A DNA stretch of 64,000 bases from Nitriliruptoraceae bacterium (GTDB lineage: Bacteria; Actinomycetota; Nitriliruptoria; Nitriliruptorales; Nitriliruptoraceae): contig JAGYKW010000002.1 of the NCBI GenBank assembly GCA_018401275.1, positions 62,001-126,000 of the forward strand, read 5' to 3'. The first letter of the stretch is position 1. The number at the start of each line of letters is the position of its first letter. The notes under the pieces are model-generated. The model did not search any database and was not told the origin of the DNA. It saw nothing but the letters and a program-made list of their open reading frames with translations. Both the position numbers and the translations under genes were made by a program. Below are positions 1-64,000 of the stretch, one piece after another.

Positions 1-109
1 GCGCGCCGGACGCCAGCGCGAGCACGATCGTGACCGCCATGACCAGCGCACCCAACGGTGCGAGCACGCGCAGGACGCGCACGGCCGGCTCGGGTCGGAC
101 GGCGCTCAC
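1..109 (-). CDS. Membrane protein, N-terminal fragment (runs off window)
   Basis: Only the first 36 codons are visible. The GTG start overlaps the stop of the upstream ferredoxin gene by four bases (GTGA), so the two genes are translationally coupled. The peptide opens with a short Arg-containing segment and continues into a hydrophobic stretch (LGALVMAVTIVLALASG), which looks like a first membrane helix or a signal anchor. The family cannot be named from this much sequence. Confidence 0.55.
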   Translation of the reverse strand, partial: MSAVRPEPAVRVLRVLAPLGALVMAVTIVLALASGA

Positions 110-498
110 GGCTGCACCGGCGGGATGACGCCGAGCGGCAGCTGGTCGCGACCGGCGAGCGGCGACAGCTCGAACTCCTCACGACCGATGCGCAGCGGTT
201 CGACAGGTGTGCCCCCGTCGAGATGCTCGCGCACGAGGCCCTCGACGTCCTCGAGCGTCACGCCGCCGTACCAGACGTCATCGGGCGCGACGTAGACGAC
301 CGGTCCGACCATGCAGGCCTCGAGGCAGCCGGCCGCGACGACCTTCACGTCGGTCAGCCCCTGCCGGCCCGTCTCCTCACGCAGCGCCTCGAACACGCCG
401 GCCGCGCCGCGTCCTGCGCACGACCCGCGCGGATGCGACGCGTCACGCTCGTTGAGGCACACGAACGCCCAGCGTCGTGGCATCCCGCTCCTGGCCAT
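106..498 (-). CDS. Thioredoxin-like (2Fe-2S) ferredoxin domain protein
   Basis: A 130-residue protein with the layout of stand-alone thioredoxin-like [2Fe-2S] ferredoxins. It has one Cys after the first strand (FVCLNERD), a second about 13 residues later (GSCAGRG), then a GCLEAC pair followed by MVGP and an aromatic segment (DDVWYGGV). The four Cys would ligate one cluster, suggesting cytoplasmic electron transfer. Two starts are possible: ATG at 498 with GAGGGGG six bases upstream, or ATG at 483 with AGGAG five bases upstream. It is coupled to the membrane protein downstream. The redox partner is unknown. Confidence 0.8.
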   Translation of the reverse strand: MARSGMPRRWAFVCLNERDASHPRGSCAGRGAAGVFEALREETGRQGLTDVKVVAAGCLEACMVGPVVYVAPDDVWYGGVTLEDVEGLVREHLDGGTPVEPLRIGREEFELSPLAGRDQLPLGVIPPVQP

Positions 499-539
499 CT
501 CTGCACCCCCTCGACGTCGCTCGTCGTCGCTCGACCGCC

Positions 540-1325
540 TCAGGCGGACGCTCCGGACCGTAGCCGTGCATGCAGTGCGGCGAGGTCCGCGCGCGTGAGC
601 CCGATCAGGTCGTCACGCACGGCCCGGCCGGGTGCGGGATCGATCGGGCCGGCACGGGGGATCGCCAGCACGACCATCCCCGCCGCCTCCGCCGCGGCGA
701 CGCCCGTCGCGGAGTCCTCGATGACCAGGCAGTGGCCCGGGTCGACCCCCAGCAGCTCGGCTGCGCGCAGGTAGCTGTCCGGCGCGGGCTTGCCCTGCGC
801 CACGTCCTCGTCGCACACGGTCACGTCGAACGCGCGCTCGGGCCAGCCGTCGCCTGCCGACGCCGACGCGAGCAGCGCGACGGCGAACCGACGCCCCGAG
901 GAGGTGACGAGCGCGGTCGCCGGCCCGTCGCCATCGGCTTCGCGTCCGTCTCGCAGCCTCAGCAGGAGCTCACGCGCGCCCGGGAGCCAGTGCCATGCGC
1001 CGGGCGAGCCGGCCGTCGCTGCGGTGACACCGTCGACGGCGAGGTCGACCAGTCGCGCGAGCAGCGCGTCGCGGGTCGCGTCCCGGCCATCGCCCCGGTC
1101 GGCGCCCCGGTCGTCGTCCGTCGCCACGTCACCGAACACGTGCAGGCTCGCGTGCAGGCTGCGCCCGACGATCTGTGCCCAGAAGCCGTGGGGGAGCGTG
1201 ATGCCCAGCTCGTCGGCGAGGCGCACGTAGGCGTCGCGCCACACGTCGACCGTGTCGGCGAGCGTCCCATCGAGGTCGATGAGCACCGCCGGGGGGCCGG
1301 TCACCGGTCCGTCGTCACGGCTCAT
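540..1325 (-). CDS. HAD-superfamily hydrolase (phosphoglucomutase/phosphatase-like)
   Basis: 261 residues. HAD motif I is IDLDGTLADT near the N-terminus with a helical cap after it; motif II is a VTSSGRR segment, and the C-terminal motif is GHCLVIEDSATGVAAAEAAGM, typical of the beta-phosphoglucomutase/GPH branch. It is expected to dephosphorylate or isomerise a small phosphorylated metabolite in the cytoplasm; the substrate cannot be read. ATG at 1325 is chosen because it overlaps the stop of the upstream methyltransferase (ATGA) and sits just before motif I; the longer open frame upstream is antisense overlap. Confidence 0.85.
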   Translation of the reverse strand: MSRDDGPVTGPPAVLIDLDGTLADTVDVWRDAYVRLADELGITLPHGFWAQIVGRSLHASLHVFGDVATDDDRGADRGDGRDATRDALLARLVDLAVDGVTAATAGSPGAWHWLPGARELLLRLRDGREADGDGPATALVTSSGRRFAVALLASASAGDGWPERAFDVTVCDEDVAQGKPAPDSYLRAAELLGVDPGHCLVIEDSATGVAAAEAAGMVVLAIPRAGPIDPAPGRAVRDDLIGLTRADLAALHARLRSGASA

Positions 1326-2368
1326 GCGGCGGTGAGCACCGCGAACGCGGTCAGCGAGTGACCGAGGCCGAGTCCCGCCCCCTCGAACTCGGACTCGACG
1401 CTGCGCAACCGCTCGGCCAGCGCGGCCGGTGCGAGCGGCTCGGTGAGCGCTGCGTTCCATGCGGACGCGAACGCCGCATGCTGGGCGAGGACCTCGTCGG
1501 GTGCTTCGGGCAGTGTCAGGTCGATGCGCAGCAGCGCCGGATCGACATCGACGCTGAGCTCAGAGACGCTGCCGGGCTCGGCGAGCGCGTCGACGAGGTC
1601 GCGCAGGCGTGGCAGGCCCGGCGTGTACTCCCCGGTCATGGTGTGGCGTCCGACCGCCAGCGAGCGATCGACCATCATCAGGTCGGCGACCTCGGCGCCT
1701 GCGGTCGCTGCCGCACGGCCGATCGTCGCTGCGAGCTCGGCACCGTCCCACGTCGTCATCGGTGTCGCCGGGATCACACCGTCGGTCGCGAAGAAGCTCA
1801 TGCGATAGTCCCAGCGGACACGGTCCCAGCGCGACGTCCACTCGAGCGAGTAACGGCCGAGCACGTCGACGATCAGCAGTGCGACGCCCGGGTCCTGCGC
1901 GCCCGTGAGCGCGACCTGCGCGATGCGCGCGAGCGCGGGCTCGAGCCGGTCGGGCGTCAGGTGGGAGAACGGCACACCGGAGGACAGCACGAGATCGTGC
2001 GGACCGGTGTCGGGCGCGGCGGACAGGTCGCCGTTGACGAAGGCCACGCGTGCGTCGTCGGCGTAGCGGGAGCGAGCGATCGCGAGCAGGCCCTCGTCGA
2101 GGTCGAGGCCGGTGGCGCGAGCCAGCCGGAAGCGTCCTGCGGCCAGCGAGGGTGTCGCGAGCAGCAGGTCGAGCGCGACGCCGGTCCCGCAGCCGATGTC
2201 GAGGACGTCCAGGTCAGCGCGCAGGCCGTGGGCGGCTGCCCGCGCGAGCGCGGCCTCGAGGTGACGGTGGAACGCCGGTTCCTCCCAGGCCCGCTTCACC
2301 CAGTCACGCCGGGTGCTGGAGGTGTAGTGCTGGCCAGCGGTCGCATAGGCGTCGTGCGACTCGCTCAT
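1322..2368 (-). CDS. SAM-dependent methyltransferase
   Basis: 348 residues with a class I Rossmann methyltransferase fold: motif I is VLDIGCGTGVALDLL, followed by an acidic motif II (GLDLDEGLL) and motif III around FVNGDLS, then LVLSSGVPFSHL as post-motif. The C-terminal third carries no motif I recognise. Start at ATG 2368 follows AGAGGGCGG by three bases. It overlaps the downstream HAD gene by four bases, implying one transcript through HAD. The substrate is unknown; the long insert before the C-terminus is compatible with small-molecule methyltransferases. Confidence 0.8.
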   Translation of the reverse strand: MSESHDAYATAGQHYTSSTRRDWVKRAWEEPAFHRHLEAALARAAAHGLRADLDVLDIGCGTGVALDLLLATPSLAAGRFRLARATGLDLDEGLLAIARSRYADDARVAFVNGDLSAAPDTGPHDLVLSSGVPFSHLTPDRLEPALARIAQVALTGAQDPGVALLIVDVLGRYSLEWTSRWDRVRWDYRMSFFATDGVIPATPMTTWDGAELAATIGRAAATAGAEVADLMMVDRSLAVGRHTMTGEYTPGLPRLRDLVDALAEPGSVSELSVDVDPALLRIDLTLPEAPDEVLAQHAAFASAWNAALTEPLAPAALAERLRSVESEFEGAGLGLGHSLTAFAVLTAA

Positions 2369-2514
2369 CGACCGCCCTCTCGCCGTGCGCCAGCGGATGG
2401 CGGCATGCCCGTGCAGGGCCCGTGGGGGCCCGCGAAGGCCCGAGAGGGGAGCGTATCGGCGGTCGCTACCGTCCCTCCGGTGGCGCGCGAGGGGTCGCGT
2501 CGGACGGAGGCAGC

Positions 2515-2889
2515 GTGAGCGGACCGACCAGCGACGTGCCACGGCACGTCTCCCGCCTCGTCCCGCCCGGTCCGAGCGTGCGGACCCACGGCGCGTCCGG
2601 TCCGGTACCGCTGAGCATCGAGTTGCGGGTCGACGGGGATCCCGAGGCGCTCGGTCGCCTGCTGGCAGCGGTCGAGCCCCTCCGCGCCGACGACGACGCG
2701 GCGATCGTCACCGACGCTGACGCGGAGACGGTGCGATTCCTCGCGGTGCTCGCCGTCATCGAGGGTCGGGTGCCGATGCCCGACTACGACCTCGCCGACC
2801 CGAGCCTCAAGTGGCACGCGCCCGCAGGAGTGGCGGCCGTCCCGAACCCACCGAGCATGGTCACCCCGGTCGACGGGCGCACATCATGA
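2515..2889 (+). CDS. Small conserved-looking hypothetical protein upstream of the DHPS-like gene
   Basis: 124 residues from a GTG with a strong GGAGG five bases upstream. Its stop overlaps the ATG of the dihydropteroate synthase-like gene (ATGA), so the two form a coupled pair. It is acidic and soluble, with a helical centre (LGRLLAAVEPLRADDDAAIV) and no recognisable catalytic motif or membrane segment. Tight coupling suggests a role together with the DHPS-like protein, but this rests on context only. Confidence 0.65.
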   Translation: MSGPTSDVPRHVSRLVPPGPSVRTHGASGPVPLSIELRVDGDPEALGRLLAAVEPLRADDDAAIVTDADAETVRFLAVLAVIEGRVPMPDYDLADPSLKWHAPAGVAAVPNPPSMVTPVDGRTS

Positions 2890-3767
2890 GCGAACCGGCG
2901 CCTGCGCCCGCACCCGCACCGCACGGTCAGGGCACCGTCGTCCTGCCGGCCGCCCAGCACACGTTCACGCTGGAGCCGGGCCGGCCGGTGGTGATGGGCA
3001 TCATCAACACGAACCCGGGCTCGTTCTCCGACACGGTCCACCTCGCGAGCCTCGATGCGCAACTTGAGCGTGCGATGGCGTTCGTCGCGCAAGGTGCGGG
3101 GATCATCGACGTCGGCACCGACTCGGGCGTGACCTACGGGGCGTCGATCCCGCTCGAGCAGCAGGTCGCTGCGGCCGTGCCGCTCGTCGAGGCGCTCGTC
3201 GCCGAGGGGGTGCCCGTCTCCATCGACACGCCATACGCCGTGGTCGCCCGTGCGACCCTCGAGGCGGGTGCCTGCATGATCAACGACGTGTCCGGGCTCG
3301 CCGACCTCGCGATCGCGCGGCTGTGCGCTGCGCACGACGCCGCGCTCGTGATCCTGCACACGCGCGTGGGGCACAAGCAGGAGGCCTTCCTCGACTTCCC
3401 CGACGTCGTCGCCGACATCGAGGACCTGTTCGAGGAGCGCACCGCGATGGCGGTCGCCGCTGGGCTGGCGCGTGAACGTGTCGTGCTCGACCCGGGGCTC
3501 GGCTACTCGAAGCCACCGTCGGACGACGTCGCGCTCCTGCGCGCCTACGACACGTTCATCGCGCGTGGCCTCGCGATCCTCACGGGCGCGTCGCGCAAGC
3601 TGTACGCGGGCGTGATCACCGGTGCACCGCCGACGGACCGACTGCCCGAGACGATCGCGACGGTCGCCGCGGTGCGGCGCGCGCCCGGCTTCGTGCGCGT
3701 GCACGACGTCGGTGCGGTGCGCGCCTACCTCGACGCGGCCGCATCGGCCGAGGTGTCGCGGCGGTAG
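2886..3767 (+). CDS. Diverged dihydropteroate synthase-like protein
   Basis: 293 residues with a TIM-barrel pterin-binding layout. The opening VMGIINTNPGSFSDT corresponds to the DHPS loop 1 (usually N-x-TPDSFSDGG). Later landmarks kept are VSIDT, MINDVSGL, VLDPGLGYSK, GASRK and RVHDV, covering most pterin-binding residues. The second loop, normally GGESTRPGA, reads VGTDSGVTYGA, so the Thr-Arg-Pro segment that closes over pABA and pyrophosphate is missing. It may be a FolP2-like paralogue rather than the folate-pathway enzyme. It converges on a RibD-C/DHFR-like gene with a 43-bp overlap, a suggestive pterin-related neighbourhood. Confidence 0.8.
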   Translation: MSEPAPAPAPAPHGQGTVVLPAAQHTFTLEPGRPVVMGIINTNPGSFSDTVHLASLDAQLERAMAFVAQGAGIIDVGTDSGVTYGASIPLEQQVAAAVPLVEALVAEGVPVSIDTPYAVVARATLEAGACMINDVSGLADLAIARLCAAHDAALVILHTRVGHKQEAFLDFPDVVADIEDLFEERTAMAVAAGLARERVVLDPGLGYSKPPSDDVALLRAYDTFIARGLAILTGASRKLYAGVITGAPPTDRLPETIATVAAVRRAPGFVRVHDVGAVRAYLDAAASAEVSRR

Positions 3768-4582
3768 CGCAGCAGCAGCTCGCTGCCATGCGTGAGTGCG
3801 GAGACGAGCGTGAGCTCGGTGCGCCGTGCTGGCTCGCGCGTGCTGGTCAGCCGCAGGCCCTCCCCACCGACGAGGGCGGGGGCGAGCGTGAGGAACACCT
3901 CGTCGATGAGTCCGGCCTCGAGCAGCGCGCCGTTGATGCCGGGACCGCCCTCGCAGCTGATCCGGGGGAGTCCGAGTGCTGCGAGTCCGTCGAGCGCGCC
4001 ACGCCAGTCGAGCGTGTCGTCACCGGCGACGATCCAGCGGATGCCCGGGCCTGCCGGCGTGGACGCGAGCGCGCTGCGGGCCGCGGCCTCGTCGGCCCCC
4101 GCGACGATCACGATCGGTGGCCGCTGCGGGTCGGCGACCAGCGGGTGGCCATCGGGCAGCCGGCCGGTGCGCGTGACCATCGCGATCGGCGGGCGTGGTG
4201 CGAGCCCCTTCGCGAGCCGCTGCTGCTGCCGGGTCTCGCCACCCGGATAGGGCGGGTAGGACTCGTCGCGCACCGTCCCGGCACCGACGAGGATGACGTC
4301 GCACGCGTCGCGGACGCGCGCGAGTGCTCGCAGGTCGGCCGGTCCGCCCAGTCCGCCCGACACGTCCCCGAGCGTCACGGACCCGTCCACGCTCGCGACG
4401 AGGCAGAGCGCGAGCCACGGGTCCGTGCGCGGGCCGGTGAGCGGGCCAGTGAGCGGGCCAGGTCCCCCGAGGACGAGGTCGTCGTAGAGCGTGTCGAGAT
4501 CGTCGACCTGTCCGAGCCGTGGCTGCGGCCGCGACTCCGGCTCGTGGGCCGGCGCGGAGGCGGAGGCGATGTCGTCGCTCAG
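3725..4582 (-). CDS. RibD C-terminal/pyrimidine reductase family protein, probable CTG start
   Basis: 285 residues. The RibD-C (bacterial bifunctional deaminase-reductase C-terminal, DHFR-like) fold is visible as LCLVASVDGSVTLG, RDACDVILVGAGTVRDE, a PPIVIVAG strand and ISCEGGPGINGALLEAGLIDE. The conserved first strand lies upstream of the first GTG (4390), and no ATG, GTG or TTG exists in frame there. The only plausible initiator is CTG at 4582, which overlaps the stop of the alpha/beta hydrolase (CTGA), mirroring the ATGA coupling elsewhere. Mycobacterial relatives include an NADPH-dependent reductase able to replace DHFR. About 35 N-terminal residues are disordered and Pro-rich. Confidence 0.8.
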   Translation of the reverse strand: MSDDIASASAPAHEPESRPQPRLGQVDDLDTLYDDLVLGGPGPLTGPLTGPRTDPWLALCLVASVDGSVTLGDVSGGLGGPADLRALARVRDACDVILVGAGTVRDESYPPYPGGETRQQQRLAKGLAPRPPIAMVTRTGRLPDGHPLVADPQRPPIVIVAGADEAAARSALASTPAGPGIRWIVAGDDTLDWRGALDGLAALGLPRISCEGGPGINGALLEAGLIDEVFLTLAPALVGGEGLRLTSTREPARRTELTLVSALTHGSELLLRYRRDTSADAAASR

Positions 4583-5349
4583 GTGAGGAACTCGAGCATC
4601 GCCGAGGCGATCGCGTCGGGGTCCTCGAGCGGCATCCAGTGGCCGACGCCGGAGATGACCTTGATGCGGCTGACCGGGATGGAGCCCTTGAGCTCCTCGG
4701 CCATCGCGATCGGCGTCGAACGGTCGTGCGAGCCGGCGACGATCAGTGTCGGCTGACCGATCTCGTCGCGCGGGACGCGCTCCGCGTCGGCCAGGGCACG
4801 GCAGGCCTTCGCATAATGCTGCGGCTCGTTACGCAGGAAGAGCTCGCGCAGCAGTCCGACCATCCCGGGCTGCGTCGCGTGGCTGCGCGGGCTGACTGCG
4901 CCCGCGAGCCAGGCGTCGACGAGCACGTCCATCCCCTCGGCCTCGACCGCATCGGCCCGCTGGCGGTACGCGTCAGCGGTCGCCGGCTCGAAGTAGGAGA
5001 TACCGCCGACGAGCACGAGCTCGTCGATGATGTCGGGGGCGGAGCGGGCGAGCTCCTGCGCGATGAGCGTGCCCATGGAGTGGCCGACGAGCGTGACCGG
5101 CGGGAGCTCGAGGTGCGCGATGAGTCGCTGCACGTCCTGGGCCCAGCCCTCGATGGAGAACTTCCCGCGGCCCTGGCTGCGTCCGTGACCACGCAGGTCG
5201 AGGGCGATGCAGTGGTGGTGCTGCTGCAGGGCGCCGATGACACCGTGCCAGACGTTCGCCGAGCCGCCCAGGCCGTGGATGAGGACGACCGGGGGGCCCT
5301 CGCCGACGCTGGTGTAGTGGAGGGTGTTGCCGTCGATGTCCGCGAACAC
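4579..5349 (-). CDS. Alpha/beta-fold hydrolase
   Basis: 256 residues, the usual length for a single-domain alpha/beta hydrolase. The oxyanion segment is VVLIHGLGGSANVW, the nucleophile elbow is VGHSMGT (Ser), the acid is in AGSHDRSTP and the catalytic His in GVGHWMPLEDP, so the triad is complete. It begins at GTG 5349, with GGAAGG six bases upstream, and is followed by the coupled RibD-C gene. It is a cytoplasmic esterase, lactonase or C-C hydrolase of unknown substrate. The 178-bp gap to the divergent SRPBCC gene holds short direct repeats (GGTCGATCCC twice). Confidence 0.85.
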   Translation of the reverse strand: MFADIDGNTLHYTSVGEGPPVVLIHGLGGSANVWHGVIGALQQHHHCIALDLRGHGRSQGRGKFSIEGWAQDVQRLIAHLELPPVTLVGHSMGTLIAQELARSAPDIIDELVLVGGISYFEPATADAYRQRADAVEAEGMDVLVDAWLAGAVSPRSHATQPGMVGLLRELFLRNEPQHYAKACRALADAERVPRDEIGQPTLIVAGSHDRSTPIAMAEELKGSIPVSRIKVISGVGHWMPLEDPDAIASAMLEFLT

Positions 5350-5527
5350 GTCGCGCCTTCCGTTCGGAGGGGATCCCGAGAGGGGGATCCAGGTCGGGAT
5401 GCGGGTACGAATCCGCTTCGACCGGCATCCTATCGGTCACCGGTCCCCGGCCCGGGGTCGATCCCGAGGTCGATCCCACCCCGCACGGACCGAGAGCGGA
5501 CCCACAGCCCCGAGGAGGACACGGCCG

Positions 5528-5989
5528 ATGCGACTCGACCTGCACCAGGACACGTCAGCACCCCGTGAGGTCGTGTGGGACGTCCTCGTCGACTGGGAGC
5601 AGCAGCCGAAGTGGATGCTCGACGCGAAGGAGGTGCACGTCACCTCCGAGCATCGGGAAGGCGTCGGCGTCGAGCTGCGCTGCCCGACGAACCTGCTCGG
5701 CCTGACCGTCCAGGACACGATGCGGGTCACCGGTTGGGATGCCCCGCGCTTCCTCGAGGTCACCCACACCGGACGCATCATCACCGGGACGGGCGCATTC
5801 GAGCTGACACCGTTGGCTGACGGAGGGACGCGCATCGGCTGGTGGGAGGAGGTCGACCCACCGCTGGGGGCGATCGGTGAACTCGGTGCGCAGGTGTTCG
5901 CGCTGCCGATCATCCGCCGCATCTTCCGCCGGTCGCTGCGCAACCTCGCGCGTCGTGCCGAGGAGCAGCATCGGGACCGAGCGCGCTGA
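5528..5989 (+). CDS. SRPBCC (START-like) family protein
   Basis: 153 residues with the SRPBCC hallmark: an N-terminal strand (MRLDLHQDTSAPREVVWDVL), the V-W-D-V-L-x-D-W helix, then long antiparallel strands with GTGAFELTPL and TRIGWWEE before a long C-terminal helix rich in Arg. Such proteins bind hydrophobic ligands or act as polyketide-type cyclases. ATG 5528 is preceded by GAGGAGG eight bases upstream; the longer upstream frame has no ribosome site. No ligand can be inferred. Confidence 0.8.
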   Translation: MRLDLHQDTSAPREVVWDVLVDWEQQPKWMLDAKEVHVTSEHREGVGVELRCPTNLLGLTVQDTMRVTGWDAPRFLEVTHTGRIITGTGAFELTPLADGGTRIGWWEEVDPPLGAIGELGAQVFALPIIRRIFRRSLRNLARRAEEQHRDRAR

Positions 5990-6029
5990 GCGCCAGAACC
6001 ACCTCGGACGGCCGCGTCAGACGGTCGCG

Positions 6030-6437
6030 TCAGACGGTCGCGACGCCCATGCGGTCCAGCCAGTCGGCGCGGCTGATGACCTCCTGCTCGTACGAGGCGC
6101 GCGCGGCGACACCGGCCGACGTCCGGACGAGGACCTCGCACGTCACGCGCGTCGGCTCGACCATCTGAACGGTCGCATCGAGCTGCACCGTGGCGCCGAC
6201 GGGGACCGGCGTACGGTGGATGATCTCGAGCCGGCCCGGGACCGCGACCTCGTCGTCCCCGAGATGTCCGTCGAGCAGCGCGCGAGCCACCCCTGCGATG
6301 GCGTCGGCCATCGCGAGCGTGCCGAAGGCCGCAGGGAGTCCGTCCGCGAGTGCGGTCGCACGCCCGGCATCGGTCATCGACGCGTCGATCACGAGCTCGC
6401 TCTGAGTGGTCGTACCGCGCGCGGGGCCTGGCCTCAT
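6030..6437 (-). CDS. Hotdog-fold thioesterase/dehydratase-like protein
   Basis: 135 residues with a hotdog profile: a long central helix (AAFGTLAMADAIAGVARALLDG) followed by strands VPGRLEIIHRTPVPVG, TVQLDATVQMVE and VTCEVLVRTS. The double-ATG start reads AGGAG-ATGCCA-ATG, so the second ATG (6437), six bases from the AGGAG, is preferred. It is probably an acyl-CoA thioesterase or a substrate-holding relative. The catalytic residue is not obvious. A 13-bp direct repeat (CGCGTCAGACGGT twice, about 6014-6039) covers its last codons. Confidence 0.65.
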   Translation of the reverse strand: MRPGPARGTTTQSELVIDASMTDAGRATALADGLPAAFGTLAMADAIAGVARALLDGHLGDDEVAVPGRLEIIHRTPVPVGATVQLDATVQMVEPTRVTCEVLVRTSAGVAARASYEQEVISRADWLDRMGVATV

Positions 6438-6480
6438 TGGCATCTCCTGAATTGCGTTAAGTCTAGCCGCTGACGCGGGG

Positions 6481-6939
6481 TCAGCGCTGGCGACCGATTC
6501 GACCGAGCGCAGCGCGCAGGCCGCGTGCCGCAGGTACGTCGTCGCGCACCGCCACGCCGTCGTCGGCGGCGGGTGGTGCGACGGGCTCAGGACCCGGGGG
6601 GGACGAGACCGCCATCACGATGAGCGGGTCGGGCGCGCGGTTGTCCACGCCGTGCGCGGTGCCCGCAGGGACCAGCATGCTGCCCAGCGGATCGAGTCCG
6701 ATGTCACCATCCTCGGTGACGAACCATGAGCGACCAGCGAGCACGGTGTAGGTGATGTCCGCATCGGAGCGCAGCACGTCGGTCGCCTGCTGCGGCTCGA
6801 GGCACCACAGGTCGACGGCGAGCAGCTCGGTGCGTTGGACGCGCACGCGCACGGCCTGCGACGTCGAGAAGCGGACCCAGTCGCGAAGGTCGACGGGCAG
6901 CGGGCGGCGTCCGGCGGGGTCATCGTTCACGGTGTCCAT
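6481..6939 (-). CDS. Cupin-domain protein
   Basis: 152 residues. The cupin barrel is seen from LLAVDLWCLEPQQ through ITYTVLAGRSWFVTEDG and LGSMLVPAGTAHGVDNRA to PLIVMAVSSP. The second cupin motif keeps P-A-G-x-x-H, while the first motif has lost its usual His pair, so metal binding is uncertain. The C-terminal 40 residues are Pro/Ala-rich and probably disordered. There is no Shine-Dalgarno; a TATCCT -10 box lies six bases before the ATG, so it is probably leaderless. Confidence 0.75.
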   Translation of the reverse strand: MDTVNDDPAGRRPLPVDLRDWVRFSTSQAVRVRVQRTELLAVDLWCLEPQQATDVLRSDADITYTVLAGRSWFVTEDGDIGLDPLGSMLVPAGTAHGVDNRAPDPLIVMAVSSPPGPEPVAPPAADDGVAVRDDVPAARGLRAALGRIGRQR

Positions 6940-6945
6940 GCGCGA

Positions 6946-6951
6946 AGGATA
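6946..6951 (-). promoter_or_regulatory. -10 element of the leaderless cupin gene
   Basis: TATCCT, then exactly six bases to the ATG at 6939. The same spacing occurs at other genes here that lack ribosome-binding sites (PHP, MarC, epimerase, antitoxin), so the transcript probably starts at the A of ATG. Confidence 0.5.
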
Positions 6952-6994
6952 GGTCCGCGGTCGGACGCCACGGTCCCGCGAGGGTGTGGGCGGT

Positions 6995-7000
6995 TAGCCT
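6995..7000 (+). promoter_or_regulatory. Candidate -10 box for pepA
   Basis: TAGCCT, one of many TAGSCT-type words placed upstream of genes in this window. It would put the pepA transcript start near 7007, upstream of a four-copy 14-bp tandem repeat that would then lie in the 5' untranslated region. Confidence 0.4.
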
Positions 7001-7033
7001 CATGGTCAGCCGCAGATCCCGCCGATCGCCTTC

Positions 7034-7089
7034 GGTGGCCTGGCATCGGTGGCCTGGCATCCCTGGCCTGGCATCCCTGGCCCGGCATC
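7034..7089 (+). repeat. Four-copy 14-bp tandem repeat in the pepA leader
   Basis: Four adjacent 14-bp units (7034-7047, 7048-7061, 7062-7075, 7076-7089) built on GGTGGCCTGGCATC, differing at one to three positions. They end 18 bases before the pepA GTG start. They are outside any gene and could act as a leader element or simply be a slippage-prone microsatellite. Confidence 0.85.
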
Positions 7090-7107
7090 CGTGACGACGA
7101 GGCAGAC

Positions 7108-8667
7108 GTGATCGAGCTCTCCACCACCCCCGAGGACCTCACCGCGCTCGACCCTGCGCAGGGCCCGCTGCTGGTGGTCGCCGTGACCGCACCGGAGCCG
7201 ACCGCGCCGGACGCGAGTCCCGACGCGACGCCGAACGCGAACGAGGCGCCGCCGGCTCCGCGTGCGCCCGAGCTGACCGAGGGCGCGCGCCGCGTGCTCG
7301 GTGACGAGGGCGCCGCGCTGCTCGCCGCTCTCGGCTTCGAGGCGTCGGAGGCTGCGACGGTGCGTCTGGCCGCGACCGGCGGCCCGGTCGCCGGGCGTGC
7401 CGTGCTGGTCGTGGGCCTCGGCCCGGCCTCGAAGGTGACGCCGGAGACGCTGCGCCGTGCGGCGGGTGCGGCGGTGCGCGCCGCTGGGGACGTCGTCGCG
7501 CTGGCGACCGACCTCGCGACGCTCGAGGTCGGCGCGGGCGAGCCGTCCGTGCGACTGTCCGCCGTCGTCGAGGGCCTGCTGCTGGGGGACTACCGCTACG
7601 ACGCGTACCGCTCGAAGCCGTCGCCGCGTCGGCTCACGCGCGCCGTGATCACCGGCGTCACCGACGGTGATGCGATTCTCGAGCGCGCCCGCGTCGGTGC
7701 GGAGGCGGCGATCTGGGTGCGTGACCTCGTGAACACGCCGCCGAAGGACAAGCGTCCGCCGGTCCTGGCGGAGACCGTGGTCGCTGGACTCGCCGATGAT
7801 GACGTCGCGGTCCGTGTGCTCGACGAGCACGAGCTCGCGGCCGGTGGGTACGGCGGGATCCTCGGGGTCGGTGGTGGTTCGACGATGAAGCCGCGCCTCG
7901 TCGAGCTGCGCTGGCAACCGGAGGGTGCACAGCGGCACGTCGCCCTCGTCGGCAAGGGCATCACGTTCGACACCGGTGGCTACTCGCTCAAGCCGACGGC
8001 CGGACAGGAGACGATGAAGATGGACATGGCGGGGGCCGCCGTCGCCGCCGCCGTCGTCCGGGCCGCCGCACGGCTGCGGTTGCCCGTCGCGGTCACCGCG
8101 GTCCTCGCGCTCGCCGAGAACCTCGTGTCGGGTGATGCGCAGCGCGTGAGCGACGTCATCCGCATGCGTGATGGGACGACCGTCGAGGTCCTCAACACCG
8201 ACGCGGAGGGACGCCTCGTGCTCGGTGACGGGCTCGCGCATGCCGTCGAGCTGGGGGCCGACACCGTCATCGACATCGCGACGCTGACCGGCGCCGTCAT
8301 CGTCGCGCTCGGCGACCTCATCGGTGGCGTCATGGCGAACGACGACGCGCTCGCCGCGGAGCTCATCGCGACCGGTCGGGCGAACGGGGAGCCGCTGTGG
8401 CAGCTCCCGCTGGCCATCGACGAGTACGGCAAGCGGGTCGAGGGCACCTTCGCCGACCTGCGCAACGTCGGGAGCGGCAAGGATCCGGGCACGGTGTTCG
8501 GCGCCCTGTTCCTCGCGCGCTTCGTGCCCGACCGCGTCCGGTGGGCCCACCTCGACATCGCGGGCATCGCCTGGCGCGACACCCCGAGCCCGTACCACCA
8601 GAAGGGCGGGACCGGGTCACCCGTGCGCACGCTCATCGCGTGGCTCGAGGGGCTCAGCCGCGGCTGA
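7108..8667 (+). CDS. pepA: Leucyl aminopeptidase (cytosol aminopeptidase, M17)
   Basis: 519 residues with an N-terminal macrodomain-like half and a C-terminal M17 peptidase half. The catalytic metal region is complete: VGKGITFDTGGYSLK (Lys and Asp ligands), MKMDMAGAAV, and the family signature NTDAEGRLVLGD, followed by DIATLTGA and the C-terminal LDIAG and GGTG segments. It releases N-terminal amino acids from peptides using two divalent metals, as a hexamer in this family. GTG 7108 has GAGG five bases upstream and precedes the first strand. The gene ends overlapping a convergent thioesterase by 14 bp. Confidence 0.95.
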   Translation: MIELSTTPEDLTALDPAQGPLLVVAVTAPEPTAPDASPDATPNANEAPPAPRAPELTEGARRVLGDEGAALLAALGFEASEAATVRLAATGGPVAGRAVLVVGLGPASKVTPETLRRAAGAAVRAAGDVVALATDLATLEVGAGEPSVRLSAVVEGLLLGDYRYDAYRSKPSPRRLTRAVITGVTDGDAILERARVGAEAAIWVRDLVNTPPKDKRPPVLAETVVAGLADDDVAVRVLDEHELAAGGYGGILGVGGGSTMKPRLVELRWQPEGAQRHVALVGKGITFDTGGYSLKPTAGQETMKMDMAGAAVAAAVVRAAARLRLPVAVTAVLALAENLVSGDAQRVSDVIRMRDGTTVEVLNTDAEGRLVLGDGLAHAVELGADTVIDIATLTGAVIVALGDLIGGVMANDDALAAELIATGRANGEPLWQLPLAIDEYGKRVEGTFADLRNVGSGKDPGTVFGALFLARFVPDRVRWAHLDIAGIAWRDTPSPYHQKGGTGSPVRTLIAWLEGLSRG

Positions 8668-9055
8668 TGCCGGCGAGGAAGCGTTCGCGGTCGACGAGCA
8701 TGCGACGGTGACGGACGCGAGCGACGGTGTCGCCGTCGTGCTCGACGTTCACGGTGAACTCGAGCCGACGCCCGTGGTGCCCGACGAGCGTCGCATGCGC
8801 GCACACGGTCTCACCGACCGGCACGGCACGCAGATGCTCGACCTCGCTCCAGGTGCCCACGCTCGTCTCCTCGGGTGTGAGGTCAGCGGCCACGGCATCG
8901 CAGCACGCGCCCTCGGCGAGCGCGAGCAGTGCCGGCGTCGCGAGGACCTCGACGTTGCCCGAGCCGACGCTCGCCGCGGTGTGCGCCGTCTCGACCGTGA
9001 GCGTGCGGTCGTGCTTGAGGCCCGGGTCGCAGCGTCGCGCGGATCCTGCGGTCAT
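8654..9055 (-). CDS. FlK-like hotdog thioesterase
   Basis: 133 residues matching the compact fluoroacetyl-CoA thioesterase-like group: GSGNVEVLATPALLALAEGACCDAV, then TSVGTWSEVEHLRAVPVGETV and a strand pair ending in VRHRRMLVD. The Thr (LATPAL), Glu (AEGA) and His (VEHL) positions used by FlK-type enzymes are present. It probably hydrolyses a small acyl-CoA; fluoroacetyl-CoA itself is not implied. The start is ATG 9055 with AGGA nine bases upstream. Confidence 0.75.
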   Translation of the reverse strand: MTAGSARRCDPGLKHDRTLTVETAHTAASVGSGNVEVLATPALLALAEGACCDAVAADLTPEETSVGTWSEVEHLRAVPVGETVCAHATLVGHHGRRLEFTVNVEHDGDTVARVRHRRMLVDRERFLAGISRG

Positions 9056-9198
9056 GGTGGGGCGTCCTGACGGAGAGCCGGAGCGTGAGCGCCGAAGGGC
9101 GGGGCCACAGCATGAGGGCCGGAAGGTGCGAGCGAGGTCGGTAGCGTAGCCGCGAGCCGAACGCCATCGCGCGTGCCGGCACTGTCCGGAGGCGTCCC

Positions 9199-10044
9199 AT
9201 GGCCAACCCTGCTGCGGTCCTCGCACTCGTGCTCGCGATGACCGCGGTCGGTGCGTCGCTGCTGACCTGGACGCGACCCACGTTCGGCACGGTGCGTCCC
9301 GGCTTCGAGGTCCTCGTCGGCTCGACGGTCGCACTGCTCGGCTGGGCCGCGTACGGCACGTTCTCGACGCCGGTCGCACGGGTGCTCGAGGTCGATCCTT
9401 CGAGCCCCGTCGGCGCGACACGCTGGTTCCTGCTCGCCTTCGTCGGGCTCAACGTCGCTGCCGTCGTCCTGCGTGCGCTGCGGTTGACCCCGGCCGTCCC
9501 GCGGGTACTGGGTCTGGCAGGGACGGTCGTCGGACTCGCTGCCCTGTGGCCGCTCGCGGTCCTGCGTGCCGAGGGTGGCGGCGCAGGTGGCGTGACGCAG
9601 GGCGTCATCGAGCTGCTGCTCGGCACCGCACTGCTCGGGTCCATCTGGTTCGGGATGCTGCTCGGCCACTGGTACCTCGTCGAGCGGCGACTCACCAACC
9701 GGCCGATGGTGGTGGTGGCGTGGATCAACGTCGCCGTCATCGGCGCCGGACTCGCATCCGTGCTGCTCTCGTGGCGCAACCCGGCGCCGTGCGCGGGGCT
9801 CGAGGGTGCGGCCTTCCAGCAGTGCTCGTTGCTGTTCACCCCGATCCTGCGCATCGGGTCGATGACGATCGTGCTCGGGCTGGGTGTGCTGTCACTGCTC
9901 GCGCTCATCGCCGGCTTCAACGTCAAGCTCGCGCGCGAGGGCGGCCGATCGATCCAGGCAGCGACCGGGATGTTCTACCTCGCGGTCATCCTCGCGCCAG
10001 CGGTCGAGTTCGCCGCGAAGGTCCGCTTCTTCACCGCCGGGTGA
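9199..10044 (+). CDS. Polytopic membrane protein, unknown function
   Basis: 281 residues with about eight hydrophobic helices (around 2-24, 35-55, 77-95, 101-121, 133-156, 169-190, 219-241, 255-273). Short charged loops follow helix 5 (WYLVERRLTNRP) and helix 7 (NVKLAREGGRS). GGAGG lies seven bases before the ATG. It stands alone between convergent neighbours. A conserved-looking HWY in the middle helix could mark a binding site, but I do not recognise the family. Confidence 0.75.
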   Translation: MANPAAVLALVLAMTAVGASLLTWTRPTFGTVRPGFEVLVGSTVALLGWAAYGTFSTPVARVLEVDPSSPVGATRWFLLAFVGLNVAAVVLRALRLTPAVPRVLGLAGTVVGLAALWPLAVLRAEGGGAGGVTQGVIELLLGTALLGSIWFGMLLGHWYLVERRLTNRPMVVVAWINVAVIGAGLASVLLSWRNPAPCAGLEGAAFQQCSLLFTPILRIGSMTIVLGLGVLSLLALIAGFNVKLAREGGRSIQAATGMFYLAVILAPAVEFAAKVRFFTAG

Positions 10045-10053
10045 CGTCCCCCG

Positions 10054-10668
10054 TCAGCGCTTGGTGACGAGCAGCATCCCGTCGTGCTCGTGCAGGACCA
10101 CGGCATCGAGCTCCTCACGCTCGGCCACCGAGCCGAGCAGGCGCGCGAGCACCGGACCGTGGTCGCCGCGGCGCAGCACGCCACGCACCACGAGCAGTCC
10201 GCCCGGCGCGAGCACGCGCAGCACGTCGTCGAGCAGCGCGGGGTAGCGGGCCGGGTTCCCCTGGAGCACGCACATGCCGTAGCGCGCATCCGTCAGGCGC
10301 GGCAGCACCTCGGCGGGTTCCCCGAGGATCGTGCGGACGCGGTCGCTGTGTCCTGCGACCTCGAGCGCCTCCGCGGCATGCGCGTGCGCGTTCGTGTCCG
10401 ACTCGATGACGGTCAGCGTGGCCTCGGGCGGCAGTGCCGGGACGAGATGGAGCGCACCCACCCCGCCGGCTGCACCGACCTCGACGACGTCCGCGACGCC
10501 CGTGCGGGGCAGGCGTCCGGCGAGCCAGCGGAGCAGCGCACCCTCCTCGGGGGAGACGGGCGACGCGTCGGCGCCCCGGGTGCGAGCGTCGATGATGGCC
10601 TGCCCCTCCACGGCGAACAGGTCACGCAGTTCGGCCCGGATCGTGTCCTCGGTGCTCGACGCTGTCAC
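10054..10668 (-). CDS. O-methyltransferase
   Basis: 204 residues, the size of catechol/caffeoyl-CoA-type O-methyltransferases. Motif I is VVEVGAAGGVGALHL, motif II ends in TVIESD, and the C-terminal strand pair GGLLVVRGVL and DGMLLVTKR closes the fold. In mycobacteria a similar methyltransferase sits next to sigE-rseA-htrA-tatB; here it is directly divergent from htrA and sigE/rseA are absent. GTG 10668 is preceded by GGAGGG about twelve bases upstream. Confidence 0.8.
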   Translation of the reverse strand: MTASSTEDTIRAELRDLFAVEGQAIIDARTRGADASPVSPEEGALLRWLAGRLPRTGVADVVEVGAAGGVGALHLVPALPPEATLTVIESDTNAHAHAAEALEVAGHSDRVRTILGEPAEVLPRLTDARYGMCVLQGNPARYPALLDDVLRVLAPGGLLVVRGVLRRGDHGPVLARLLGSVAEREELDAVVLHEHDGMLLVTKR

Positions 10669-10778
10669 AGGGGTCCGCCCTCCGACCTGTCCCGACGTCC
10701 GGACAGGAGGTCCGGTCCACGGACCGTAGCCGCCTCGTACCCTGAGAGAGGTCGAGGACGACCGGTGAAGGGGTGCGC

Positions 10779-12098
10779 ATGATCAGGGATCGCGACGAGT
10801 GGCGTCGGCCCTGGGCCGAGGGCGCGACAGGACTCCCGGTGGCGACCTCCGGTGCCGCGGACCCCGACCCGATCGGCCTCGGTGTCGCGTTCGATCCGGT
10901 CGATGACCTGACGGCGACCTCGATGTGGCCCGAGGCGTCCGTCGCGATGCCCGTCAGCGTGGGCCCGGAGCCGGCACGGTCGACCGCAGGACGCCGAGGC
11001 GGCCGTGGCATCCTCGGTGGGGTCGTCGGTGGGGTGGTCGGTGCGGCGCTCGTCGTGCTCGGCCTCGCGGCGACGGACCTCATCGAGCTCGGTGGCACCG
11101 ACGCGCCCGCAGCGACGGCTCCGGTCGCACCCGAACCGGTCGTCGAGCGCACCCCGCTGCCCGACCCGGGACTCGGTGCGTCCGTCATCCCCGACATGGC
11201 GGACCGCGTGCTGCCGAGCGTCGTGCGCATCAACGTGAGCGGGACCGTCGACCTCACCGGCGCCGGTGCGCTCGGATCCGGTGTCATCTACCGCTCGGAC
11301 GGCTACATCATCACGAACCATCACGTGATCAAGGACGCCGCGGCGGTCGAGGTCCTGCTCGCGGACGGCGACCGCTTCGCTGCGGAGATCGTCGGCAGCG
11401 ACGTGCTCAACGATCTCGCCGTCCTGCGTATCGACCGCGACGGGTTGCCTGCGATCGACCTGCGTCCGCCGTCCGAACCGCTGCGCGTCGGTGAGACGGT
11501 CGTCGCGATCGGTTCACCCTTCGGACTGGACGCGACGGTCACCTCCGGCATCATCAGCGCGTTGAACCGCGACCTGCGGGTCCCCGACAGCAGCGACGTC
11601 ATCCCGGCGGTCATCCAGACGGACGCCGCGATCAACCCGGGCAACTCCGGTGGGGCGCTCGTCGACCTCAAGGGCCGGCTCGTCGGCATCAACACGGCGA
11701 TCGTCTCGCGCACGGGCGCGAACGAGGGCGTCGGGTTCGCGGTGCCGGTGCGACAGGCCGTCGTCTCCAGTGACCAGCTGATCGAGCAGGGCTTCGTCCG
11801 CTACCCGCTGCTGGGGATCACCGGCACCGACATCAGTGCTGCCGTCCAGGCAGAGCTCGGGCTCGCGAGCCGTCGTGGCGCGGTCGTCGATTCGGTGCAG
11901 ACCGGCTCCGGTGCGGAAGCGGCCGGGATGCGGGTCCGCGACGTCATCGTCGCCGTCGATGGGGTGCCGCTGCGCTCGATGTCGGACCTCGTCGCTGAGG
12001 TCAGACGCCGTGCTCCGGGTATGACGGTCTCCTTCGACGTCCGTCGCCGCGACGAGCAGCTGCGCCTCGAGGTCGTCCTCGGAGAGCGTCCGCGCTGA
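10779..12098 (+). CDS. htrA: Membrane-anchored HtrA/DegP-family serine protease
   Basis: 439 residues. A cytoplasmic N-terminus of about 70 residues precedes a single membrane helix (GILGGVVGGVVGAALVVLGLA), then a trypsin-like domain with His in TNHHVIKDAA, Asp in NDLAVLRID and Ser in NPGNSGGALVD, and one C-terminal PDZ domain (LGITGTDISAAV through GVPLRSMSDL). It is a quality-control protease outside the membrane. ATG 10779 is chosen over GTG 10773 because GAAGGGG sits five bases before it. Downstream are tatB and a PAP2 phosphatase; the order matches the mycobacterial htrA region. Confidence 0.9.
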   Translation: MIRDRDEWRRPWAEGATGLPVATSGAADPDPIGLGVAFDPVDDLTATSMWPEASVAMPVSVGPEPARSTAGRRGGRGILGGVVGGVVGAALVVLGLAATDLIELGGTDAPAATAPVAPEPVVERTPLPDPGLGASVIPDMADRVLPSVVRINVSGTVDLTGAGALGSGVIYRSDGYIITNHHVIKDAAAVEVLLADGDRFAAEIVGSDVLNDLAVLRIDRDGLPAIDLRPPSEPLRVGETVVAIGSPFGLDATVTSGIISALNRDLRVPDSSDVIPAVIQTDAAINPGNSGGALVDLKGRLVGINTAIVSRTGANEGVGFAVPVRQAVVSSDQLIEQGFVRYPLLGITGTDISAAVQAELGLASRRGAVVDSVQTGSGAEAAGMRVRDVIVAVDGVPLRSMSDLVAEVRRRAPGMTVSFDVRRRDEQLRLEVVLGERPR

Positions 12099-12117
12099 TG
12101 CGCTGAGCGGCCGGCGA

Positions 12118-12123
12118 TAGCCT
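12118..12123 (+). promoter_or_regulatory. Candidate -10 box for tatB
   Basis: TAGCCT, 58 bases before the tatB GTG in the short htrA-tatB gap. It suggests tatB and the PAP2 gene have their own promoter in addition to read-through from htrA. Confidence 0.35.
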
Positions 12124-12181
12124 CGGTGGCCGCACGTCCCCTCGGGAGGCCCGTCAGAGGGAAGGCCCATCGGAGGCGCAG

Positions 12182-12550
12182 GTGCCGGGTTCGCAGGAGC
12201 TGCTGGTCATCGCGCTCGTCGCGCTGTTCGTGCTCGGACCTGAACGGCTCCCTGAGGTCGCGCGCGCGGCGGCGAAGCTGCTCACGCGCATCCGCAACTA
12301 CGGCGTCACCGCGTCGAAGGAGCTGCGCGGCGTCGCCGACCTCGGCGACATCGAGCGTGAGATCACCGACCTCCGACGCGAGCTCGACCGGACCCGCTCC
12401 GACCTGCGACGCGCGATGCGGGAGACCGTCGCGTCGTCCCCATCCAGGCAAGCGACTCACGATGCGCCCGACGATGCGGGCACCACGGCCGGCGCGACGT
12501 CCGAGGTCGCGGCCGACGACGCGACCGATGCTCCTGACGGGCGGGCGTGA
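12182..12550 (+). CDS. tatB: Sec-independent protein translocase subunit TatB
   Basis: 122 residues with the classic TatA/B shape: a short N-terminal membrane helix (LLVIALVALFVLG), the hinge PERLPEVARAAAKL, an amphipathic helix (LRGVADLGDIEREITDLRRELDRTRSDLRR) described by position 40-80, and an acidic Ala/Thr-rich tail. The Glu in the membrane-proximal GPERLPE and the location next to htrA favour TatB over TatA. It forms the twin-arginine export complex with TatC, which is not in the window. GTG 12182 follows GGAGG by six bases; the stop overlaps the next GTG. Confidence 0.85.
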   Translation: MPGSQELLVIALVALFVLGPERLPEVARAAAKLLTRIRNYGVTASKELRGVADLGDIEREITDLRRELDRTRSDLRRAMRETVASSPSRQATHDAPDDAGTTAGATSEVAADDATDAPDGRA

Positions 12551-13116
12551 GCAGCATGCGTCCCTCGGTCGCGACGGTCCTCGTGCTCGTGTCCGGCCTC
12601 GCCGTGCGCGACGGTCGTGCGGGAGCGTTCGATGCGCGTGTCCGCGAGCACGTGAGCGGGCTGCGGACACCGGAGCGCGACGCGGTCGTGCGGGTCGCGA
12701 CCGACCTCGGGTCGATGTACGGCGTCGGGATCGTGGCGGGCGGGCTGGCGCTCTCGGGTCGACCGGACCTCGCGGTACGGGTCGGGCTCTCCGGGGCGAC
12801 CGCATGGACCCTCGCCCAGGGCGCGAAGCCGCTCCTGCCGCGTGAGCGCCCCTACCAGGCCGACGGTGCGGAGCGACTGGTCGTCGAACCCGTGGGCTCG
12901 TCGTGGCCGTCAGGTCACTCGGCCGTCGCGATGGCGATGGCATCGACGCTCGGCGATGGCCGGGGGAGCATCACGCGGGCAGTGCTCGGGTCCATGGCGG
13001 TCGCGGTCGGCCTCTCACGCGTCTACGTCGGCGTGCATCATGCGAGCGACGTCGTCGCCGGTGCAGGGATCGGCGGGCTCAGCGCCCGCCTCGTCCGACG
13101 TCTCAGCCGACGCTGA
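12547..13116 (+). CDS. PAP2-family phosphatase
   Basis: 189 residues, mostly membrane-embedded. All three PAP2 signatures are present: KPLLPRERP, SSWPSGHS and SRVYVGVHHASDV, giving the Arg, two His and Asp of the active site. It probably dephosphorylates undecaprenyl pyrophosphate or another lipid phosphate. It is coupled to tatB by a GTGA overlap and overlaps the convergent mrp gene by 14 bp. Confidence 0.88.
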   Translation: MSSMRPSVATVLVLVSGLAVRDGRAGAFDARVREHVSGLRTPERDAVVRVATDLGSMYGVGIVAGGLALSGRPDLAVRVGLSGATAWTLAQGAKPLLPRERPYQADGAERLVVEPVGSSWPSGHSAVAMAMASTLGDGRGSITRAVLGSMAVAVGLSRVYVGVHHASDVVAGAGIGGLSARLVRRLSRR

Positions 13117-14218
13117 GCGGGAGCGACCGGCCGATCAGCGTCGTGTTGCGCTTGATGATGTCGGCAGCGATCGCGGTGATGACCTTCGACGCCGGCGCGT
13201 CGGGATGCGTGAGCACCATCGGCGTGCCGTCGTCGCCACCCTCGCGCAGTCGCAGGTCGATCGGGACGCGCCCGAGCAGTTCCGTGCCGAGCGCCTCCGC
13301 GAGCTCCTGACCGCCGCCGGTGCCGAAGATGTCGTACTCGACGCCAGTGTCGGGCGCGACGAACGTCGCCATGTTCTCGATGACGCCGACGACGCGCATG
13401 CCGGTCTGCTCGGTCGCCTTGCCGGCGCGCAGCGCGACCTTCTGAGCGGCCTGCTGGGGCGTCGTGACGACGATCATGTCCGCCTGCGGCAGCATCTGGC
13501 CGAGCGAGATCGCGATGTCGCCCGTGCCCGGGGGCAGGTCGCACAGCAGGAAGTCGATGTCGCCCCAGTGGACGTCACCGAGGAACTGCTGCAGCGCGCG
13601 GTGCAGCATCGGGCCGCGCCAGATGACCGAGCGGTCGGGGTCGGTGAAGAAGCCGATGGAGATGACCTTGCAGCCGTGCCCCTGCAGCGGCATGACCATG
13701 CCGTCGAACGCGACCGGCTTGCCCTCGACGCCGAGCATGCGGGGGATCGAGTAGCCGTAGATGTCCGCGTCGAGCACGCCGACGCTGCGTCCCTGCGCGG
13801 CGAGCGCCACCGCGAGGTTCGCGGTCAGCGACGACTTGCCGACGCCACCCTTGCCCGACGCGATCGCGATGACCTTGGTGCGCGACTCGGGTCGACCGAA
13901 CGGGATCTCCATCTCCGGGTTCGCCGAGCCACGCTCCTCGCGCAGCTTGCTGGACAGCGACTTCCGCTCGTCCTCGGTCATCGAGCCGAAGACGAGCTGC
14001 ACGTCATCGACGTCGCCGAGCGCCATCACGGCCGCGGTCACGTCCTGGGTGATGCGGTCCTTCAGTGGACAGCCCGGGATCGTGAGCTTGATCTTCACCC
14101 CGACGCGTGAGCCTTCGATCGCGACATCGTCGACCATGCCGATCTCGGTGATCGGCTTCCCGATCTCCGGATCGTCGACCGTCGCGAGGGCCTCGTAGAC
14201 CTGCTCCCTGGTGGGCAT
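13103..14218 (-). CDS. mrp: Mrp/NBP35-family Fe-S cluster carrier ATPase
   Basis: 371 residues. An N-terminal MIP18/DUF59 domain (about 1-95, DDPEIGKPITEIGMV) precedes the P-loop ATPase, with Walker A GKGGVGKSSLTANLAVAL, Walker B region VGVLDADIYG and the DLPPGTGD motif. The C-terminal CxxC pair of enterobacterial Mrp is replaced by FVAPDTGVEYDIFG, as in other actinobacterial Mrp proteins. It should deliver Fe-S clusters or contribute to their assembly in the cytoplasm. ATG 14218 has AGGGAG six bases upstream. Confidence 0.9.
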   Translation of the reverse strand: MPTREQVYEALATVDDPEIGKPITEIGMVDDVAIEGSRVGVKIKLTIPGCPLKDRITQDVTAAVMALGDVDDVQLVFGSMTEDERKSLSSKLREERGSANPEMEIPFGRPESRTKVIAIASGKGGVGKSSLTANLAVALAAQGRSVGVLDADIYGYSIPRMLGVEGKPVAFDGMVMPLQGHGCKVISIGFFTDPDRSVIWRGPMLHRALQQFLGDVHWGDIDFLLCDLPPGTGDIAISLGQMLPQADMIVVTTPQQAAQKVALRAGKATEQTGMRVVGVIENMATFVAPDTGVEYDIFGTGGGQELAEALGTELLGRVPIDLRLREGGDDGTPMVLTHPDAPASKVITAIAADIIKRNTTLIGRSLPLSVG

Positions 14219-14260
14219 GCGTCGCTCCCTGTGCGTGTCGGGCCTGTAGGTGGGTGCGGC

Positions 14261-15703
14261 TCACCGGACTCCGGCCGCTCCGATGCCCGAGGGTAGCGAC
14301 GCGACCATGACCGCATGACGGTCGCTCTGGGTCGCGGGCGTCGCATGCAGCGCGTCGTCCGTCCTCGCCAGCCCTGCGGCCGCACGCTCGAGCGCGGTGG
14401 TCCGGAGGCGTGGTGCGACCGCTGCGGCGAGCGCGGCGTGATGGGCGCCGGGAGCCTGTCCGTCGCGCAGGAGATCGCGCAGCGTCGCGTCGAGCTCGAG
14501 CGTCTCGGCGACGGCGCTGCGACCGCGCGTGCCCGTGCCACCGCACGCCGCGCACATCGCATCACCGGTGACGTCGGCCGTGACGTCGGCCGGGACGGCG
14601 CAGTCGGGGCACGGCAGGGCCAGGAGGCGCTGCGCGACGACGATGCGCACGGTGTCGGCGAGCAGCGTGCTCGCCACGCCGAGCTCGTGCAGGCGCGTGA
14701 GCGCTGCCGGCGCATCCACGGCATGCAGTGAGGTCAGGACGAGATGACCGGTATGGGCCGCCTCGACGGCGAGCTGCGCGGTCTCACGGTCGCGGACCTC
14801 GCCGACGAGCAGGACGTCGGGATCATGGCGCAGCAGGTGGCGCAGGCCGGCGGCGAACGTGAGTCCCTGGGCAGGTGCGACCTGCGTCTGGCTCGTGCCG
14901 ATGACGATCCGCTCCACCGGGTCCTCGAGCGTGACGACGTTGCGCGGCCCGGCGGCCAGCCGTGCGAGCAGGGCGTGCAGCGTGGTGGTCTTGCCCGAGC
15001 CGGTCGGACCGCACACGATGACGAGTCCGTCGGACGCACCGATCGCGCGTTCGAGCGCGCACACCGTCGCGGTGGGCAGCCCGAGCGCTCCGAGCTCGAC
15101 GCCCGCGGGTCCGTCGGGCAGCAGGCGCAGGGTGATGCGCTCACCCGAGCGGACCGGCATCGTGGCGACGCGCACGTCGAGGGCTCCGGTGGGCAGCTCG
15201 TGGCTCAGCCGTCCGTCCTGCGGCAGCCGCCGCTCCGCGACGTCGAGTGCTGCCCGGACCTTGATGCGTGCGACGAGCGCGGCCGCGGTCGCCGCCGGCA
15301 CGTCGACGACCTCGTGCAGGTCCCCGTCGATGCGCTGCCGCACCCGCATCCCGTCGGACGTGGCGACGAGGTGCACGTCGCTCGCGTCACTGCCGGCCGC
15401 GAGGTCGAGCAGCGTGTCGAGCAGCACGACCGCGTCGGTGAGTGCGCCGCGCAGCGCATGGCGCGCGTACGCGACCAGCAGATGGCGCACGACGTCAGGG
15501 TCGCGCTGCGCGGTCACGTCATACGCACCGGTGCGCGCACGCATCACGTCGAGCGCTTGATCGTCATCGCGGGCCCGGAGGGTGCGCACGTGCAGCACGC
15601 CGCCCTCGACATGCGTGGGGAACGCGAGTGCGCTCCGGGCGAGCTCGGCGGGCACGGCGTCGAGCAGCGCCGGGTCCGGTGGTGGTGGTGCAGGGCTGCG
15701 CAG
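14261..15703 (-). CDS. GspE/PilB-type secretion ATPase, solitary, probable CTG start
   Basis: 480 residues. The N-terminal N2-like domain is followed by the ATPase core with Walker A GPTGSGKTTTLHALL, an Asp box (RNVVTLEDPVE), Walker B LLVGEVRDRETA, a His box (AHTGHLVLTSLHAVDA) and a zinc-type region (LPCPDCAV and CAACGGTG). CTG 15703 has GGAGGAGG six bases upstream and restores the expected N-terminus (DPALLDAVPAELAR); the first GTG (15655) would cut into that segment. No pilin, GspF or GspD partner is present nearby, so its machine must lie elsewhere or be reduced. It is probably hexameric and membrane-associated. Confidence 0.85.
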   Translation of the reverse strand: MRSPAPPPPDPALLDAVPAELARSALAFPTHVEGGVLHVRTLRARDDDQALDVMRARTGAYDVTAQRDPDVVRHLLVAYARHALRGALTDAVVLLDTLLDLAAGSDASDVHLVATSDGMRVRQRIDGDLHEVVDVPAATAAALVARIKVRAALDVAERRLPQDGRLSHELPTGALDVRVATMPVRSGERITLRLLPDGPAGVELGALGLPTATVCALERAIGASDGLVIVCGPTGSGKTTTLHALLARLAAGPRNVVTLEDPVERIVIGTSQTQVAPAQGLTFAAGLRHLLRHDPDVLLVGEVRDRETAQLAVEAAHTGHLVLTSLHAVDAPAALTRLHELGVASTLLADTVRIVVAQRLLALPCPDCAVPADVTADVTGDAMCAACGGTGTRGRSAVAETLELDATLRDLLRDGQAPGAHHAALAAAVAPRLRTTALERAAAGLARTDDALHATPATQSDRHAVMVASLPSGIGAAGVR

Positions 15704-15743
15704 GGCGTCCTCCTCCGTCCTCGGGGCGACCCTACGGCGCGGC

Positions 15744-15749
15744 TAGCCT
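15744..15749 (+). promoter_or_regulatory. Candidate -10 box for the 15779 lipoprotein gene
   Basis: TAGCCT, 29 bases before the ATG and 10 bases downstream of TACGGC, in the 75-bp divergent gap to the GspE gene. A TAGGGT word on the opposite strand could serve GspE. Confidence 0.45.
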
Positions 15750-15778
15750 CCGCTGACCGTCGGATGCAGGAGCTGTGG

Positions 15779-16546
15779 ATGACCGTCCGCGCGCGCCGTC
15801 CGGCCGGTCTGCTGCTCGCCGTCCTGCTCGGCGTCGTCGCGTCCGGCTGCCGCATCGGCGTGGGGACCGACATCACCTTCGACTCCGGCGGAGGGGGCGA
15901 GCTCGCGGTCTCGGTGCGCATCGACGGGGCCACGCTGCGCGAGCTCGACCGCGCAGGGGTCGATCCGGAGCTCGACGTGGCCCTCGGGCTCGGGCCGGCC
16001 TCGGCCTGGCGCAGCGAACGCACCATCGATGCGGACGGGGGCCTCATCCTCACCTACCGCCAGCGCTTCACCGACGGTGCGAACGCGACCGCGCTGCTGC
16101 GCGAGCTGTCGGCCGACGTGGCCGTCCAGGACCCGGCGATCCGACTCGACGTCACGGTCGAGACGGGGACGGACGGGTCGGTCCGCCTCAGCGGTCTCGG
16201 GGCGATCTCCCCGCCTGCCACGCTCGGGGTGAGCCGCGATGACGAGCCGGTGGGTCCGGTGGGGGCGGAGCTCGCGGCGCTCGTGTCCGAGGCGGTGCGA
16301 GCGCAGCTGACGATCGTCGTGCCGGGCAGCGTGGTCAGCCATGACGCGGACGTCGTCGACGGGTCGACGCTGCGGTGGGTGCTCCCGGTCGGTGACCCGC
16401 GTCCGCTGAACCTGGTCGCCGATGCACCGCCGCTGTGGCGACGTCTGCCGTGGTGGTCACTGCCCGCACTGCTCGTGCTCGCTGCGGTCGTCACGCTCGC
16501 GGTGCGCAGGCGCGCCCAGCAGCCGGAGATCAGCCCAGCGGAGTGA
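15779..16546 (+). CDS. Lipoprotein with C-terminal membrane anchor (LppM-like layout)
   Basis: 255 residues. An N-terminal signal (RPAGLLLAVLLGVVASGC) ends in a lipobox with Cys24. The exposed domain (about 25-215) is strand-rich, and a C-terminal helix (WWSLPALLVLAAVVTLAV) is followed by a basic tail. The lipobox plus C-terminal anchor layout resembles LppM/DUF3153-type actinobacterial lipoproteins. The domain opens with VGTDITFDSGGGGELAVSVRI. ATG 15779 is preferred to ATG 15764 because AGGAG lies about six bases before it. Confidence 0.75.
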   Translation: MTVRARRPAGLLLAVLLGVVASGCRIGVGTDITFDSGGGGELAVSVRIDGATLRELDRAGVDPELDVALGLGPASAWRSERTIDADGGLILTYRQRFTDGANATALLRELSADVAVQDPAIRLDVTVETGTDGSVRLSGLGAISPPATLGVSRDDEPVGPVGAELAALVSEAVRAQLTIVVPGSVVSHDADVVDGSTLRWVLPVGDPRPLNLVADAPPLWRRLPWWSLPALLVLAAVVTLAVRRRAQQPEISPAE

Positions 16547-17306
16547 GGTGCACCATGACGCTCTCGCTGCGCCAGCGCGCGAGCGCGTTCTGACCGTCGA
16601 GCAGGTTCAGGCGCGTCCCCATCCCGAGGGCGGCGACACGCTCGAACTCGACGTCGTCGGTGACGATGCGCACACCAGCGGGCAGCTCGGCGATCGTCGC
16701 GTTGATGTCCTTCGACTTCACGATGACGGTGACGCGGTCGGTCTGCTCGAGTCCGGGCAGCTCCTGCTCGCGGCCGCCCTTGATGACGTAGAGGGTGCGG
16801 CCCTCCTGCACGTACCAGGCGGGGCGCTGCACGACGACGCCACCCTTCTGCGGGATGTCGAGCCAGACGATCGAGCCCTTCTTCAGCGCCGTCTCGACCG
16901 CATCCATCGTCGCGCCCGAGGCGATCAGCGAGCGCGGGGCGTCGACGAAGACGGGGACACGGCCCACGAGCTGCCCGTCCATGTAGAGCAGCAGCGTGTG
17001 CTCGCCTGCGTCAGCGATCGTGATCGGCGCTTCGACGCGCAGTCGGAACAGGTCCTCGTACATCTCGCCGCGGAGCTGGAGGATGCGCGGGTCGGACTCC
17101 CACACGACCGTGCCGCTCGGGTCGGCGAGCGCGACGACCTCCTCGTAGCGGCCCTGCGCACCCTTGTAGACCCGGTTGACGTGGAACGGCTCGGTGACGG
17201 CCGGCAGCTCGCTGAGCACGCGCACGGCCGGATCGGCACGTCCGGTCTCCTCGAAGTGCGCCGCATCGAACATGACGGCGGACAGCACCTTCACGGCCTG
17301 GACCAC
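16530..17306 (-). CDS. Conserved hypothetical, two-domain
   Basis: 258 residues, soluble. The first half is an all-beta domain (FHVNRVYKGAQGRYEEVVALA, APITIADAGEHTLLLYMDGQ) resembling small-ligand or immunoglobulin-like modules. The second half (about 145-250) resembles a split-barrel flavin-binding fold with WLDIPQKGGVVVQRPAWYVQ, TLYVIKGGREQELPGLEQ and DRVTVIVKSKD. That two-part reading is tentative. GTG 17306 has AGGAGG six bases upstream. It ends overlapping the convergent lipoprotein gene by 17 bp. Confidence 0.65.
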   Translation of the reverse strand: MVQAVKVLSAVMFDAAHFEETGRADPAVRVLSELPAVTEPFHVNRVYKGAQGRYEEVVALADPSGTVVWESDPRILQLRGEMYEDLFRLRVEAPITIADAGEHTLLLYMDGQLVGRVPVFVDAPRSLIASGATMDAVETALKKGSIVWLDIPQKGGVVVQRPAWYVQEGRTLYVIKGGREQELPGLEQTDRVTVIVKSKDINATIAELPAGVRIVTDDVEFERVAALGMGTRLNLLDGQNALARWRSESVMVHLTPLG

Positions 17307-17355
17307 GTCGGACCTCCTCGCAGGCCTGCATCCTAGCCATGGGGGAGGGAGGCAC

Positions 17356-17361
17356 TAGCGT
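17356..17361 (+). promoter_or_regulatory. -10 box of a leaderless PHP gene
   Basis: TAGCGT followed by six bases and ATG 17368. The only purine-rich stretch (17342-17352) is too far away to be a ribosome-binding site, so a leaderless transcript is likely. Confidence 0.5.
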
Positions 17362-17367
17362 CGCCGC

Positions 17368-18222
17368 ATGACCTCCGCCGGCCGCTTCGACCTCCATACC
17401 CACAGCGTGCGCTCCGACGGGCACCACACACCGCGCGAGGTCGTCACGCTCGCCCATGGGGCGGGGCTCGACGGCGTCGCGCTGACCGACCACGACACCG
17501 GGGATGGACTCGCGGAGGCGCTGGAGGCGGGGGACGAGCTCGGGCTCGAGGTCATCCCCGGCACCGAGTTCTCCGCCGAGCTCGGTGGTCGGTCCGTCCA
17601 TGTGCTCGCCTACTGGCACGACCACACCGAGGCCGCGCTCGCCGCGGAGCTGCTGCGGCTGCGGGACGCCCGCAGCGACCGCGCGCTGCGCATGGTCGAG
17701 AACTTCAACGCGCTCGGCGTCCCGATCACCTTCACGCGGGTCCTCGAGATCGCCGCGGGAGCACCGGTCGGTCGGCCCCACCTCGCGCAGGCCGTCGTCG
17801 AGGTCGGCGCCTGCGCGGACGAGCGTGAGGTGTTCGAGCGCTACCTCGCCGACGGTGGTCCGGCCGACGCACCGAAGCATGCGGTCGATCCGGTCCGCGC
17901 GGTCGAGCTGCTGCGAGGAGCCGGCGGGGTCGTCGTGCTCGCCCACCCTGCGCTGTTCGGCGCGCGCGACGGCGGCGAGGAGATCCCCACGGACACGCTC
18001 GAGGCGATGGTCGAGGCGGGTCTCGCCGGTGTGGAGGCCGAGCACCCCGCCCATCCCGGACCCGCGGTCGAACGCTGGACGGCGCTCGCTCGGCGCTACG
18101 GGCTGCTCGTCACCGCCGGGTCGGACCACCACGGTGGGGAACGCGAGGTGCCGGTCGGGGCCGCAGTGACCGGACGCGAGACCCTCGAGCGCCTACGCTC
18201 GCTGCGAGGCGAAGGGCCCTGA
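17368..18222 (+). CDS. PHP-domain phosphoesterase (YciV/nucleoside bisphosphate phosphatase-like)
   Basis: 284 residues. PHP metal motifs are FDLHTHSVRSDG, ALTDHDT, IPGTEFSAE, HVLAYW, VVLAHPALFG and TAGSDHHGG, giving the full set of His/Asp ligands for a trinuclear site. The insertion between the fourth and fifth motifs matches the YciV/RNase AM group, which removes 3'-phosphates or degrades short RNAs. It acts in the cytoplasm. It is followed after 68 bp by the FHA-LuxR regulator, with no obvious coupling. Confidence 0.85.
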   Translation: MTSAGRFDLHTHSVRSDGHHTPREVVTLAHGAGLDGVALTDHDTGDGLAEALEAGDELGLEVIPGTEFSAELGGRSVHVLAYWHDHTEAALAAELLRLRDARSDRALRMVENFNALGVPITFTRVLEIAAGAPVGRPHLAQAVVEVGACADEREVFERYLADGGPADAPKHAVDPVRAVELLRGAGGVVVLAHPALFGARDGGEEIPTDTLEAMVEAGLAGVEAEHPAHPGPAVERWTALARRYGLLVTAGSDHHGGEREVPVGAAVTGRETLERLRSLRGEGP

Positions 18223-18290
18223 CGTCGTCCGATGCCGTTCTGGTGGCCTGATGGCCTGATGGTGTGATGCACGGAGAGGAGGTGGTCCGC

Positions 18291-18875
18291 ATGGCGGAGG
18301 TCCAGAAGGCGAAGAAGGTCATCCCGGTGCCGACGCTCCACTTCAGCGAGGGCGCTCAGGCGGGCCGGACGATCCGGCTCGACCACGAGGTCGGCACCGT
18401 CGGGCGTCGCGATGACAACTCCTACGTGATCCAGGACCCCCGCGTGTCGCGCGTCCATGCGGAGCTGCGCCGTGTCGCCTCGGCCGTGATCGTGACCGAC
18501 CTCGACTCGTCGGCCGGCACGAGCGTGAACGGCGAGCCGATCACGGGCCCGCGTTCGCTCCATCACGGGGACCGCGTCGCGTTCGGTCCTGTCGTGACCG
18601 TCTTCGAGGACCCGGCCGTGGCCGCGCAGCACGAGGACGAGACGCTCGTGCTGACGATGCCCACGCCCGAGCAGCTCGACACGCCGCACCTGTCGAAGCG
18701 GCAGCTCGAGGTCCTGCAGGGGATGGCGCAGGGCAAGACCAACAACGAGATCGGTGCGGACCTCGGTGTGACCGAGCGCACCGTGAAGGCCTACGCGCAG
18801 GAGCTCTTCGACAAGCTCGGCGCGCGCAACCGTGCAGGCGCGGTCGCCGAGGCTGCACGACTCAAGCTCATCTGA
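18291..18875 (+). CDS. FHA-domain protein with LuxR-type HTH
   Basis: 194 residues. An FHA domain spans about 22-105, with GTVGRRDDNSYVIQDPRVSR and HAEL holding the phosphothreonine-binding Arg, Ser and Asn. A linker leads to a LuxR-type HTH (LSKRQLEVLQGMAQGKTNNE, then TERTVKAYAQELFDKLGARNR). This joins phospho-Thr recognition to DNA binding, so it is probably a regulator downstream of a Ser/Thr kinase; no kinase is nearby. ATG 18291 has AGGAGG eight bases upstream. Confidence 0.85.
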   Translation: MAEVQKAKKVIPVPTLHFSEGAQAGRTIRLDHEVGTVGRRDDNSYVIQDPRVSRVHAELRRVASAVIVTDLDSSAGTSVNGEPITGPRSLHHGDRVAFGPVVTVFEDPAVAAQHEDETLVLTMPTPEQLDTPHLSKRQLEVLQGMAQGKTNNEIGADLGVTERTVKAYAQELFDKLGARNRAGAVAEAARLKLI

Positions 18876-18877
18876 GC

Positions 18878-18901
18878 GTCGGCCCGGATGTCCGGGCCGA
18901 C
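18878..18901. terminator. Strong hairpin between convergent genes
   Basis: A perfect 10-bp GC stem (GTCGGCCCGG / CCGGGCCGAC) with an ATGT loop, three bases after the FHA-LuxR stop and eleven before the inferred helicase stop on the other strand. It has no U-run, as is common in high-GC actinobacteria, and can serve both directions. Confidence 0.7.
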
Positions 18902-18911
18902 GTCGGCCGGG

Positions 18912-20941
18912 TCAGGGCAGGTGCTCGACCTTGACGCGACGGGAGAGCTGCGGCTGACCGTCCCCGCGCGACGACGTGTCGCGCACGCTGGGCTCCGTCG
19001 ACACAGCGGCTGACGTCGAGGTGCCGTTCTTCCGGCGACCTTCGCTGCGTCCTTCGCTGCGTCCTTCGGTCCGCGCCTCGCTGCTGCCGCCACGACCGCC
19101 TCGACGACGTCGGCCGTCCTTCGACCCGGTCCGCTCGTCCGACGCACGTTCCGCACGGCGCTCACCGTCGGCAGCGCCGTCGGCGGTCCCGTTCGTCGTG
19201 GTCCCGGCGGGACCACCACCGGATCCTCCCCGTCCCCGACCGCGACCTCCGCGACGACGACGAGGGGAACGAGGTTCGGTCCCCTCGCTGCTGCGGTCGT
19301 CAGCACGCTCGCTGCTGGCGGACGGTTCGACGGACGTGCTGGCGGCAGTGCTGGCGGACGTGTTGGCGGCAGTGCTCGCGCCCTCGCGGCCGCGCGAGCG
19401 GACGCGACGACGTCCGGTGTCCTCTGCTGCGGTCGCCGTCGAGCGCGGCTCGGAGGCCTTCGGTTCCTTCGCTGCCGGAGCCTCGGCCTTCTGGCGGGTG
19501 GAACGCTCCTCGGTCTGCTTCGGGGCCCGCTTCTCTGCCGTCCCCTCGCGCGTCCTCGGCTCGGCGTCCTTGCGGGGACGCTCGTCGCGGCCATGGAGAT
19601 GAGCGCATGAACCGACCGCTCTGGGTCATCATGCTGACCGTCGTCAGCGTCTTCCTCTACTTCCTGCTGACCGCCGCGCTCGCCACCGCGGCCTCCGCCG
19701 CGACCACCACGGTCACCGCCGCGCTCGCCACGGTCGCTGTCCTCAGGACTGCGGCGCCGACCGACGGAACGCGCCCACGGCACGTCCTCCGGCAGGCCGA
19801 ACAGTTCGATCAGTTCCGGCGAGGTCGAGAACGTCTCACGGACCTCGAGGTCGGTGCGGCCGATGGCGCGACGGATCAGGTTCGCCCGCTCCATCTCCGA
19901 GTGCTCGACGAAGGTGATCGCGACACCGGCGTGTCCCGCGCGGGCGGTGCGCCCGATGCGGTGCAGGTACATCTTCTCGTCCTCGGGGCAGTCGTAGTTC
20001 ACGACGTGCGAGACGTTCTCGACGTCGAGTCCACGCGCGGCGACCTCGGTCGCGACGAGCACTCCGGACCTGCCCTCACGGAAGCGGTCCAGGTTGCGCT
20101 CGCGCATCGCCTGCTTCAGGTCACCGTGGATCGCGATCGCCTCGCAGCCGAGTCCCTCGAGGTCCTCGACGAGACGGTCCGCCATGTGCTTCGTGCGGAC
20201 GAACACGTAGACGTTGCCGCGGTCGGGCGCCTGGAGGATGCGTGCCAGCAGGCGCGGCTTGTCCATCCGGTGGACCTGCATGAAGTGTTGGTCCACGTTC
20301 GGTGCGGTCTCACCCTCGGTGAGGTCCGCGCGGGTGAACGTCGGGCTGACCATGTAGCGGCGCGCCATGCGCACGATCGCGGTCGGCATCGTCGCGCTGA
20401 ACAGCATCGTGTGCCGGTCGACCGGGCAGGCCTCGATGAGCCGCTCGACGTCGGGCAGGAAGCCCATGTCGAGCATCTCGTCAGCCTCGTCGAGGATGAG
20501 CGCGCGCACATCGGAGAGGTCGAGCGTGCCGCGGTTGAGGTGGTCGATCAGCCGGCCCGGCGTCCCGACGACGACGTGCACGCCGCTCTCGAGCGCCGCG
20601 GTCTGCTCCTCGTAGGGCGTACCGCCGTAGACGGCGATCGAGCGGATCCCGAGCGCGGAGCCGATGGTCAGGTCCTCGTGGACCTGGACGCACAGCTCGC
20701 GGGTCGGGACGACGATGAGGGCCTGCGTGCGACGCGCCGACGTGTCGATGCGCTGCAGGAGGGGGAGTCCGAAGGCGAGCGTCTTGCCGGTGCCGGTGCG
20801 GGCCTGACCGATGAGGTCATTGCCTGCGAGGGCCATCGGCAGCGTCATCGCCTGGATGGGGAACGGATGGGTGATGCCCTTGGCCTCGAGTGCGTCGCAG
20901 AGCGCGGCGTCGACCCCGAGGTCACGGAAGGTCGCTGTCAC
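18912..20941 (-). CDS. DEAD-box RNA helicase, frameshifted in the C-terminal tail
   Basis: The N-terminal core is complete: Q motif around FPIQ, motif I ARTGTGKT, PTRELCVQV, TPGRL, DEADEMLDMGF, SAT, VATEVAARGLDVE and HRIGRTARAG. After an RGG-rich stretch the frame changes between about 19638 and 19595. From there to 18912 a different frame has good third-position GC, further RGG boxes and the tail SRRVKVEHLP, but no start codon of its own. The original frame instead runs Arg/Pro-rich across the terminator and into the neighbour gene. I therefore read one gene with an indel or a shift. GTG 20941 matches the family N-terminus (TATFRDLG). Confidence 0.85.
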
Positions 20942-21155
20942 AGGTTCTCTCGGAAGGTGTGGGCGGCCCGGCACGGGGTCCTTGGGATCCTCGATGTGCC
21001 AGTGGCCGCGATGTGGCTCCTTGCGGCGTGCGGGAGGACGCCGAGAAGTGTCGCGCGGTGCGTCATGTGCTCCGCGGGACGATCGTGCCGGTCGAACACC
21101 GGTCGCACAGTTGGAGCGGGGTGTTCTGGCCCGACGGTACCACTCTGCGGTGCAG

Positions 21156-21161
21156 TAGCGT
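21156..21161 (+). promoter_or_regulatory. Candidate -10 box for the DUF885 gene
   Basis: TAGCGT, 22 bases before ATG 21184, with GGAAGG lying between the two. Confidence 0.4.
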
Positions 21162-21183
21162 CAGGAACCGCCGGAAGGGCGTC

Positions 21184-23019
21184 ATGCAGGCCACCTCGCA
21201 GCGGATCGGGGCGCTCACGGAGCGCCTGCTCGACCATGTGAGGGACCACGAACCCGTCGAGGCGACCCGGATGGGGCTCGAGGGCCGCGACGGCGATCTG
21301 CCGGACCTGTCCCTCGGTGCCCTGGAGGCTCGGACCCGCTCGCTCGGCGACCTCGAGGCCGCGATCCGGTTGGAGAGGGGTGCGCTGCCGCCGGGGCGCA
21401 CGGGGCAGGTGCGCGAGCTCGATGCGGACCTCGACCTGCTGCTCGATGCGGTGCGCTGGCGCCGCACCGAGCTCGAGGTACGGCCCGCCCTGTCGCTCGA
21501 CCCGTCCATCGCGGTCGCGCTTGCGACCGGTGGGGTCCTCGACCTGCTGCGCGACGACGGACCGTGGACCGCCGACGGTGAGCGTGACCGCGACGAGCGC
21601 CGGCGTCGGACCGCCGCGGCCGTGCACCGGGCCCGCCAGGTCCCCACGATGCTCGAGCAGGCCGGCCGGCTGCTGACCGGCGTGTCCGCACCGACGTTCG
21701 CCCTGCTCGAGGAGCGGCTGCCCGGCGCCATCGCGTTGATGCGCGATCGCCTGCCGGCGCACGCGGAGGCTGCGGGGCTCGAGGTCGACGCGGCACGTGA
21801 CGCGGGGGAGTACGCGGCGGAGGGGCTCGAGGCGTTCGCTGCGCTCGTCGATGAGCTCGTCGACGAACGGCGACTCGACTGGCGCGTCGGTCCCGAGCAC
21901 ATCGACCGGGCGCTGCGCCTGGCCGTCGGCACGACCATGGACGCGCAGAGCATCGAGGACCGGGCGCGGACCACGCTGCACGAGACCCGTGCGGAGATGG
22001 TGGAGATCGCGTCGGCCGGCTGGACGCGTCGCTTCCCCGGTGTCGCTCGACCTGGTTCTGACGACGAGCTGCTGCGCACGGTGTTCGACGACATCGCCGC
22101 GACCGCCGTCCCTGCCGGGCAGCTGCTGCCCGAGGCGCGCCGCGCGGTCGAGGAGGCGCGCACGTTCCTGGTCGACTGGGGGCTGCTCGACCTGCCGCCG
22201 GAGGACATGCTGCGCGTCGAGCCGATGCCTGACGACCTGCGCGGGGTGGCCGTCGCCCTGCTGCGCCGCTCGCCACCGCTGCGGCCCGAGCTCCCCAGCG
22301 CCTTCCACCTCAGCTCGATCCCGACCACGTGGGAGCCGGAGCGCTCACGCTCGTTCCTGCGCGAGTACCACCCGGCCATGCTGCGCTCGCTCGCCGTGCA
22401 CGAGGCGTACCCGGGACATTTCCTGCAGCTCGCGCACGCGGCGAAGCATCCTCGGCTGGTGCGCCGACTGCTCGGACGTCCGGTCTTCAGCGAGGGCTGG
22501 GCGGTGCTGATGGAGGAGGTCGTCATCGACGCCGGCTTCGGTGAGGACGGTTCGTCGCGCGTGCCGCGCGAGGACCTCGTGCTCACGCAGCGCAAGATGA
22601 AGCTGCGCACCGCGGCCAATGCGCTGCTCGACATGGGACTGCACGCCGCATCGATGACCGACGACGATGCGCTGGCGCTGCTGACCGGCGCGGCACTGCA
22701 GGAGCGTGTCGAGGCGGAGGGCAAGTTGCGCCGCGCGAAGCTGACGTCCGGGCAGCTCTCGTCGTACTACGCGGGCCTCACCGAGCTCAAGGCCCTGCAG
22801 CGCAGGGCGAAGGTCGACGCGGACCACGAGGGCCGGACCTTCGACCTCGGGCGGTTCCTGCGCCAGCTGCTGTCGCAGGGCACGCCCACGGTCGCGATCG
22901 TCGCGGACGCGCTCGCCGACGACGCGCCGGAGCTGCGGCCGTTCCTGCCCGCGAACGCGCCGGGTGGCGTGGCCACGAGCGCAGCGGGTCAGGGCCTCGC
23001 GGCAGGTCAGGGCCGGTAG
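21184..23019 (+). CDS. DUF885-family peptidase-like protein
   Basis: 611 residues, largely helical. It carries the DUF885 zinc motif HEAYPGHFLQL followed by FSEGWAVLMEEVV about 50 residues later, the HExxH-like arrangement of this family. The N-terminal half is a long helical bundle (LGALEARTRSLGDLEAAI). It is probably a cytoplasmic metallopeptidase; the substrate is not known. GGAAGG lies six bases before ATG 21184. The gene end overlaps the convergent SpoU methyltransferase by 13 bp. Confidence 0.85.
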   Translation: MQATSQRIGALTERLLDHVRDHEPVEATRMGLEGRDGDLPDLSLGALEARTRSLGDLEAAIRLERGALPPGRTGQVRELDADLDLLLDAVRWRRTELEVRPALSLDPSIAVALATGGVLDLLRDDGPWTADGERDRDERRRRTAAAVHRARQVPTMLEQAGRLLTGVSAPTFALLEERLPGAIALMRDRLPAHAEAAGLEVDAARDAGEYAAEGLEAFAALVDELVDERRLDWRVGPEHIDRALRLAVGTTMDAQSIEDRARTTLHETRAEMVEIASAGWTRRFPGVARPGSDDELLRTVFDDIAATAVPAGQLLPEARRAVEEARTFLVDWGLLDLPPEDMLRVEPMPDDLRGVAVALLRRSPPLRPELPSAFHLSSIPTTWEPERSRSFLREYHPAMLRSLAVHEAYPGHFLQLAHAAKHPRLVRRLLGRPVFSEGWAVLMEEVVIDAGFGEDGSSRVPREDLVLTQRKMKLRTAANALLDMGLHAASMTDDDALALLTGAALQERVEAEGKLRRAKLTSGQLSSYYAGLTELKALQRRAKVDADHEGRTFDLGRFLRQLLSQGTPTVAIVADALADDAPELRPFLPANAPGGVATSAAGQGLAAGQGR

Positions 23020-23762
23020 GCGAGCACCGCGGCCGCGGTCGCCAGGTTGAGGCTCGAGACGCCGTCCTGCATGGGGATGGCGACCCGCAGCACCGCCCGC
23101 GCGCGCAGTGCATCGCTGAGCCCGTGCCGTTCCGTGCCGAGCGCGACGATCGCGTCGACCGGCACGTCGGCGCGGTCGATCGCCTCGCCCTCAGGGTCGA
23201 GCGCGACCAGCGGCCGCGACGAGCCGGCCATCAGCGCGTCGAGTGCCGCGAGGTCGAGCAGATGCACGACGTCGACGGCGAAGTGCAGGCCTGCTGCGCT
23301 GCGTACGACGGTCGGATGCCACGGGTCGAGCTCGCCGACGACGACGACACCGGCCAGCCCCGCAGCGGCCGCGACCCGTACGACCGCACCGGTGTTGCCG
23401 AGGTGACGCGGGTCCTCGAGCACGAGCAGGCGGGCGGGACGGGCGAGCATCGCGGTGACGTCGACCTCGGGCCGCCGGGCGACGGCCAGGCACGGCGAGG
23501 GCAGCACCCGTCCGCCGGTCAGCGCCCGCCAGACGCCCGGCTCGACGGCACCGGGGGTGACGGGCAGCGTGAGGTCGGGCGCGACGCGCGCGAGCAGGCG
23601 TGCGAGCTCGTCGGGCTCTGGACTCGCGACGACCTCGACGTGCGCGCCGAAGCGGACGGCGTGCTTGAGCGCGTGCATGCCTTCGAGCAGCACGAGGTCA
23701 GGGTCGCGCTGCGCCCGACGCAGCAGGGCCAGCGAGGTCGCGTCGAGCGGCACGTTCAGCAC
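23007..23762 (-). CDS. SpoU/TrmH-family RNA 2'-O-methyltransferase
   Basis: 251 residues. An N-terminal substrate-binding domain (LVLLEGMHALKHAV) precedes the knotted SPOUT domain with LEDPRHLGNTGAVVRVAAAA (motif 1), ALGTERHGLSD (motif 2) and IPMQDGVSSLNLATAAAVL (motif 3). It should methylate a ribose in rRNA or tRNA; the site is not predictable. GTG 23762 overlaps the end of the upstream membrane gene by seven bases. A longer start at 23804 would overlap by 49 bases, so the shorter form is preferred but not certain. Confidence 0.85.
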   Translation of the reverse strand: MLNVPLDATSLALLRRAQRDPDLVLLEGMHALKHAVRFGAHVEVVASPEPDELARLLARVAPDLTLPVTPGAVEPGVWRALTGGRVLPSPCLAVARRPEVDVTAMLARPARLLVLEDPRHLGNTGAVVRVAAAAGLAGVVVVGELDPWHPTVVRSAAGLHFAVDVVHLLDLAALDALMAGSSRPLVALDPEGEAIDRADVPVDAIVALGTERHGLSDALRARAVLRVAIPMQDGVSSLNLATAAAVLAYRP

Positions 23763-24607
23763 AGTCCGCGCACCAGTGCGAGCGGGGACAGGCACGTCGG
23801 CCACAGGTGCAGCGCGACGAGCAGGGGGATCACGGGCCAGGTGCCGCGCGGCCCGAGGGCCACCGCACCGATGACCACGGTCGTGCCGGCGGCCAGCGCA
23901 CCGGCCTGCAGGCCCACCGACAGTCCGAACGCGGTGAGGTGCAGGTACAGCGCGAGTCCGGCCGGCAGCAGGAGCGCGATGCGGGGCACTGCACGTCGCG
24001 CTCCGATGATGCGGTCAGCGATGAGCACGATCGCAGCGAGCGCGAGCGCGTTGACGATGACGCGTGTCGGGTTCGCACCGAGCGGCACGCGCACCAGGCC
24101 GGCCACGAGTGCGAGCCCGGCGGCGCCCATCCCGACCGTGCGCAGCAGGCGTCGCAGCGCCCACTCCGGCGAGCGCGGGAACGCCTCGGCGCCGCGCACG
24201 ACGAGGAACACGACGAGCACCGCGGAGCCCACGGTGAACGCGGCGACCTGCAGCACCTGCAGCGGTGCGCCCGACAGTCGGCCGAGCAGCGCCGCTCCCG
24301 GCGTCGTGCCGGCGGTGAGCATCGCGACGATGCCGGCGATGGCCGCGGGCACCGCCAGCGGGAGTCCGACCGCGAGGCCTCCGGGCGGACCGTCGAGCGC
24401 GAGCACACCGAGCACCGAGCGGCCCCCGCTGCGGGCGCGGCTACGGATCAGCAGGAGGGGGACGAGCGCGGTGAGCGCGAGCACGACCGCGAGGTCGGTC
24501 AGCACCCCGACGACGCCGGTGCCGCCGCGCAGTCCGCCGAGCAGGAGTGGTCCGAACACGAGGGCGGCGATCGAGAGCGCGACGTCGCTGCGCGCCTCGT
24601 CACCCAT
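23756..24607 (-). CDS. Polytopic membrane protein (CPBP-like size), unknown
   Basis: 283 residues and eight or nine hydrophobic helices with short basic loops. The first helix (VALSIAALVFGPLLLGGLRGG) starts within ten residues of the N-terminus. No CPBP Glu-Glu-x3-Arg or other catalytic motif is visible. ATG 24607 has GGAGGG four bases upstream; the open frame beyond it is antisense noise from the CinA gene. Overlap with the SpoU gene indicates cotranscription. Function unknown. Confidence 0.75.
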   Translation of the reverse strand: MGDEARSDVALSIAALVFGPLLLGGLRGGTGVVGVLTDLAVVLALTALVPLLLIRSRARSGGRSVLGVLALDGPPGGLAVGLPLAVPAAIAGIVAMLTAGTTPGAALLGRLSGAPLQVLQVAAFTVGSAVLVVFLVVRGAEAFPRSPEWALRRLLRTVGMGAAGLALVAGLVRVPLGANPTRVIVNALALAAIVLIADRIIGARRAVPRIALLLPAGLALYLHLTAFGLSVGLQAGALAAGTTVVIGAVALGPRGTWPVIPLLVALHLWPTCLSPLALVRGLC

Positions 24608-24692
24608 GTCGCCCTCCGTGCCTGCATCGCGTCGCTTGCATCGCGTCACCAGTATCGCGTCGGTCCGGCAGGGGACGCTAGCGGTGCGTCGG

Positions 24693-24698
24693 TAGGCT
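24693..24698 (+). promoter_or_regulatory. Candidate -10 box for the cinA-mca pair
   Basis: TAGGCT, about 70 bases before ATG 24768, in the divergent gap. It would place the transcript start near 24705. Confidence 0.4.
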
Positions 24699-24767
24699 CC
24701 CGATCGGGCACGACGGGCCGTGAACGGCAAGGCAACGGCAGCAGACCGGGATCCGGGCGGGAGGTTC

Positions 24768-25580
24768 ATGGTGCTGGCGGCCTCGATGCTCGTCATCGGT
24801 GACGAGATCCTCGGCGGGTTCGTCACCGACACGAACTCCCCGTGGCTCGCCGATCGGCTGCGTCCGCTCGGGGTCGCGCTCGAACGCGTCCACGTCGTCC
24901 CCGACGAGGAGGACGCGATCGCGCAGGCGCTGCACGCCGAGCTCGCGCGGCCACGACCGCGCGTCATCATCACCTCCGGCGGGATCGGCTCCACGCCCGA
25001 CGACATCACCTACGAGGCGGTCGCGGCGGCGCTGGGCCGTGCGCTCGTCGAGGACGCGACGCTCGCGGCCGCGATGCGCGGCATCGTGGAGCGCACCCGG
25101 TCGCGCGGCTTCGCCACCTCTGACGCGTTCATCGACCACGTGATGCGCATGGCGCGCATCCCTGCGGGCAGCCGGCTCATGGCGCGCGAGGGTGGCTGGA
25201 CGCCGGCGGTGTGCGTCGACGTCGACGGTGGGTCGGACGCGGCGGACGGTCGTGGCGCGACCGTGGTCGTGCTGCCCGGTGTGCCGTCGGAGTTCCGCGC
25301 GCTGCTGGGTGACGCGGTCGAGCCGGCGCTGCTCGCCGGACGCAACCCTGTCGCGCACGTCGTCGAGCTGACCCACACGTTCTCCGAGAGCCTGCTCAAC
25401 GAGACGTTCGTGGCCATGCAGGCGCGGCATCCGCAGGTCAAGCTCGGCTCGTACCCGGGCCGCCCGATGATCGTGCGGCTCACCGGACCGCAGGACGAGG
25501 TCGAGGCCGCAGCGGCGCTGGTGCGCACGGCGCTCGACGAGCTCGCGGCGGTCGGGGCCGGGCCGGACACGACGGCATGA
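24768..25580 (+). CDS. CinA N-terminal-type (MoCF-fold) protein
   Basis: 270 residues. The molybdopterin-binding fold is marked by MLVIGDEILGGFVTDTNSPW, VIITSGGIGSTPDDITYEAV, and VVLPGVPSEF, as in CinA N-terminal domains. The C-terminal nicotinamide-nucleotide deamidase domain is absent. Its role may be in ADP-ribose or NMN-type pyrophosphate chemistry, by family resemblance. ATG 24768 is three bases and GTG 24771 six bases from GGAGG, so either may initiate. It overlaps the mca-like gene by four bases. Confidence 0.85.
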   Translation: MVLAASMLVIGDEILGGFVTDTNSPWLADRLRPLGVALERVHVVPDEEDAIAQALHAELARPRPRVIITSGGIGSTPDDITYEAVAAALGRALVEDATLAAAMRGIVERTRSRGFATSDAFIDHVMRMARIPAGSRLMAREGGWTPAVCVDVDGGSDAADGRGATVVVLPGVPSEFRALLGDAVEPALLAGRNPVAHVVELTHTFSESLLNETFVAMQARHPQVKLGSYPGRPMIVRLTGPQDEVEAAAALVRTALDELAAVGAGPDTTA

Positions 25581-26485
25581 CGTCGGACGGACCCACGCGC
25601 CGGCTGCTGTTCGTGCATGCGCATCCTGACGACGAGTCGTCCAAGGCTGCAGCGACCGCGGCGCGCTACGTCGACGAGGGCGCTCGCGTCACGCTGGTGA
25701 CGTGCACCGACGGCGCGGCGGGCGAGGTGCTCAACCCGTCGTTCCCGACCGCACTGCTCGACGCGGTCGGCATGGCGCAGGTGCGACGCGACGAGCTCGC
25801 CGATGCCGTCGCAGCGATCGGCTTCCACGCGGTCCACCAGCTCGGCTTCCCCGACTCCGGCTGGCACGAGGACGCGTCGGTCGTGCCCGACGGGACGTTC
25901 GCGCGCATGGACCTCGACGTCGCCGCCGAGGCGCTCGCCGCAGTGCTGTGCGAGGAGCGTCCGCACGTCGTCGTCACCTACCCGGAGAACGGCGGCTACC
26001 CGCATCCCGACCACATCATGACGCACCTGGTGTCGCTGCGGGCCATCGAGCTCGCAGCACCCGTCTGGCAGGTCGCGAAGGTCTACGCGGCGAACACGTT
26101 CCTGCGCGAGCGCGTCGTCGCGATGCACGAGGCGATGCTCGCCGCCGGCCTCGAGAGCCCGTACGCGGACTGGATCGAGTCGGGCCGTCGTCCCGACATC
26201 GTCCCGCACGCGCGCATCCACTGCGCGGACTGGTTCCCACGGCGCGACGCGGCGCTGCGTGCGCACGCGAGCCAGGTCGACCCCGACGGGATGTGGTTCG
26301 CGATGCCGCGCGAGCTGGAACGATCGGCGTACCCGTGGGAGGCGTACGAGATGCTGTGGTCGCTGGTCGCGACCGTCGTGCCGGAGGCCGACCTGTTCGA
26401 CGGACTCGACGTCGCGGCGTGGGACGCTGCTTCGCCCGGGTCGGTCGGTCCCCTCACGACGCCACCTCGGACGCTGCTCCCGTAG
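25577..26485 (+). CDS. mca: Mycothiol S-conjugate amidase-like PIG-L deacetylase
   Basis: 302 residues. The LmbE/PIG-L zinc motif HAHPDDESSKAAATAARY, the TCTDGAAGEVLNP segment and YPHPDHIMTHLVSLRAI agree with Mca rather than MshB (SK-x-AAT and NP-x-F spacing). Mca cleaves mycothiol conjugates to export mercapturates during detoxification, which is a good actinobacterial marker. Coupled to the CinA-like gene by ATGA. MshB or another PIG-L deacetylase remains possible. Confidence 0.85.
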   Translation: MTSDGPTRRLLFVHAHPDDESSKAAATAARYVDEGARVTLVTCTDGAAGEVLNPSFPTALLDAVGMAQVRRDELADAVAAIGFHAVHQLGFPDSGWHEDASVVPDGTFARMDLDVAAEALAAVLCEERPHVVVTYPENGGYPHPDHIMTHLVSLRAIELAAPVWQVAKVYAANTFLRERVVAMHEAMLAAGLESPYADWIESGRRPDIVPHARIHCADWFPRRDAALRAHASQVDPDGMWFAMPRELERSAYPWEAYEMLWSLVATVVPEADLFDGLDVAAWDAASPGSVGPLTTPPRTLLP

Positions 26486-26488
26486 CCT
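26483..26488 (+). promoter_or_regulatory. Candidate -10 box for pdxH
   Basis: TAGCCT; its TAG is also the stop codon of the mca-like gene. It lies 76 bases before the pdxH ATG. Confidence 0.35.
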
Positions 26489-26564
26489 GCGACCCATCGG
26501 CCATGCATCGGGCATGCATCGGCCCAGCCCGCACGGGCGGACTCATCAGGCGATCGGGGGGACG

Positions 26565-27209
26565 ATGGACGCGGTCGAGCGGGATCGGCACGACTACGCA
26601 CGCGGCAGCCTCGACGTCGGTGACGTCGACCCCCACCCGCTGCGCCAGCTCGAACGTTGGATCGCTGATGCGGTCGAGGCGGAGGTCGGCGAGCCGAACG
26701 CGATGACGCTCGCGACCGTCGACGGTGACGGTCGTCCCGATGCGCGCGTGGTGCTGCTGCGCCGCATCACCGACACGTCGCTCGTGTGGTTCACCGACCG
26801 ACGTTCGGCCAAGGGCGAGCAGCTGGTCGCGACGCCGCACGCGGCGCTCGTGTTCCACTGGCAGCCGCTCGAGCGGCAGGTCCGACTGCGCGGCCCGGTG
26901 GTCGAGCTCGACGACGCCGAGAGCGACGCGTACTTCGCGTCGCGACCGCGCGGCAGCCGCCTGTCCGCATGGGCGAGCCACCAGTCGCAGCCGACCGCCT
27001 CGCGTGAGGCCTACGAGCGTCAGGTCGAGGACGTCGAGGCGCGCTTCGAAGGGGTCGAGGACGTGCCTCGCCCGCCCTACTGGGGCGGATACGCCCTCGC
27101 GCCCGTCGAGGTCGAGCTGTGGCAGGGTCGGCGCTCGCGTCGGCACGACCGGCTGCGCTTCCGGGCCGACGGGGCCGGCGCATGGACGCTGGAGCGCCTG
27201 CAGCCCTGA
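26565..27209 (+). CDS. pdxH: Pyridoxamine 5'-phosphate oxidase
   Basis: 214 residues, normal for PdxH. Recognisable segments are [39 protein letters not shown], the FMN-contact region [24 protein letters not shown], and the C-terminal RRHDRLRF and WTLERLQP. The enzyme oxidises pyridoxine or pyridoxamine phosphate to PLP using FMN and oxygen, in the cytoplasm. ATG 26565 is three bases after a G-run. It is followed by typA. Confidence 0.92.
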
Positions 27210-27215
27210 CCGGCC

Positions 27216-27221
27216 TACGCT
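27216..27221 (+). promoter_or_regulatory. Candidate -10 box for typA
   Basis: TACGCT, 52 bases before the GTG of typA, immediately after the pdxH stop. Confidence 0.35.
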
Positions 27222-27273
27222 GCGCACCTCCAGGTGGTGCTGCCGCACCGCCGCTCCCCAGACCGGCCTGCCC

Positions 27274-29154
27274 GTGACCGCTGCTGCCCGCATCCCCCGC
27301 CTCGACCTGCGCAACGTCGCGATCATCGCGCACGTCGACCACGGGAAGACCACGCTCGTCGACGGCATGCTGTGGCAGTCCGGCGCGTTCCGTGCCAACC
27401 AGGACGTCAACGAGCGCGTCATGGACTCGAACGACCTCGAGCGTGAGCGCGGGATCACCATCCTCGCGAAGAACACGTCGATCGTCGTGCCCGACCTGCG
27501 CGAGGGACTCAACGCTCCGCCGGTCACCGTGAACGTCGTCGACACGCCGGGCCACGCGGACTTCGGCGGCGAGGTCGAGCGTGCGCTCGCCATGGTCGAC
27601 GGTGCGCTGCTGCTCGTCGATGCCGCGGAGGGGCCGCTGCCGCAGACGCGCTTCGTCGTTCGCAAGGCGCTCGAGGCCGGCCTGCCGATCATCCTCGTCG
27701 TCAACAAGATCGACCGCCCCGACGCGCGCATCAGCGAGGTCGTCGACGAGGCGATGTCGCTGCTGATCGAGCTCGGTGCGGACGACGCGCAGATCGACCT
27801 CCCGATCCTGTACACGAACGCGAAGGACGGGCTCGCGACGCTCGACCCTGACGTACCGGGCGAGGACCTCAAGCCGCTGTTCCTCACGATCCTCGACCAC
27901 GTCCCGCCGCCGATGCACGACCCGGAGCACCCGTTCCAGGCGCTGGTCACCAACCTCGACGCCTCGCCCTACCTCGGCCGCCTCGCCATCTGCCGCATCC
28001 ATCACGGCCGGGTCCGTCGTGGCCAGCAGGTCGCGTGGTGCCGGGCGGACGGCACGATCACGACGGTGAAGCTCGCCGAGATGTTCCTCACGGAGGCGCT
28101 CGACCGGGTGCCTGCGGAGGAGGCCGGGCCGGGCGACCTGATCGCGGTCGCCGGGATCGACGACGTCACCATCGGCGAGACGCTGGCGGCGGTCGACGAC
28201 CCGCGTCCGCTGCCGGTGCTCACCGTCGACGAGCCGTCGCTGGGCATGACGATCGGCGTGAACACCGCGCCGCTGGCCGGTCGTGACGGCACGCGCCTGA
28301 CCGCACGGCAGATCGAGGACCGCCTGCGCGCGGAGCTCGTCGGCAACGTGTCGATCCGCGTGCTGCCCACCGAGCGTCCCGACACGTGGGAGGTCCAGGG
28401 CCGTGGTGAGCTGCAGCTCGCCGTGCTCGTCGAGACGATGCGACGCGAGGGCTTCGAGCTGACCGTGGGCAAGCCGCGCGTCGTGACGCGCGAGGTCGAC
28501 GGCGCGGTGCACGAGCCCTTCGAAGCGCTGTCGATCGACGTGCCCGACGACTACGTCGGTGTCGTGACGCAGCTGCTCGGACTGCGCAAGGGACGCATGC
28601 AGCAGATGGTCGCGCACGGTTCGGGATGGACGCGCCTCGAGTACCGCGTCCCCGCGCGTGGGCTGATCGGCTTCCGCACCGAGTTCCTCACGGAGACGCG
28701 CGGCACCGGACAGATCCACGGCACCTTCGACGGCTACGAGCCGTGGCAGGGTGAGATCCGCACGCGACCCAACGGTTCGCTCGTCGCCGATCGCACGGGT
28801 GCGACCACGCAGTTCGCGCTGCTCAACCTGCAGGAACGCGGCCAGCTGTTCGTCGCGCCCGGTGTCGACGTCTACGAGGGCATGATCGTCGGGGAGAACG
28901 CGCGCGCCGAGGACATGGACGTCAACCCGGCGAAGGAGAAGAAGCTGTCCAACGTGCGCTCGGCGACGGGCGACGAGCTCGTGCGCCTCGCACCGCCACG
29001 ACAGCTCTCGCTCGACCAGGCGCTGGAGTTCATCCGCGAGGACGAGGCGGTCGAGGTGACGCCCGCTGCCGTGCGTCTGCGCAAGGCCGAGCTGTCGGCG
29101 AACCTCCGTGGACGCAGCGCGAAGCGCGCGAAGGGTGGCGGCGCGCCCGTCTGA
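27274..29154 (+). CDS. typA: TypA/BipA translational GTPase
   Basis: 626 residues. G1 is [16 protein letters not shown]2 RERGITI, G3 [14 protein letters not shown] and G4 NKIDRPDA, followed by EF-G-like domains ([30 protein letters not shown]) and the BipA C-terminal region ([48 protein letters not shown]). It binds 70S ribosomes and helps assembly and stress translation. GTG 27274 is the only start that gives the family N-terminus ([12 protein letters not shown]); no Shine-Dalgarno precedes it. Confidence 0.95.
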
Positions 29155-29160
29155 CGTGGC

Positions 29161-29166
29161 TATCTT
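29161..29166 (+). promoter_or_regulatory. Candidate -10 box for the 29234 gene
   Basis: TATCTT, 68 bases before the ATG, just after the typA stop. Confidence 0.35.
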
Positions 29167-29233
29167 CTGGGGTCTGCGGCACCGCCGGGCGACGACAGGG
29201 TCCAGTAGGTCGTCGCCACGCGAAGAGGGACCG

Positions 29234-29575
29234 ATGTCAGCCTCCGAACCGATCGAGGGCAGCGCCGCGACGGAGCCGCTGCAGCCTGCCGTTACGGCGG
29301 AGCCGATGGCTGGCCTCGGGTTCGATGCGCTCGAGGAGCGGCTCCGCGAGCTCCGCGGGTCACTCGGCCTGGGAGATGCATCGCCCTCGAACGCAGCGCC
29401 CGTGCGTGCGGTGCCTGTCCGTGCGCAGCGACCGGTCCCGCGACGGGTCCGGGAGGCGAGGCCCGAGGTGGTCCTGCGAACGCCTCGCATCGGCTGGGAC
29501 CTCGTCGGTCTCGCAGCGGCCTGGGCGGGCCTGATCGGGCTGGTCATCGGGCTGGTCGCCGGTCCGCTGGGGTGA
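29234..29575 (+). CDS. Small single-pass membrane protein
   Basis: 113 residues. The N-terminal 80 residues are hydrophilic with a helix (FDALEERLRELRGSLGLG) and a basic Pro-rich stretch, and a C-terminal helix (LVGLAAAWAGLIGLVIGLVA) anchors it, so the bulk is probably cytoplasmic. GAGGGACCG precedes ATG 29234. Function unknown. Confidence 0.7.
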   Translation: MSASEPIEGSAATEPLQPAVTAEPMAGLGFDALEERLRELRGSLGLGDASPSNAAPVRAVPVRAQRPVPRRVREARPEVVLRTPRIGWDLVGLAAAWAGLIGLVIGLVAGPLG

Positions 29576-29604
29576 TCGGAGCGCGGTCGTGGTCCGTTGA
29601 CGCC

Positions 29605-29610
29605 TAGGCT
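29605..29610 (+). promoter_or_regulatory. Candidate -10 box for the DUF1737-metZ pair
   Basis: TAGGCT, 47 bases upstream of the DUF1737 gene. TTGACG lies just upstream but too close to act as its -35. Confidence 0.4.
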
Positions 29611-29657
29611 CCGTCCAGCGCTCGGGCGTGACCGGGCGCACGGCGAGGAGCTCCGAG

Positions 29658-29840
29658 GTGTCTGACGGTGCGACGCGGCTTCCGTACCGCCTGCTGACCG
29701 GGGTCGACGACCGCGCGTTCTGCGAGAAGGTCAGCGGCGCGCTGGATGACGGCTACGTCCTGCACGGCTCACCGTCCATCACCGCGCGGCCAGATGGGAC
29801 GATCATGTGCGCGCAGGCCGTGGTCCTGCCGGCCCCGTGA
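29658..29840 (+). CDS. DUF1737-type small protein
   Basis: 60 residues with the DUF1737 pattern: YRLLTGVDDRAFCEKVSGAL, GYVLHGSPSITA and a C-terminal CAQAVVLP. GTG 29658 has GAGGAG seven bases upstream. Its stop overlaps the metZ start (GTGA), so it belongs to that operon, but its function is not known. Confidence 0.8.
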   Translation: MSDGATRLPYRLLTGVDDRAFCEKVSGALDDGYVLHGSPSITARPDGTIMCAQAVVLPAP

Positions 29841-31048
29841 CGCGCCCGCGCGACCGCGACGCCGAGCGTCGCTGGCGACCCGACACGCAGGCCGTCCGCG
29901 GAGGGCTCGAGCGCTCCCCGTTCGGCGAGACCTCGGAGGCGCTCCACCTCACCTCCGGTTTCGTGTACGGATCGGCCGACGAGGCGTTCGGCGCGTTCAG
30001 CGGTGACAACGATCACCACCGCTACACGCGCCTGGGGAACCCGACGCTCGACGTGCTCGAGGAGCGTCTCGCGCTGCTCGAGGGTGGCGAGGCGGCACGC
30101 ACGACCGCGAGCGGGATGTCGGCCGTGTTCAACGCGCTCGCCTCGATGCTGCGCGCGGGCGACCGGGTCGTCGCCTCCCGCGCGCTGTTCGGCTCATGCT
30201 TCCAGGTCCTCACGACCATCCTGCCGCGCTGGGGCGTCGTCACCGACCTCATCGACGGGCACGACCTCGCCCAGTGGGAGGCCGCGCTCGCTCGGCCGGC
30301 CAAGGTCGTGTTCTTCGAGACGCCGTCCAACCCGATGCAGGAACTGGTCGACGTCACCGCCGTGTGCGACCTCGCGCATGCGGCCGGCGCGCGGGTCATC
30401 GTCGACAACATCTTCGCGACGCCGGTGCTGCAGCGTCCGCTCGACCTCGGTGCGGACGTCGTCGTCTACTCGACGACGAAGCACATGGACGGGCACGGGC
30501 GCACGCTCGGTGGGGCGATCATCGGACCTGCCGCCTACGTCGAGTCGGAGCTGAACCCGCTGCTGCAGCACACCGGCCCGACGATGAGCCCCTTCTCTGC
30601 GTGGGTGGTGCTCAAGGGGCTCGAGACGCTGCGCATGCGCGTCGAGCGCATGACCGCCTCCGCACTGGACCTCGCCGGCTGGCTCGAGACGCAGCCGGGT
30701 GTCCGCGCGGTGCGGCATCCCTGGCTCGCCTCGCACCCGCAGCACGCGTTGGCCCGCGCGCAGATGTCGGGCGGCGGCTCGATCGTCACCTTCGAGCTCG
30801 ACGGTGGCCGTGAGCGTGCGTTCGCGCTGCTCGATGCACTGCGTCTCATCGACCTCTCGAACAACCTCGGCGACTCGCGATCGTTGGCGATCCATCCGGC
30901 GACGACGACGCATCTGCGGATCGGTGCGCAGGAGCGTGAGCGCACCGGGATCTCGGAGGGCGTGATCCGCCTGTCGATCGGGCTCGAGGACGTCGAGGAC
31001 CTGCGCGACGACCTCGCGACGGCGCTCAGCGCGGCGTCGGCTCGCTGA
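29837..31048 (+). CDS. metZ: O-succinylhomoserine sulfhydrylase
   Basis: 403 residues, Cys/Met-metabolism PLP fold type I. PLP Lys215 lies in YSTTKHMDGHG; other landmarks are RYTRLGNPTLDVLEERLALL, TASGMSAVFNALAS, FFETPSNPMQELVDV, IVDNIFATP and SLAIHPATTTH. The sequence follows MetZ rather than cystathionine synthase or lyase at the FSGDNDHHRYTRLGNPT stretch. It converts activated homoserine plus sulfide to homocysteine. Coupled to the DUF1737 gene. Confidence 0.88.
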   Translation: MTRPRDRDAERRWRPDTQAVRGGLERSPFGETSEALHLTSGFVYGSADEAFGAFSGDNDHHRYTRLGNPTLDVLEERLALLEGGEAARTTASGMSAVFNALASMLRAGDRVVASRALFGSCFQVLTTILPRWGVVTDLIDGHDLAQWEAALARPAKVVFFETPSNPMQELVDVTAVCDLAHAAGARVIVDNIFATPVLQRPLDLGADVVVYSTTKHMDGHGRTLGGAIIGPAAYVESELNPLLQHTGPTMSPFSAWVVLKGLETLRMRVERMTASALDLAGWLETQPGVRAVRHPWLASHPQHALARAQMSGGGSIVTFELDGGRERAFALLDALRLIDLSNNLGDSRSLAIHPATTTHLRIGAQERERTGISEGVIRLSIGLEDVEDLRDDLATALSAASAR

Positions 31049-31904
31049 GCCTGCGCCGCCAGCGGGCGGCGAGCACGATCAGGATCGGGACGAGCTGCGT
31101 CAGTCCGCCGTAGGCGAGCACGGTGCTGGTCAGACCCGGGACGTCACCGAGGTGCAGTGCGGTGAGCGTGAGCGCGAGCCCGACCGAGCGGGCGTTGATC
31201 GTGAGCGCGATCGTGCGTCGGCGAGCCGGATCACGGGTGAGTGACCGTGCTCCGACGGTGACGACGAGCATGACGACGACCGCGACGAGGGAGACCGGCC
31301 CGGTCACGACGTCGATGGTCGCACGGGGATCGATGAACACCGCGATGGTGACGGCGACGGCGAGGCTCGCGTCCGCGGAGCGGCCGATGACGGCGAGCCA
31401 GCGACCGGTGCGCTGCGCGTCGACGCGAGCTCTCGCGGTGAGCACCGCGAACACGCGACCTGCGACGAGCGGGGCGACGACGAGTCCCAGCAGGCTGGTC
31501 ATGATCGTCGCAGGTGGGAGCGGCACGCTGTCGGGCAGGAAGAGCCCGGTGACGAGCGGCACGGTGAGCAGGTTCAACGCGCCGAGCCCGATCACGATGG
31601 TGACCGCGGTCGGCATGTCACCGCGACCGATGCGCGAGAGTGCGATGCCGATCGGTCCGGCGGATGCGGCTGCGACGATGACGATCGCCGCCCGGGTCAC
31701 CTCGTCGAGATCGAGCAGGGTGGCCAGGCCGACGGCGACGATCGGGACGACGAGGAGGTCGAGGATGAGGATGCCGAGGATGAGCCGGCCCTCACGCAGC
31801 GGGGCGAAGAAGCTCCGCAGCGGCGTCGCACCGGCGAGCGCGATGCCGTTGAGCACGAGCGCGACGACCAGCATCACCGCGTACAGGTTCTCGATGCCGC
31901 TCAC
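31026..31904 (-). CDS. Bile acid:sodium symporter-type (BASS) transporter
   Basis: 292 residues, about ten membrane helices. The BASS/ACR3-like pattern is seen in FAPLREGRLILGILILDLLV, the inverted repeat of two five-helix halves, and the cytoplasmic loops PARRRTIALTINARSVGLAL. An N-A-R-S-x-G-L segment corresponds to the E-x-G-x-Q region of canonical symporters, so the substrate probably differs. GTG 31904 has GAGGAGG four bases upstream. It overlaps metZ convergently by 23 bp. Confidence 0.65.
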   Translation of the reverse strand: MSGIENLYAVMLVVALVLNGIALAGATPLRSFFAPLREGRLILGILILDLLVVPIVAVGLATLLDLDEVTRAAIVIVAAASAGPIGIALSRIGRGDMPTAVTIVIGLGALNLLTVPLVTGLFLPDSVPLPPATIMTSLLGLVVAPLVAGRVFAVLTARARVDAQRTGRWLAVIGRSADASLAVAVTIAVFIDPRATIDVVTGPVSLVAVVVMLVVTVGARSLTRDPARRRTIALTINARSVGLALTLTALHLGDVPGLTSTVLAYGGLTQLVPILIVLAARWRRRLSEPTPR

Positions 31905-31995
31905 GTCACCTCCTCGTCCTCATCGAGTCCGACCTCATCGAGCTCGTCCTGATCGAGGCGACTGTAGTACTTTCAGGCCCCTGCACCGCTTCTCC

Positions 31996-32001
31996 TAGGC
32001 T
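31996..32001 (+). promoter_or_regulatory. -10 box of the threonine dehydratase-like gene
   Basis: TAGGCT with eight bases to ATG 32010, and no ribosome-binding site between them: leaderless or nearly so. Confidence 0.5.
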
Positions 32002-32009
32002 CCTGCCTC

Positions 32010-33050
32010 ATGATCGGGATCGAGCACGTTCGGGCGGCCGCTGCCCGCCTCGCCGGGGTCGCGCATCGCACGCCGGTGCTGCGCTCCGAGACGCTCGACG
32101 CGTGGACCGGGGCCGAGCTCCTGCTCAAGGCCGAGCACCTGCAGCGTGGGGGTGCGTTCAAGTTCCGCGGCGCCTACAACGCGCTCAGCATGCTCAGCGA
32201 GCAGCAGCGACTCCGCGGCGTGTGCGCCTACTCGTCGGGCAACCATGCCCAGGCGGTCGCGCTCGCAGCGAGGCTGCACGCGACACGGGCGACGATCGTG
32301 ATGCCGGCCGATACACCGCAGATCAAGCTCGACGCGACCCGTGGCTACGGCGCCGACGTCGTCCTCTACGACCGCTACACCGAGGACCGGGCAGCGATCG
32401 GATCACGTCTTGCAGAGGAGCACGGGCTGACGCTGATCCCGCCGTTCGACCATGACGACGTCATCGCCGGCGCAGGGACCACCGCGCTGGAGCTGTTCGA
32501 GGACACCGCGGACGGCGGGCCGCTCGACGTGCTCGTCGTGTGCCTGGGGGGCGGGGGACTCATCTCGGGCTGCGCGACCGTCGCGCGCGCGATCGCTCCG
32601 GACACGCGCGTGGTCGGCGTCGAACCCATCGCGCGCGACATCGTCGCACGCTCGCTCGCAGCCGGCAGCGTCGTGTCGGCAGGCGTGCCGGCGACCATCG
32701 CGGACGGACAGCAGGGCGATCGGCTCGGCGAGCGCACGCTCGCGATCATCGCTGCACGGGTCGACGAGGTCGTGCTCGTCAGTGACGACGACATCCGGGC
32801 CGCGATGCGCGTCCTGTTCGACCGGCTCAAGCAGGTCGTCGAGCCGAGCGGTGCTTCAGCGCTCGCTGCGGTGCTCGCCGGCGCGATCGACGTGCGCGGG
32901 AAGCGGGTCGGCGTGACCCTCTCGGGCGGCAACGTCGGGCTCGAGCGCTTCCTGGCGCTGATGCACGATGCTCCGCACCCTGCGCTCGATCCGCACCGGT
33001 CCGGAGCGGTCCCCAGGGCGGTCCGTGGCGTGGTCACCGACCGGGACTGA
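32010..33050 (+). CDS. Threonine/serine dehydratase-like PLP enzyme
   Basis: 346 residues, fold-type II PLP. PLP Lys51 lies in GAFKFRGAYNAL; SSGNHAQAVALAA binds the substrate carboxylate, CLGGGGLISG the phosphate, and TLSGGNVGLERF closes the site. There is no regulatory ACT domain, so it is a catabolic-type threonine dehydratase, serine racemase or hydroxyaspartate lyase. A 25-residue C-terminal tail rich in Arg/Pro is unusual. The frame starts directly after a TAGGCT box. Confidence 0.85.
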   Translation: MIGIEHVRAAAARLAGVAHRTPVLRSETLDAWTGAELLLKAEHLQRGGAFKFRGAYNALSMLSEQQRLRGVCAYSSGNHAQAVALAARLHATRATIVMPADTPQIKLDATRGYGADVVLYDRYTEDRAAIGSRLAEEHGLTLIPPFDHDDVIAGAGTTALELFEDTADGGPLDVLVVCLGGGGLISGCATVARAIAPDTRVVGVEPIARDIVARSLAAGSVVSAGVPATIADGQQGDRLGERTLAIIAARVDEVVLVSDDDIRAAMRVLFDRLKQVVEPSGASALAAVLAGAIDVRGKRVGVTLSGGNVGLERFLALMHDAPHPALDPHRSGAVPRAVRGVVTDRD

Positions 33051-33102
33051 TCACCACTGGGACCGACCGCCTGATCGACCGCCGGCCTGTCGCCCCGACG
33101 GG

Positions 33103-34146
33103 TCAGCCGGCGTCGAGCTCGCGGATGCGGATGACCTCGGCGTCGGCCTCCATGAGGATGCGGTCGGCCCCGTTCATCGGCTGCGAGACGCGAGCGATCG
33201 TCTGGTCGAGGTGGGAGCGCGCGTCGGAGAGGGAGGTGACCATGCGGCTGTGGAGCTCGTTGGCCTCAGCGACGATCGTCTGGACCCAACGGCGCTGCTC
33301 CTCGATGGTCCCCAGCATCGAGTCGCGACGCTGTTCGGCCTGCTCGAGGATGTCCTCGCGGTCCCGCATGGTGCGCTCGCGCATCTTGGCGGCGTCGGCG
33401 TCCGCGGCCTCCCGGATGGACGCCGCCTCCGTCTGCGCCTTCTCGAGGGTCTCGCGCTCTGCATCGGCGGTCCTGAGCCGCACGGAGCGTGCGTACTCGT
33501 CGGCCTCCTCGCGCGTGGTCTCCGCGTAGCGGTCGGCCTCGACCTTCGTCGCCTGGGCGTACTGGTCGGCCTCGGTGCGGGTCGAGGTCGCGTACTCGTC
33601 GGCCTCTGCACGCGTCGAGCTCGCGTACTGATCCACGTCCGCACGGGTCGAGGTCGCGTACTCGTCGGCGTCCGCACGGGTGGAGGTCGCGTACCCGTCG
33701 GCCTCGGTACGGACGGACGCGGCGTAGGTCTCTGCCTGGGTCCGGAGCGCCTCGACGTCGGTCCGAGTCGTCTCCACGAGGGCGCGTGCCTGCTGCTCGG
33801 CCGCGGAGGTGGCAGCGGCGGCATGCTCCTCAGCCTCACGGGTGCGACGGTCGGCATGCTCGTTCGCCTGGCGGGTGCGCTCCTCCGCCTCGCGGATCGC
33901 ATCGGCATTGGCGAGCAGCGCTTGGGCCTTGGCCTCGTCGACGACCAGGTTCGCGGCGGCGAGAAGCTCCCGGTGTCGTGCCTGCGCTGCCCTGAGGATC
34001 GCGGCCGCGGTCGCGGAGGCGACCTCCGTCGCCTGGACCTCGTCGAGCTCCAGGAACTCCTCGAAGTTCAGCAGCGGGGTCGGCTCCTCGCCCGAGCGGG
34101 CGGGTCCGACCGCTCGAGAGGATGGCTTCGGAGACAGGAACGGCAT
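33103..34146 (-). CDS. Long coiled-coil protein with hendecad repeats
   Basis: 347 residues, almost entirely helical and Ala/Glu/Arg-rich. After a short disordered N-terminus, a conserved-looking segment (LLNFEEFLELDEVQATEVAS) leads into coiled coil. Residues 135-222 are eight repeats of 11 residues around R-x-E-A-D-E-Y-A-T-S-T, and the C-terminal part (GTIEEQRRWVQTIVAEANEL) resembles DivIVA/scy-type filaments. A cytoskeletal or polar-growth role is plausible. ATG 34146 has GGAG six bases upstream, better than the longer frame. Confidence 0.75.
   Translation of the reverse strand: MPFLSPKPSSRAVGPARSGEEPTPLLNFEEFLELDEVQATEVASATAAAILRAAQARHRELLAAANLVVDEAKAQALLANADAIREAEERTRQANEHADRRTREAEEHAAAATSAAEQQARALVETTRTDVEALRTQAETYAASVRTEADGYATSTRADADEYATSTRADVDQYASSTRAEADEYATSTRTEADQYAQATKVEADRYAETTREEADEYARSVRLRTADAERETLEKAQTEAASIREAADADAAKMRERTMRDREDILEQAEQRRDSMLGTIEEQRRWVQTIVAEANELHSRMVTSLSDARSHLDQTIARVSQPMNGADRILMEADAEVIRIRELDAG
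33481..33744 (-). repeat. Eight 33-bp tandem repeats coding 11-residue units
   Basis: The DNA repeats with a 33-base period inside the coiled-coil gene; each unit encodes an 11-residue hendecad (for example RADADEYATST, RAEADEYATST, REEADEYARSV). The inner units are most alike, as expected from expansion by unequal exchange. Confidence 0.85.
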
Positions 34147-34415
34147 GGACGGCTCCGGGGGACTTGGGGACTTGGGCGCTTCGGGATGGATGGTTGCGTG
34201 GAGCAGCATCGTAGGGCCCGCGACCGGTCAGGGAAACTGTCCAGCCGAGTGAAAGGATGGTAATCCGCAACAGCGGCCCGGTGCACGGAAACGACTTCAG
34301 GACGCGTCTCGAGGTGGCCTCCTGCTGAGTCTCGCACCGCTCCGGCCAGGTGCCGGCAGGTGGGAGGCCCGGGTCGACGTCCTGACGCGGGCGGGGGTCC
34401 GCGTGCCGTCACTCC

Positions 34416-34421
34416 TAGGCT
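34416..34421 (+). promoter_or_regulatory. -10 box of the leaderless marC-like gene
   Basis: TAGGCT, six bases, ATG 34428. It is the clearest example of the leaderless spacing seen here. Confidence 0.55.
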
Positions 34422-34427
34422 GAAGGC

Positions 34428-35042
34428 ATGGACACCACCCTCGCGGTCGAAGTGCTCGTCACGATGTTCGTGATCATGGACCCGGTGGGGAACGTGCCGA
34501 TATTCCTCGCGGTGACGCGACGTCTCGACCAGCGCGCGAGGAACCGGGCGGCACTGCTCGCGGTGCTCACGGCCGCACTCGTGATCGTCGTCTTCGCCCT
34601 CGTCGGTCGCCAGGTGCTCGCGTACCTCAGCGTGTCCGTCCCGGCGCTGCAGGGTGCGGGCGGACTCCTGCTCCTGCTCGTCGCACTCGACCTGCTGACC
34701 GGAGGATCGTCCATCGCCCGCGGCGAACCCGAGGAGGGCGACCACGTCGCGGTCGCGATGGTGCCGCTCGGCACGCCGCTGCTCGCCGGCCCCGGTGCGA
34801 TCGTCGCCACGATCGTGTTCGTCGCGGCCGCCGACGGTCCGGGCGACCTCGGCATGATCGGCGGCGGCATCGCTGCCGTCCTGCTGGTCGTCTACCTCGC
34901 GATGCGCTTCTCCGGCGTGCTCATCCGCGTTCTCGGGCGTTCCGGGATCCTGCTGCTCAGCCGCATCGCCGGACTGCTGCTCGCCGCCATCGCGGTGCAG
35001 ATGCTCGCCGACGCGCTCATCGCCTTCGCCCGGCTCGTGTGA
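34428..35042 (+). CDS. MarC-family integral membrane protein
   Basis: 204 residues and six helices, the usual MarC size. Family landmarks are MDPVGNVPIFLAVT in helix 1, LQGAGGLLLLLVALDLL, and VPLGTPLLAGPGAIVATIV with the conserved P-L-x-P-G-x-I region. Transport substrate is unknown; a link to antibiotic resistance has been withdrawn for the E. coli member. A TAGGCT box sits six bases before ATG 34428. Confidence 0.88.
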   Translation: MDTTLAVEVLVTMFVIMDPVGNVPIFLAVTRRLDQRARNRAALLAVLTAALVIVVFALVGRQVLAYLSVSVPALQGAGGLLLLLVALDLLTGGSSIARGEPEEGDHVAVAMVPLGTPLLAGPGAIVATIVFVAAADGPGDLGMIGGGIAAVLLVVYLAMRFSGVLIRVLGRSGILLLSRIAGLLLAAIAVQMLADALIAFARLV

Positions 35043-35133
35043 GACCTCCCGCGTCACCTTGCGCGGACCGGCGACGATGGCACCCTCGAGGGGTCGACGT
35101 GAGACGTCGGCCCGACACACGACCGAGGGCCCG

Positions 35134-35560
35134 ATGCTCGGCACGACGTTCCCCGCGGTGCTCGCCGACGCGCGCGCCGGCGACCCCGTCGCATGGGGTC
35201 TGCTGCTCGACGATCTCGGCGGCCCGCTGCTCGGGTTCGCTCGCGGACGCGGCGTGGATGGACGTCGGACCCATCGCCCGTCCGTACCCGACGCCGGCCG
35301 ACGAACGTTCGTCGACCGGTGACGATGCGCCGGACGACGTGACGGACGACGTGACGGACGACGCGACGGACGCAGCGACGCACGACGAGACGCCGGTCCC
35401 GGTCGAGGTCACGGTGACCATCGTCTCCATCGAGCTGATGTCGATGGTCACGTGGTCGTCGGATGGGATGGTGCTGCTCGTCCCGCACTACCGACTCGTC
35501 GACCAGGACGGCGGCTGGTGGTTCGTCGTCGCGGTGGCGGACCGGTACGTGGCCGGCTGA
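35134..35560 (+). pseudogene. Remnant of an ECF sigma factor fused to the end of a second gene
   Basis: From ATG 35134 about 40 codons read LADARAGDPVAWGLLLDDLG and GFARGRGV, the start of sigma-70 region 2, then homology stops near 35255. In another frame from ATG 35258 to 35560 the sequence reads as the C-terminus of a different protein (EVTVTIVSIELMSMVTWSSDG, LLVPHYRLVDQDGGWWFVV), preceded by 12-bp repeats coding DDVTDD. The simplest explanation is an internal deletion that removed most of a sigma gene and the front of its neighbour. Confidence 0.6.
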
Positions 35561-35705
35561 GCACGTCCGGGCCGTGGGGCCTTCGAGCCGTCCTGTGGGC
35601 CGACCCGTCAGGCCACGTCGGGGCTGATGCTTGATTAGCATCCGCCGGCGGGCTCGGATCGTCGCGGACAGGCGCGGACAGGCTCTGGACAGAAGGAGAG
35701 CGGTG

Positions 35706-36266
35706 ATGGTCTGGAGGGCGCAGTCGCTCGCGGTCCGTCGGTCGCTCCGGCGACGCGCTCCGTTCGTCCGGTTGCTGCTGCCACTCGCGCTCGTCGCAGC
35801 GGCATGCGGCGGTGAGGATGTCCGGGGTGAGGATGGGCGCGTGGTCACCGCCGGATCCTGGAGCGTGTTCGACCTCCGTCCCGGGGACTGCATCGGCGAC
35901 GTCTCCGACCTCAAGGGCGACGCCGACGAGGTCCCGCTCGTGCCCTGCAGCGAACCGCACGCGCAGGAGGTCTTCGCGGTCGTCCGCCATCCCGATGATG
36001 CCTACCCCGGCGCGGGTGCCGTCGCGACGTTCGCCGACCGTGCCTGCCTCACCGCGCTCGAGGCGGACCTCGATCTCACCATCGACGATGGCATCGCCTT
36101 CTCCTATCTCCTCCCGACGTTCGAGGGCTGGAACGAGAACGGCGACCGCAGCGTCGTGTGCGTCCTCGTGTTCCCCGAGGAGGCCGGCATGATCGGCTCC
36201 TTCGTCGACGGCACGGGGGATGCGTCGCGGCTCACCGCGACCGACGTCGAGACGTCGACCCCGTAG
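35706..36266 (+). CDS. Septum-formation-family lipoprotein
   Basis: 186 residues. A basic N-terminus and hydrophobic stretch end in a lipobox (LVAAACGG). The exported domain follows the Septum_form pattern: VFDLRPGDCIGDV, VPLVPCSEPHAQEVFAVV, YPGAGAVATFADRACLTAL and a final VVCVLVF, with four Cys that could form two disulfides. ATG 35706 is seven bases from AAGGAG; GTG 35703 is an alternative. Function in actinobacteria is poorly defined. Confidence 0.8.
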   Translation: MVWRAQSLAVRRSLRRRAPFVRLLLPLALVAAACGGEDVRGEDGRVVTAGSWSVFDLRPGDCIGDVSDLKGDADEVPLVPCSEPHAQEVFAVVRHPDDAYPGAGAVATFADRACLTALEADLDLTIDDGIAFSYLLPTFEGWNENGDRSVVCVLVFPEEAGMIGSFVDGTGDASRLTATDVETSTP

Positions 36267-36353
36267 CGGGACTGACGGGCTTCGTCACGCATGCAGCACC
36301 TTCGTCCTCGAGCGGGCGGACGGTCGAGCAGATCCAGCGCCATCCACAGGGTG

Positions 36354-36368
36354 GGAAGTGCCACTTCC
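36354..36368. promoter_or_regulatory. Perfect 15-bp palindrome upstream of the 36420 gene
   Basis: GGAAGTG-C-CACTTCC, exact on both arms, 51 bases before ATG 36420. It looks like a repressor or activator site; the cognate regulator is not obvious. Confidence 0.5.
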
Positions 36369-36419
36369 GTGCCGCCTCGGTCGCCTGCATGCTTGCGTCC
36401 TCACCACCGAGGAGCCATC

Positions 36420-36686
36420 ATGGGAGTCTCGGACGCGCGTCGCCTGGAGGTCTACGAGCAGGCGCGCGCACAGTGGGGCGAACGGCCTGCGGAGACGCTC
36501 ATGGAGCTGGTGGTCCCAGCCGGACAGGACATGGCCACGCGCAGCGACGTCGACGCTGCCGTGGCGAGGATCGAAGCGCGGTGCGCGGTCCTCGAGGAGC
36601 GGATGAGGCACGTCGCGTCGAAGTCGTTCGTCCTCGCCTCGCATGTCCCGACGTACGCGCTGATCATCGGGCTCTCCTTCCGGTGA
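36420..36686 (+). CDS. Small coiled-coil protein with C-terminal hydrophobic end
   Basis: 88 residues. The N-terminus SDARRLEVYEQARAQWGERP and ETLMELVVPAGQDMATRSDV resembles a family of short actinobacterial coiled-coil membrane proteins (DUF1640-like shape): a conserved helical head, a heptad segment (AAVARIEARCAVLEERMRHV) and a hydrophobic C-terminus. Here the anchor is short (VPTYALIIGLSF). GAGGAG lies five bases before ATG 36420. Function unknown. Confidence 0.7.
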   Translation: MGVSDARRLEVYEQARAQWGERPAETLMELVVPAGQDMATRSDVDAAVARIEARCAVLEERMRHVASKSFVLASHVPTYALIIGLSFR

Positions 36687-36784
36687 GCCTCTTGTCCCGT
36701 GGGGACGTCTGAGGGTTCTCCACAGGCTCCCGACACGCCCTCGCGCCACCGTGAGTCGCGGTCAGACTTCCGATGTGCCGGATA

Positions 36785-36803
36785 CCCGGCGATCCCCGCC
36801 GGG
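36785..36803 (+). ncRNA. Leader hairpin upstream of the Abi-like gene
   Basis: A perfect 7-bp stem CCCGGCG / CGCCGGG with a five-base loop. Its 5' arm can also pair with GCCGG at 36777-36781, giving two mutually exclusive stems. It directly precedes the larger repeat hairpin at 36807-36856, so the two may form one structured RNA. Confidence 0.45.
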
Positions 36804-36806
36804 ACA

Positions 36807-36856
36807 AGTCAAAACCCCGGCCGTTTGCCGAGGCAGGGACGGTTCCGGGGTCTGCG
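36807..36856 (+). repeat. Structured 50-bp repeat, upstream copy (flanks Abi-like gene)
   Basis: About 90% identical (45 of 50) to the copy at 37613-37662 in the same orientation. It folds as ACCCCGG (36814-36820) with CCGGGGT (36845-36851), then CCGT with ACGG, a TT bulge on the 3' side and a 14-base loop that can close further by TGC/GCA. All stem bases are identical in both copies and four of the five changes lie in the loop. It lies 28 bases before the Abi-like start codon. Confidence 0.75.
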
Positions 36857-36883
36857 AGAGCGACGCTACCAGCGAGGAGCCCG

Positions 36884-37591
36884 ATGTCAAGTGCCCCGGC
36901 CGAGGTTCTCCAACGGCGATTGAGTGCGCAGCGACTCGGCGGCTACGTCGAGGCGACCGCCGGCGATCTCGACGCTGCGATCGAGCTCTACGAGTGGAAC
37001 TGCGCGATGTCCGCCGCCCTCTTCGAGGTACTGGGTGATGTCGAGATCATCGTCCGCAACGCGCTCCACGATGCACTCACGGCGTGGCACGCACGTGGCC
37101 CGTTCGCGGGGGAGTGGTATGACAACGAGCACGGCCTGCTCGCTGCCCGGGAGAAGACCGATGTCACCACCGCGCTCCTGCGATTGAAGAGGTGCCGAAA
37201 GCCGGTCTCGCCGGGGGCCGTGGTCGCAGAGCTCAACTTCGGGTTCTGGCGCTTCCTCCTCACGAAGAAGTACTCGTCGACGCTCTGGCCGGTCATCGGA
37301 AGGGCAGCGTTCCCCGACATCAGTCACCGGCGGCCCCAGCTGCTCTGGGCTCGCATGGCACGCCTGCACGACCTGCGCAACAGGATCGCTCATCATGAGC
37401 CGATCCACTGGCGCGACATCGGCCTTGATCTCACGGATTGCTTGATGGTGATCCGTGCTGTCTGCCCCGTTTCGGAGGCGTGGTCGCGCGACCGTGCTCG
37501 CGTTCTGCAGGTCCTTGCGATGCGTCCCCAATCACCGCGCCCGATGGTCGGAGGTGACTCTTGCACGGGTGGAGGAGGCGTGGCCGGATGA
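36884..37591 (+). CDS. Abi-like (Abi_2/AbiF-type) HEPN protein
   Basis: 235 residues. The opening LSAQRLGGYVEATAGDLDAA and LYEWNCAMSAALFEVLGDVE-IIVRN, and the motif LHDLRNRIAHHEPI with R165-x4-H170, are those of the Abi-like/HEPN RNase group. These proteins cut RNA to stop growth during phage infection. ATG 36884 follows GAGGAG by four bases. The gene is less GC-rich than its neighbours, with AAA, TTG and GTA-type codons, suggesting transfer. It is bracketed by two copies of a structured repeat, and no protein antitoxin is adjacent. It is shorter than typical AbiF. Confidence 0.78.
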   Translation: MSSAPAEVLQRRLSAQRLGGYVEATAGDLDAAIELYEWNCAMSAALFEVLGDVEIIVRNALHDALTAWHARGPFAGEWYDNEHGLLAAREKTDVTTALLRLKRCRKPVSPGAVVAELNFGFWRFLLTKKYSSTLWPVIGRAAFPDISHRRPQLLWARMARLHDLRNRIAHHEPIHWRDIGLDLTDCLMVIRAVCPVSEAWSRDRARVLQVLAMRPQSPRPMVGGDSCTGGGGVAG

Positions 37592-37612
37592 GCAGTTGTG
37601 GGTTGCGCTGAA

Positions 37613-37662
37613 AGTCAGAACCCCGGCCGTCTGCCGGAGCAGGAACGGTTCCGGGGTCTGCG
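37613..37662 (+). repeat. Structured 50-bp repeat, downstream copy
   Basis: Direct repeat of 36807-36856, starting 22 bases after the Abi-like stop. The stem ACCCCGG (37620-37626) / CCGGGGT (37651-37657), inner CCGT/ACGG stem and TT bulge are unchanged. It might end the Abi transcript, or be the second half of a repeat-bounded mobile unit. Confidence 0.75.
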
Positions 37663-37701
37663 CGAGAGACGGGACCACCGTGGTCCGCGCCGTGCGAGTG
37701 C

Positions 37702-39368
37702 TCAGCGCAGCGCGTGCAGGCGTCCGTCGCGCGACCCGACGTAGATGCTGCCGCGCCACACGACCGGGGTCGCCTCGATGCAGCCGGGCATCGCGACCTC
37801 CCAGCGCAGCCGCGGCTCGGCCGGATCCTCCAGCGTGTAGCCGCGCACCGACGGTCGGCCGCACGTGGCGAGCACCAACCACGCGGGACCGCCGGGTTCC
37901 TCGACGACGACAGGGGAGGACCACAGCGGTCCACCGAGGAACTCGTTCGACAGCACGGTGCCATCCTCGAGCGCGACGGTGAGCAGCCGACCGGAGTTCG
38001 TCGGCACGTAGATCACGTCGGCGTACACGGCCGGTGTCGCCCACACGCCGCCGTCCGCGCCCTGGGCGCCCGGGACCTCCGGGATGTCGAGGCGCCACAG
38101 CACCGGGTCGTCGGGCCGCGACGGGTCGAGGCGCATCAGCTGTCCCATCCCCTCGGCCGCGGGCAGGCGACGCTCCTGCTCGACGGCGACGACGAGCATC
38201 CCGTCACGGTCGACGACGATCGACGCGTCGGTGTCGTCGCCGACCCAGTGGTCGAACGTGATGACGGTGCGACCCTCGAGCGCCGCCTGCCGGTCGATGC
38301 CCATGACGCGGCCGCCGGAGTTCGCCCAGTAGACGCGGTCGGCGGTGATGGCCGGGCTCGACTCGATCGACACGTTGGTGTCACCGATGCGAGCGAACAG
38401 CGCGTCGTCGAATCCGGGCACCTCGACGAGCAGCTCGGGGTCGACGGTCACGAGTCCGTCCGGGCCGTACGCACGGTTGAGCCGCCACATGCGGAACCAG
38501 CTGTCCTCACCGCCGGCGTAGAGCACGTCGTCGAGGATCGTCGCGTTCGCGTCCCAGTCGTTGTTCCACACGCCCTGCGGATGACGCCCGAGGCGCCACA
38601 GCTCGGTGGGCTCCCCTCGGTCGAGCGCGACGACGCGCAGGAACCCGTCGCGCGATCCGACGACCGCCAGCGGGAACCCGTCCGGGTCGAGCGACTCGGT
38701 GCCCTTCACCATCGCGCCGGTGACGAACGGTGGGCGGGTGCGCTCGCCCGTCGCGCCGTCGAAGAGGTGGAACGAGCCGTCGTAGCCGCCGACCATCACC
38801 TCGACGTCGCGCAGCCCGTCGCCGCCGCGGTCGAGCAGCACGACCTGGCCGGTCCAGCCGATGCCGCACCACACCTTGCGCGTCGTCGGGATCGCACCTC
38901 GACCGAGCACATCCCCTCGGACGGTGCCGACCAGACGATGGCCGGCTCGCGGGGGACCGGTCCCTCGCCGTAGAACGTGCGGGTCGGGTTCCCGCGGAAC
39001 ACGAGGAACCCGTCGACGGCACCGAAGCGGCTGCCGTGCAGCAGCGAGCCGACCGTCGGCACCATCCACGGAGCGATGGAGCCGTCGGGCGGAGCGTCGG
39101 GCGGAGCGTCGGGCGGGACGGACGCACCTTCCGCGCCGGCCGCCTCGGCCACCTCGGACGCGTCCTCGACCGCCGAAGGGTCAGCGGACGGTCCGGGGGG
39201 TGGGCCCGCGACGCCCGACTCCGCCGGGTCGCCGCTCGATCCGCGGACCGCGTCGACGACGGTGATGGCCCCCAGTCCGACACCGAGGAGGACGACCGTC
39301 AGCACGCTGAGGAGCAGGACGTCGCCCGAGAGGGTCGTGGGTGCGTGCTCGATGCGGAGGCGACGCAC
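37702..39368 (-). CDS. Membrane-anchored PQQ-like beta-propeller, frameshifted
   Basis: About 555 residues if read through one indel. GTG 39368 has AGGAGG four bases upstream and opens with a membrane helix (SVLTVVLLGVGLGAITVV) and an acidic Pro/Ala linker. The propeller begins FRGNPTRTFYGEGPVP and carries repeated WxG-type blades. The frame breaks near 38900-38909, just after SEGMCS; adding one G would join it to GRGAIPTTRKVWCGIGWTG. The mature part is extracellular. No enzyme is evident; it may scaffold or bind a ligand. The downstream end is 40 bases from the second Abi-flanking repeat. Confidence 0.75.
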
Positions 39369-39521
39369 GCGACCTCCTCTGGGTGCTGGTCTCTGGGAGC
39401 TGGTCTCTGGGAACTGGCTTGCTCGACCCGTGATGCTAGGGACGGTCCGGGACCATCGGCAGTGGCCCCATGGTCCGATCGCGGGGATACTGCGCGGGCA
39501 CGCCGGCCAGGAGGTCCTGTG

Positions 39522-40310
39522 GTGATGACGAGCAGCGGTCCGACCGCGTCGGACGGCACGCGCGGCGACGGCCTCGGCGGTCGCTCGTCGGGCTGGCGCA
39601 TGTCCGCCCTGGCGGCGGGCGGTGCGGCGATCGCGCTGCTGGGGCCGGCCACGCTGGCTGCCCTGAGCGTGCGCAGGATGCGGGCGGACGCACGGACCCG
39701 TCCGACGCTCGTCCTCGACATCGCGCTCGATGGCATCGAGCCGCAGCGCACCGTCGTGACCCTCGGTGACTCGTCGAGCGCCGGCTTCCGCCTGACCGAC
39801 CCCGAGCAGAGCGCGTCGCGCCGTGTCGCGCGTGCGCTGCACCTGCGTGACGGTCGCGCGACCCGGCTGCGAAGCGTCGCGCGCAACGGGGCCACGACCG
39901 CCGACGTGCTCGCCGAGCAGGTGCAGGCCGTCGCCGGAGCGGACATCGTGCTCGTCGGTGTCGGAGCGAACGACGCGAAGGACCGCGTCCCGATCGATGA
40001 GGTCGAGGCGGCGCTGCGTGCGCTGATCGTGCGCATCCGCGACCTCGCCGCACCCGACGTGCGCATCGTGCTCGTCGGCTGCCCGGACCTGTCGGTCGCC
40101 CCCGGACTCCCGCGGCTCGTGCGGCTCGGCATGCGTCCGCTCGTACGACGGGTCGTGCGCATGCAGCAGCGCGTCGCCGACGAGGAGGGCATCGTGGTCG
40201 TGCCGCTGCCCCGCGATCAGCTGACCCGGGACGTGTTCGCCGACGACGGGTTCCATCCCGGTGCGCTCGGACACGAGCGGGTCGCCGGCCGGATCCTCGC
40301 TCAGCTCTGA
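39522..40310 (+). CDS. SGNH/GDSL-type hydrolase
   Basis: 262 residues. An N-terminal membrane helix (MSALAAGGAAIALLGPATLAAL) is followed by an SGNH domain with block I VVTLGDSSSAG (Ser), Gly block III VGVGANDAKD (Asn) and block V DDGFHPGALGH (Asp, His). This group deacylates lipids or acetylated sugars outside the membrane. Three in-frame starts (39519, 39522, 39525) follow AGGAGG; 39522, with seven-base spacing, is chosen. The gene is divergent from the PQQ-like gene. Confidence 0.85.
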   Translation: MMTSSGPTASDGTRGDGLGGRSSGWRMSALAAGGAAIALLGPATLAALSVRRMRADARTRPTLVLDIALDGIEPQRTVVTLGDSSSAGFRLTDPEQSASRRVARALHLRDGRATRLRSVARNGATTADVLAEQVQAVAGADIVLVGVGANDAKDRVPIDEVEAALRALIVRIRDLAAPDVRIVLVGCPDLSVAPGLPRLVRLGMRPLVRRVVRMQQRVADEEGIVVVPLPRDQLTRDVFADDGFHPGALGHERVAGRILAQL

Positions 40311-40313
40311 CCG

Positions 40314-40682
40314 TCAGGCGGCGTGGTCCGCGACGGCCGCGCGCAGGACGCGGGCGAACGTGTCGACGTCCCCGTCGCACGCGTCGAGCGCATCGCGTCC
40401 GAGCAGCTCCACCCAGCGTCCGTCCGCGAGCTCCGCAGCGACGACGGGCAGACCCATCGGTGTGAGCGCGAGCGTCTCGGCCTCGGTCAGCTCGTTGCGG
40501 TGGCGCAGGTCGAACGGCGCGTCGAGCTCCGCGACCATCGCGTCCCAGGTGCGCTTGCGGCGCACGGGGGAGTGGGTGATGTCGCACAGCGCGCACTCGG
40601 CGGTGCCGAGCAGATGCCCGACGACGTAGCGCAGCTCGCCGGCGAGTCCACCGTCCGCGTCGTAGACGCCGAGGAAGCGCAC
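40314..40682 (-). CDS. Conserved-looking hypothetical with a CxLCDITH motif
   Basis: 122 residues from GTG 40682 (a longer start at 40730 would add 16 residues). The protein opens FLGVYDADGGLAGELRYVVG and carries CALCDITHSPVRRKRTWDAM, a Cys-x2-Cys-Asp-x2-His cluster that could hold a metal or cofactor. The C-terminus has an ELLGRDALDACDGDVDTFARVL helix. I do not recognise a named family. It ends three bases from the SGNH stop on the other strand. Confidence 0.6.
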   Translation of the reverse strand: MRFLGVYDADGGLAGELRYVVGHLLGTAECALCDITHSPVRRKRTWDAMVAELDAPFDLRHRNELTEAETLALTPMGLPVVAAELADGRWVELLGRDALDACDGDVDTFARVLRAAVADHAA

Positions 40683-40801
40683 GATGCCCGTCCGACCGTT
40701 GCTGCCCAGAACGCCTCCGTCCCTCGTCACGCGGGTGGGAGTATGCCCGCGAGGACGAGGGACGGAGGGCCGGGCGCTGAGGCGCTGAGGTGCTCAGGCG
40801 C

Positions 40802-42035
40802 TCAGGCGCTGGCGAGCGCCTGCGTGATCAGCGTCGCCGTCGTGCGCAGCATGCCGAGGTAGGTCTCGGCGCCGGAGCCCGGTCCGCCGAGCGCGTCGGT
40901 GTAGAGGCGCACGACCTGCAGCGTGACGTCACCGCGACCGACGGCCTCCGAGGCGAGCTGCTCGGCGAGCACGGTCGAGTCGGTGTTCTCCGCGAAGATC
41001 ACGTCGATGCCCTCGGCGACGACGAGGTCGATGAGGCGAGCGAACGCCTGCGGGTTGGTCGCTGCCATCGTCGAAGCTCCAGGGATGACCGTGCCGATGA
41101 CCTCGAAGTCGTAGGCGACCGCGAGGTACCCGAGTGCGTCATGGTTGGTGATGATGCTGCGCCGCTCGGTCGGGATGGTCGCGAACAGTGTGAGCAGCTC
41201 CTCGTGCACTCCGAGGATCTGCGCGTTGTAGGCCGCCGCGCGTGCCGCCCAGTCGATCTCCGGACGGAGGTCGGTCAGCTCTGCAGCGATCAGCTCGACG
41301 GCGGTCATGGTGCGCATCGGGTCCCACCAGAAGTGCGGGTCCTCGTCACCGTGCTCGTGGTCGTCGTGGTCGTCGTGCCCGTGGTCGTCGTGCTTGTCGT
41401 CGTCGTGGTCGTCGTGCGCGTGGTCGTCGTGCTTGTCGTCGTCGTGGTCGTCGTGGTCGTCGTGCGTCGTGCTTGTCGTCGTCGTGGTCGTCGTGCGCGT
41501 GGTCGTCGTGCTTGTCGTCGTCGTGGTCGTCGTGCGCGTGGTCGTCGTGCTTGTCATCGTCATGGTCGTCGTGGGAGCCGGCACCGAACGGGATCGGGTC
41601 GAGCTTGTCGGCGATGCTGAGGACGCGGACGCCGTCGGCCTCGGCTGCTTCGAGCGTGGAGATCAGTCCTTCCTCGAGGAGCAGTCCGTTCGCGACGACC
41701 AGCTCCGCGTCACGCATGGCTGCCGCGTCCGCGGCCGACGCCTCGTAGCCGTGCGGGTCGACGCCGGGTCCCATGAGCACACGGACGGTCCCGTCGTCAC
41801 CGAGCAGGTTCGCGATCAGGTCACCGAGGATCGACGTGGTCGCGACGACCTCGATCGGGGCGACCACGGCGGCGTCGGGCTGCGGGGCGGTCGGTTCCGA
41901 CGTCTCGGTGGCATCATCGGCGCCACCGCATGCGGCGAGGACGAGTGCGAGAGCACCCGTGAGGGCCGCCAGGCGGAGGCCCCTTCGGTGGGTGCCGGTC
42001 CGGTGGCGGGGGGTGGACTGGGTGGTCGCGGTCAT
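40802..42035 (-). CDS. znuA: Zinc ABC transporter substrate-binding lipoprotein ZnuA-like, frameshifted in its His loop
   Basis: About 410 residues when read through one shift. The N-terminus is a lipoprotein signal (GALALVLAACGG). Cluster A-I SBP landmarks are VVATTSILGDLIANLLG, GPGVDPHGYEAS, DAELVVANGLLLEEG, DPHFWWDP, ITNHDALGYLA and VIFAENTDS. Between them is a long His/Asp/Lys loop (HDDHDDDKHDDHAH repeated), the zinc-scavenging loop of ZnuA. The frame breaks at 41465 inside these repeats. It has its own promoter with a Zur-like operator. ATG 42035 has AGGAG about six bases upstream. Confidence 0.88.
41353..41574 (-). repeat. Slippage-prone tandem repeats encoding the ZnuA His loop
   Basis: Repeated 9- and 12-base words (GACGACCAC, GACGACAAGCAC, GCGCAC) coding HDDHDDDKHDDHAH units. 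At 41465 one unit is interrupted: AAG-CAC-GAC-G is followed directly by CAC-GAC-GAC. Compared with the intact units this equals loss of eight bases (ACCACGCG) between short repeats. Confidence 0.85.
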
Positions 42036-42086
42036 GCGTGCTCCTGGAGGTGGTGTCGGGAGAGCGTGGATGGTGCTGGTCAGGAA

Positions 42087-42114
42087 AGGTTATGGGAACG
42101 ATTCCTAATGTCAA
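42087..42114 (-). promoter_or_regulatory. znuA promoter with Zur-like operator in its spacer
   Basis: On the minus strand: -35 TTGACA (42114-42109), 16-base spacer, -10 TAACCT (42092-42087). The spacer is an imperfect palindrome, TGGGAA-CGA-TTCCTA (42093-42107), close to actinobacterial Zur boxes with an AACGATT core. A repressor bound here would block RNA polymerase, as expected for zinc-repressed uptake. Shorter word lengths outside this site show no similar pair. Confidence 0.7.
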
Positions 42115-42211
42115 GTCGCGAGGACGGCCGATGGGCGAACGGAGTCGCAGGGCCAGGAGGATGCGCCCGCGCGACCGGCGTCGCTTCAGCCGGGCGCCCG
42201 TGCCCGAGACG

Positions 42212-43264
42212 TCAGCCGGCGAGGCCCGACGCGTCGCCACCCAGCCCCTCGACGATGATGACCGCGTTCTGGCGCATCAGCTCGACGTAGGAGTGGTCGG
42301 GGTCGCCCGGCTCGCCGGGGAGCGCGTCGTCGGACAGGCCGGGCACGTAGGTCGCACCGGACTCGGCGGCGATGACCTCGAGCACGGCGCTGGGGAACAC
42401 GCGGCTCCCGAACACGGCACGCACGCCGAGTGCACGCACCTGGTCGATGAGCGAGCGCACGCCGGCCGCGGACGGGTCGGAGTAGTCGCCACCCTGCACC
42501 GCGATCGCGTAGTCGAGCCCGTAGTCGCGCGCGAAGTAGATCCATGCGTCGTGGTAGGTGACGAGCACGCGGTCGGCCGGGTCGATGGTCGCGACCGCAG
42601 CCACGATGCGCTCGTCGAGCGCGTCGAGCTCCGCGATGAGCGCCGCCCCGCGCGTCGCGTATCCGGCCGCGTCGTCCGCATCCAGCTCGCTCAGCACCTC
42701 GATGATGCCGAGGACGAGTGCGCGCGCGTTGCGCAACGAGGTCCACACGTGCGGGTTCGGTCCGAGGCCGGACGCGTCGCGCGGCACGTCGGTCCGGTCA
42801 CCCGCCGGGTGGTCGAACACGAGCGCGTCGAGGTCGAGCCACTCCTCACCGAGCAGCACGAGGTGCGCGTCGTCGCGCAGGTTCGTGCGGGCCAGCCGCA
42901 CCGCGCCGTCGTTGAGCGCGAGCCCGATACCGACGTAGAGGTCCGCGTCCTCGAGGCGCATCGCATCACGCGGGCGGGGGGCGTAGGTGTGCGCGTCGGC
43001 GCCGGCCGGGACGAGCGAGCGCACCGCGACGCGCTCGCCACCGACCCGTGCGACGAGGTCGGCGAGCGGCGACACGGTCGCGGTGATGCGCAGCACCGGT
43101 TCCGGCGAGTCGGGGGTCGACGCCGACGCCGAGGGCTGACCGCTCTCCGCTGCGTCGGAGCTGGAGCCGGAGTCCGACTCGGAGCCGGCGCAGGCGCCGC
43201 CGATGAGCCCGACGACCAGCAACGCCGCGAGCCTCGTGCGGCGGCGTGCTGCGGTCCCGATCAT
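42212..43264 (-). CDS. Second metal ABC transporter substrate-binding lipoprotein
   Basis: 350 residues. The signal peptide ends in a lipobox (LLVVGLIGGAC, Cys25) and a Ser-rich linker. The A-I fold is visible in RITATVSPLADLVARVGGER, PAGADAHTYAPRP, NPHVWTSLRNAR, LVTYHDAWIYFARDYG and VFPSAVLEVIA. Unlike its neighbour it has no His-rich loop, so it may use manganese or have a different zinc affinity. It is the last gene of the four-gene ABC operon, coupled to the permease by ATGA. Confidence 0.88.
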   Translation of the reverse strand: MIGTAARRRTRLAALLVVGLIGGACAGSESDSGSSSDAAESGQPSASASTPDSPEPVLRITATVSPLADLVARVGGERVAVRSLVPAGADAHTYAPRPRDAMRLEDADLYVGIGLALNDGAVRLARTNLRDDAHLVLLGEEWLDLDALVFDHPAGDRTDVPRDASGLGPNPHVWTSLRNARALVLGIIEVLSELDADDAAGYATRGAALIAELDALDERIVAAVATIDPADRVLVTYHDAWIYFARDYGLDYAIAVQGGDYSDPSAAGVRSLIDQVRALGVRAVFGSRVFPSAVLEVIAAESGATYVPGLSDDALPGEPGDPDHSYVELMRQNAVIIVEGLGGDASGLAG

Positions 43265-44163
43265 GCGCGCACCTGCGTGCGTGTCGCGTCGACGATTCCA
43301 CGCTCGCTGAGGCGGCCGACCTCGCGCTCACGTGCGCCCGCGCGCCGTGCCCGACGAGCGGCTGTCCCGCTCGCGACGTAGGCGATGAGGAAGCCGAGGG
43401 TGCCGACGAGCACGATGGCCGGGCCGCTGGGGACGTCGAGATGGAACGATGCGTACAGCCCCAGCACGCTCGCTGTGGTGCCGAGCGCGATGGCCAGGCC
43501 CACGAGCGCCGCGAACGAGCGGGTCACGAGCCGCGCGCCGGCAGCGGGCAGCACGACCGCGGCGGCGATCAGCAGCGCACCGAGCACCCGCACCGAGGCG
43601 ACGACGACGGCGGCGGTGACGAGGTTGAGTCCGAGCTCGATGTGGCGGACCGGCACGCCGTGCACGGCGGCGACCTCAGGGTCGAACACGGTGAACACGA
43701 GCCGCTTGTAGGCGACGAACAGCGTGGCGGTGGCGGCGACCGCGACCACGGTGGTCACGGTCAGGTCGCGCGCATCCACGCCGAGGATGTTGCCGAACAG
43801 CACGGCCTCGAGGTTGAGGCGCGTCGGGACGACGGCGAGCACGGCGATGCCGAGCGCGAACGCAGCGGTCGTCACGATGCCGATCGCCGCGTCGTGGTGC
43901 AGACCGCGGCGAGCAGCGACACGGTCGATGAGGATGGCGGACAGCACGGTCGCGACGGCTGCGCCGACGTAGAGGTCGGCACCCAGCGCGACGCCGACGG
44001 CCACACCACCGAGCACGCTGTGCGCGAGGCCGTGACCGACGTAGCTCATGCGCTTGAGCACGACCGGGACGGACAGCGCGCCGCACAGGGCGCCGACGAG
44101 CACGCCGGCGAGCATCGCGCGACCGAAGAACGCGTAGGCGAACGGCTCGAGCAGCAGGCTCAT
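43261..44163 (-). CDS. znuB: Zinc/manganese ABC transporter permease
   Basis: 300 residues with about nine helices. The ABC-3 family pattern is seen in PFAYAFFGRAMLAGVLVGAL, VVLKRMSYVGHGLAHSVLGG, ILGVDARDLTVTT and the region GALLIAAAVVLPAAGARLVT. The C-terminal tail is basic. ATG 44163 overlaps the ATPase stop; the longer open frame upstream is antisense to the ATPase. It pairs with the ATPase and the substrate-binding proteins. Confidence 0.9.
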   Translation of the reverse strand: MSLLLEPFAYAFFGRAMLAGVLVGALCGALSVPVVLKRMSYVGHGLAHSVLGGVAVGVALGADLYVGAAVATVLSAILIDRVAARRGLHHDAAIGIVTTAAFALGIAVLAVVPTRLNLEAVLFGNILGVDARDLTVTTVVAVAATATLFVAYKRLVFTVFDPEVAAVHGVPVRHIELGLNLVTAAVVVASVRVLGALLIAAAVVLPAAGARLVTRSFAALVGLAIALGTTASVLGLYASFHLDVPSGPAIVLVGTLGFLIAYVASGTAARRARRAGAREREVGRLSERGIVDATRTQVRA

Positions 44164-45017
44164 GCGTCCACCTCGGCGGGCGTCACGACCGCTGCAGCGA
44201 CCGGCATGCCACCGGAAGCATGGTCGGTCCCCGAATGCAGCGGGATCGGTGCGGCGTCGGTGACGACGGGGTGGCCGTCCTCGTCGTGCACGACGCGCAG
44301 CCCTGGTCCGTAGGTACGGGTCAGCACGTCGGCCGTCATGACCTCGCGCGGACGCCCGTCGGCGATGACCGTGCCGTTGACGCACACCATGCGCGGCAGG
44401 TGCGAGGCCACGAAGTTCAGGTCGTGGGTGGTGAGCACCACGGTCAGCCCGTCGTGATGGAGCTCCCCGAGCAGCCGGAGCACCTCGGCGCGTGTCGCGA
44501 GATCGACGCCCGACGTCGGCTCGTCGAGCAGGAGCAGCTCGCTGCGTCGCGCGAGGGCGCGGGCGAGGAACATGCGCTGGCGTTGGCCGCCCGAGAGCTC
44601 GGCGATCGGACGGCCGGCGAGCTCGCCGATCCCCAGACGCTCGAGCAGGGCGTCGGCACGTCGCCGCTCGTCGCGGGTGAACCACGGCACGGGGCGGCTG
44701 GATGCCGCGTCACCGAGCAGCACGACCTCGCGCACGGTCAGCGGGAAGTCCGCATCCACGCTGCCGAGCTGGGGCACGTAGCCGACGCCGCGCGGTGGTC
44801 GGCCGCGCACGACGCGCTGGCCGAGCACCTCGACGCTGCCGCTGCGGACCTCGACGCCGCCGGTGAGCAGACGCAGCAGCGTCGTCTTGCCCGCCCCCGA
44901 CGGTCCGACGAGCCCGACGAACTCGCCGCGCGCCACATCGACGTCGACCGCGGACAGCACGGTCGGACGCGCGTACGCCGCGTCGACGTCGAGGACGCGG
45001 ACGACGAGGTCGCTCAC
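44160..45017 (-). CDS. znuC: Zinc/manganese ABC transporter ATPase
   Basis: 285 residues. Walker A GPSGAGKTTLLRLLTGG, Q-loop VGYVPQLGSVDADFP, signature ELSGGQRQRMFLARALAR, Walker B LLLLDEPTSGVDLAT and H-loop VLTTHDL are all present. A C-terminal His-containing tail (PIPLHSGTDHASGGMP) may sense metal. GTG 45017 lies a few bases after the stop of the His-rich protein; no strong ribosome site is visible, so coupling is likely. Confidence 0.92.
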   Translation of the reverse strand: MSDLVVRVLDVDAAYARPTVLSAVDVDVARGEFVGLVGPSGAGKTTLLRLLTGGVEVRSGSVEVLGQRVVRGRPPRGVGYVPQLGSVDADFPLTVREVVLLGDAASSRPVPWFTRDERRRADALLERLGIGELAGRPIAELSGGQRQRMFLARALARRSELLLLDEPTSGVDLATRAEVLRLLGELHHDGLTVVLTTHDLNFVASHLPRMVCVNGTVIADGRPREVMTADVLTRTYGPGLRVVHDEDGHPVVTDAAPIPLHSGTDHASGGMPVAAAVVTPAEVDA

Positions 45018-45021
45018 CGGT

Positions 45022-45594
45022 TCAGGCCGTCGCGGTCGTGCTGCGCCGACGCGAGGCGATGAGCAGGCCGAGCGCAGCGCCGGCGATCACGCCACCACCC
45101 ACGGGCAGCAGGAGGCCGGCCGCATCGTCCTCGACGCCGCCCTCGGGGCAGGTCACGGCCGTGAAGCGCGCATCGTCAGCGAGCGCGCCCACGATGCGGT
45201 CGACGTCGGCCTCGATCTGGTCGAGGGCGTAGAGCGGGCTGACCCAGACGTAGGGACCACCGGTGCGGCGGACGATGGAGCTCTCCGGCTCGTCGATGTG
45301 CAGCTCGGCGTACTCGACGCTCTCGCTGCCCGTCAGCGTCCACACGATCGTGCCTTCGCCGGCGATGCGGCAGTCGACGCTGGACTCCCCGTCCCAGATG
45401 ATCGGGTCGAGGAACACGGCGTCCTCGAAGCCGGTCATGCCGCCATGGCTGTGGGTCTCCTCGCCGGCGTGGGCGAGGGCCGGGCCGGCGGCGGCCAGCA
45501 GCAGCAGCGTGGCGAGCGCGGTCGCGGCCGCTGCTCGTGCCAGAAGGGTCGTCGGCGCAGAACTGGAGGAAGGCAGGCTGATGGCGCTGGGCAT
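45022..45594 (-). CDS. Exported, His-rich, membrane-anchored protein of the zinc operon
   Basis: 190 residues. A signal peptide (ATALATLLLLAAAGPALAHA) is followed at the mature N-terminus by HAGEETHSHGG, a metal-binding motif. The middle is a beta domain (GTIVWTLTGSESVEYAELHI, Cys pair at DCRI and VTCPEGG) and the C-terminus is a helix (LLLPVGGGVIAGAALGLLIA) with a basic stop. It starts at ATG 45594 with AAGGAG five bases upstream. As first gene of the operon it may deliver zinc to the SBPs, which is inference. Confidence 0.75.
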   Translation of the reverse strand: MPSAISLPSSSSAPTTLLARAAAATALATLLLLAAAGPALAHAGEETHSHGGMTGFEDAVFLDPIIWDGESSVDCRIAGEGTIVWTLTGSESVEYAELHIDEPESSIVRRTGGPYVWVSPLYALDQIEADVDRIVGALADDARFTAVTCPEGGVEDDAAGLLLPVGGGVIAGAALGLLIASRRRSTTATA

Positions 45595-45675
45595 GGCGGC
45601 TCCTTGGGGATGGGCCCGCACGGGCGGGTCGTGAGAGTGTTCCGGCGTGGTTCGACGCGGAGGCGCGAGGGTATC

Positions 45676-45700
45676 GCTATTGCGACACAGTCGCATTAGC
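45676..45700. promoter_or_regulatory. 25-bp near-perfect palindrome upstream of the zinc operon
   Basis: GCTA-T-TGCGAC-ACA-GTCGCA-T-TAGC: arms TGCGAC/GTCGCA and GCTA/TAGC are exact, with only the flanking T/T pair unpaired. It lies between the His-rich protein gene and the divergent 45864 gene. Its 15-bp core shares T, G, G, A, A, T, C and A positions with the znuA operator, so the same Zur-type regulator may act on both, but the sequences differ enough to allow another protein. Confidence 0.65.
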
Positions 45701-45863
45701 GCCGGGCGTCGGAGCGCCGGGCGACGGTGCGCCGGTGCGCCGGAGCGGGACGGGGTCGGCAGCCGACCGGTCCGCCTCGTGGCCGGCGACGAACCTCCGG
45801 CGTCATCCCATCCCCCTGTCGGCCACCGTGGTCGGGGGCGTGACCGGATGCAGGGGAGCCACC

Positions 45864-46100
45864 ATGGCCAGCAGTGATCCGCTCGCGAGCACGTCGCGCA
45901 GGGTGCGCTACACGCCGCGCCAGCGCCGCCGTGTCCTCTCGAAGCTCCTCTTCATCGCGGCCGGGACCGCTTCGTTCCTGCTGTCGGTCTGGCTGTGGTT
46001 CGTCGCCGAGGACCGCGAGATGGGCCTCTACGTCGGCCTCTGGGTCCCCTCGCTGTTCTCCCTCGGTGCGCTCGTCGTGTCGTGGGAAGGTGACGCGTGA
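45864..46100 (+). CDS. Small two-helix membrane protein
   Basis: 78 residues. A basic N-terminus (RRVRYTPRQRRRVLSK) precedes two helices (LLFIAAGTASFLLSVWLWFV and LWVPSLFSLGALVVSW). GGGGAG lies five bases before ATG 45864. It overlaps the next gene by four bases. The operator at 45676-45700 lies upstream, so metal control is possible. Confidence 0.65.
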   Translation: MASSDPLASTSRRVRYTPRQRRRVLSKLLFIAAGTASFLLSVWLWFVAEDREMGLYVGLWVPSLFSLGALVVSWEGDA

Positions 46101-46309
46101 GTCAGTCCGCGATCTTCCTCTTCGGGACCGGGGTCTTCTTCCTCGGGGGTCTCGGGCTCGTGCTCGTCGGTCTCGACGCGTTCCGCTCGTGGTCCGAAGC
46201 GGACGAGGCGACCGGTGAGTCGGCCTTCCGCGCAGCGGAGCAGGCTCGCGCGGACGTCCGCGCCGAGTCCACGCACGCCGAGTCCACGCACGACCGCGAC
46301 GCGCGATAG
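46097..46309 (+). CDS. Small single-pass membrane protein
   Basis: 70 residues: one N-terminal helix (AIFLFGTGVFFLGGLGLVLVGL) and a charged tail rich in Glu, Ala, Arg and His (ESTHAESTH). The GTG overlaps the upstream stop. Function unknown; the His pairs in the tail are of note given the zinc locus next door. Confidence 0.6.
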   Translation: MSQSAIFLFGTGVFFLGGLGLVLVGLDAFRSWSEADEATGESAFRAAEQARADVRAESTHAESTHDRDAR

Positions 46310-46364
46310 GCGCGTACGTCACGGCGCGAGATGGAGTCGACCGTGACCCTTCGGTGCGCCGCGT

Positions 46365-46793
46365 TCAGCCGAGCGCGGCCCGCAGCAGCTCACGCACACG
46401 CGTCTCCGTCGCGCGCGTCATCCGAGCGATCGCGAACGCGGTGGGCCACATCGGGCCGTCGTCGAGCCGCGCCGCATCGTTGAACCCGAGCGTCGCGTAG
46501 CGCGTGCCGAACTTGCTGCCCACCTGCAGGAAGCACACGACGGTGCCGTCGAGCGCGTAGGCGGGCATGCCGTACCAGGTGCGTGCATCGAGCTGCGGCG
46601 CGGTGCGCGTGATCACGTCGTGCACGCGCTGCGCGAGTGCACGATCGTCCTGCGGCATCGCAGCGATCACGGCGAGGACGTCCGCGAGGTCCGCAGCCCG
46701 CTTGTCCTGACCGCGGGCGCGGCTCGCCTGCTTCCTGACCTCGGCGGCCCGTTCCTTCGCCGCCGCCTGCTCGTCCTTGCTCAGGCCTGCCAT
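46365..46793 (-). CDS. DUF1801 (YdhG-like) protein
   Basis: 142 residues. An N-terminal charged helix (KDEQAAAKERAAEVRKQAS) leads into a YdhG-type domain: ADLADVLAVIAAMPQDDRAL, TAPQLDARTWYGMPAYALDG, VCFLQVGSKFGTRYATLGF. The family is sometimes called iron chaperone or Fe-S-related but its biochemistry is uncertain. ATG 46793 has GGAGG six bases upstream. Confidence 0.8.
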   Translation of the reverse strand: MAGLSKDEQAAAKERAAEVRKQASRARGQDKRAADLADVLAVIAAMPQDDRALAQRVHDVITRTAPQLDARTWYGMPAYALDGTVVCFLQVGSKFGTRYATLGFNDAARLDDGPMWPTAFAIARMTRATETRVRELLRAALG

Positions 46794-46940
46794 GCGTGTC
46801 CTCCGGGCCGGATCGGGATGTCCGGAAGGCGGGAGCGGCAGCGTAGAGGAGCGACGTCCGCCGGACCCGGGCTGCGGCTCCGGCTCGGGTGTCGGCTGAC
46901 GAGTCACCTCCCGGCGTGCTGCGCGATCCGCGCTGACTGC

Positions 46941-47318
46941 TCAGTCGTCCGCGCTGAGCCAGACGATGCGAGCGTCCGGCTCAGCACCGTCGGTCGCGAG
47001 CAGCCGGTCGAGCGTGCGCACCATGGTCCGCACGAACGCGTCGGGCCGGTGCCTGGGGAACGAGTGGTTCGAGAACAGCACCAGCCCGTGACCGGTCCTT
47101 CCGAGGGCGACGAGGTCCCGGTGGATCGGAAGGAAGTGACGAGCGTTGTCGGTCACCACAGCACGGCCCTCCTGCGCAGCGGCCGTGAGGACGTCGGTGT
47201 CGGGTCGGCCCCGCAGATGCGCGTGCGACGGGTCGTGGAGCGACACGACGTCATGTCCGCGCGCACGCAGGGCCTCGGCGATGCCAGGTGGACACAGCTC
47301 GTCGAGGAGCAGCCTCAT
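46941..47318 (-). CDS. PIN-like (DUF5615) toxin candidate
   Basis: 125 residues. MRLLLDELCPPGIAEALRAR and GHDVVSLHDPSHAHLRGRPD with TDNARHFLPI match DUF5615, a PIN-like group found in toxin-antitoxin pairs. Acidic residues D6 and D in the second motif are in place for an RNase site. It overlaps the preceding antitoxin by ATGA, the usual antitoxin-first order. Confidence 0.78.
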   Translation of the reverse strand: MRLLLDELCPPGIAEALRARGHDVVSLHDPSHAHLRGRPDTDVLTAAAQEGRAVVTDNARHFLPIHRDLVALGRTGHGLVLFSNHSFPRHRPDAFVRTMVRTLDRLLATDGAEPDARIVWLSADD

Positions 47319-47737
47319 CCGAGGAGCGCCTGCTCCGCGTCGTAGCGAGCCCGCTCCTCGGCTGCGACCTCGAGGCGCAGGCGCCGCTGCTCTTCGATCT
47401 CGTCGGGGAAGGCTGCGTGGTAGGCGAGCGCGATGCGGACCTCCGAGGGATGGATCGACAGCCAGGCGGCGGTCTGGGCGATGCGCTCCTCACCCGTGGC
47501 CTCGAGCCCGGTCAGGACCTCGATGACCTCGACGACCTCCGGGCCGCGTGCGAGCGTCGCGGCGCGCCCGCCGGCACCGGCATCCACGAACACGATGCCG
47601 GGGTGTTCCGCCATCCGGAGTCCTTCGTCGATGAGGCGCGTGGCGAGACTCGCGCTGCGCTCACCCGCTCGGCTCGCGACCCGCTCGAGACGCGTGCGGA
47701 CGTCGGTGGGGATGCGGAGGCTCGTCGGCTGGCTCAT
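47315..47737 (-). CDS. RHH-type antitoxin
   Basis: 140 residues. The N-terminus is ribbon-helix-helix: TSLRIPTDVRTRLERVASRA and ASLATRLIDEGLRMAE. The C-terminal half (VVEVIEVLTGLEATGEERIA, RIALAYHAAFPDEIEEQRRL) probably wraps the toxin. It overlaps the PIN-like gene. A TACGTT box lies six bases before ATG 47737 and a perfect 10-bp inverted repeat covers the promoter, consistent with autoregulation. Confidence 0.78.
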   Translation of the reverse strand: MSQPTSLRIPTDVRTRLERVASRAGERSASLATRLIDEGLRMAEHPGIVFVDAGAGGRAATLARGPEVVEVIEVLTGLEATGEERIAQTAAWLSIHPSEVRIALAYHAAFPDEIEEQRRLRLEVAAEERARYDAEQALLG

Positions 47738-47743
47738 GCGGCG

Positions 47744-47774
47744 AACGTAGCGCAGCGTCCTGCACTGCGCTACG
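47744..47774. promoter_or_regulatory. Leaderless TA promoter with perfect inverted-repeat operator
   Basis: The -10 box TACGTT (47749-47744, minus strand) is six bases from the antitoxin ATG. It overlaps the inverted repeat CGTAGCGCAG (47746-47755), nine-base spacer, CTGCGCTACG (47765-47774). The repeat centres are two helical turns apart, suiting paired RHH dimers. Confidence 0.65.
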
Positions 47775-47935
47775 CCAGCCTGCGTGCCTGGGGTGCTGCC
47801 GACCGCGCACCCGCGCGACGCTGCCTGCCGAGCACCCGCGGGACGGCGAGCCTGAGCCCATCGCTGCGCGTCCGGTGCCTCTCGACCGCGTGCAGCGTCC
47901 GGCACCGGACCCGGGAATTCTCGGTCGTCACGACC

Positions 47936-47941
47936 TAGGCT
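47936..47941 (+). promoter_or_regulatory. Candidate -10 box of the heliorhodopsin gene
   Basis: TAGGCT, 51 bases before GTG 47992, with AAGGAG just upstream of the start. No light- or redox-related operator could be recognised. Confidence 0.45.
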
Positions 47942-47991
47942 CGGGATTCCCGGAGGCCACGGCATCCGGTCACCCCATCAAGGAGCTTCGC

Positions 47992-48804
47992 GTGTCACGT
48001 ACCGACGAACTGCTCTTCCCCGCGATGAGCGCGGAGGCGATCGACGCCCGCCTCAAGCGCCTCCGGGTCCAGAACATCATCCTCGGCGTCCTGCACCTGG
48101 TGCAGGCGGTCGCCGTCTACAGCCTCAACGAGACCGGCTTCAAGCTCCCGATCTCCGGCACCTACCCCCAGGGCCCTCCGGGGACCCCCTCCGACCTGCT
48201 CCAGATCGGCACCTTCGACATCGGGTTCTGGGTGTTCGCGTTCCTGGCGATCAGCGCGCTCGCGCACTTCGTCATCGCGTCGCCGTTCTACTTCCCCCGC
48301 TACGCGGCCGACATCCGCCGCGGCAAGAACACGGCCCGCTGGGTCGAGTACTCGGTCTCCTCGACGATCATGGTCCTGCTGATCGCGTCGGTGACCGGCG
48401 TCGTCGACGTCGCCGCGTTCATCGGTATCGCGGGGGCGAACATCGCGATGATCGCGTTCGGTGACCTGCAGGAGCGCTACCTGCGCCCCGGCGAGTCGCT
48501 GCTCCCGTTCTGGCTCGGGACGTGGGTCGGCCTCGCGCCGTGGCTCGCGATCGCGTTCTACATCCTCGGCATCGGCAACCCCGACCGTGACCTCTCGCAG
48601 GTGCCCGGCTTCGTCTGGGGCATCGTGTTCGCGCTGTTCGCGTTCTTCTTCAGCTTCGGCCTCAACCAGTGGCTGCAGTACAAGCGGATCGGGAAGTGGG
48701 CGAACTACTTCCGCGGCGAGACGACCTACATCGTCCTCTCGCTGGTCGCGAAGTCGCTGCTCGCCTGGCAGGTGTTCGCGAACACGCTCATCCCGCCGGT
48801 CTGA
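47992..48804 (+). CDS. Heliorhodopsin
   Basis: 270 residues, seven helices. TM3 reads RWVEYSVSSTIMVLLIASV, the hallmark of heliorhodopsins, with Glu119 as the Schiff-base counterion. TM7 reads TTYIVLSLVAKSLLAWQVFA with Lys254 as retinal-binding lysine. GAGANIAMIAFGD in the middle and the polar N-terminal segment fit the family and not proton-pumping rhodopsins, which lack the RWxEYS motif. It orients with its N-terminus inside. Its function is unknown; sensory or enzyme-regulating roles are discussed. GTG 47992 follows AAGGAG by six bases. No carotenoid or retinal genes are nearby. Confidence 0.93.
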   Translation: MSRTDELLFPAMSAEAIDARLKRLRVQNIILGVLHLVQAVAVYSLNETGFKLPISGTYPQGPPGTPSDLLQIGTFDIGFWVFAFLAISALAHFVIASPFYFPRYAADIRRGKNTARWVEYSVSSTIMVLLIASVTGVVDVAAFIGIAGANIAMIAFGDLQERYLRPGESLLPFWLGTWVGLAPWLAIAFYILGIGNPDRDLSQVPGFVWGIVFALFAFFFSFGLNQWLQYKRIGKWANYFRGETTYIVLSLVAKSLLAWQVFANTLIPPV

Positions 48805-48874
48805 TCCGCCGGTCGGGACTGCGTGATCCGGCACTTCCGTCGGACGGTCGAGTCGACGCTCCGGCGGCTTTCCG

Positions 48875-49038
48875 TCATGGGCGCACGCCAGACGTGATCC
48901 GCACGTGCGGCTCCTCGCCGAGGACGCGCACCTCGCCGCTCTCGGCGCGCCGGTAGCCCGCGAGGTCGTGGTCGCGGCAGCAGAGGTACCGCGGGGGCGC
49001 GAGCGGCCTTCCGTCTCCGCCGGCGCGGTCATGTGCAC
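48875..49038 (-). CDS. Possible short protein, frameshifted
   Basis: A stretch of good codon use reads RYLCCRDHDLAGYRRAESGE and VRVLGEEPHVRITSG before a TGA at 48875, but has no start in frame. A GTG at 49038 with GAGG upstream lies in the neighbouring frame; a one-base change in a C-run near 48980 would join them. Evidence is weak and this may be a relic; otherwise the 315 bases from 48805 hold nothing I recognise. Confidence 0.3.
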
Positions 49039-49119
49039 GGCGACCTCGTCCCGGGACCGTGCTGCGTGGACCGATGGTTCGCGCGGCGACTCTGCGTGCG
49101 GCGGGGGGCTCGGTGGAGC

Positions 49120-50458
49120 TCAGGTCGGCAGGTGGCAGCCGAAGATCCCGGTCGGTGCGGCGGTGAACAGGACGGGGCGGCCACGACGAACCGCTCACCG
49201 CCCGTCCGGCGGCGCACGCCGATGCCGTGGATGTCGTTGAGCACCTTGCCGTCGGGGTCCTGCGCCGTCGCCGGGTCCAGTCGTCGGACGAGTGCGCCAG
49301 TCTCGGTGTCGATGACCAGGACGCCCGGCGCGCTGCCTCGTGATACGTGCGGGTCGCCCGAGAGCGGGTTCGGCCCGCGCTGAGTGACGTAGGCGAACCG
49401 ACCGTCTGGCGAGAAGTCGAGGATGTCCGGAGCGTCGCCGACCTGCAGTTCACCGATGACCTCGAAGGAGCGTGCATCGATGCGCAGACCGTTGCCGGTG
49501 CCGCGGTTCATCTGCCAGAACTCTCGACCGTCGGGGGTCCGGCGCACGCCGTGGGCGTCGACCCCACCAGAGGTACGAGTGTCGAGCAGATCGAAGGTCG
49601 CAGTATCGAAGACGTACCACTCGCCCTCGCCGTCCTCGACATCCGCGCCGAACACGCCGGACCAGTTGGCGATCGCTCGGCGGCCGTCTGCGGTAAGCCG
49701 ATGCCGCAGTTCGCGCGCACGACCTCCGGATCGTAGGCATGCACGACTTCGGCCGTAGCCGGGTCGAAGACGAACAGGCCGCCTTGAGCGGTGCCCGGTC
49801 CGAGCGTGACCCAGGCGCGGCCGTCGTCGTCGAAGTCGTGGCACACCGGCGAGAAGGAGGGGTACGTGAATCCGGTGCTCGCGAGCAACGGCTCCACGTC
49901 GATCACACGGCCCAGCTCGAACGTCGGGCGCTCTGCCGTGAGATCGAGTGGGATCTCGATGAGGCGCTTCGCTCCGATGACGGCGACCCAGACGGCGTCG
50001 TCGTCGGGGGTCACGGCGGCCATGTGTGTTCCCGGTCCTGTCTGCAGGACCGCGACGACGACCCGCTCGACCGCATCGAGGACGATGGTCGCGCCACCTG
50101 CCGTCGCTGCGACGAACGCGTACCGGTGGTCGCTATCGAAGTCGATCATGTGCGGAACGGTCCGGCCGGACTCAGGCGCGAACGTGGGGTCGACCGTCCG
50201 CAGGGCAGCAGGGCTGACGTCGATCACCGAGACCTGCTGGTGGTCACTGTCGTAGACGTGGATGCGGTCGGTCCCCTGGTCGAGTGCCCACACTTCGTGG
50301 TCGATCGGTCCGCGGCTGGCGATCAGGAACCAGGCCGCGACGGCCAGTGCCGCCAGTGCCGAGACAGCGATGAGGATCGTCGTCCGCCGAGGGCGCCGAT
50401 GATCGGCATGGGTATCGGCCTCAGGCCGCACGGTCGGTACGGCGTCGGACTGCGTCAT
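49120..50458 (-). pseudogene. Membrane-anchored beta-propeller, broken by two frameshifts
   Basis: ATG 50458 with GGAGG six bases upstream opens a membrane helix ([20 protein letters not shown]) and YVTN/cytochrome D1-like blades (HEVWALDQGTDRIHVYDSDH, RYAFVAATAGGATIVLDAVE). The frame breaks near 49698 (a missing G would restore NCGIGLTADGRRAI) and again near 49175 in a C-run, before FTAAPTGIFGCHLPT and a stop at 49120. Either indels in the assembly or genuine decay; the neighbouring yyaL fragment argues for decay. It would be an extracytoplasmic propeller. Confidence 0.6.
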
Positions 50459-50703
50459 GTTCGACCTCCATCGTCTTCAGAGCGAGGTCCACGATCACCG
50501 GGCCGCGGCTGATGTGGCGGCAGGTATCTGGATCCGTGCGCTGGAGCAGGTCCGGGAACCTACGGATGCAGTGCGCGCGGGGACTGGCTCATCAGGCCGT
50601 ACCGTGCAAACCCTGTCGAGGTCCTGATTCATCAGCGCTCTGGCGGACCGATGCTGATGTGGCATCCTGCGGTCTGAAGCGCCGCGATGTCGTCGGAGCC
50701 CTG

Positions 50704-50892
50704 ATGCCCAACCGTCTCGCCGCCTCGACCTCGCCGTACCTCCGCCAGCATGCCGAGAACCCGGTCGACTGGCGCGAGTGGAACGAGGAGGCGTTCGCCG
50801 AGGCGCGCGAGCGTGACGTCCCGATCTTCCTGTCCGTCGGCTACTCGGCGTGCCACTGGTGTCACGTGATGGCGCACGAGTGCGTGGGATAG
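50704..50892 (+). pseudogene. Truncated duplicate of the YyaL-type gene at 53903
   Basis: The first 59 codons match the N-terminus of the gene at 53903 with three amino-acid changes (Glu/Asp17, Asn/Gly27 and Ala/Thr32), including the [12 protein letters not shown] thioredoxin-like site, then stop at a CGGGATAG end. Similarity extends into the leader (GGAGCCCTGATG). The copy is cut off near 50882 and overlaps the TetR gene tail. Confidence 0.85.
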
Positions 50893-51584
50893 CGGCTCAG
50901 AACGGCTTCAGACGGAACTTCTGAACCGAGGCGCTGCGTCCTGTACGGCTGGTTCGTGCACCGGATGTGCATCGTCGATGCTCGTGCCGGCAGGCCCACT
51001 GAGTTCGGGTCCAGCTCGCTAGGGATACCGAGAGGTTCCAGGGTCAGCGCGGCGCGGCGATCGCGAGCCAGCTCGTCGCGACCAGCCGGCCGGCCTGGGC
51101 ACCCGAGTTCGCCCACGTCGACCTCGTCGAACGCGGCGAACATCAGGCCGACGATGCACCCGATGAGCCAGCGCAGCGGCAGGTCGTCACGCACCCGTCC
51201 CGTCGCCTGCAGCTGCGCGACGTAGATGCCCCATGGGGTGAACGCCGCCTCCCATCCGGCGGTGACCTCGGGCGCCTCGTGGGCCGGACCGGAGCGGAGG
51301 AACGCGGCACGGGTCGAGAGCGGCTGCAGCACCGCCCACAGGTCGGCGAGCACGTCGGCCGGCTCGCGCGCGAGTGACCAGTCGATCGCTGCCATGCCGC
51401 TGCGCATCCGTGCGAGCGTGTCGACGGCCAGCGCCTCGAGCAGGTCCTCGCGCGTGGGGTAGCGGTTGTGGAGCGTGGTGCGGCTGATGCCGGCCGCAGC
51501 GGCGATCGTGCTCATCGTCGCGTCGGGGCGCCGCAGCAGCACGTCCGCGGCCGTGTCGAGGATCCACTCGGTTCTGATCACCAT
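50862..51584 (-). CDS. TetR-family regulator with an altered C-terminus
   Basis: 240 residues, long for TetR. The HTH is [28 protein letters not shown] in the N-terminal 60 residues, preceded by [15 protein letters not shown]. The ligand domain follows to about residue 175. The last 65 residues are atypical and run into the yyaL fragment, suggesting that the original stop was lost at the duplication breakpoint. It lies divergent from the DUF418 gene and probably represses it. No ribosome site precedes ATG 51584. Confidence 0.8.
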
Positions 51585-51600
51585 GTTCAGAACTGTACAG
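51571..51600. promoter_or_regulatory. TetR operator candidate
   Basis: GTTCTGA (51571-51577) and TCAGAAC (51587-51593) form a perfect 7-bp inverted repeat with a nine-base spacer covering the start of the TetR gene, followed by the 8-bp palindrome CTGTACAG (51593-51600). A TAGGGT word at 51618-51623 could be the -10 box of the DUF418 operon. Confidence 0.55.
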
Positions 51601-51653
51601 CAGCGTTCAGATCGAGGGTAGGGTCGTTCGACCTGCTGATCGAGGAGCGCACG

Positions 51654-52859
51654 GTGACCGAGTCCCCCGCTGCACCGAGTGCACCGCGCACGCGCGACAC
51701 GCTGCCGGACCTGCTGCGCGGCGTCGCCCTGCTCGGCATCGTCGTCGTCAACGCCCCCTACCTCGGCATCTCCGCCGAGGGGTTCAGCGCCGCATCGGTC
51801 GCGAGCACGCTCGACGCGGCCGTCGCGTTCGCGGTCGTCGCGCTCGCGCAGGGGAAGTTCTACCTGCTGTTCTCGTTCCTGTTCGGCTACAGCCTGTCCT
51901 ACGTGCTGCGCGACGACCGGCCGCAGGGACGCACGCGCTACCGGCGCCGCCTCGTCGTGCTCGCCGTGCTCGGCGTGGCGCACGCGGTGCTGCTGTTCGT
52001 CGGCGACATCCTGCTCACCTACGCGCTCCTCGGTGCGCTGCTGCTGCGCTTCTCGCGCGCGGACGTGCCGCGCCTCGTGCGTGCGTCGCGCATCACGTTC
52101 GCGCTCGGCGCGGGACTGCTCGTCGTCGTCCTCGGACTCGCCGCCGCGTTCCCCGAGCAGGGCGCCGTGGTCGATCCGGCAGCCGCCGCCTACGACGCAT
52201 CCATGGCGACCGCGACGTTCGCCGAGGCGACCATGCTGCGCCTCGACGCGCTGCCGACGGTCCTCGGCACCGTCGCGTTCGCGCAGGGTCCGCTCGCGTT
52301 CGCCGCGTTCCTCCTCGGCCTGGCCGCCGCACGCCGCCGGCTGCTCGCCGACCCCGGTGCGCACGTCGACCTGTGGCGTCGCTACACCCGCATCGGCATC
52401 GGTGTCGGCCTGCCACTGCAGCTCGTCGCAGCAGCGCTGCAGGTGAGCGCGATCCGGGCCGGCACGCCGTACGCGACCACCGGAGCGATCGGGGTCATGC
52501 TCGGGTTCGTCACGGCGCCGCTGCTCAGCGCCGGCTACCTCGGGCTGCTCGCCGGACGGCTCGCACGCGACCCGGGGTTGATGCGCTGGGCCTGGCCGGC
52601 CGGCCGGATGTCGCTCACCGTCTACCTCGGCCAGTCCGTGCTGCTCATGCTCGCGTTCAGCGGCACGGGCCTCGGGCTGTTCGGCAGCCTCGGAACCGCC
52701 AGTGTCGTCGCCATCGGCATCGGCACGTGGGTGGTGCTCACCGTGTTCGCCGCGCTGTGGCTGCGCCGCTCCGACCGCGGGCCGCTCGAGTACGTCGTCG
52801 CACGACTCACCACGCCCCGCGTCCGACCGGACGCGGCGCCGACCGTCATGAAGGGATGA
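51654..52859 (+). CDS. DUF418-type membrane protein
   Basis: 401 residues, ten to twelve helices. Family features are LPDLLRGVALLGIVVVNAPYL at the start, KFYLLFSFLFGYSL, RRRLVVLAVLGVAHAVLLF-VGDILL and a C-terminal WPAGRMSLTVYLGQSVL. Such proteins resemble acyltransferase-type membrane domains (DUF1624/OafA relatives). GTG 51654 has GAGGAG six bases upstream. It heads a coupled operon with a small membrane protein and a fasciclin protein, opposite a TetR gene. Confidence 0.88.
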   Translation: MTESPAAPSAPRTRDTLPDLLRGVALLGIVVVNAPYLGISAEGFSAASVASTLDAAVAFAVVALAQGKFYLLFSFLFGYSLSYVLRDDRPQGRTRYRRRLVVLAVLGVAHAVLLFVGDILLTYALLGALLLRFSRADVPRLVRASRITFALGAGLLVVVLGLAAAFPEQGAVVDPAAAAYDASMATATFAEATMLRLDALPTVLGTVAFAQGPLAFAAFLLGLAAARRRLLADPGAHVDLWRRYTRIGIGVGLPLQLVAAALQVSAIRAGTPYATTGAIGVMLGFVTAPLLSAGYLGLLAGRLARDPGLMRWAWPAGRMSLTVYLGQSVLLMLAFSGTGLGLFGSLGTASVVAIGIGTWVVLTVFAALWLRRSDRGPLEYVVARLTTPRVRPDAAPTVMKG

Positions 52860-53029
52860 CCGTGACCACGAACCGCATCATCGGGATCGGACTGCTCGCG
52901 CTCGTCGCCGTAGCCGCCGTGCTGCTGGTGACCACCGGCGCCACGACCACCGGCCGGACGTTCGCGCTGGCCGCGCCGGGCCTCGTCGCCGCGCTGGTCG
53001 GCGCGATCGTCATGCTGCGGCGACGCTGA
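52856..53029 (+). CDS. Small two-helix membrane protein
   Basis: 57 residues: helices IIGIGLLALVAVAAVLLVTT and FALAAPGLVAALVGAIVMLRRR separated by a Thr/Gly linker. ATG overlaps the DUF418 stop and its stop touches the next ATG (TGATG). Function unknown; it may be an accessory subunit of the DUF418 protein. Confidence 0.7.
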   Translation: MTVTTNRIIGIGLLALVAVAAVLLVTTGATTTGRTFALAAPGLVAALVGAIVMLRRR

Positions 53030-53781
53030 TGTCGCGCGCCACGGGCCTCACCACGACCGGCCTTGTCGCCGTCGCGGCCGTCGTCACCGCCGCGGTGGTC
53101 GTGTCGCCGCCGGCCTCCGCGCAGACGGATGCCGAGGCGTACACGTTCGCCTGCGAGGACGGTGGCGTCGGCCTGCACCTCGTCGACGTGCTCGAGGCGA
53201 CCGGCGAGCACGGGACCTTTCTCGACCTCATGCAGCGCTACGACCCGGAGGGCCTCGCGATCCTCTCCGACGTCGTGCTCGCCGACAAGACGGTGTGGGC
53301 GCCGACGGACGCGGCGTTCGACGCGCTCGGTGACACGCTCACGTCCCTGTCGGACGCGCAGGCGAAGGAGGTCCTCGGCTTCCACATCAGCCCACCACGA
53401 CGTACGCCCGGTGGTGACTATCCGATCGTGACGCCGCAGCTGCTGCTCGACGCGGGGGAGATGGAGCACCGCACGCGCACCGGTGTGCTCACCGGATCGG
53501 ACCAGCGCACGCGCACGACGGCCGACGACGGCGTGCTGCGCATCGAGGGCATCACGATCGGCAGCACCGCATGGTGCGCGGAGGCGGGCTCGGTGCTCGC
53601 CATCGACGGTGTGATCACCGACGTCACGCCACCGTCGCGTCCCGTGTGGCTGTGGAACCGGCTCGTGCGCATCCTCCTCTACGACGACATCCGGTTCGTC
53701 ATCTACGCGACCGTGCCCGCCATCGTGATCGGCTCGCTGGTCAGCGGAGCGGTGCGCCGGCGGGGTCAGCCGGAGACCTGA
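53029..53781 (+). CDS. Fasciclin-domain protein, exported and membrane-anchored
   Basis: 250 residues. A signal peptide (VAVAAVVTAAVVVSPPASA) precedes a fasciclin domain with VWAPTDAAFDALGDTL, EVLGFHISPP and LRIEGITIGS. A C-terminal helix (DIRFVIYATVPAIVIGSLVS) and basic tail anchor it. Fasciclin domains act in adhesion and matrix binding. It is translationally linked to the upstream small gene, so the operon is DUF418, small membrane protein, fasciclin. Confidence 0.85.
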   Translation: MSRATGLTTTGLVAVAAVVTAAVVVSPPASAQTDAEAYTFACEDGGVGLHLVDVLEATGEHGTFLDLMQRYDPEGLAILSDVVLADKTVWAPTDAAFDALGDTLTSLSDAQAKEVLGFHISPPRRTPGGDYPIVTPQLLLDAGEMEHRTRTGVLTGSDQRTRTTADDGVLRIEGITIGSTAWCAEAGSVLAIDGVITDVTPPSRPVWLWNRLVRILLYDDIRFVIYATVPAIVIGSLVSGAVRRRGQPET

Positions 53782-53902
53782 ACCGTCGCATCGGTGTCCC
53801 GGACAGCCGTTCGATCCGTGAGCGTCATGATCCGTGCTGCGGGTCTGCGCCCTCCTTGCCGTCTGGCACCCTGAGCGCTCCGCCACCCCGCCCGGAGCCC
53901 TG

Positions 53903-56001
<2,099 letters not shown>

Positions 56002-56014
<13 letters not shown>

Positions 56015-56043
56015 CCGACGAGGCGTGACGGACGAGGCGTGAC
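56002..56043 (+). repeat. Three-copy 14-bp tandem repeat over the yyaL stop
   Basis: Units 56002-56015, 56016-56029 and 56030-56043 built on CGACGAGGCGTGAC. The yyaL stop lies in the first unit and the next gene begins five bases after the last one. It lies in the intergenic gap and supplies the GAGG for the next gene. Confidence 0.8.
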
Positions 56044-56047
56044 AGGC

Positions 56048-57169
56048 ATGGCAGGGACCAACGGCAGCAGCAACGGCAGCAGCGACGGCCGCGGCGTGAG
56101 CGGGGAGAGACCGGAACCGCTCGGCGATCTCGGGGCCCGCAGCGCCGTGTGGGCGCCGCTGCGCTCCGGCTTCGTCGACGTGCGCGGCACCCCGGTGCAC
56201 GTGATCCGTGGCGGCCGTCGCGTCGCCGACGGGGGCGATCCGGTCCCGCACCTGTTCGTGCACGGACTGGGCGGCGGCGCCTCGAACTGGTTCGAGGTCA
56301 TGGCCGCGCTGGGCGAGGACCGTGAGGTCATCGCGATGGATCTGCCCGGCTTCGGCCGCACCGTCCCGCCCCGCTACAGCGCCGCACGCGTGCGCGCGAA
56401 CGCCCGCTTCCTGCCCGCGTTCATGGACACGCTCGGCATCGAGCGTGCGATCGTCCACGGCAACTCGATGGGCGGGATGCTCACGGCGCTGCTCGCCGGG
56501 ATCGCTCCGGAACGCATCGCGCGCTCGGTGATGTGCGCGCCGGCGCTGCCGACCGCGAAGTCCGACCTGACCCACCTCCCCGGCGCGGTCCTGCGCCGCT
56601 TCGCGCCGTTCGTCGTGCCCGGCGTCGGCTCGAACGTGCTGCGCGCGTTCTGGTCGCGCGCCGACGTCGACACGCTGATCGCCGACGCGCTCGCGATCAC
56701 CGTCCACGAGCCTGACCGTCTGAGTCCCGCGATGCTCGCCATCATGCGCGAGAACCTGCAGTACGCGAAGCGCAACCCGTGGCGCATCGAGTCGCTCGCC
56801 TACGCCGTCGAGTCGCTCGTCGCCGCGCTGCTCGGTGGCCGCGAGCTCACGCAGGGCGTGCACGCGATGCCGTCCGACACGCTCGTCGTGTGGGGCGACC
56901 GTGATGCGCTCGTGGGTCGGCCCGTCATCGAGCATCTCCACGGCCTGCGTCCCGACTGGGACTACGCGGTGCTCCCTGACGTCGGGCACACGCCGATGAT
57001 GGAGGTGCCCGACCGCTACCTCGCGGCGGTGCATGCCTGGATGACCGGGGCGCCGATCACGGGTGCCGGCGGAGTCCCCGGTGCATCGAGCATCGAGGAG
57101 GCGTTCGCGTCGCGCGACCCGCTCGCGTCGCTCGCCGCTCCGCTCACGCCGGGGATGTCGGTCGGCTGA
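56048..57169 (+). CDS. Alpha/beta hydrolase
   Basis: 373 residues. The domain begins near residue 60: HLFVHGLGGGASNWFEVMAA, nucleophile VHGNSMGGMLTALLAG (Ser), acid in VVWGDRDALVG, and His in DVGHTPMMEVPDRY. The first 40 residues are Gly/Ser-rich and disordered. C-terminal Ser/Glu-rich extension after the catalytic His is unusual. ATG 56048 is chosen; a GTG at 56039 lies inside the tandem repeat. Substrate unknown. Confidence 0.85.
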   Translation: MAGTNGSSNGSSDGRGVSGERPEPLGDLGARSAVWAPLRSGFVDVRGTPVHVIRGGRRVADGGDPVPHLFVHGLGGGASNWFEVMAALGEDREVIAMDLPGFGRTVPPRYSAARVRANARFLPAFMDTLGIERAIVHGNSMGGMLTALLAGIAPERIARSVMCAPALPTAKSDLTHLPGAVLRRFAPFVVPGVGSNVLRAFWSRADVDTLIADALAITVHEPDRLSPAMLAIMRENLQYAKRNPWRIESLAYAVESLVAALLGGRELTQGVHAMPSDTLVVWGDRDALVGRPVIEHLHGLRPDWDYAVLPDVGHTPMMEVPDRYLAAVHAWMTGAPITGAGGVPGASSIEEAFASRDPLASLAAPLTPGMSVG

Positions 57170-58286
57170 ATCGCAGGCCGCTGCCGCCGATGACGCGCTG
57201 CGCCTGACCGGACACGACCCACGTCGAGCACCGCTGGCGTGCCTCCGCCGGCGTCATGGCCGTGAGCGCGACGACGTCGCCGAGCGTGAACGTGTCGTCG
57301 AGCCCGTCGGGCAGCGTCTCCGGCAGCGTCTCCGGCAGCGCCTCCGCCAGCGTCTCGGGCAGCGCCTCCGCCAGCCCGACCGCGTGCGGCTGCGGGTCCG
57401 CGCGGCCGAGCGCGTCGACGGTGCGCTGCAGCGCGATGCCCTGCGCCTCGAGCAGCCGCTCGATCCAGCGGGTCGCGTCGCGGCGACGCAGGCTCGCGCC
57501 GACCTCCTCGTGGTAGCCGAGCGGATCCTCGGCGAGCACCGCGTCCGGTGCGCCGAGCCCTCCGGGCATCAGCCCGTCGGCGATGAGCGCGAGACGCCCT
57601 GCGGCACGGGCGAGGCGGCCGTTCGCCGCGTCGAACGGCTGGTGGCGCAGCAGCTCGAGGTGGAGCACCCCGGCGCGCACGGCCGCGGGCAGCCGTGCGG
57701 CCGCGCCGCCCGTCCCGCTGCCCGTCACCGACCGCAGCAGGCCGTCCCACGCATCGGGCAGCAGGGCCGCGTCGGTCGGGAAGAACAGCACGCGCCCGAC
57801 GCTCGCGTCGTGCACGACCCGCGCGCCGCGACGCAGCAGCCCGGCGCGCTCTGGCGCGACGAGCCCGTCGGTCAGCCGCGCGTGCAGCAGCGCGAGAGCC
57901 GTGCCCAGCCCGCTCGCATCCGCGCTCGCGCGGCCGAACGCGTCGGAGAGGTCGATGGCGTCGACGCCGGCCGTGACCCCGGCGTGCTCGAGGACGGAGA
58001 GCTGCGCGAGCGCGGCCTCGTCGAGCCCGTCGTCGCCGCCGAGCGCGTCCAGCCATGTGCCGGCCCGTTCGGTCCCGCCGTCCTCGCTCGCGCGCAGCCC
58101 GCCGTCGAGCCGCAGCGTCGCCTCGGCGGTGAGCGCATCCTCCGTCGCGCGTCGTGCGGCGAGCGTGTCAGCATCGGCCGCAGCGATCGTCGTGCGCAGC
58201 AGCGCGAGTCCGCGCTCGAGCTCGTCGACGAGCAGCGTCAGGTGGACGGAGCCCACGCAGGGCATCGGTGCAGCAGGGTCGCTCAC
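57144..58286 (-). CDS. Fic-domain protein with atypical active-site motif
   Basis: 380 residues. A helical N-terminal region (LTLLVDELERGLALLRTTIA) precedes a Fic core; the motif is RHQPFDAANGRLARAAGRL, where the usual H-P-F-x-x-G-N-G-R-x-x-R is H-Q-P-F-D-A-A-N-G-R-L-A-R, so an extra Gln separates His from Pro and Ala replaces the first Gly. A Pro/Leu/Glu tandem segment (LAEALPETL repeated) links to a C-terminal winged-helix-like tail. It may modify proteins with AMP, or have lost activity. It is coupled to the HAD-IB gene and ends overlapping the hydrolase. Confidence 0.72.
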   Translation of the reverse strand: MSDPAAPMPCVGSVHLTLLVDELERGLALLRTTIAAADADTLAARRATEDALTAEATLRLDGGLRASEDGGTERAGTWLDALGGDDGLDEAALAQLSVLEHAGVTAGVDAIDLSDAFGRASADASGLGTALALLHARLTDGLVAPERAGLLRRGARVVHDASVGRVLFFPTDAALLPDAWDGLLRSVTGSGTGGAAARLPAAVRAGVLHLELLRHQPFDAANGRLARAAGRLALIADGLMPGGLGAPDAVLAEDPLGYHEEVGASLRRRDATRWIERLLEAQGIALQRTVDALGRADPQPHAVGLAEALPETLAEALPETLPETLPDGLDDTFTLGDVVALTAMTPAEARQRCSTWVVSGQAQRVIGGSGLRFSRPTSPA

Positions 58287-59128
58287 GCGACGCCGCGACC
58301 CGCACGCCGACGATCGCGGCGGCCGCGATGGCCTGCGGTCGCGAGTCCTCGATGCAGGCCGTAGCCGTACGCGCTCGCCGCCAGGCCGAGCACGCTGCCG
58401 ACGACGGTCGACGCGGTCAGGATGCGCTTCGCCCGCCGCGCGAAGATGACGACGGGCCAGCCGCGGCTGCGTGCGAGCGCCTCGAGCGCACGGTCGGGGT
58501 TGACGGCGACGGGATGGCCGACGAGCTCGAGCATCGGCTGGTCCGAGATCGAGTCGGAGTACGCGAAGCAGCGCTCGAGGTCGTAGTGCCGCTCACGCGC
58601 GATCGTGCGGATCGCCTCGACCTTGCCCTCGCCGTACACGAACGGACCGTCGAGCTCGCCGGTGTAGACGCCGTCGCGCACCGCCACGCGCGTACCGATC
58701 CCACCGGTCATGCCGATGGCGTGGGCGAGCGGGTCGACGATGCCCTGCGCCGAGGCCGACACGATCCACTGCTCACGGCCGGCGTTGCGGTGCATCTCGA
58801 TGAGCTCGCGTGACTCCGGTCGGACCTGCTCGACGAGGCGGGGGAGGATGACGCCGTTGAGCGCGGCGAGGTCCGCCTCGGGCACGTCGCGGATCGCGCC
58901 GAGCAGCCGGTCGCGCGTCGATGCGGAGCGCTCGTCGCTCGCGCCGAACAGGCGGAAGGAGAGCGCCCGGACCGCGTCGCCGGTCAGCTGGCGGCTGGCG
59001 AGCAGCGAGGCCCGCCAGGCAGCGACCCCGAAGGTGAACGTCGACGAGCCGCTGATGAGGGTGCGGTCGAGGTCGAAGAACGCCGCGGCGCGGGGGGCGG
59101 AGGGTGGGGGGAGGAACCGCTCGGTCAC
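58283..59128 (-). CDS. HAD-IB phosphatase (SerB-like) with membrane anchor
   Basis: 281 residues. Motif I AAFFDLDRTLISGSSTF, motif II VSASAQGIVDPLA, and FAYSDSISDQPMLELVGHPVAVNPD are those of the HAD-IB group. A C-terminal helix (AKRILTASTVVGSVLGLAASAYGYGL) and basic tail suggest membrane attachment. Relatives dephosphorylate phosphoserine or glycerophospholipid precursors. Its stop overlaps the Fic-like start (GTGA). GTG 59128 is preceded by GGAG. Confidence 0.85.
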   Translation of the reverse strand: MTERFLPPPSAPRAAAFFDLDRTLISGSSTFTFGVAAWRASLLASRQLTGDAVRALSFRLFGASDERSASTRDRLLGAIRDVPEADLAALNGVILPRLVEQVRPESRELIEMHRNAGREQWIVSASAQGIVDPLAHAIGMTGGIGTRVAVRDGVYTGELDGPFVYGEGKVEAIRTIARERHYDLERCFAYSDSISDQPMLELVGHPVAVNPDRALEALARSRGWPVVIFARRAKRILTASTVVGSVLGLAASAYGYGLHRGLATAGHRGRRDRRRAGRGVA

Positions 59129-59570
59129 GCCTGCCGCTCCGCCCTGTGGATGTGCTGCGCCGCGCGCCGCAGCGCTGGCGTCCTACCGCTCGGAGGATAC
59201 GGAAGAGCCGCGGGATGCAGCGCGGAGGTGCCCCGGGAACGCAAGATCCCCAGTGGCGCCCGCCCGAGCCCCCTTCCCCGTGGGGCTCGACCGAACTCCC
59301 CTGGGGACCTCGACGAGCGCAACCTACGTGACTTCAGTCCCCGTGGCGCGACCGTCGTCCACAGGTCCTGTGGACAAACCGGGGCACGGATGTGGACGTG
59401 CTGTGGAGAGCCGAGTGGGAGCGGGGACGGCCGCTGACGGGGTCTGGAGGACATCCCGGTCCGAGCGCAGGTCACGGGCACGTCCCCCCGCGAGAGGGGT
59501 CCACAGCCCGTCCACAGGCCGCTCCGGAGCATCGATTCTCCTGAAACGCGCGTCAATGTGCGCTCAGCGC
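59129..59570. other. 440-bp intergenic region rich in DnaA-box-like words
   Basis: The largest gap in the window. It holds several TCCACA/TGTGGA words, one perfect inverted pair (GTCCACAG-GTC-CTGTGGAC, 59357-59375) and one exact TTGTCCACA. I see no open frame with coding character and no T-rich terminator. Functions to consider are DnaA titration, replication control, or a small RNA. Confidence 0.6.
59357..59378. promoter_or_regulatory. DnaA-box-like palindrome
   Basis: GTCCACAG-GTC-CTGTGGAC is a perfect inverted repeat; its right side extends to TGTGGACAA (59370-59378), the reverse of TTGTCCACA, the consensus DnaA box of high-GC actinobacteria. Similar words (TGTGGACGT near 59391, TGTGGAGAG near 59402, GGTCCACAG near 59499 and CGTCCACAG near 59510) lie within 170 bp. 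Confidence 0.55.
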
Positions 59571-61077
59571 TCAGTGCTCGGGGGCGTCCGTCACGTCGCC
59601 CGCGGCGCCCTCGTCGCCCGTCGGACCGGCGGCGCGTTCGTCCGCGCTGGCCTCCGTCGGCGCCTCACCCAGCCCCCCCAGCAGCGACGCCACGTCGTCG
59701 GGGACCTCGACGTCGCTGGCGTTGCGCGCCAGCCACAGCCCCGCATCCGCGAGCTCCTCGGTGTCGGGAAGGTTCTCCGGATGGGCGAGCGCCTGCTCGA
59801 GCCCACGGGTCCCGAGCACGTCGATCACGGTCGCGACGAACCGCTCGGCCAGCGTCTCGTCGTCGGGTCGCAGGTCGAGGCCCAGCAGCCCGGCGAGCAG
59901 CTCCTCGCCGTCGCCCTGCACCGCTCGGCGCCGGCGCAGCACCTCCTCGATGCGGGCAAGTCCGGGCAGCCGGCCCTCGAGCGTCACCCGGGCCTCGTGC
60001 CGCGCCCATGCGCCGACGATGCCGACGACGACCTGGAGCTGACCCAGGATCGCGCGCTGCGCGGCGTTGGGTTCGAGCCGCAGCCGCCCGGCGCGCTCCA
60101 GCGCACGGCGGAACGCGTCGGGATCGTCAGGGTCGAGCTGCTGCTCCATCTGCTCGGCCAGCCCGCGCAGCTGCGACTCGTCGACCGTCATCGCCGCGGC
60201 GAAGCGGCCGATGAGCCGGATCACGTGCTCGTCGAGCCAGCCGATCGCGTGGTGGAGGCGCCGGTGGGTGGCCTCGGTGACGGCGAGCACGACGGCCACC
60301 TCGGTCGCATCCAGGTCGTAGCCGTCGAACGTGTCCGCGACGTTCACGGCGATCAGCCCGGCCGTCGAACGCGGTGCGGTCGGCAGGCCGAGGTCGCGGT
60401 GGCCGTGGACCTGGCAGGCCAGCGTCCCGATGACCTGTCCGGCCTGCAGCGCGTTGAGGGTCGCGGCCGCCGGACGCAGCGCCGCGCCAGGATCGCCCGC
60501 GCCGCGCCGCCGCCCGGCCGCTCGCGCCACCGCCCGCGCTCGCGCCGCCGCCGGGCGTCAGACCCATCGCTCCGAGCGCGCCGCGCAGCATGTCGCCGAG
60601 CCCCTCGCCCGACGACAGCATGGCGCGCAGCTGCGCGCGCAGCTCGTCCGCCTGGGCCTCGCCGATACCGAACGCGCTCAGGTCGAGCTCGTCGAGCCGC
60701 TCCGCATCGAGCCCGAGCGCCCCGAGCGCCCCGAGCCCCTCGTCGAGCGCGTCGGGGGAGTCCTCGAGCAGCCGTCCGAGCTCACCGAGCTGCTGCGAGG
60801 CGAGCGCGACCAGCGCCTCGGTGCTGGCCTCGGCGATCGGGCCGATCAGACGCATGAACATCGGGATGGCGAGGTCGATCCACTCCTCGCGGTCGAGCAC
60901 CAGCGTGCGGCCGGCGTCGGGTGGCTGGGGCAGCGCGCCCGCGTCGAGCCAGTGCTCGGCGAGGCGGAACGCCTCCTCGAGCCGGGCCCGCTCCTCGGCG
61001 CTCGGACGCCGATCGCCCACGCGCGCGACCTCACGGGCGGCGCGCTCGGCGAGGCTCCAGTCGACGGCACCCGCCAT
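59571..61077 (-). CDS. DUF2342-type zinc metalloprotease, frameshifted
   Basis: Read across one shift it gives about 500 residues. The N-terminal half (VDWSLAERAAREVARVGDRR, REEWIDLAIPMFMRLIGPIA) and the C-terminal half (ATLNALQAGQVIGTLACQVH, VVLAVTEATHRRLHHAIGWL) are both needed for the DUF2342/zincin-like family, where E-x-x-H follows. The break falls near 60495-60530 in a GC-rich Gly/Ala linker. ATG 61077 has AGGAGG six bases upstream. Some relatives are annotated as F420-biosynthesis-associated. Function is not established. Confidence 0.78.
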
Positions 61078-61154
61078 CCCGGACCTCCTGACGCACACCT
61101 GACACGTGCCTGACGCTGCCTGACGCGGCCTGCTGCTGGGGCACGTCGCAGGGC

Positions 61155-61160
61155 TACGGT
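61155..61160 (+). promoter_or_regulatory. -10 box of the leaderless epimerase gene
   Basis: TACGGT, six bases, then ATG 61167, without a ribosome site between them. Confidence 0.5.
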
Positions 61161-61166
61161 ACGGGC

Positions 61167-62252
61167 ATGGCGACGATCGCGATCACTGGCGTTGGGGGCC
61201 TGCTCGGTCGTGCCCTGGTCGCACGCCTCAACGCTGACGGACCGGGTGCTGCGCACGGCGTGGACCGCATCGTCGGTCTCGACGTCCGCCCCCCGTCAGA
61301 CCTCGCTCCCGAGCTCACGCTCGCTCCCGACCTCACGCTCGCTCCCGAGCTCGTGCTGCACGCGATCGACGTGCGCGATCCGGGACTCGTCGATCTCCTC
61401 GCCGGGGTCGACACCGTCGTGCACCTCGCGTTCCAGATGGACCCGATCCGCGACGTCGACGAGATGCGCTCCATCAACGTCGACGGGACCATGAACGTGA
61501 TGGCGTGCGCACGTGCGGCCGGCGTCGGCCGTGTCATCTACCTCTCCTCGGTCGTCGCCTACGGCGCCCGTCCCGACAACGACGTCCCGCTCACCGAGTC
61601 GAGCCCGCTGAACGGGCAGCCCGGGTTCACCTACGCCGAGCACAAGCGCGAGGTCGAGGACCTGCTGTGGCCGTGGCACGCGGCGAGCGACGCCCCGGCG
61701 CTGACCGTGCTGCGCAGCGCCGCCGTGTTCGGTCCGGGCGTGCAGAACTTCCTGACGCGCGTGCTCGAGCTCCCCGCACTGCCCGTGCTGCCCGACGCCC
61801 CGCCGCTGCAGTTCGTCCACGTCGACGACGTCACCAGCGCGGTCGTGCATGCGCTGAGCACTCCGCTCGACGGGGCGTTCAACGTCGCGCCCGACGGCTG
61901 GCTCGACCATGCGCGCGTCCTCGCGCTCTCGGGGCGCCGGACCCTCGCGATGCAGCCGGAACGGATGCGACGACTCGTCGAGCAGGCGCACCGTCTGGGC
62001 GTCGGCGAGCTCGAGCCCGGCGTCGTCGAGCTGTTCCAGCACCCGTGGGTGCTCTCCAACGAACGCCTGCGCGCGACGGGCTGGGCCCCGACCCGCAGCA
62101 ACGAGGAGACGCTCCTCGAGACGGTGCTGGAGCACGAGGACTTCGTGAGCCTCGGCCGGCTGCGCGTGAGCCGCACCCTGCTGCGCACGCTCGGGATCGC
62201 CGGGGGGGCGCTGCTCGCAGTCGCGTCCGCCGCGGCCCTGCGCCGGCGCTAG
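61167..62252 (+). CDS. NAD-dependent epimerase/dehydratase with C-terminal anchor
   Basis: 361 residues. The Rossmann motif is ITGVGGLLGRALVARLN, the catalytic Ser precedes FTYAEHKREVEDL with Tyr and Lys of the YxxxK pair, and RSAAVFGPG and FVHVDDVTSAVVHAL are typical extended SDR motifs. A repeated APELTL/APDLTL segment (residues 46-60) is an insertion after the second strand. A C-terminal helix (LGIAGGALLAVASAAALRR) probably tethers it to the membrane. Substrate unknown; likely a nucleotide-sugar or lipid-linked product. Confidence 0.85.
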   Translation: MATIAITGVGGLLGRALVARLNADGPGAAHGVDRIVGLDVRPPSDLAPELTLAPDLTLAPELVLHAIDVRDPGLVDLLAGVDTVVHLAFQMDPIRDVDEMRSINVDGTMNVMACARAAGVGRVIYLSSVVAYGARPDNDVPLTESSPLNGQPGFTYAEHKREVEDLLWPWHAASDAPALTVLRSAAVFGPGVQNFLTRVLELPALPVLPDAPPLQFVHVDDVTSAVVHALSTPLDGAFNVAPDGWLDHARVLALSGRRTLAMQPERMRRLVEQAHRLGVGELEPGVVELFQHPWVLSNERLRATGWAPTRSNEETLLETVLEHEDFVSLGRLRVSRTLLRTLGIAGGALLAVASAAALRRR

Positions 62253-62256
62253 GGCG

Positions 62257-63159
62257 GTGCGTCACGTCCGCCGCGCGCTGCTCGCTGCCGTTGCCCTCGT
62301 CACGCTCGGCGGCGCCTGGTGGTCGGGCGTGCTGCCGTGCGCGGTCGTCGTCGCACAGCCGGCCTGCCAGCTGATCGTCGCCGGCGGGCCGGTGCTCGAC
62401 ACCGCCACGCTCGTCACGGTCCGCGCCTCGGGGACGCAGGTCGGCATCGAGGACGCGCCGCTCGTGCGCGAGCCTGCCGGACGCCTGCTGGTCACCACCA
62501 TCGAGGTGTGGGAGCCGGACGGCATCGGACCCTGGTGGGACGCGCTGCGCGACCCGGACCGGGACCTCATCGCCCGCGCGCGCCTCGTGCCCGACGGCGG
62601 CGACCTCGATGACGTCGCGGAGGCGGGACGGCTGCGCATGGCCGAGAGCCAGGACCTCGCCGTCGCGCTGGCGCTCAGCGAGCTCGGGCTGATCGCCTCG
62701 CCCGACGTGCCCGCCTGGGCGTGGCCCGTCGACGTCACCTTCGCGACCGACGAGGTCGGGGGACCGTCGGCCGGGCTGATGCTCGCGCTCGCGGTGATCG
62801 CGCGGCTCGGTCCGACCGATCCGACGAGCCGTCCGGACGGCGCGGCCTCTGCACGGGCGCCGCTGAGCGTCGCCGGGACCGGCGCGCTCGAGCCGGACGG
62901 TCGCGTCGTCGGGGTCGGAGGGCTGTCCCACAAGCTGCGCGGCGTCGTCGAGGACGCGCGTGGCGGGCCGCTGCCCGACGCGTTCCTGCTCCCGATGGAT
63001 GATCTGCCCGTCGCGCGACGCGCGATCGTCGGACGCGACCTGCTGCTCGTGCCGGTCACGGACCTCGGCGAGGCGCTGCAGGCGCTCGACACGCTCGCAC
63101 GCGGTGGCACGCCGGAGGGCGCCGTGCTGCTGGCGGCCGACGGTGGGGCCGGTCGGTAG
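62257..63159 (+). CDS. Exported Lon-like (S16) protease, YlbL/Rv3194c-type
   Basis: 300 residues. A signal anchor (ALLAAVALVTLGGAWWSGVL) precedes the domain; the S16 site is DEVGGPSAGLMLALAV (Ser) and GVGGLSHKLRGVVEDA (Lys), forming a Ser-Lys dyad. The usual PDZ domain of the YlbL group is not visible between residues 50 and 150, so it is shorter than its relatives. Synteny with a UPF0182 gene next door matches the mycobacterial order. GTG 62257 is close to the epimerase stop. Confidence 0.78.
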   Translation: MRHVRRALLAAVALVTLGGAWWSGVLPCAVVVAQPACQLIVAGGPVLDTATLVTVRASGTQVGIEDAPLVREPAGRLLVTTIEVWEPDGIGPWWDALRDPDRDLIARARLVPDGGDLDDVAEAGRLRMAESQDLAVALALSELGLIASPDVPAWAWPVDVTFATDEVGGPSAGLMLALAVIARLGPTDPTSRPDGAASARAPLSVAGTGALEPDGRVVGVGGLSHKLRGVVEDARGGPLPDAFLLPMDDLPVARRAIVGRDLLLVPVTDLGEALQALDTLARGGTPEGAVLLAADGGAGR

Positions 63160-63246
63160 CCTGTAGGGACCGCTCCGCGGCGTGACCGCGGCCTGCACGA
63201 CTTCCGTCCTCGAATCCCGTCCTCGTATCCCGTCCGAGAGGTCACC

Positions 63247-64000
63247 GTGGGAGATCTGGTCCGTCGCCGTCTGGGTTCCGTGCTCGTCGGCTCGCTGCTC
63301 CTGCTCGTCTTCGGCGCGAACCGCATCGCCGTGTTCGTCTCCGACCTGTGGTGGTTCGAGGAGCGCGGGTACCGCGACGTCTTCCTCACGGTGCTGCTGA
63401 CGCGCTACGGGATCGGCGCGACCTTCACCGTGGCGCTCGCGATCTTCATCGGGATCAACCTGTCGATCGCACGGCGGACGCGACCGTTCATCATCCCCAC
63501 GACGCCGCAGCAGGCGCAGGTCCAGCGTGTGCGGGATGCGGTCGACCCCTACCTCCCGTGGGTGATCGCTGCCGTGTCGTTCCTGTTCGCGCTCACCTCC
63601 GGTGCTGCCGTCGGCGCGCAGTGGCGCACCTTCCTCCTGTTCCTCAACGGCGAGGGCGTCGGCATCGTCGACCCGCTGTTCGACCGCGACCTCGGGTTCT
63701 GGCTGTTCGAGCTGCCGTTCTGGGCGCTGATCCAGAGCTGGCTGTTCACCTCGCTCGTGCTGACGATCATGCTGACGGCCGGCGCGCACTACGTCCTGGG
63801 CGCGATCCGTCCGGAGTCGCCGGAGAAGGTCACGCCGCCGGCGAAGCTCCACCTCACGGTGCTCGTCGCGCTCGCCCTCGGCGTCCGCGCCTGGGGCTAC
63901 TGGCTCGACCGCTACGAGCTCAACTTCTCGCAGCGCGGCACCGTCACCGGCGCGTCGTTCACCGACGTGAACGCCGAGCTGCCCGCCCTGCTCCTGCTCA
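63247..64000 (+). CDS. UPF0182 membrane protein, 5' part (runs off window)
   Basis: The first 251 codons from GTG 63247, preceded by GAGAGG five bases upstream. Helices lie near 10-30, 45-65, 95-115, 155-180 and 195-215, with charged loops (FEERGYRDVFLTVLLTRYG and DPLFDRDLGFWLFELPFW) characteristic of the large UPF0182 family, usually near 900 residues. Its function is unknown; relatives sit beside Lon-like YlbL proteins as here. A TAGCCT word overlaps the end of the protease gene upstream. Confidence 0.9.
   Translation, partial: MGDLVRRRLGSVLVGSLLLLVFGANRIAVFVSDLWWFEERGYRDVFLTVLLTRYGIGATFTVALAIFIGINLSIARRTRPFIIPTTPQQAQVQRVRDAVDPYLPWVIAAVSFLFALTSGAAVGAQWRTFLLFLNGEGVGIVDPLFDRDLGFWLFELPFWALIQSWLFTSLVLTIMLTAGAHYVLGAIRPESPEKVTPPAKLHLTVLVALALGVRAWGYWLDRYELNFSQRGTVTGASFTDVNAELPALLLL

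Follow-up and report, generated by a model that had tools for sequence, protein, structure and literature searches.

The window, by which we mean the whole 64,000-nucleotide stretch of Nitriliruptoraceae DNA analysed here, encodes an AbiF/PD-T4-5-like HEPN protein (P0001) whose gene is flanked on both sides by a hairpin RNA, and the comparative analysis revealed that this hairpin belongs to an RNA family with a conserved structure that is linked to the HEPN family across many lineages. By analogy with characterised AbiF systems, the RNA and the gene likely form a two-part unit, a type III-like toxin-antitoxin or abortive-infection system with an uncatalogued RNA family. An earlier note on this DNA had proposed that the repeats around the gene are the RNA partner, possibly the antitoxin, of the protein; this proposal is strongly supported by the conservation of the hairpin, by the covariation in its helices, and by its place next to HEPN genes homologous to P0001. 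The features of the locus are listed in Table 1.

Table 1. Coordinates of the RNA and protein features around the HEPN gene, numbered from the first letter of the window
Feature	Position	Strand	Remarks
7-bp hairpin CCCGGCG-AUCCC-CGCCGGG	36785-36803	+	just 5' of RNA copy 1; minimum-energy fold
RNA copy 1	36805-36864	+	covariance model R1, 76.6 bits (copy in the R1 training set)
RNA copy 1, helices	P1 36814-36820/36845-36851 (7 bp); P2 36821-36824/36839-36842; P3 36826-36828/36833-36835
RNA copy 1, unpaired parts	3' UU bulge 36843-36844; internal loop with conserved GRG 36836-36838
Upstream copy of the duplicated 72-nt unit (RNA and leader up to the ribosome-binding site)	36806-36877	+	partner 37612-37683
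Probable ribosome-binding site GAGGAG	36874-36879	+	4 nt before the ATG; read from the sequence
Predicted AbiF/PD-T4-5-like HEPN ribonuclease gene P0001	36884-37591	+	235 aa, R165-N-R-I-A-H170
RNA copy 2	37611-37670	+	R1, 70.9 bits (also in the training set); 19 nt past the stop codon

Direct comparison confirmed the two 50-bp direct repeats described previously (36807-36856 and 37613-37662), which are identical at 45 of 50 positions and differ at 36812, 36825, 36831, 36832, and 36838, and extended the likeness beyond what was first noted, to the 72-nt unit of Table 1 with 85% identity. The hairpin pattern had two matches in the window and none in 100 shuffles of the window, and the 1.73-Mb assembly (39 contigs) contained two hairpin copies only, the next match having an E value of 0.17. 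Both copies fold into the proposed 7-bp stem, UU bulge, and 4-bp stem; the 14-nt loop placed above them is present in the fold, but it is not fully open, with 3-4 bp paired inside it. The difference at 36825 turns a U-G pair into a C-G pair and the other four are unpaired, leaving the helices intact despite all five, and copy 2 carries a G to A change at an internal-loop G that is kept in 97% of the family. The additional 7-bp hairpin reported before copy 1 does exist and is perhaps part of the transcript. Single-sequence folding energies were unremarkable (z-scores of -1.3 to -2.3 for three stretches around the copies and -0.4 for a fourth), and the evidence for an RNA structure is covariation rather than folding energy.

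On its 5' side, the consensus of the family reads AAAG-N-C-N-A-ACCCCGG (P1), followed by P2 of 3-4 bp and a short P3 that opens with a near-invariant U-A pair, and its 3' side consists of a variable tip, CAG-R-G, P2', a 2-nt bulge, and CCGGGGU-CUUCG. Covariation was computed over 34 and then 71 distinct sequences. In alignments fitted to the model structure, which biases them toward pairing, the 71 sequences had 94.7% of cells paired and double changes at 11 of the 14 pairs, with 93 double-change cells against 27 under shuffling; none of 500 shuffles reached the observed count. When the partner column was slid by 1-3 columns as a register control, at most 12 double-change cells were obtained, and the first alignment, made with MAFFT free of any structure, gave 13 such cells versus 5.

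Inspection of upstream sequences uncovered the same hairpin 5' of 11 of the first 13 homologues, namely the 11 actinobacterial ones (L007-L017). The covariance model R1, which was built from 12 copies mostly from the closest actinobacterial homologues and included both window copies, detected the hairpin 5' of non-training HEPN homologues in G275, G155, G296, and G057. As an independent test, 14 plasmid loci from actinobacteria were examined, and R1 located it 5' of the HEPN gene in 12 of them, from hosts in Pseudonocardia, Streptomyces, Rhodococcus, Micromonospora, Nocardia, Kocuria, and Gordonia; alphaproteobacterial homologues, including one on an Agrobacterium plasmid, were likewise preceded by the hairpin. 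The homologues with the hairpin are both chromosomal and plasmid-borne. With a second covariance model (R2; E up to 1e-4), the hairpin was found in 44 of 395 sampled Actinomycetes genomes. Mapping of 68 RNA copies from these 44 and two further genomes placed 48 directly 5' of an HEPN domain on the same strand at distances of 23-266 nt (median 50), three of which (L137, L138, and L140) precede a partial HEPN gene only; the rest comprised 2 copies directly 3' of HEPN, 17 lacking any HEPN match within 400 nt, and 1 at a contig end. The covariance-model search that the earlier note had suggested as a check thus returned matches adjoining Abi-like HEPN genes across genomes.

Although none of the HEPN-adjacent copies among the 68 mapped was on the opposite strand, the RNA did occur in that orientation in L018, L043, and L046, where the asymmetric CAG-N-G signature was read and whose proteins form one clade (99% support), suggesting a separate RNA rather than a leader at these loci. 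An RNA of the hairpin type was undetected at the homologues L042, L086, and L101 and in the gammaproteobacterial clade. At 17.8 bits, an opposite-strand match in L039 was too weak to be relied on, and weak matches in L169 and L170, which look like ordinary terminators, were left out of the support. The RNA type tracks the protein clade, with 8 label changes versus 22.8 in shuffles, a clustering inflated by labels that came partly from loci found via the RNA. In the annotated plasmid loci, no recurring protein partner was seen, and the neighbouring genes differ. Behind the orphan RNA copies in L144, L145, L146, and L149, the same kind of small ORF recurs (MVASSARVSFPYSDLLREPKRV... or a relative), for which there was no Pfam match, accompanied by a second small ORF, and the two look like a two-gene toxin-antitoxin pair.

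For the protein, the R165-x4-H170 motif was present as described and was invariant across aligned homologues, together with N166 and A169. Its identification as Abi_2/AbiF-like held for the fold, which matches AbiF, but not for the Pfam assignment, in which Abi_2 (PF07751), the sole family matched, scored 22.5 bits versus a gathering cut-off of 25.6; yet 23 of 24 aligned family members matched Abi_2 at E up to 0.01, and P0001 is therefore considered an Abi_2 relative rather than a formal hit. In PADLOC, the best match was PD-T4-5 (36.8 bits, and 44.8 for a homologue), followed by AbiD. The AlphaFold (AF2) model of P0001 had a pLDDT of 90.5, and its top PDB fold match (Foldseek) was 8vz6_A, PbAbiF with its ncRNA (TM-score 0.51, E 0.03), which alone reached a probability of 1.00 among the PDB matches listed, the next being 0.18. 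A PDB sequence search with P0001 alone returned no match, and profile searches of the PDB reached 8vz6 at E = 0.4-1.3 only. From the invariant R-x4-H motif and the AbiF-like fold, P0001 is predicted to be a ribonuclease. Residues 216-235 (window 37529-37588), which end just before RNA copy 2, run beyond the C-terminus of the homologues and are modelled with low confidence, and these last 20 residues may thus be a recent extension.

The earlier note had pointed out that a structured RNA upstream of AbiF-type HEPN genes is known from the literature, and the hairpin was compared with the abiF RNA family (RF03085). Rfam searches of the locus, its own genome, and the homologues matched no relevant family, and RF03085 itself had no match in the locus and genome at E up to 10 or in 38 homologous loci. 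As a positive control, RF03085 was found at 4 of 6 AbiF loci, with 59 and 44 bits at L174 and below the gathering score at L175, L176, and L178, whereas R2 matched none of the AbiF control loci. Canonical AbiF sequences fell together in the protein tree with full support, and every protein associated with the new RNA lay outside this group. The literature parallel therefore stands as a structured RNA beside an AbiF-like HEPN gene but not as membership in RF03085: because each RNA model misses the loci of the other and the proteins fall in separate groups, the hairpin RNA is a counterpart of abiF RNA, by descent or convergence. The family is absent from Rfam and uncatalogued, and no description of it was met in the consulted portions of the abiF RNA literature.

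The linkage to HEPN genes, the conserved structure, and the adjacency fit an RNA antitoxin. In such a unit, the AbiF-like HEPN ribonuclease would form a dimer and cleave RNA with R165/H170, and the hairpin RNA, its cognate partner, would bind it and hold it inactive; phage infection would upset the RNA:protein balance, so that the freed nuclease halts growth. By analogy with AbiF-AbiFr, RCd22, and PD-T4-5, we infer that the RNA binds and neutralises the protein, that the protein is an active nuclease, and that the unit defends against phage. The AbiF of C. difficile needs R202/H207 and is directly bound and neutralised by the ncRNA RCd22, in which stem structure matters more than stem sequence (PMC12373285), the same RNA neutralisation is summarised in a review for PbAbiF (PMC12737573), PD-T4-5 defends by abortive infection (PMC9519451), and the HEPN domains of AbiD/F group with those of ancestral Cas13 (PMC12165695). 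Several findings count against an antitoxin unit: about a quarter of the RNA copies are without an HEPN gene within 400 nt, some homologues gave no RNA of this type, and the Foldseek match to PbAbiF has an E value of only 0.03 with a TM-score of 0.51. In addition, on the + strand, the promoter scan, which suits actinobacteria poorly, gave no sigma-70-like site, and no intrinsic terminator was found, including between the RNA and the gene, where type III systems have one that sets the RNA-to-toxin ratio, by a scan that needs a T-run, uncommon in GC-rich genomes.

The same arrangement could also arise if the hairpin acted solely in cis, as a 5' leader bound or cut within the mRNA by the HEPN protein or another factor for autoregulation, with no free antitoxin. 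The predominance of same-strand upstream copies, their typical distance from the start of the HEPN domain (median 50 nt), and the 19 nt between the window RNA and the ATG would suit a leader, as would the reported activity of RCd22 in cis too (PMC12373285). However, the opposite-strand loci, the downstream copies found in the window and in G296, and the copies lacking a nearby HEPN gene point to an RNA that can exist on its own and not just as a leader, rendering the leader-only explanation unlikely. Less probable still is a guide or sensor RNA that switches on or directs the HEPN nuclease as a step toward Cas13, instead of simply inhibiting it: the HEPN profile aligns weakly to the CRISPR-associated HEPN chains 8y7f/8y6z (E about 0.1-0.3) and the gene is bracketed by repeats, but no spacer-like variable segment was identified, the sequence outside the hairpin is not array-like, and in the closest relatives characterised so far the RNA serves as an inhibitor (PMC12373285 and PMC12737573). 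Hairpins serving merely as transcription terminators or processing signals, unrelated to the function of the protein, would account for the strong GC stem and for the position of copy 2 between convergent genes; this is extremely improbable given the + strand without a U-run after the stem, the conservation of the unpaired GRG and of the U-A pair, and the family-specific linkage to one protein clade.

The earlier note had also proposed that the repeats could delimit a mobile cassette, and had named an ordinary REP element as the outcome that would refute the RNA link. Its observation of a lower GC content was borne out (65.5% versus a window mean of 72.1%, s.d. 2.2%), with the gene lower than any other 708-nt segment sampled, and the gene was missing in the three congeners and about 30 sampled genomes of the same family, findings that suggest horizontal gain and could accommodate a cassette. 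Since the relatives of the gene are, in addition, often plasmid-borne, it was probably gained horizontally. Nevertheless, the repeats are direct rather than inverted, with the RNA elements in the same orientation, and the second repeat is missing in most homologues, which have the upstream copy only; no empty site was available for comparison because the region is not syntenic in the three congeners, where G002 alone gave a good match to a flank, and in other surroundings. The cassette is accordingly not supported, and a REP-type repeat, expected genome-wide and with no link to Abi genes, disagrees with the two genomic copies and the linkage to HEPN genes across genomes, so that these readings have almost no probability left. 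In that congener (locus L104), a homologue of window 35799-36248 (ORF 35631-36266) is near an ORF resembling a phage-tail sheath protein. Elsewhere in the window, at 40802-42035 on the - strand, a ZnuA-type zinc-binding lipoprotein is split over two frames, with Pfam ZnuA positions 1-98 in one ORF and 97-263 in the other and the break at a 39-bp His/Asp-coding tandem repeat, reflecting either a frameshift by a change in repeat length or an assembly error.

Genes flanked by the RNA on both sides, as in the window, are uncommon. One other actinobacterium with a downstream copy has the order RNA-HEPN-RNA-RNA (G296), G516 has RNA-HEPN-RNA-RNA-HEPN and, elsewhere in its genome, RNA-RNA-HEPN, and G727 has two tandem RNA-HEPN units. 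Moreover, a Phocaeicola massiliensis plasmid (L174) has canonical abiF RNA (RF03085) on both sides of AbiF, at 947-983 and 1974-2033, where the AbiF reading frame ends at 1902 and a second AbiF was not seen behind the 1974-2033 RNA. The loci with RNA on both sides can be explained if whole RNA-HEPN units were duplicated and one gene was lost afterwards; as no HEPN remnant was found behind copy 2 in six frames over 37600-39200, duplication of the RNA alone is equally possible. Copy 2 is probably an RNA duplicate, or else what is left of a tandem RNA-HEPN duplication. Its intact helices suggest that it is still in use or young, and it may raise the antitoxin dose. A more ambitious interpretation, which we regard as doubtful, is that the bracketing of an AbiF-type nuclease by its own RNA is functional and has several origins (in the window, in G296, and, with canonical abiF RNA, in Phocaeicola), in which transcripts with an RNA at each end would give two RNAs per dimer; if true, RNA-nuclease-RNA(-RNA) loci would model how a repeat array next to an HEPN nuclease might have started on the way to Cas13.

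The RNA-partner reading would provide a specific partner with a testable structure for a large group of Abi-like HEPN proteins, which are mostly actinobacterial, often plasmid-borne, and annotated as hypothetical, and would extend such partners beyond the classical AbiF clade, widening the set of RNA-controlled HEPN nucleases known so far, the presumed source of Cas13. The compact units (<900 nt) suit experiments on the RNA as inhibitor, guide, or activator, and the actinobacterial RNA family missing from Rfam would be directly usable for annotation.

Compared with known systems, the unit resembles AbiF-AbiFr (PbAbiF/ncRNA, 8vz6) and AbiF_Cd-RCd22 in having an HEPN protein with R-x4-H and a structured RNA just upstream of its gene, in some cases with two RNA motifs, with 8vz6 as the sole confident PDB fold match. 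It differs from AbiF in the shorter protein (235 versus about 300 aa) and its separate, fully supported clade, and from abiF RNA in the sequence and helix layout of the hairpin, which RF03085 does not match. PD-T4-5, the best PADLOC match, is called a distant AbiF/D relative and described as a plasmid-borne gene, with no RNA partner mentioned in the available part of the source (PMC9519451). Set against PD-T4-5, the gammaproteobacterial homologues examined had no match to the hairpin RNA. Similar to ToxIN and other type III systems, the RNA lies upstream of a (here predicted) ribonuclease toxin gene, tandem RNA copies occur in G516 and L159, most mapped copies (48/68, with covarying helices) are encoded beside the putative toxin gene, and the differing neighbours in the annotated plasmid loci leave no conserved protein antitoxin. 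In contrast to ToxIN, there are one or two RNA copies instead of a long repeat array, and one copy can be 3' of the toxin gene. The toxin of ToxIN has the ToxN fold, which is replaced here by HEPN.
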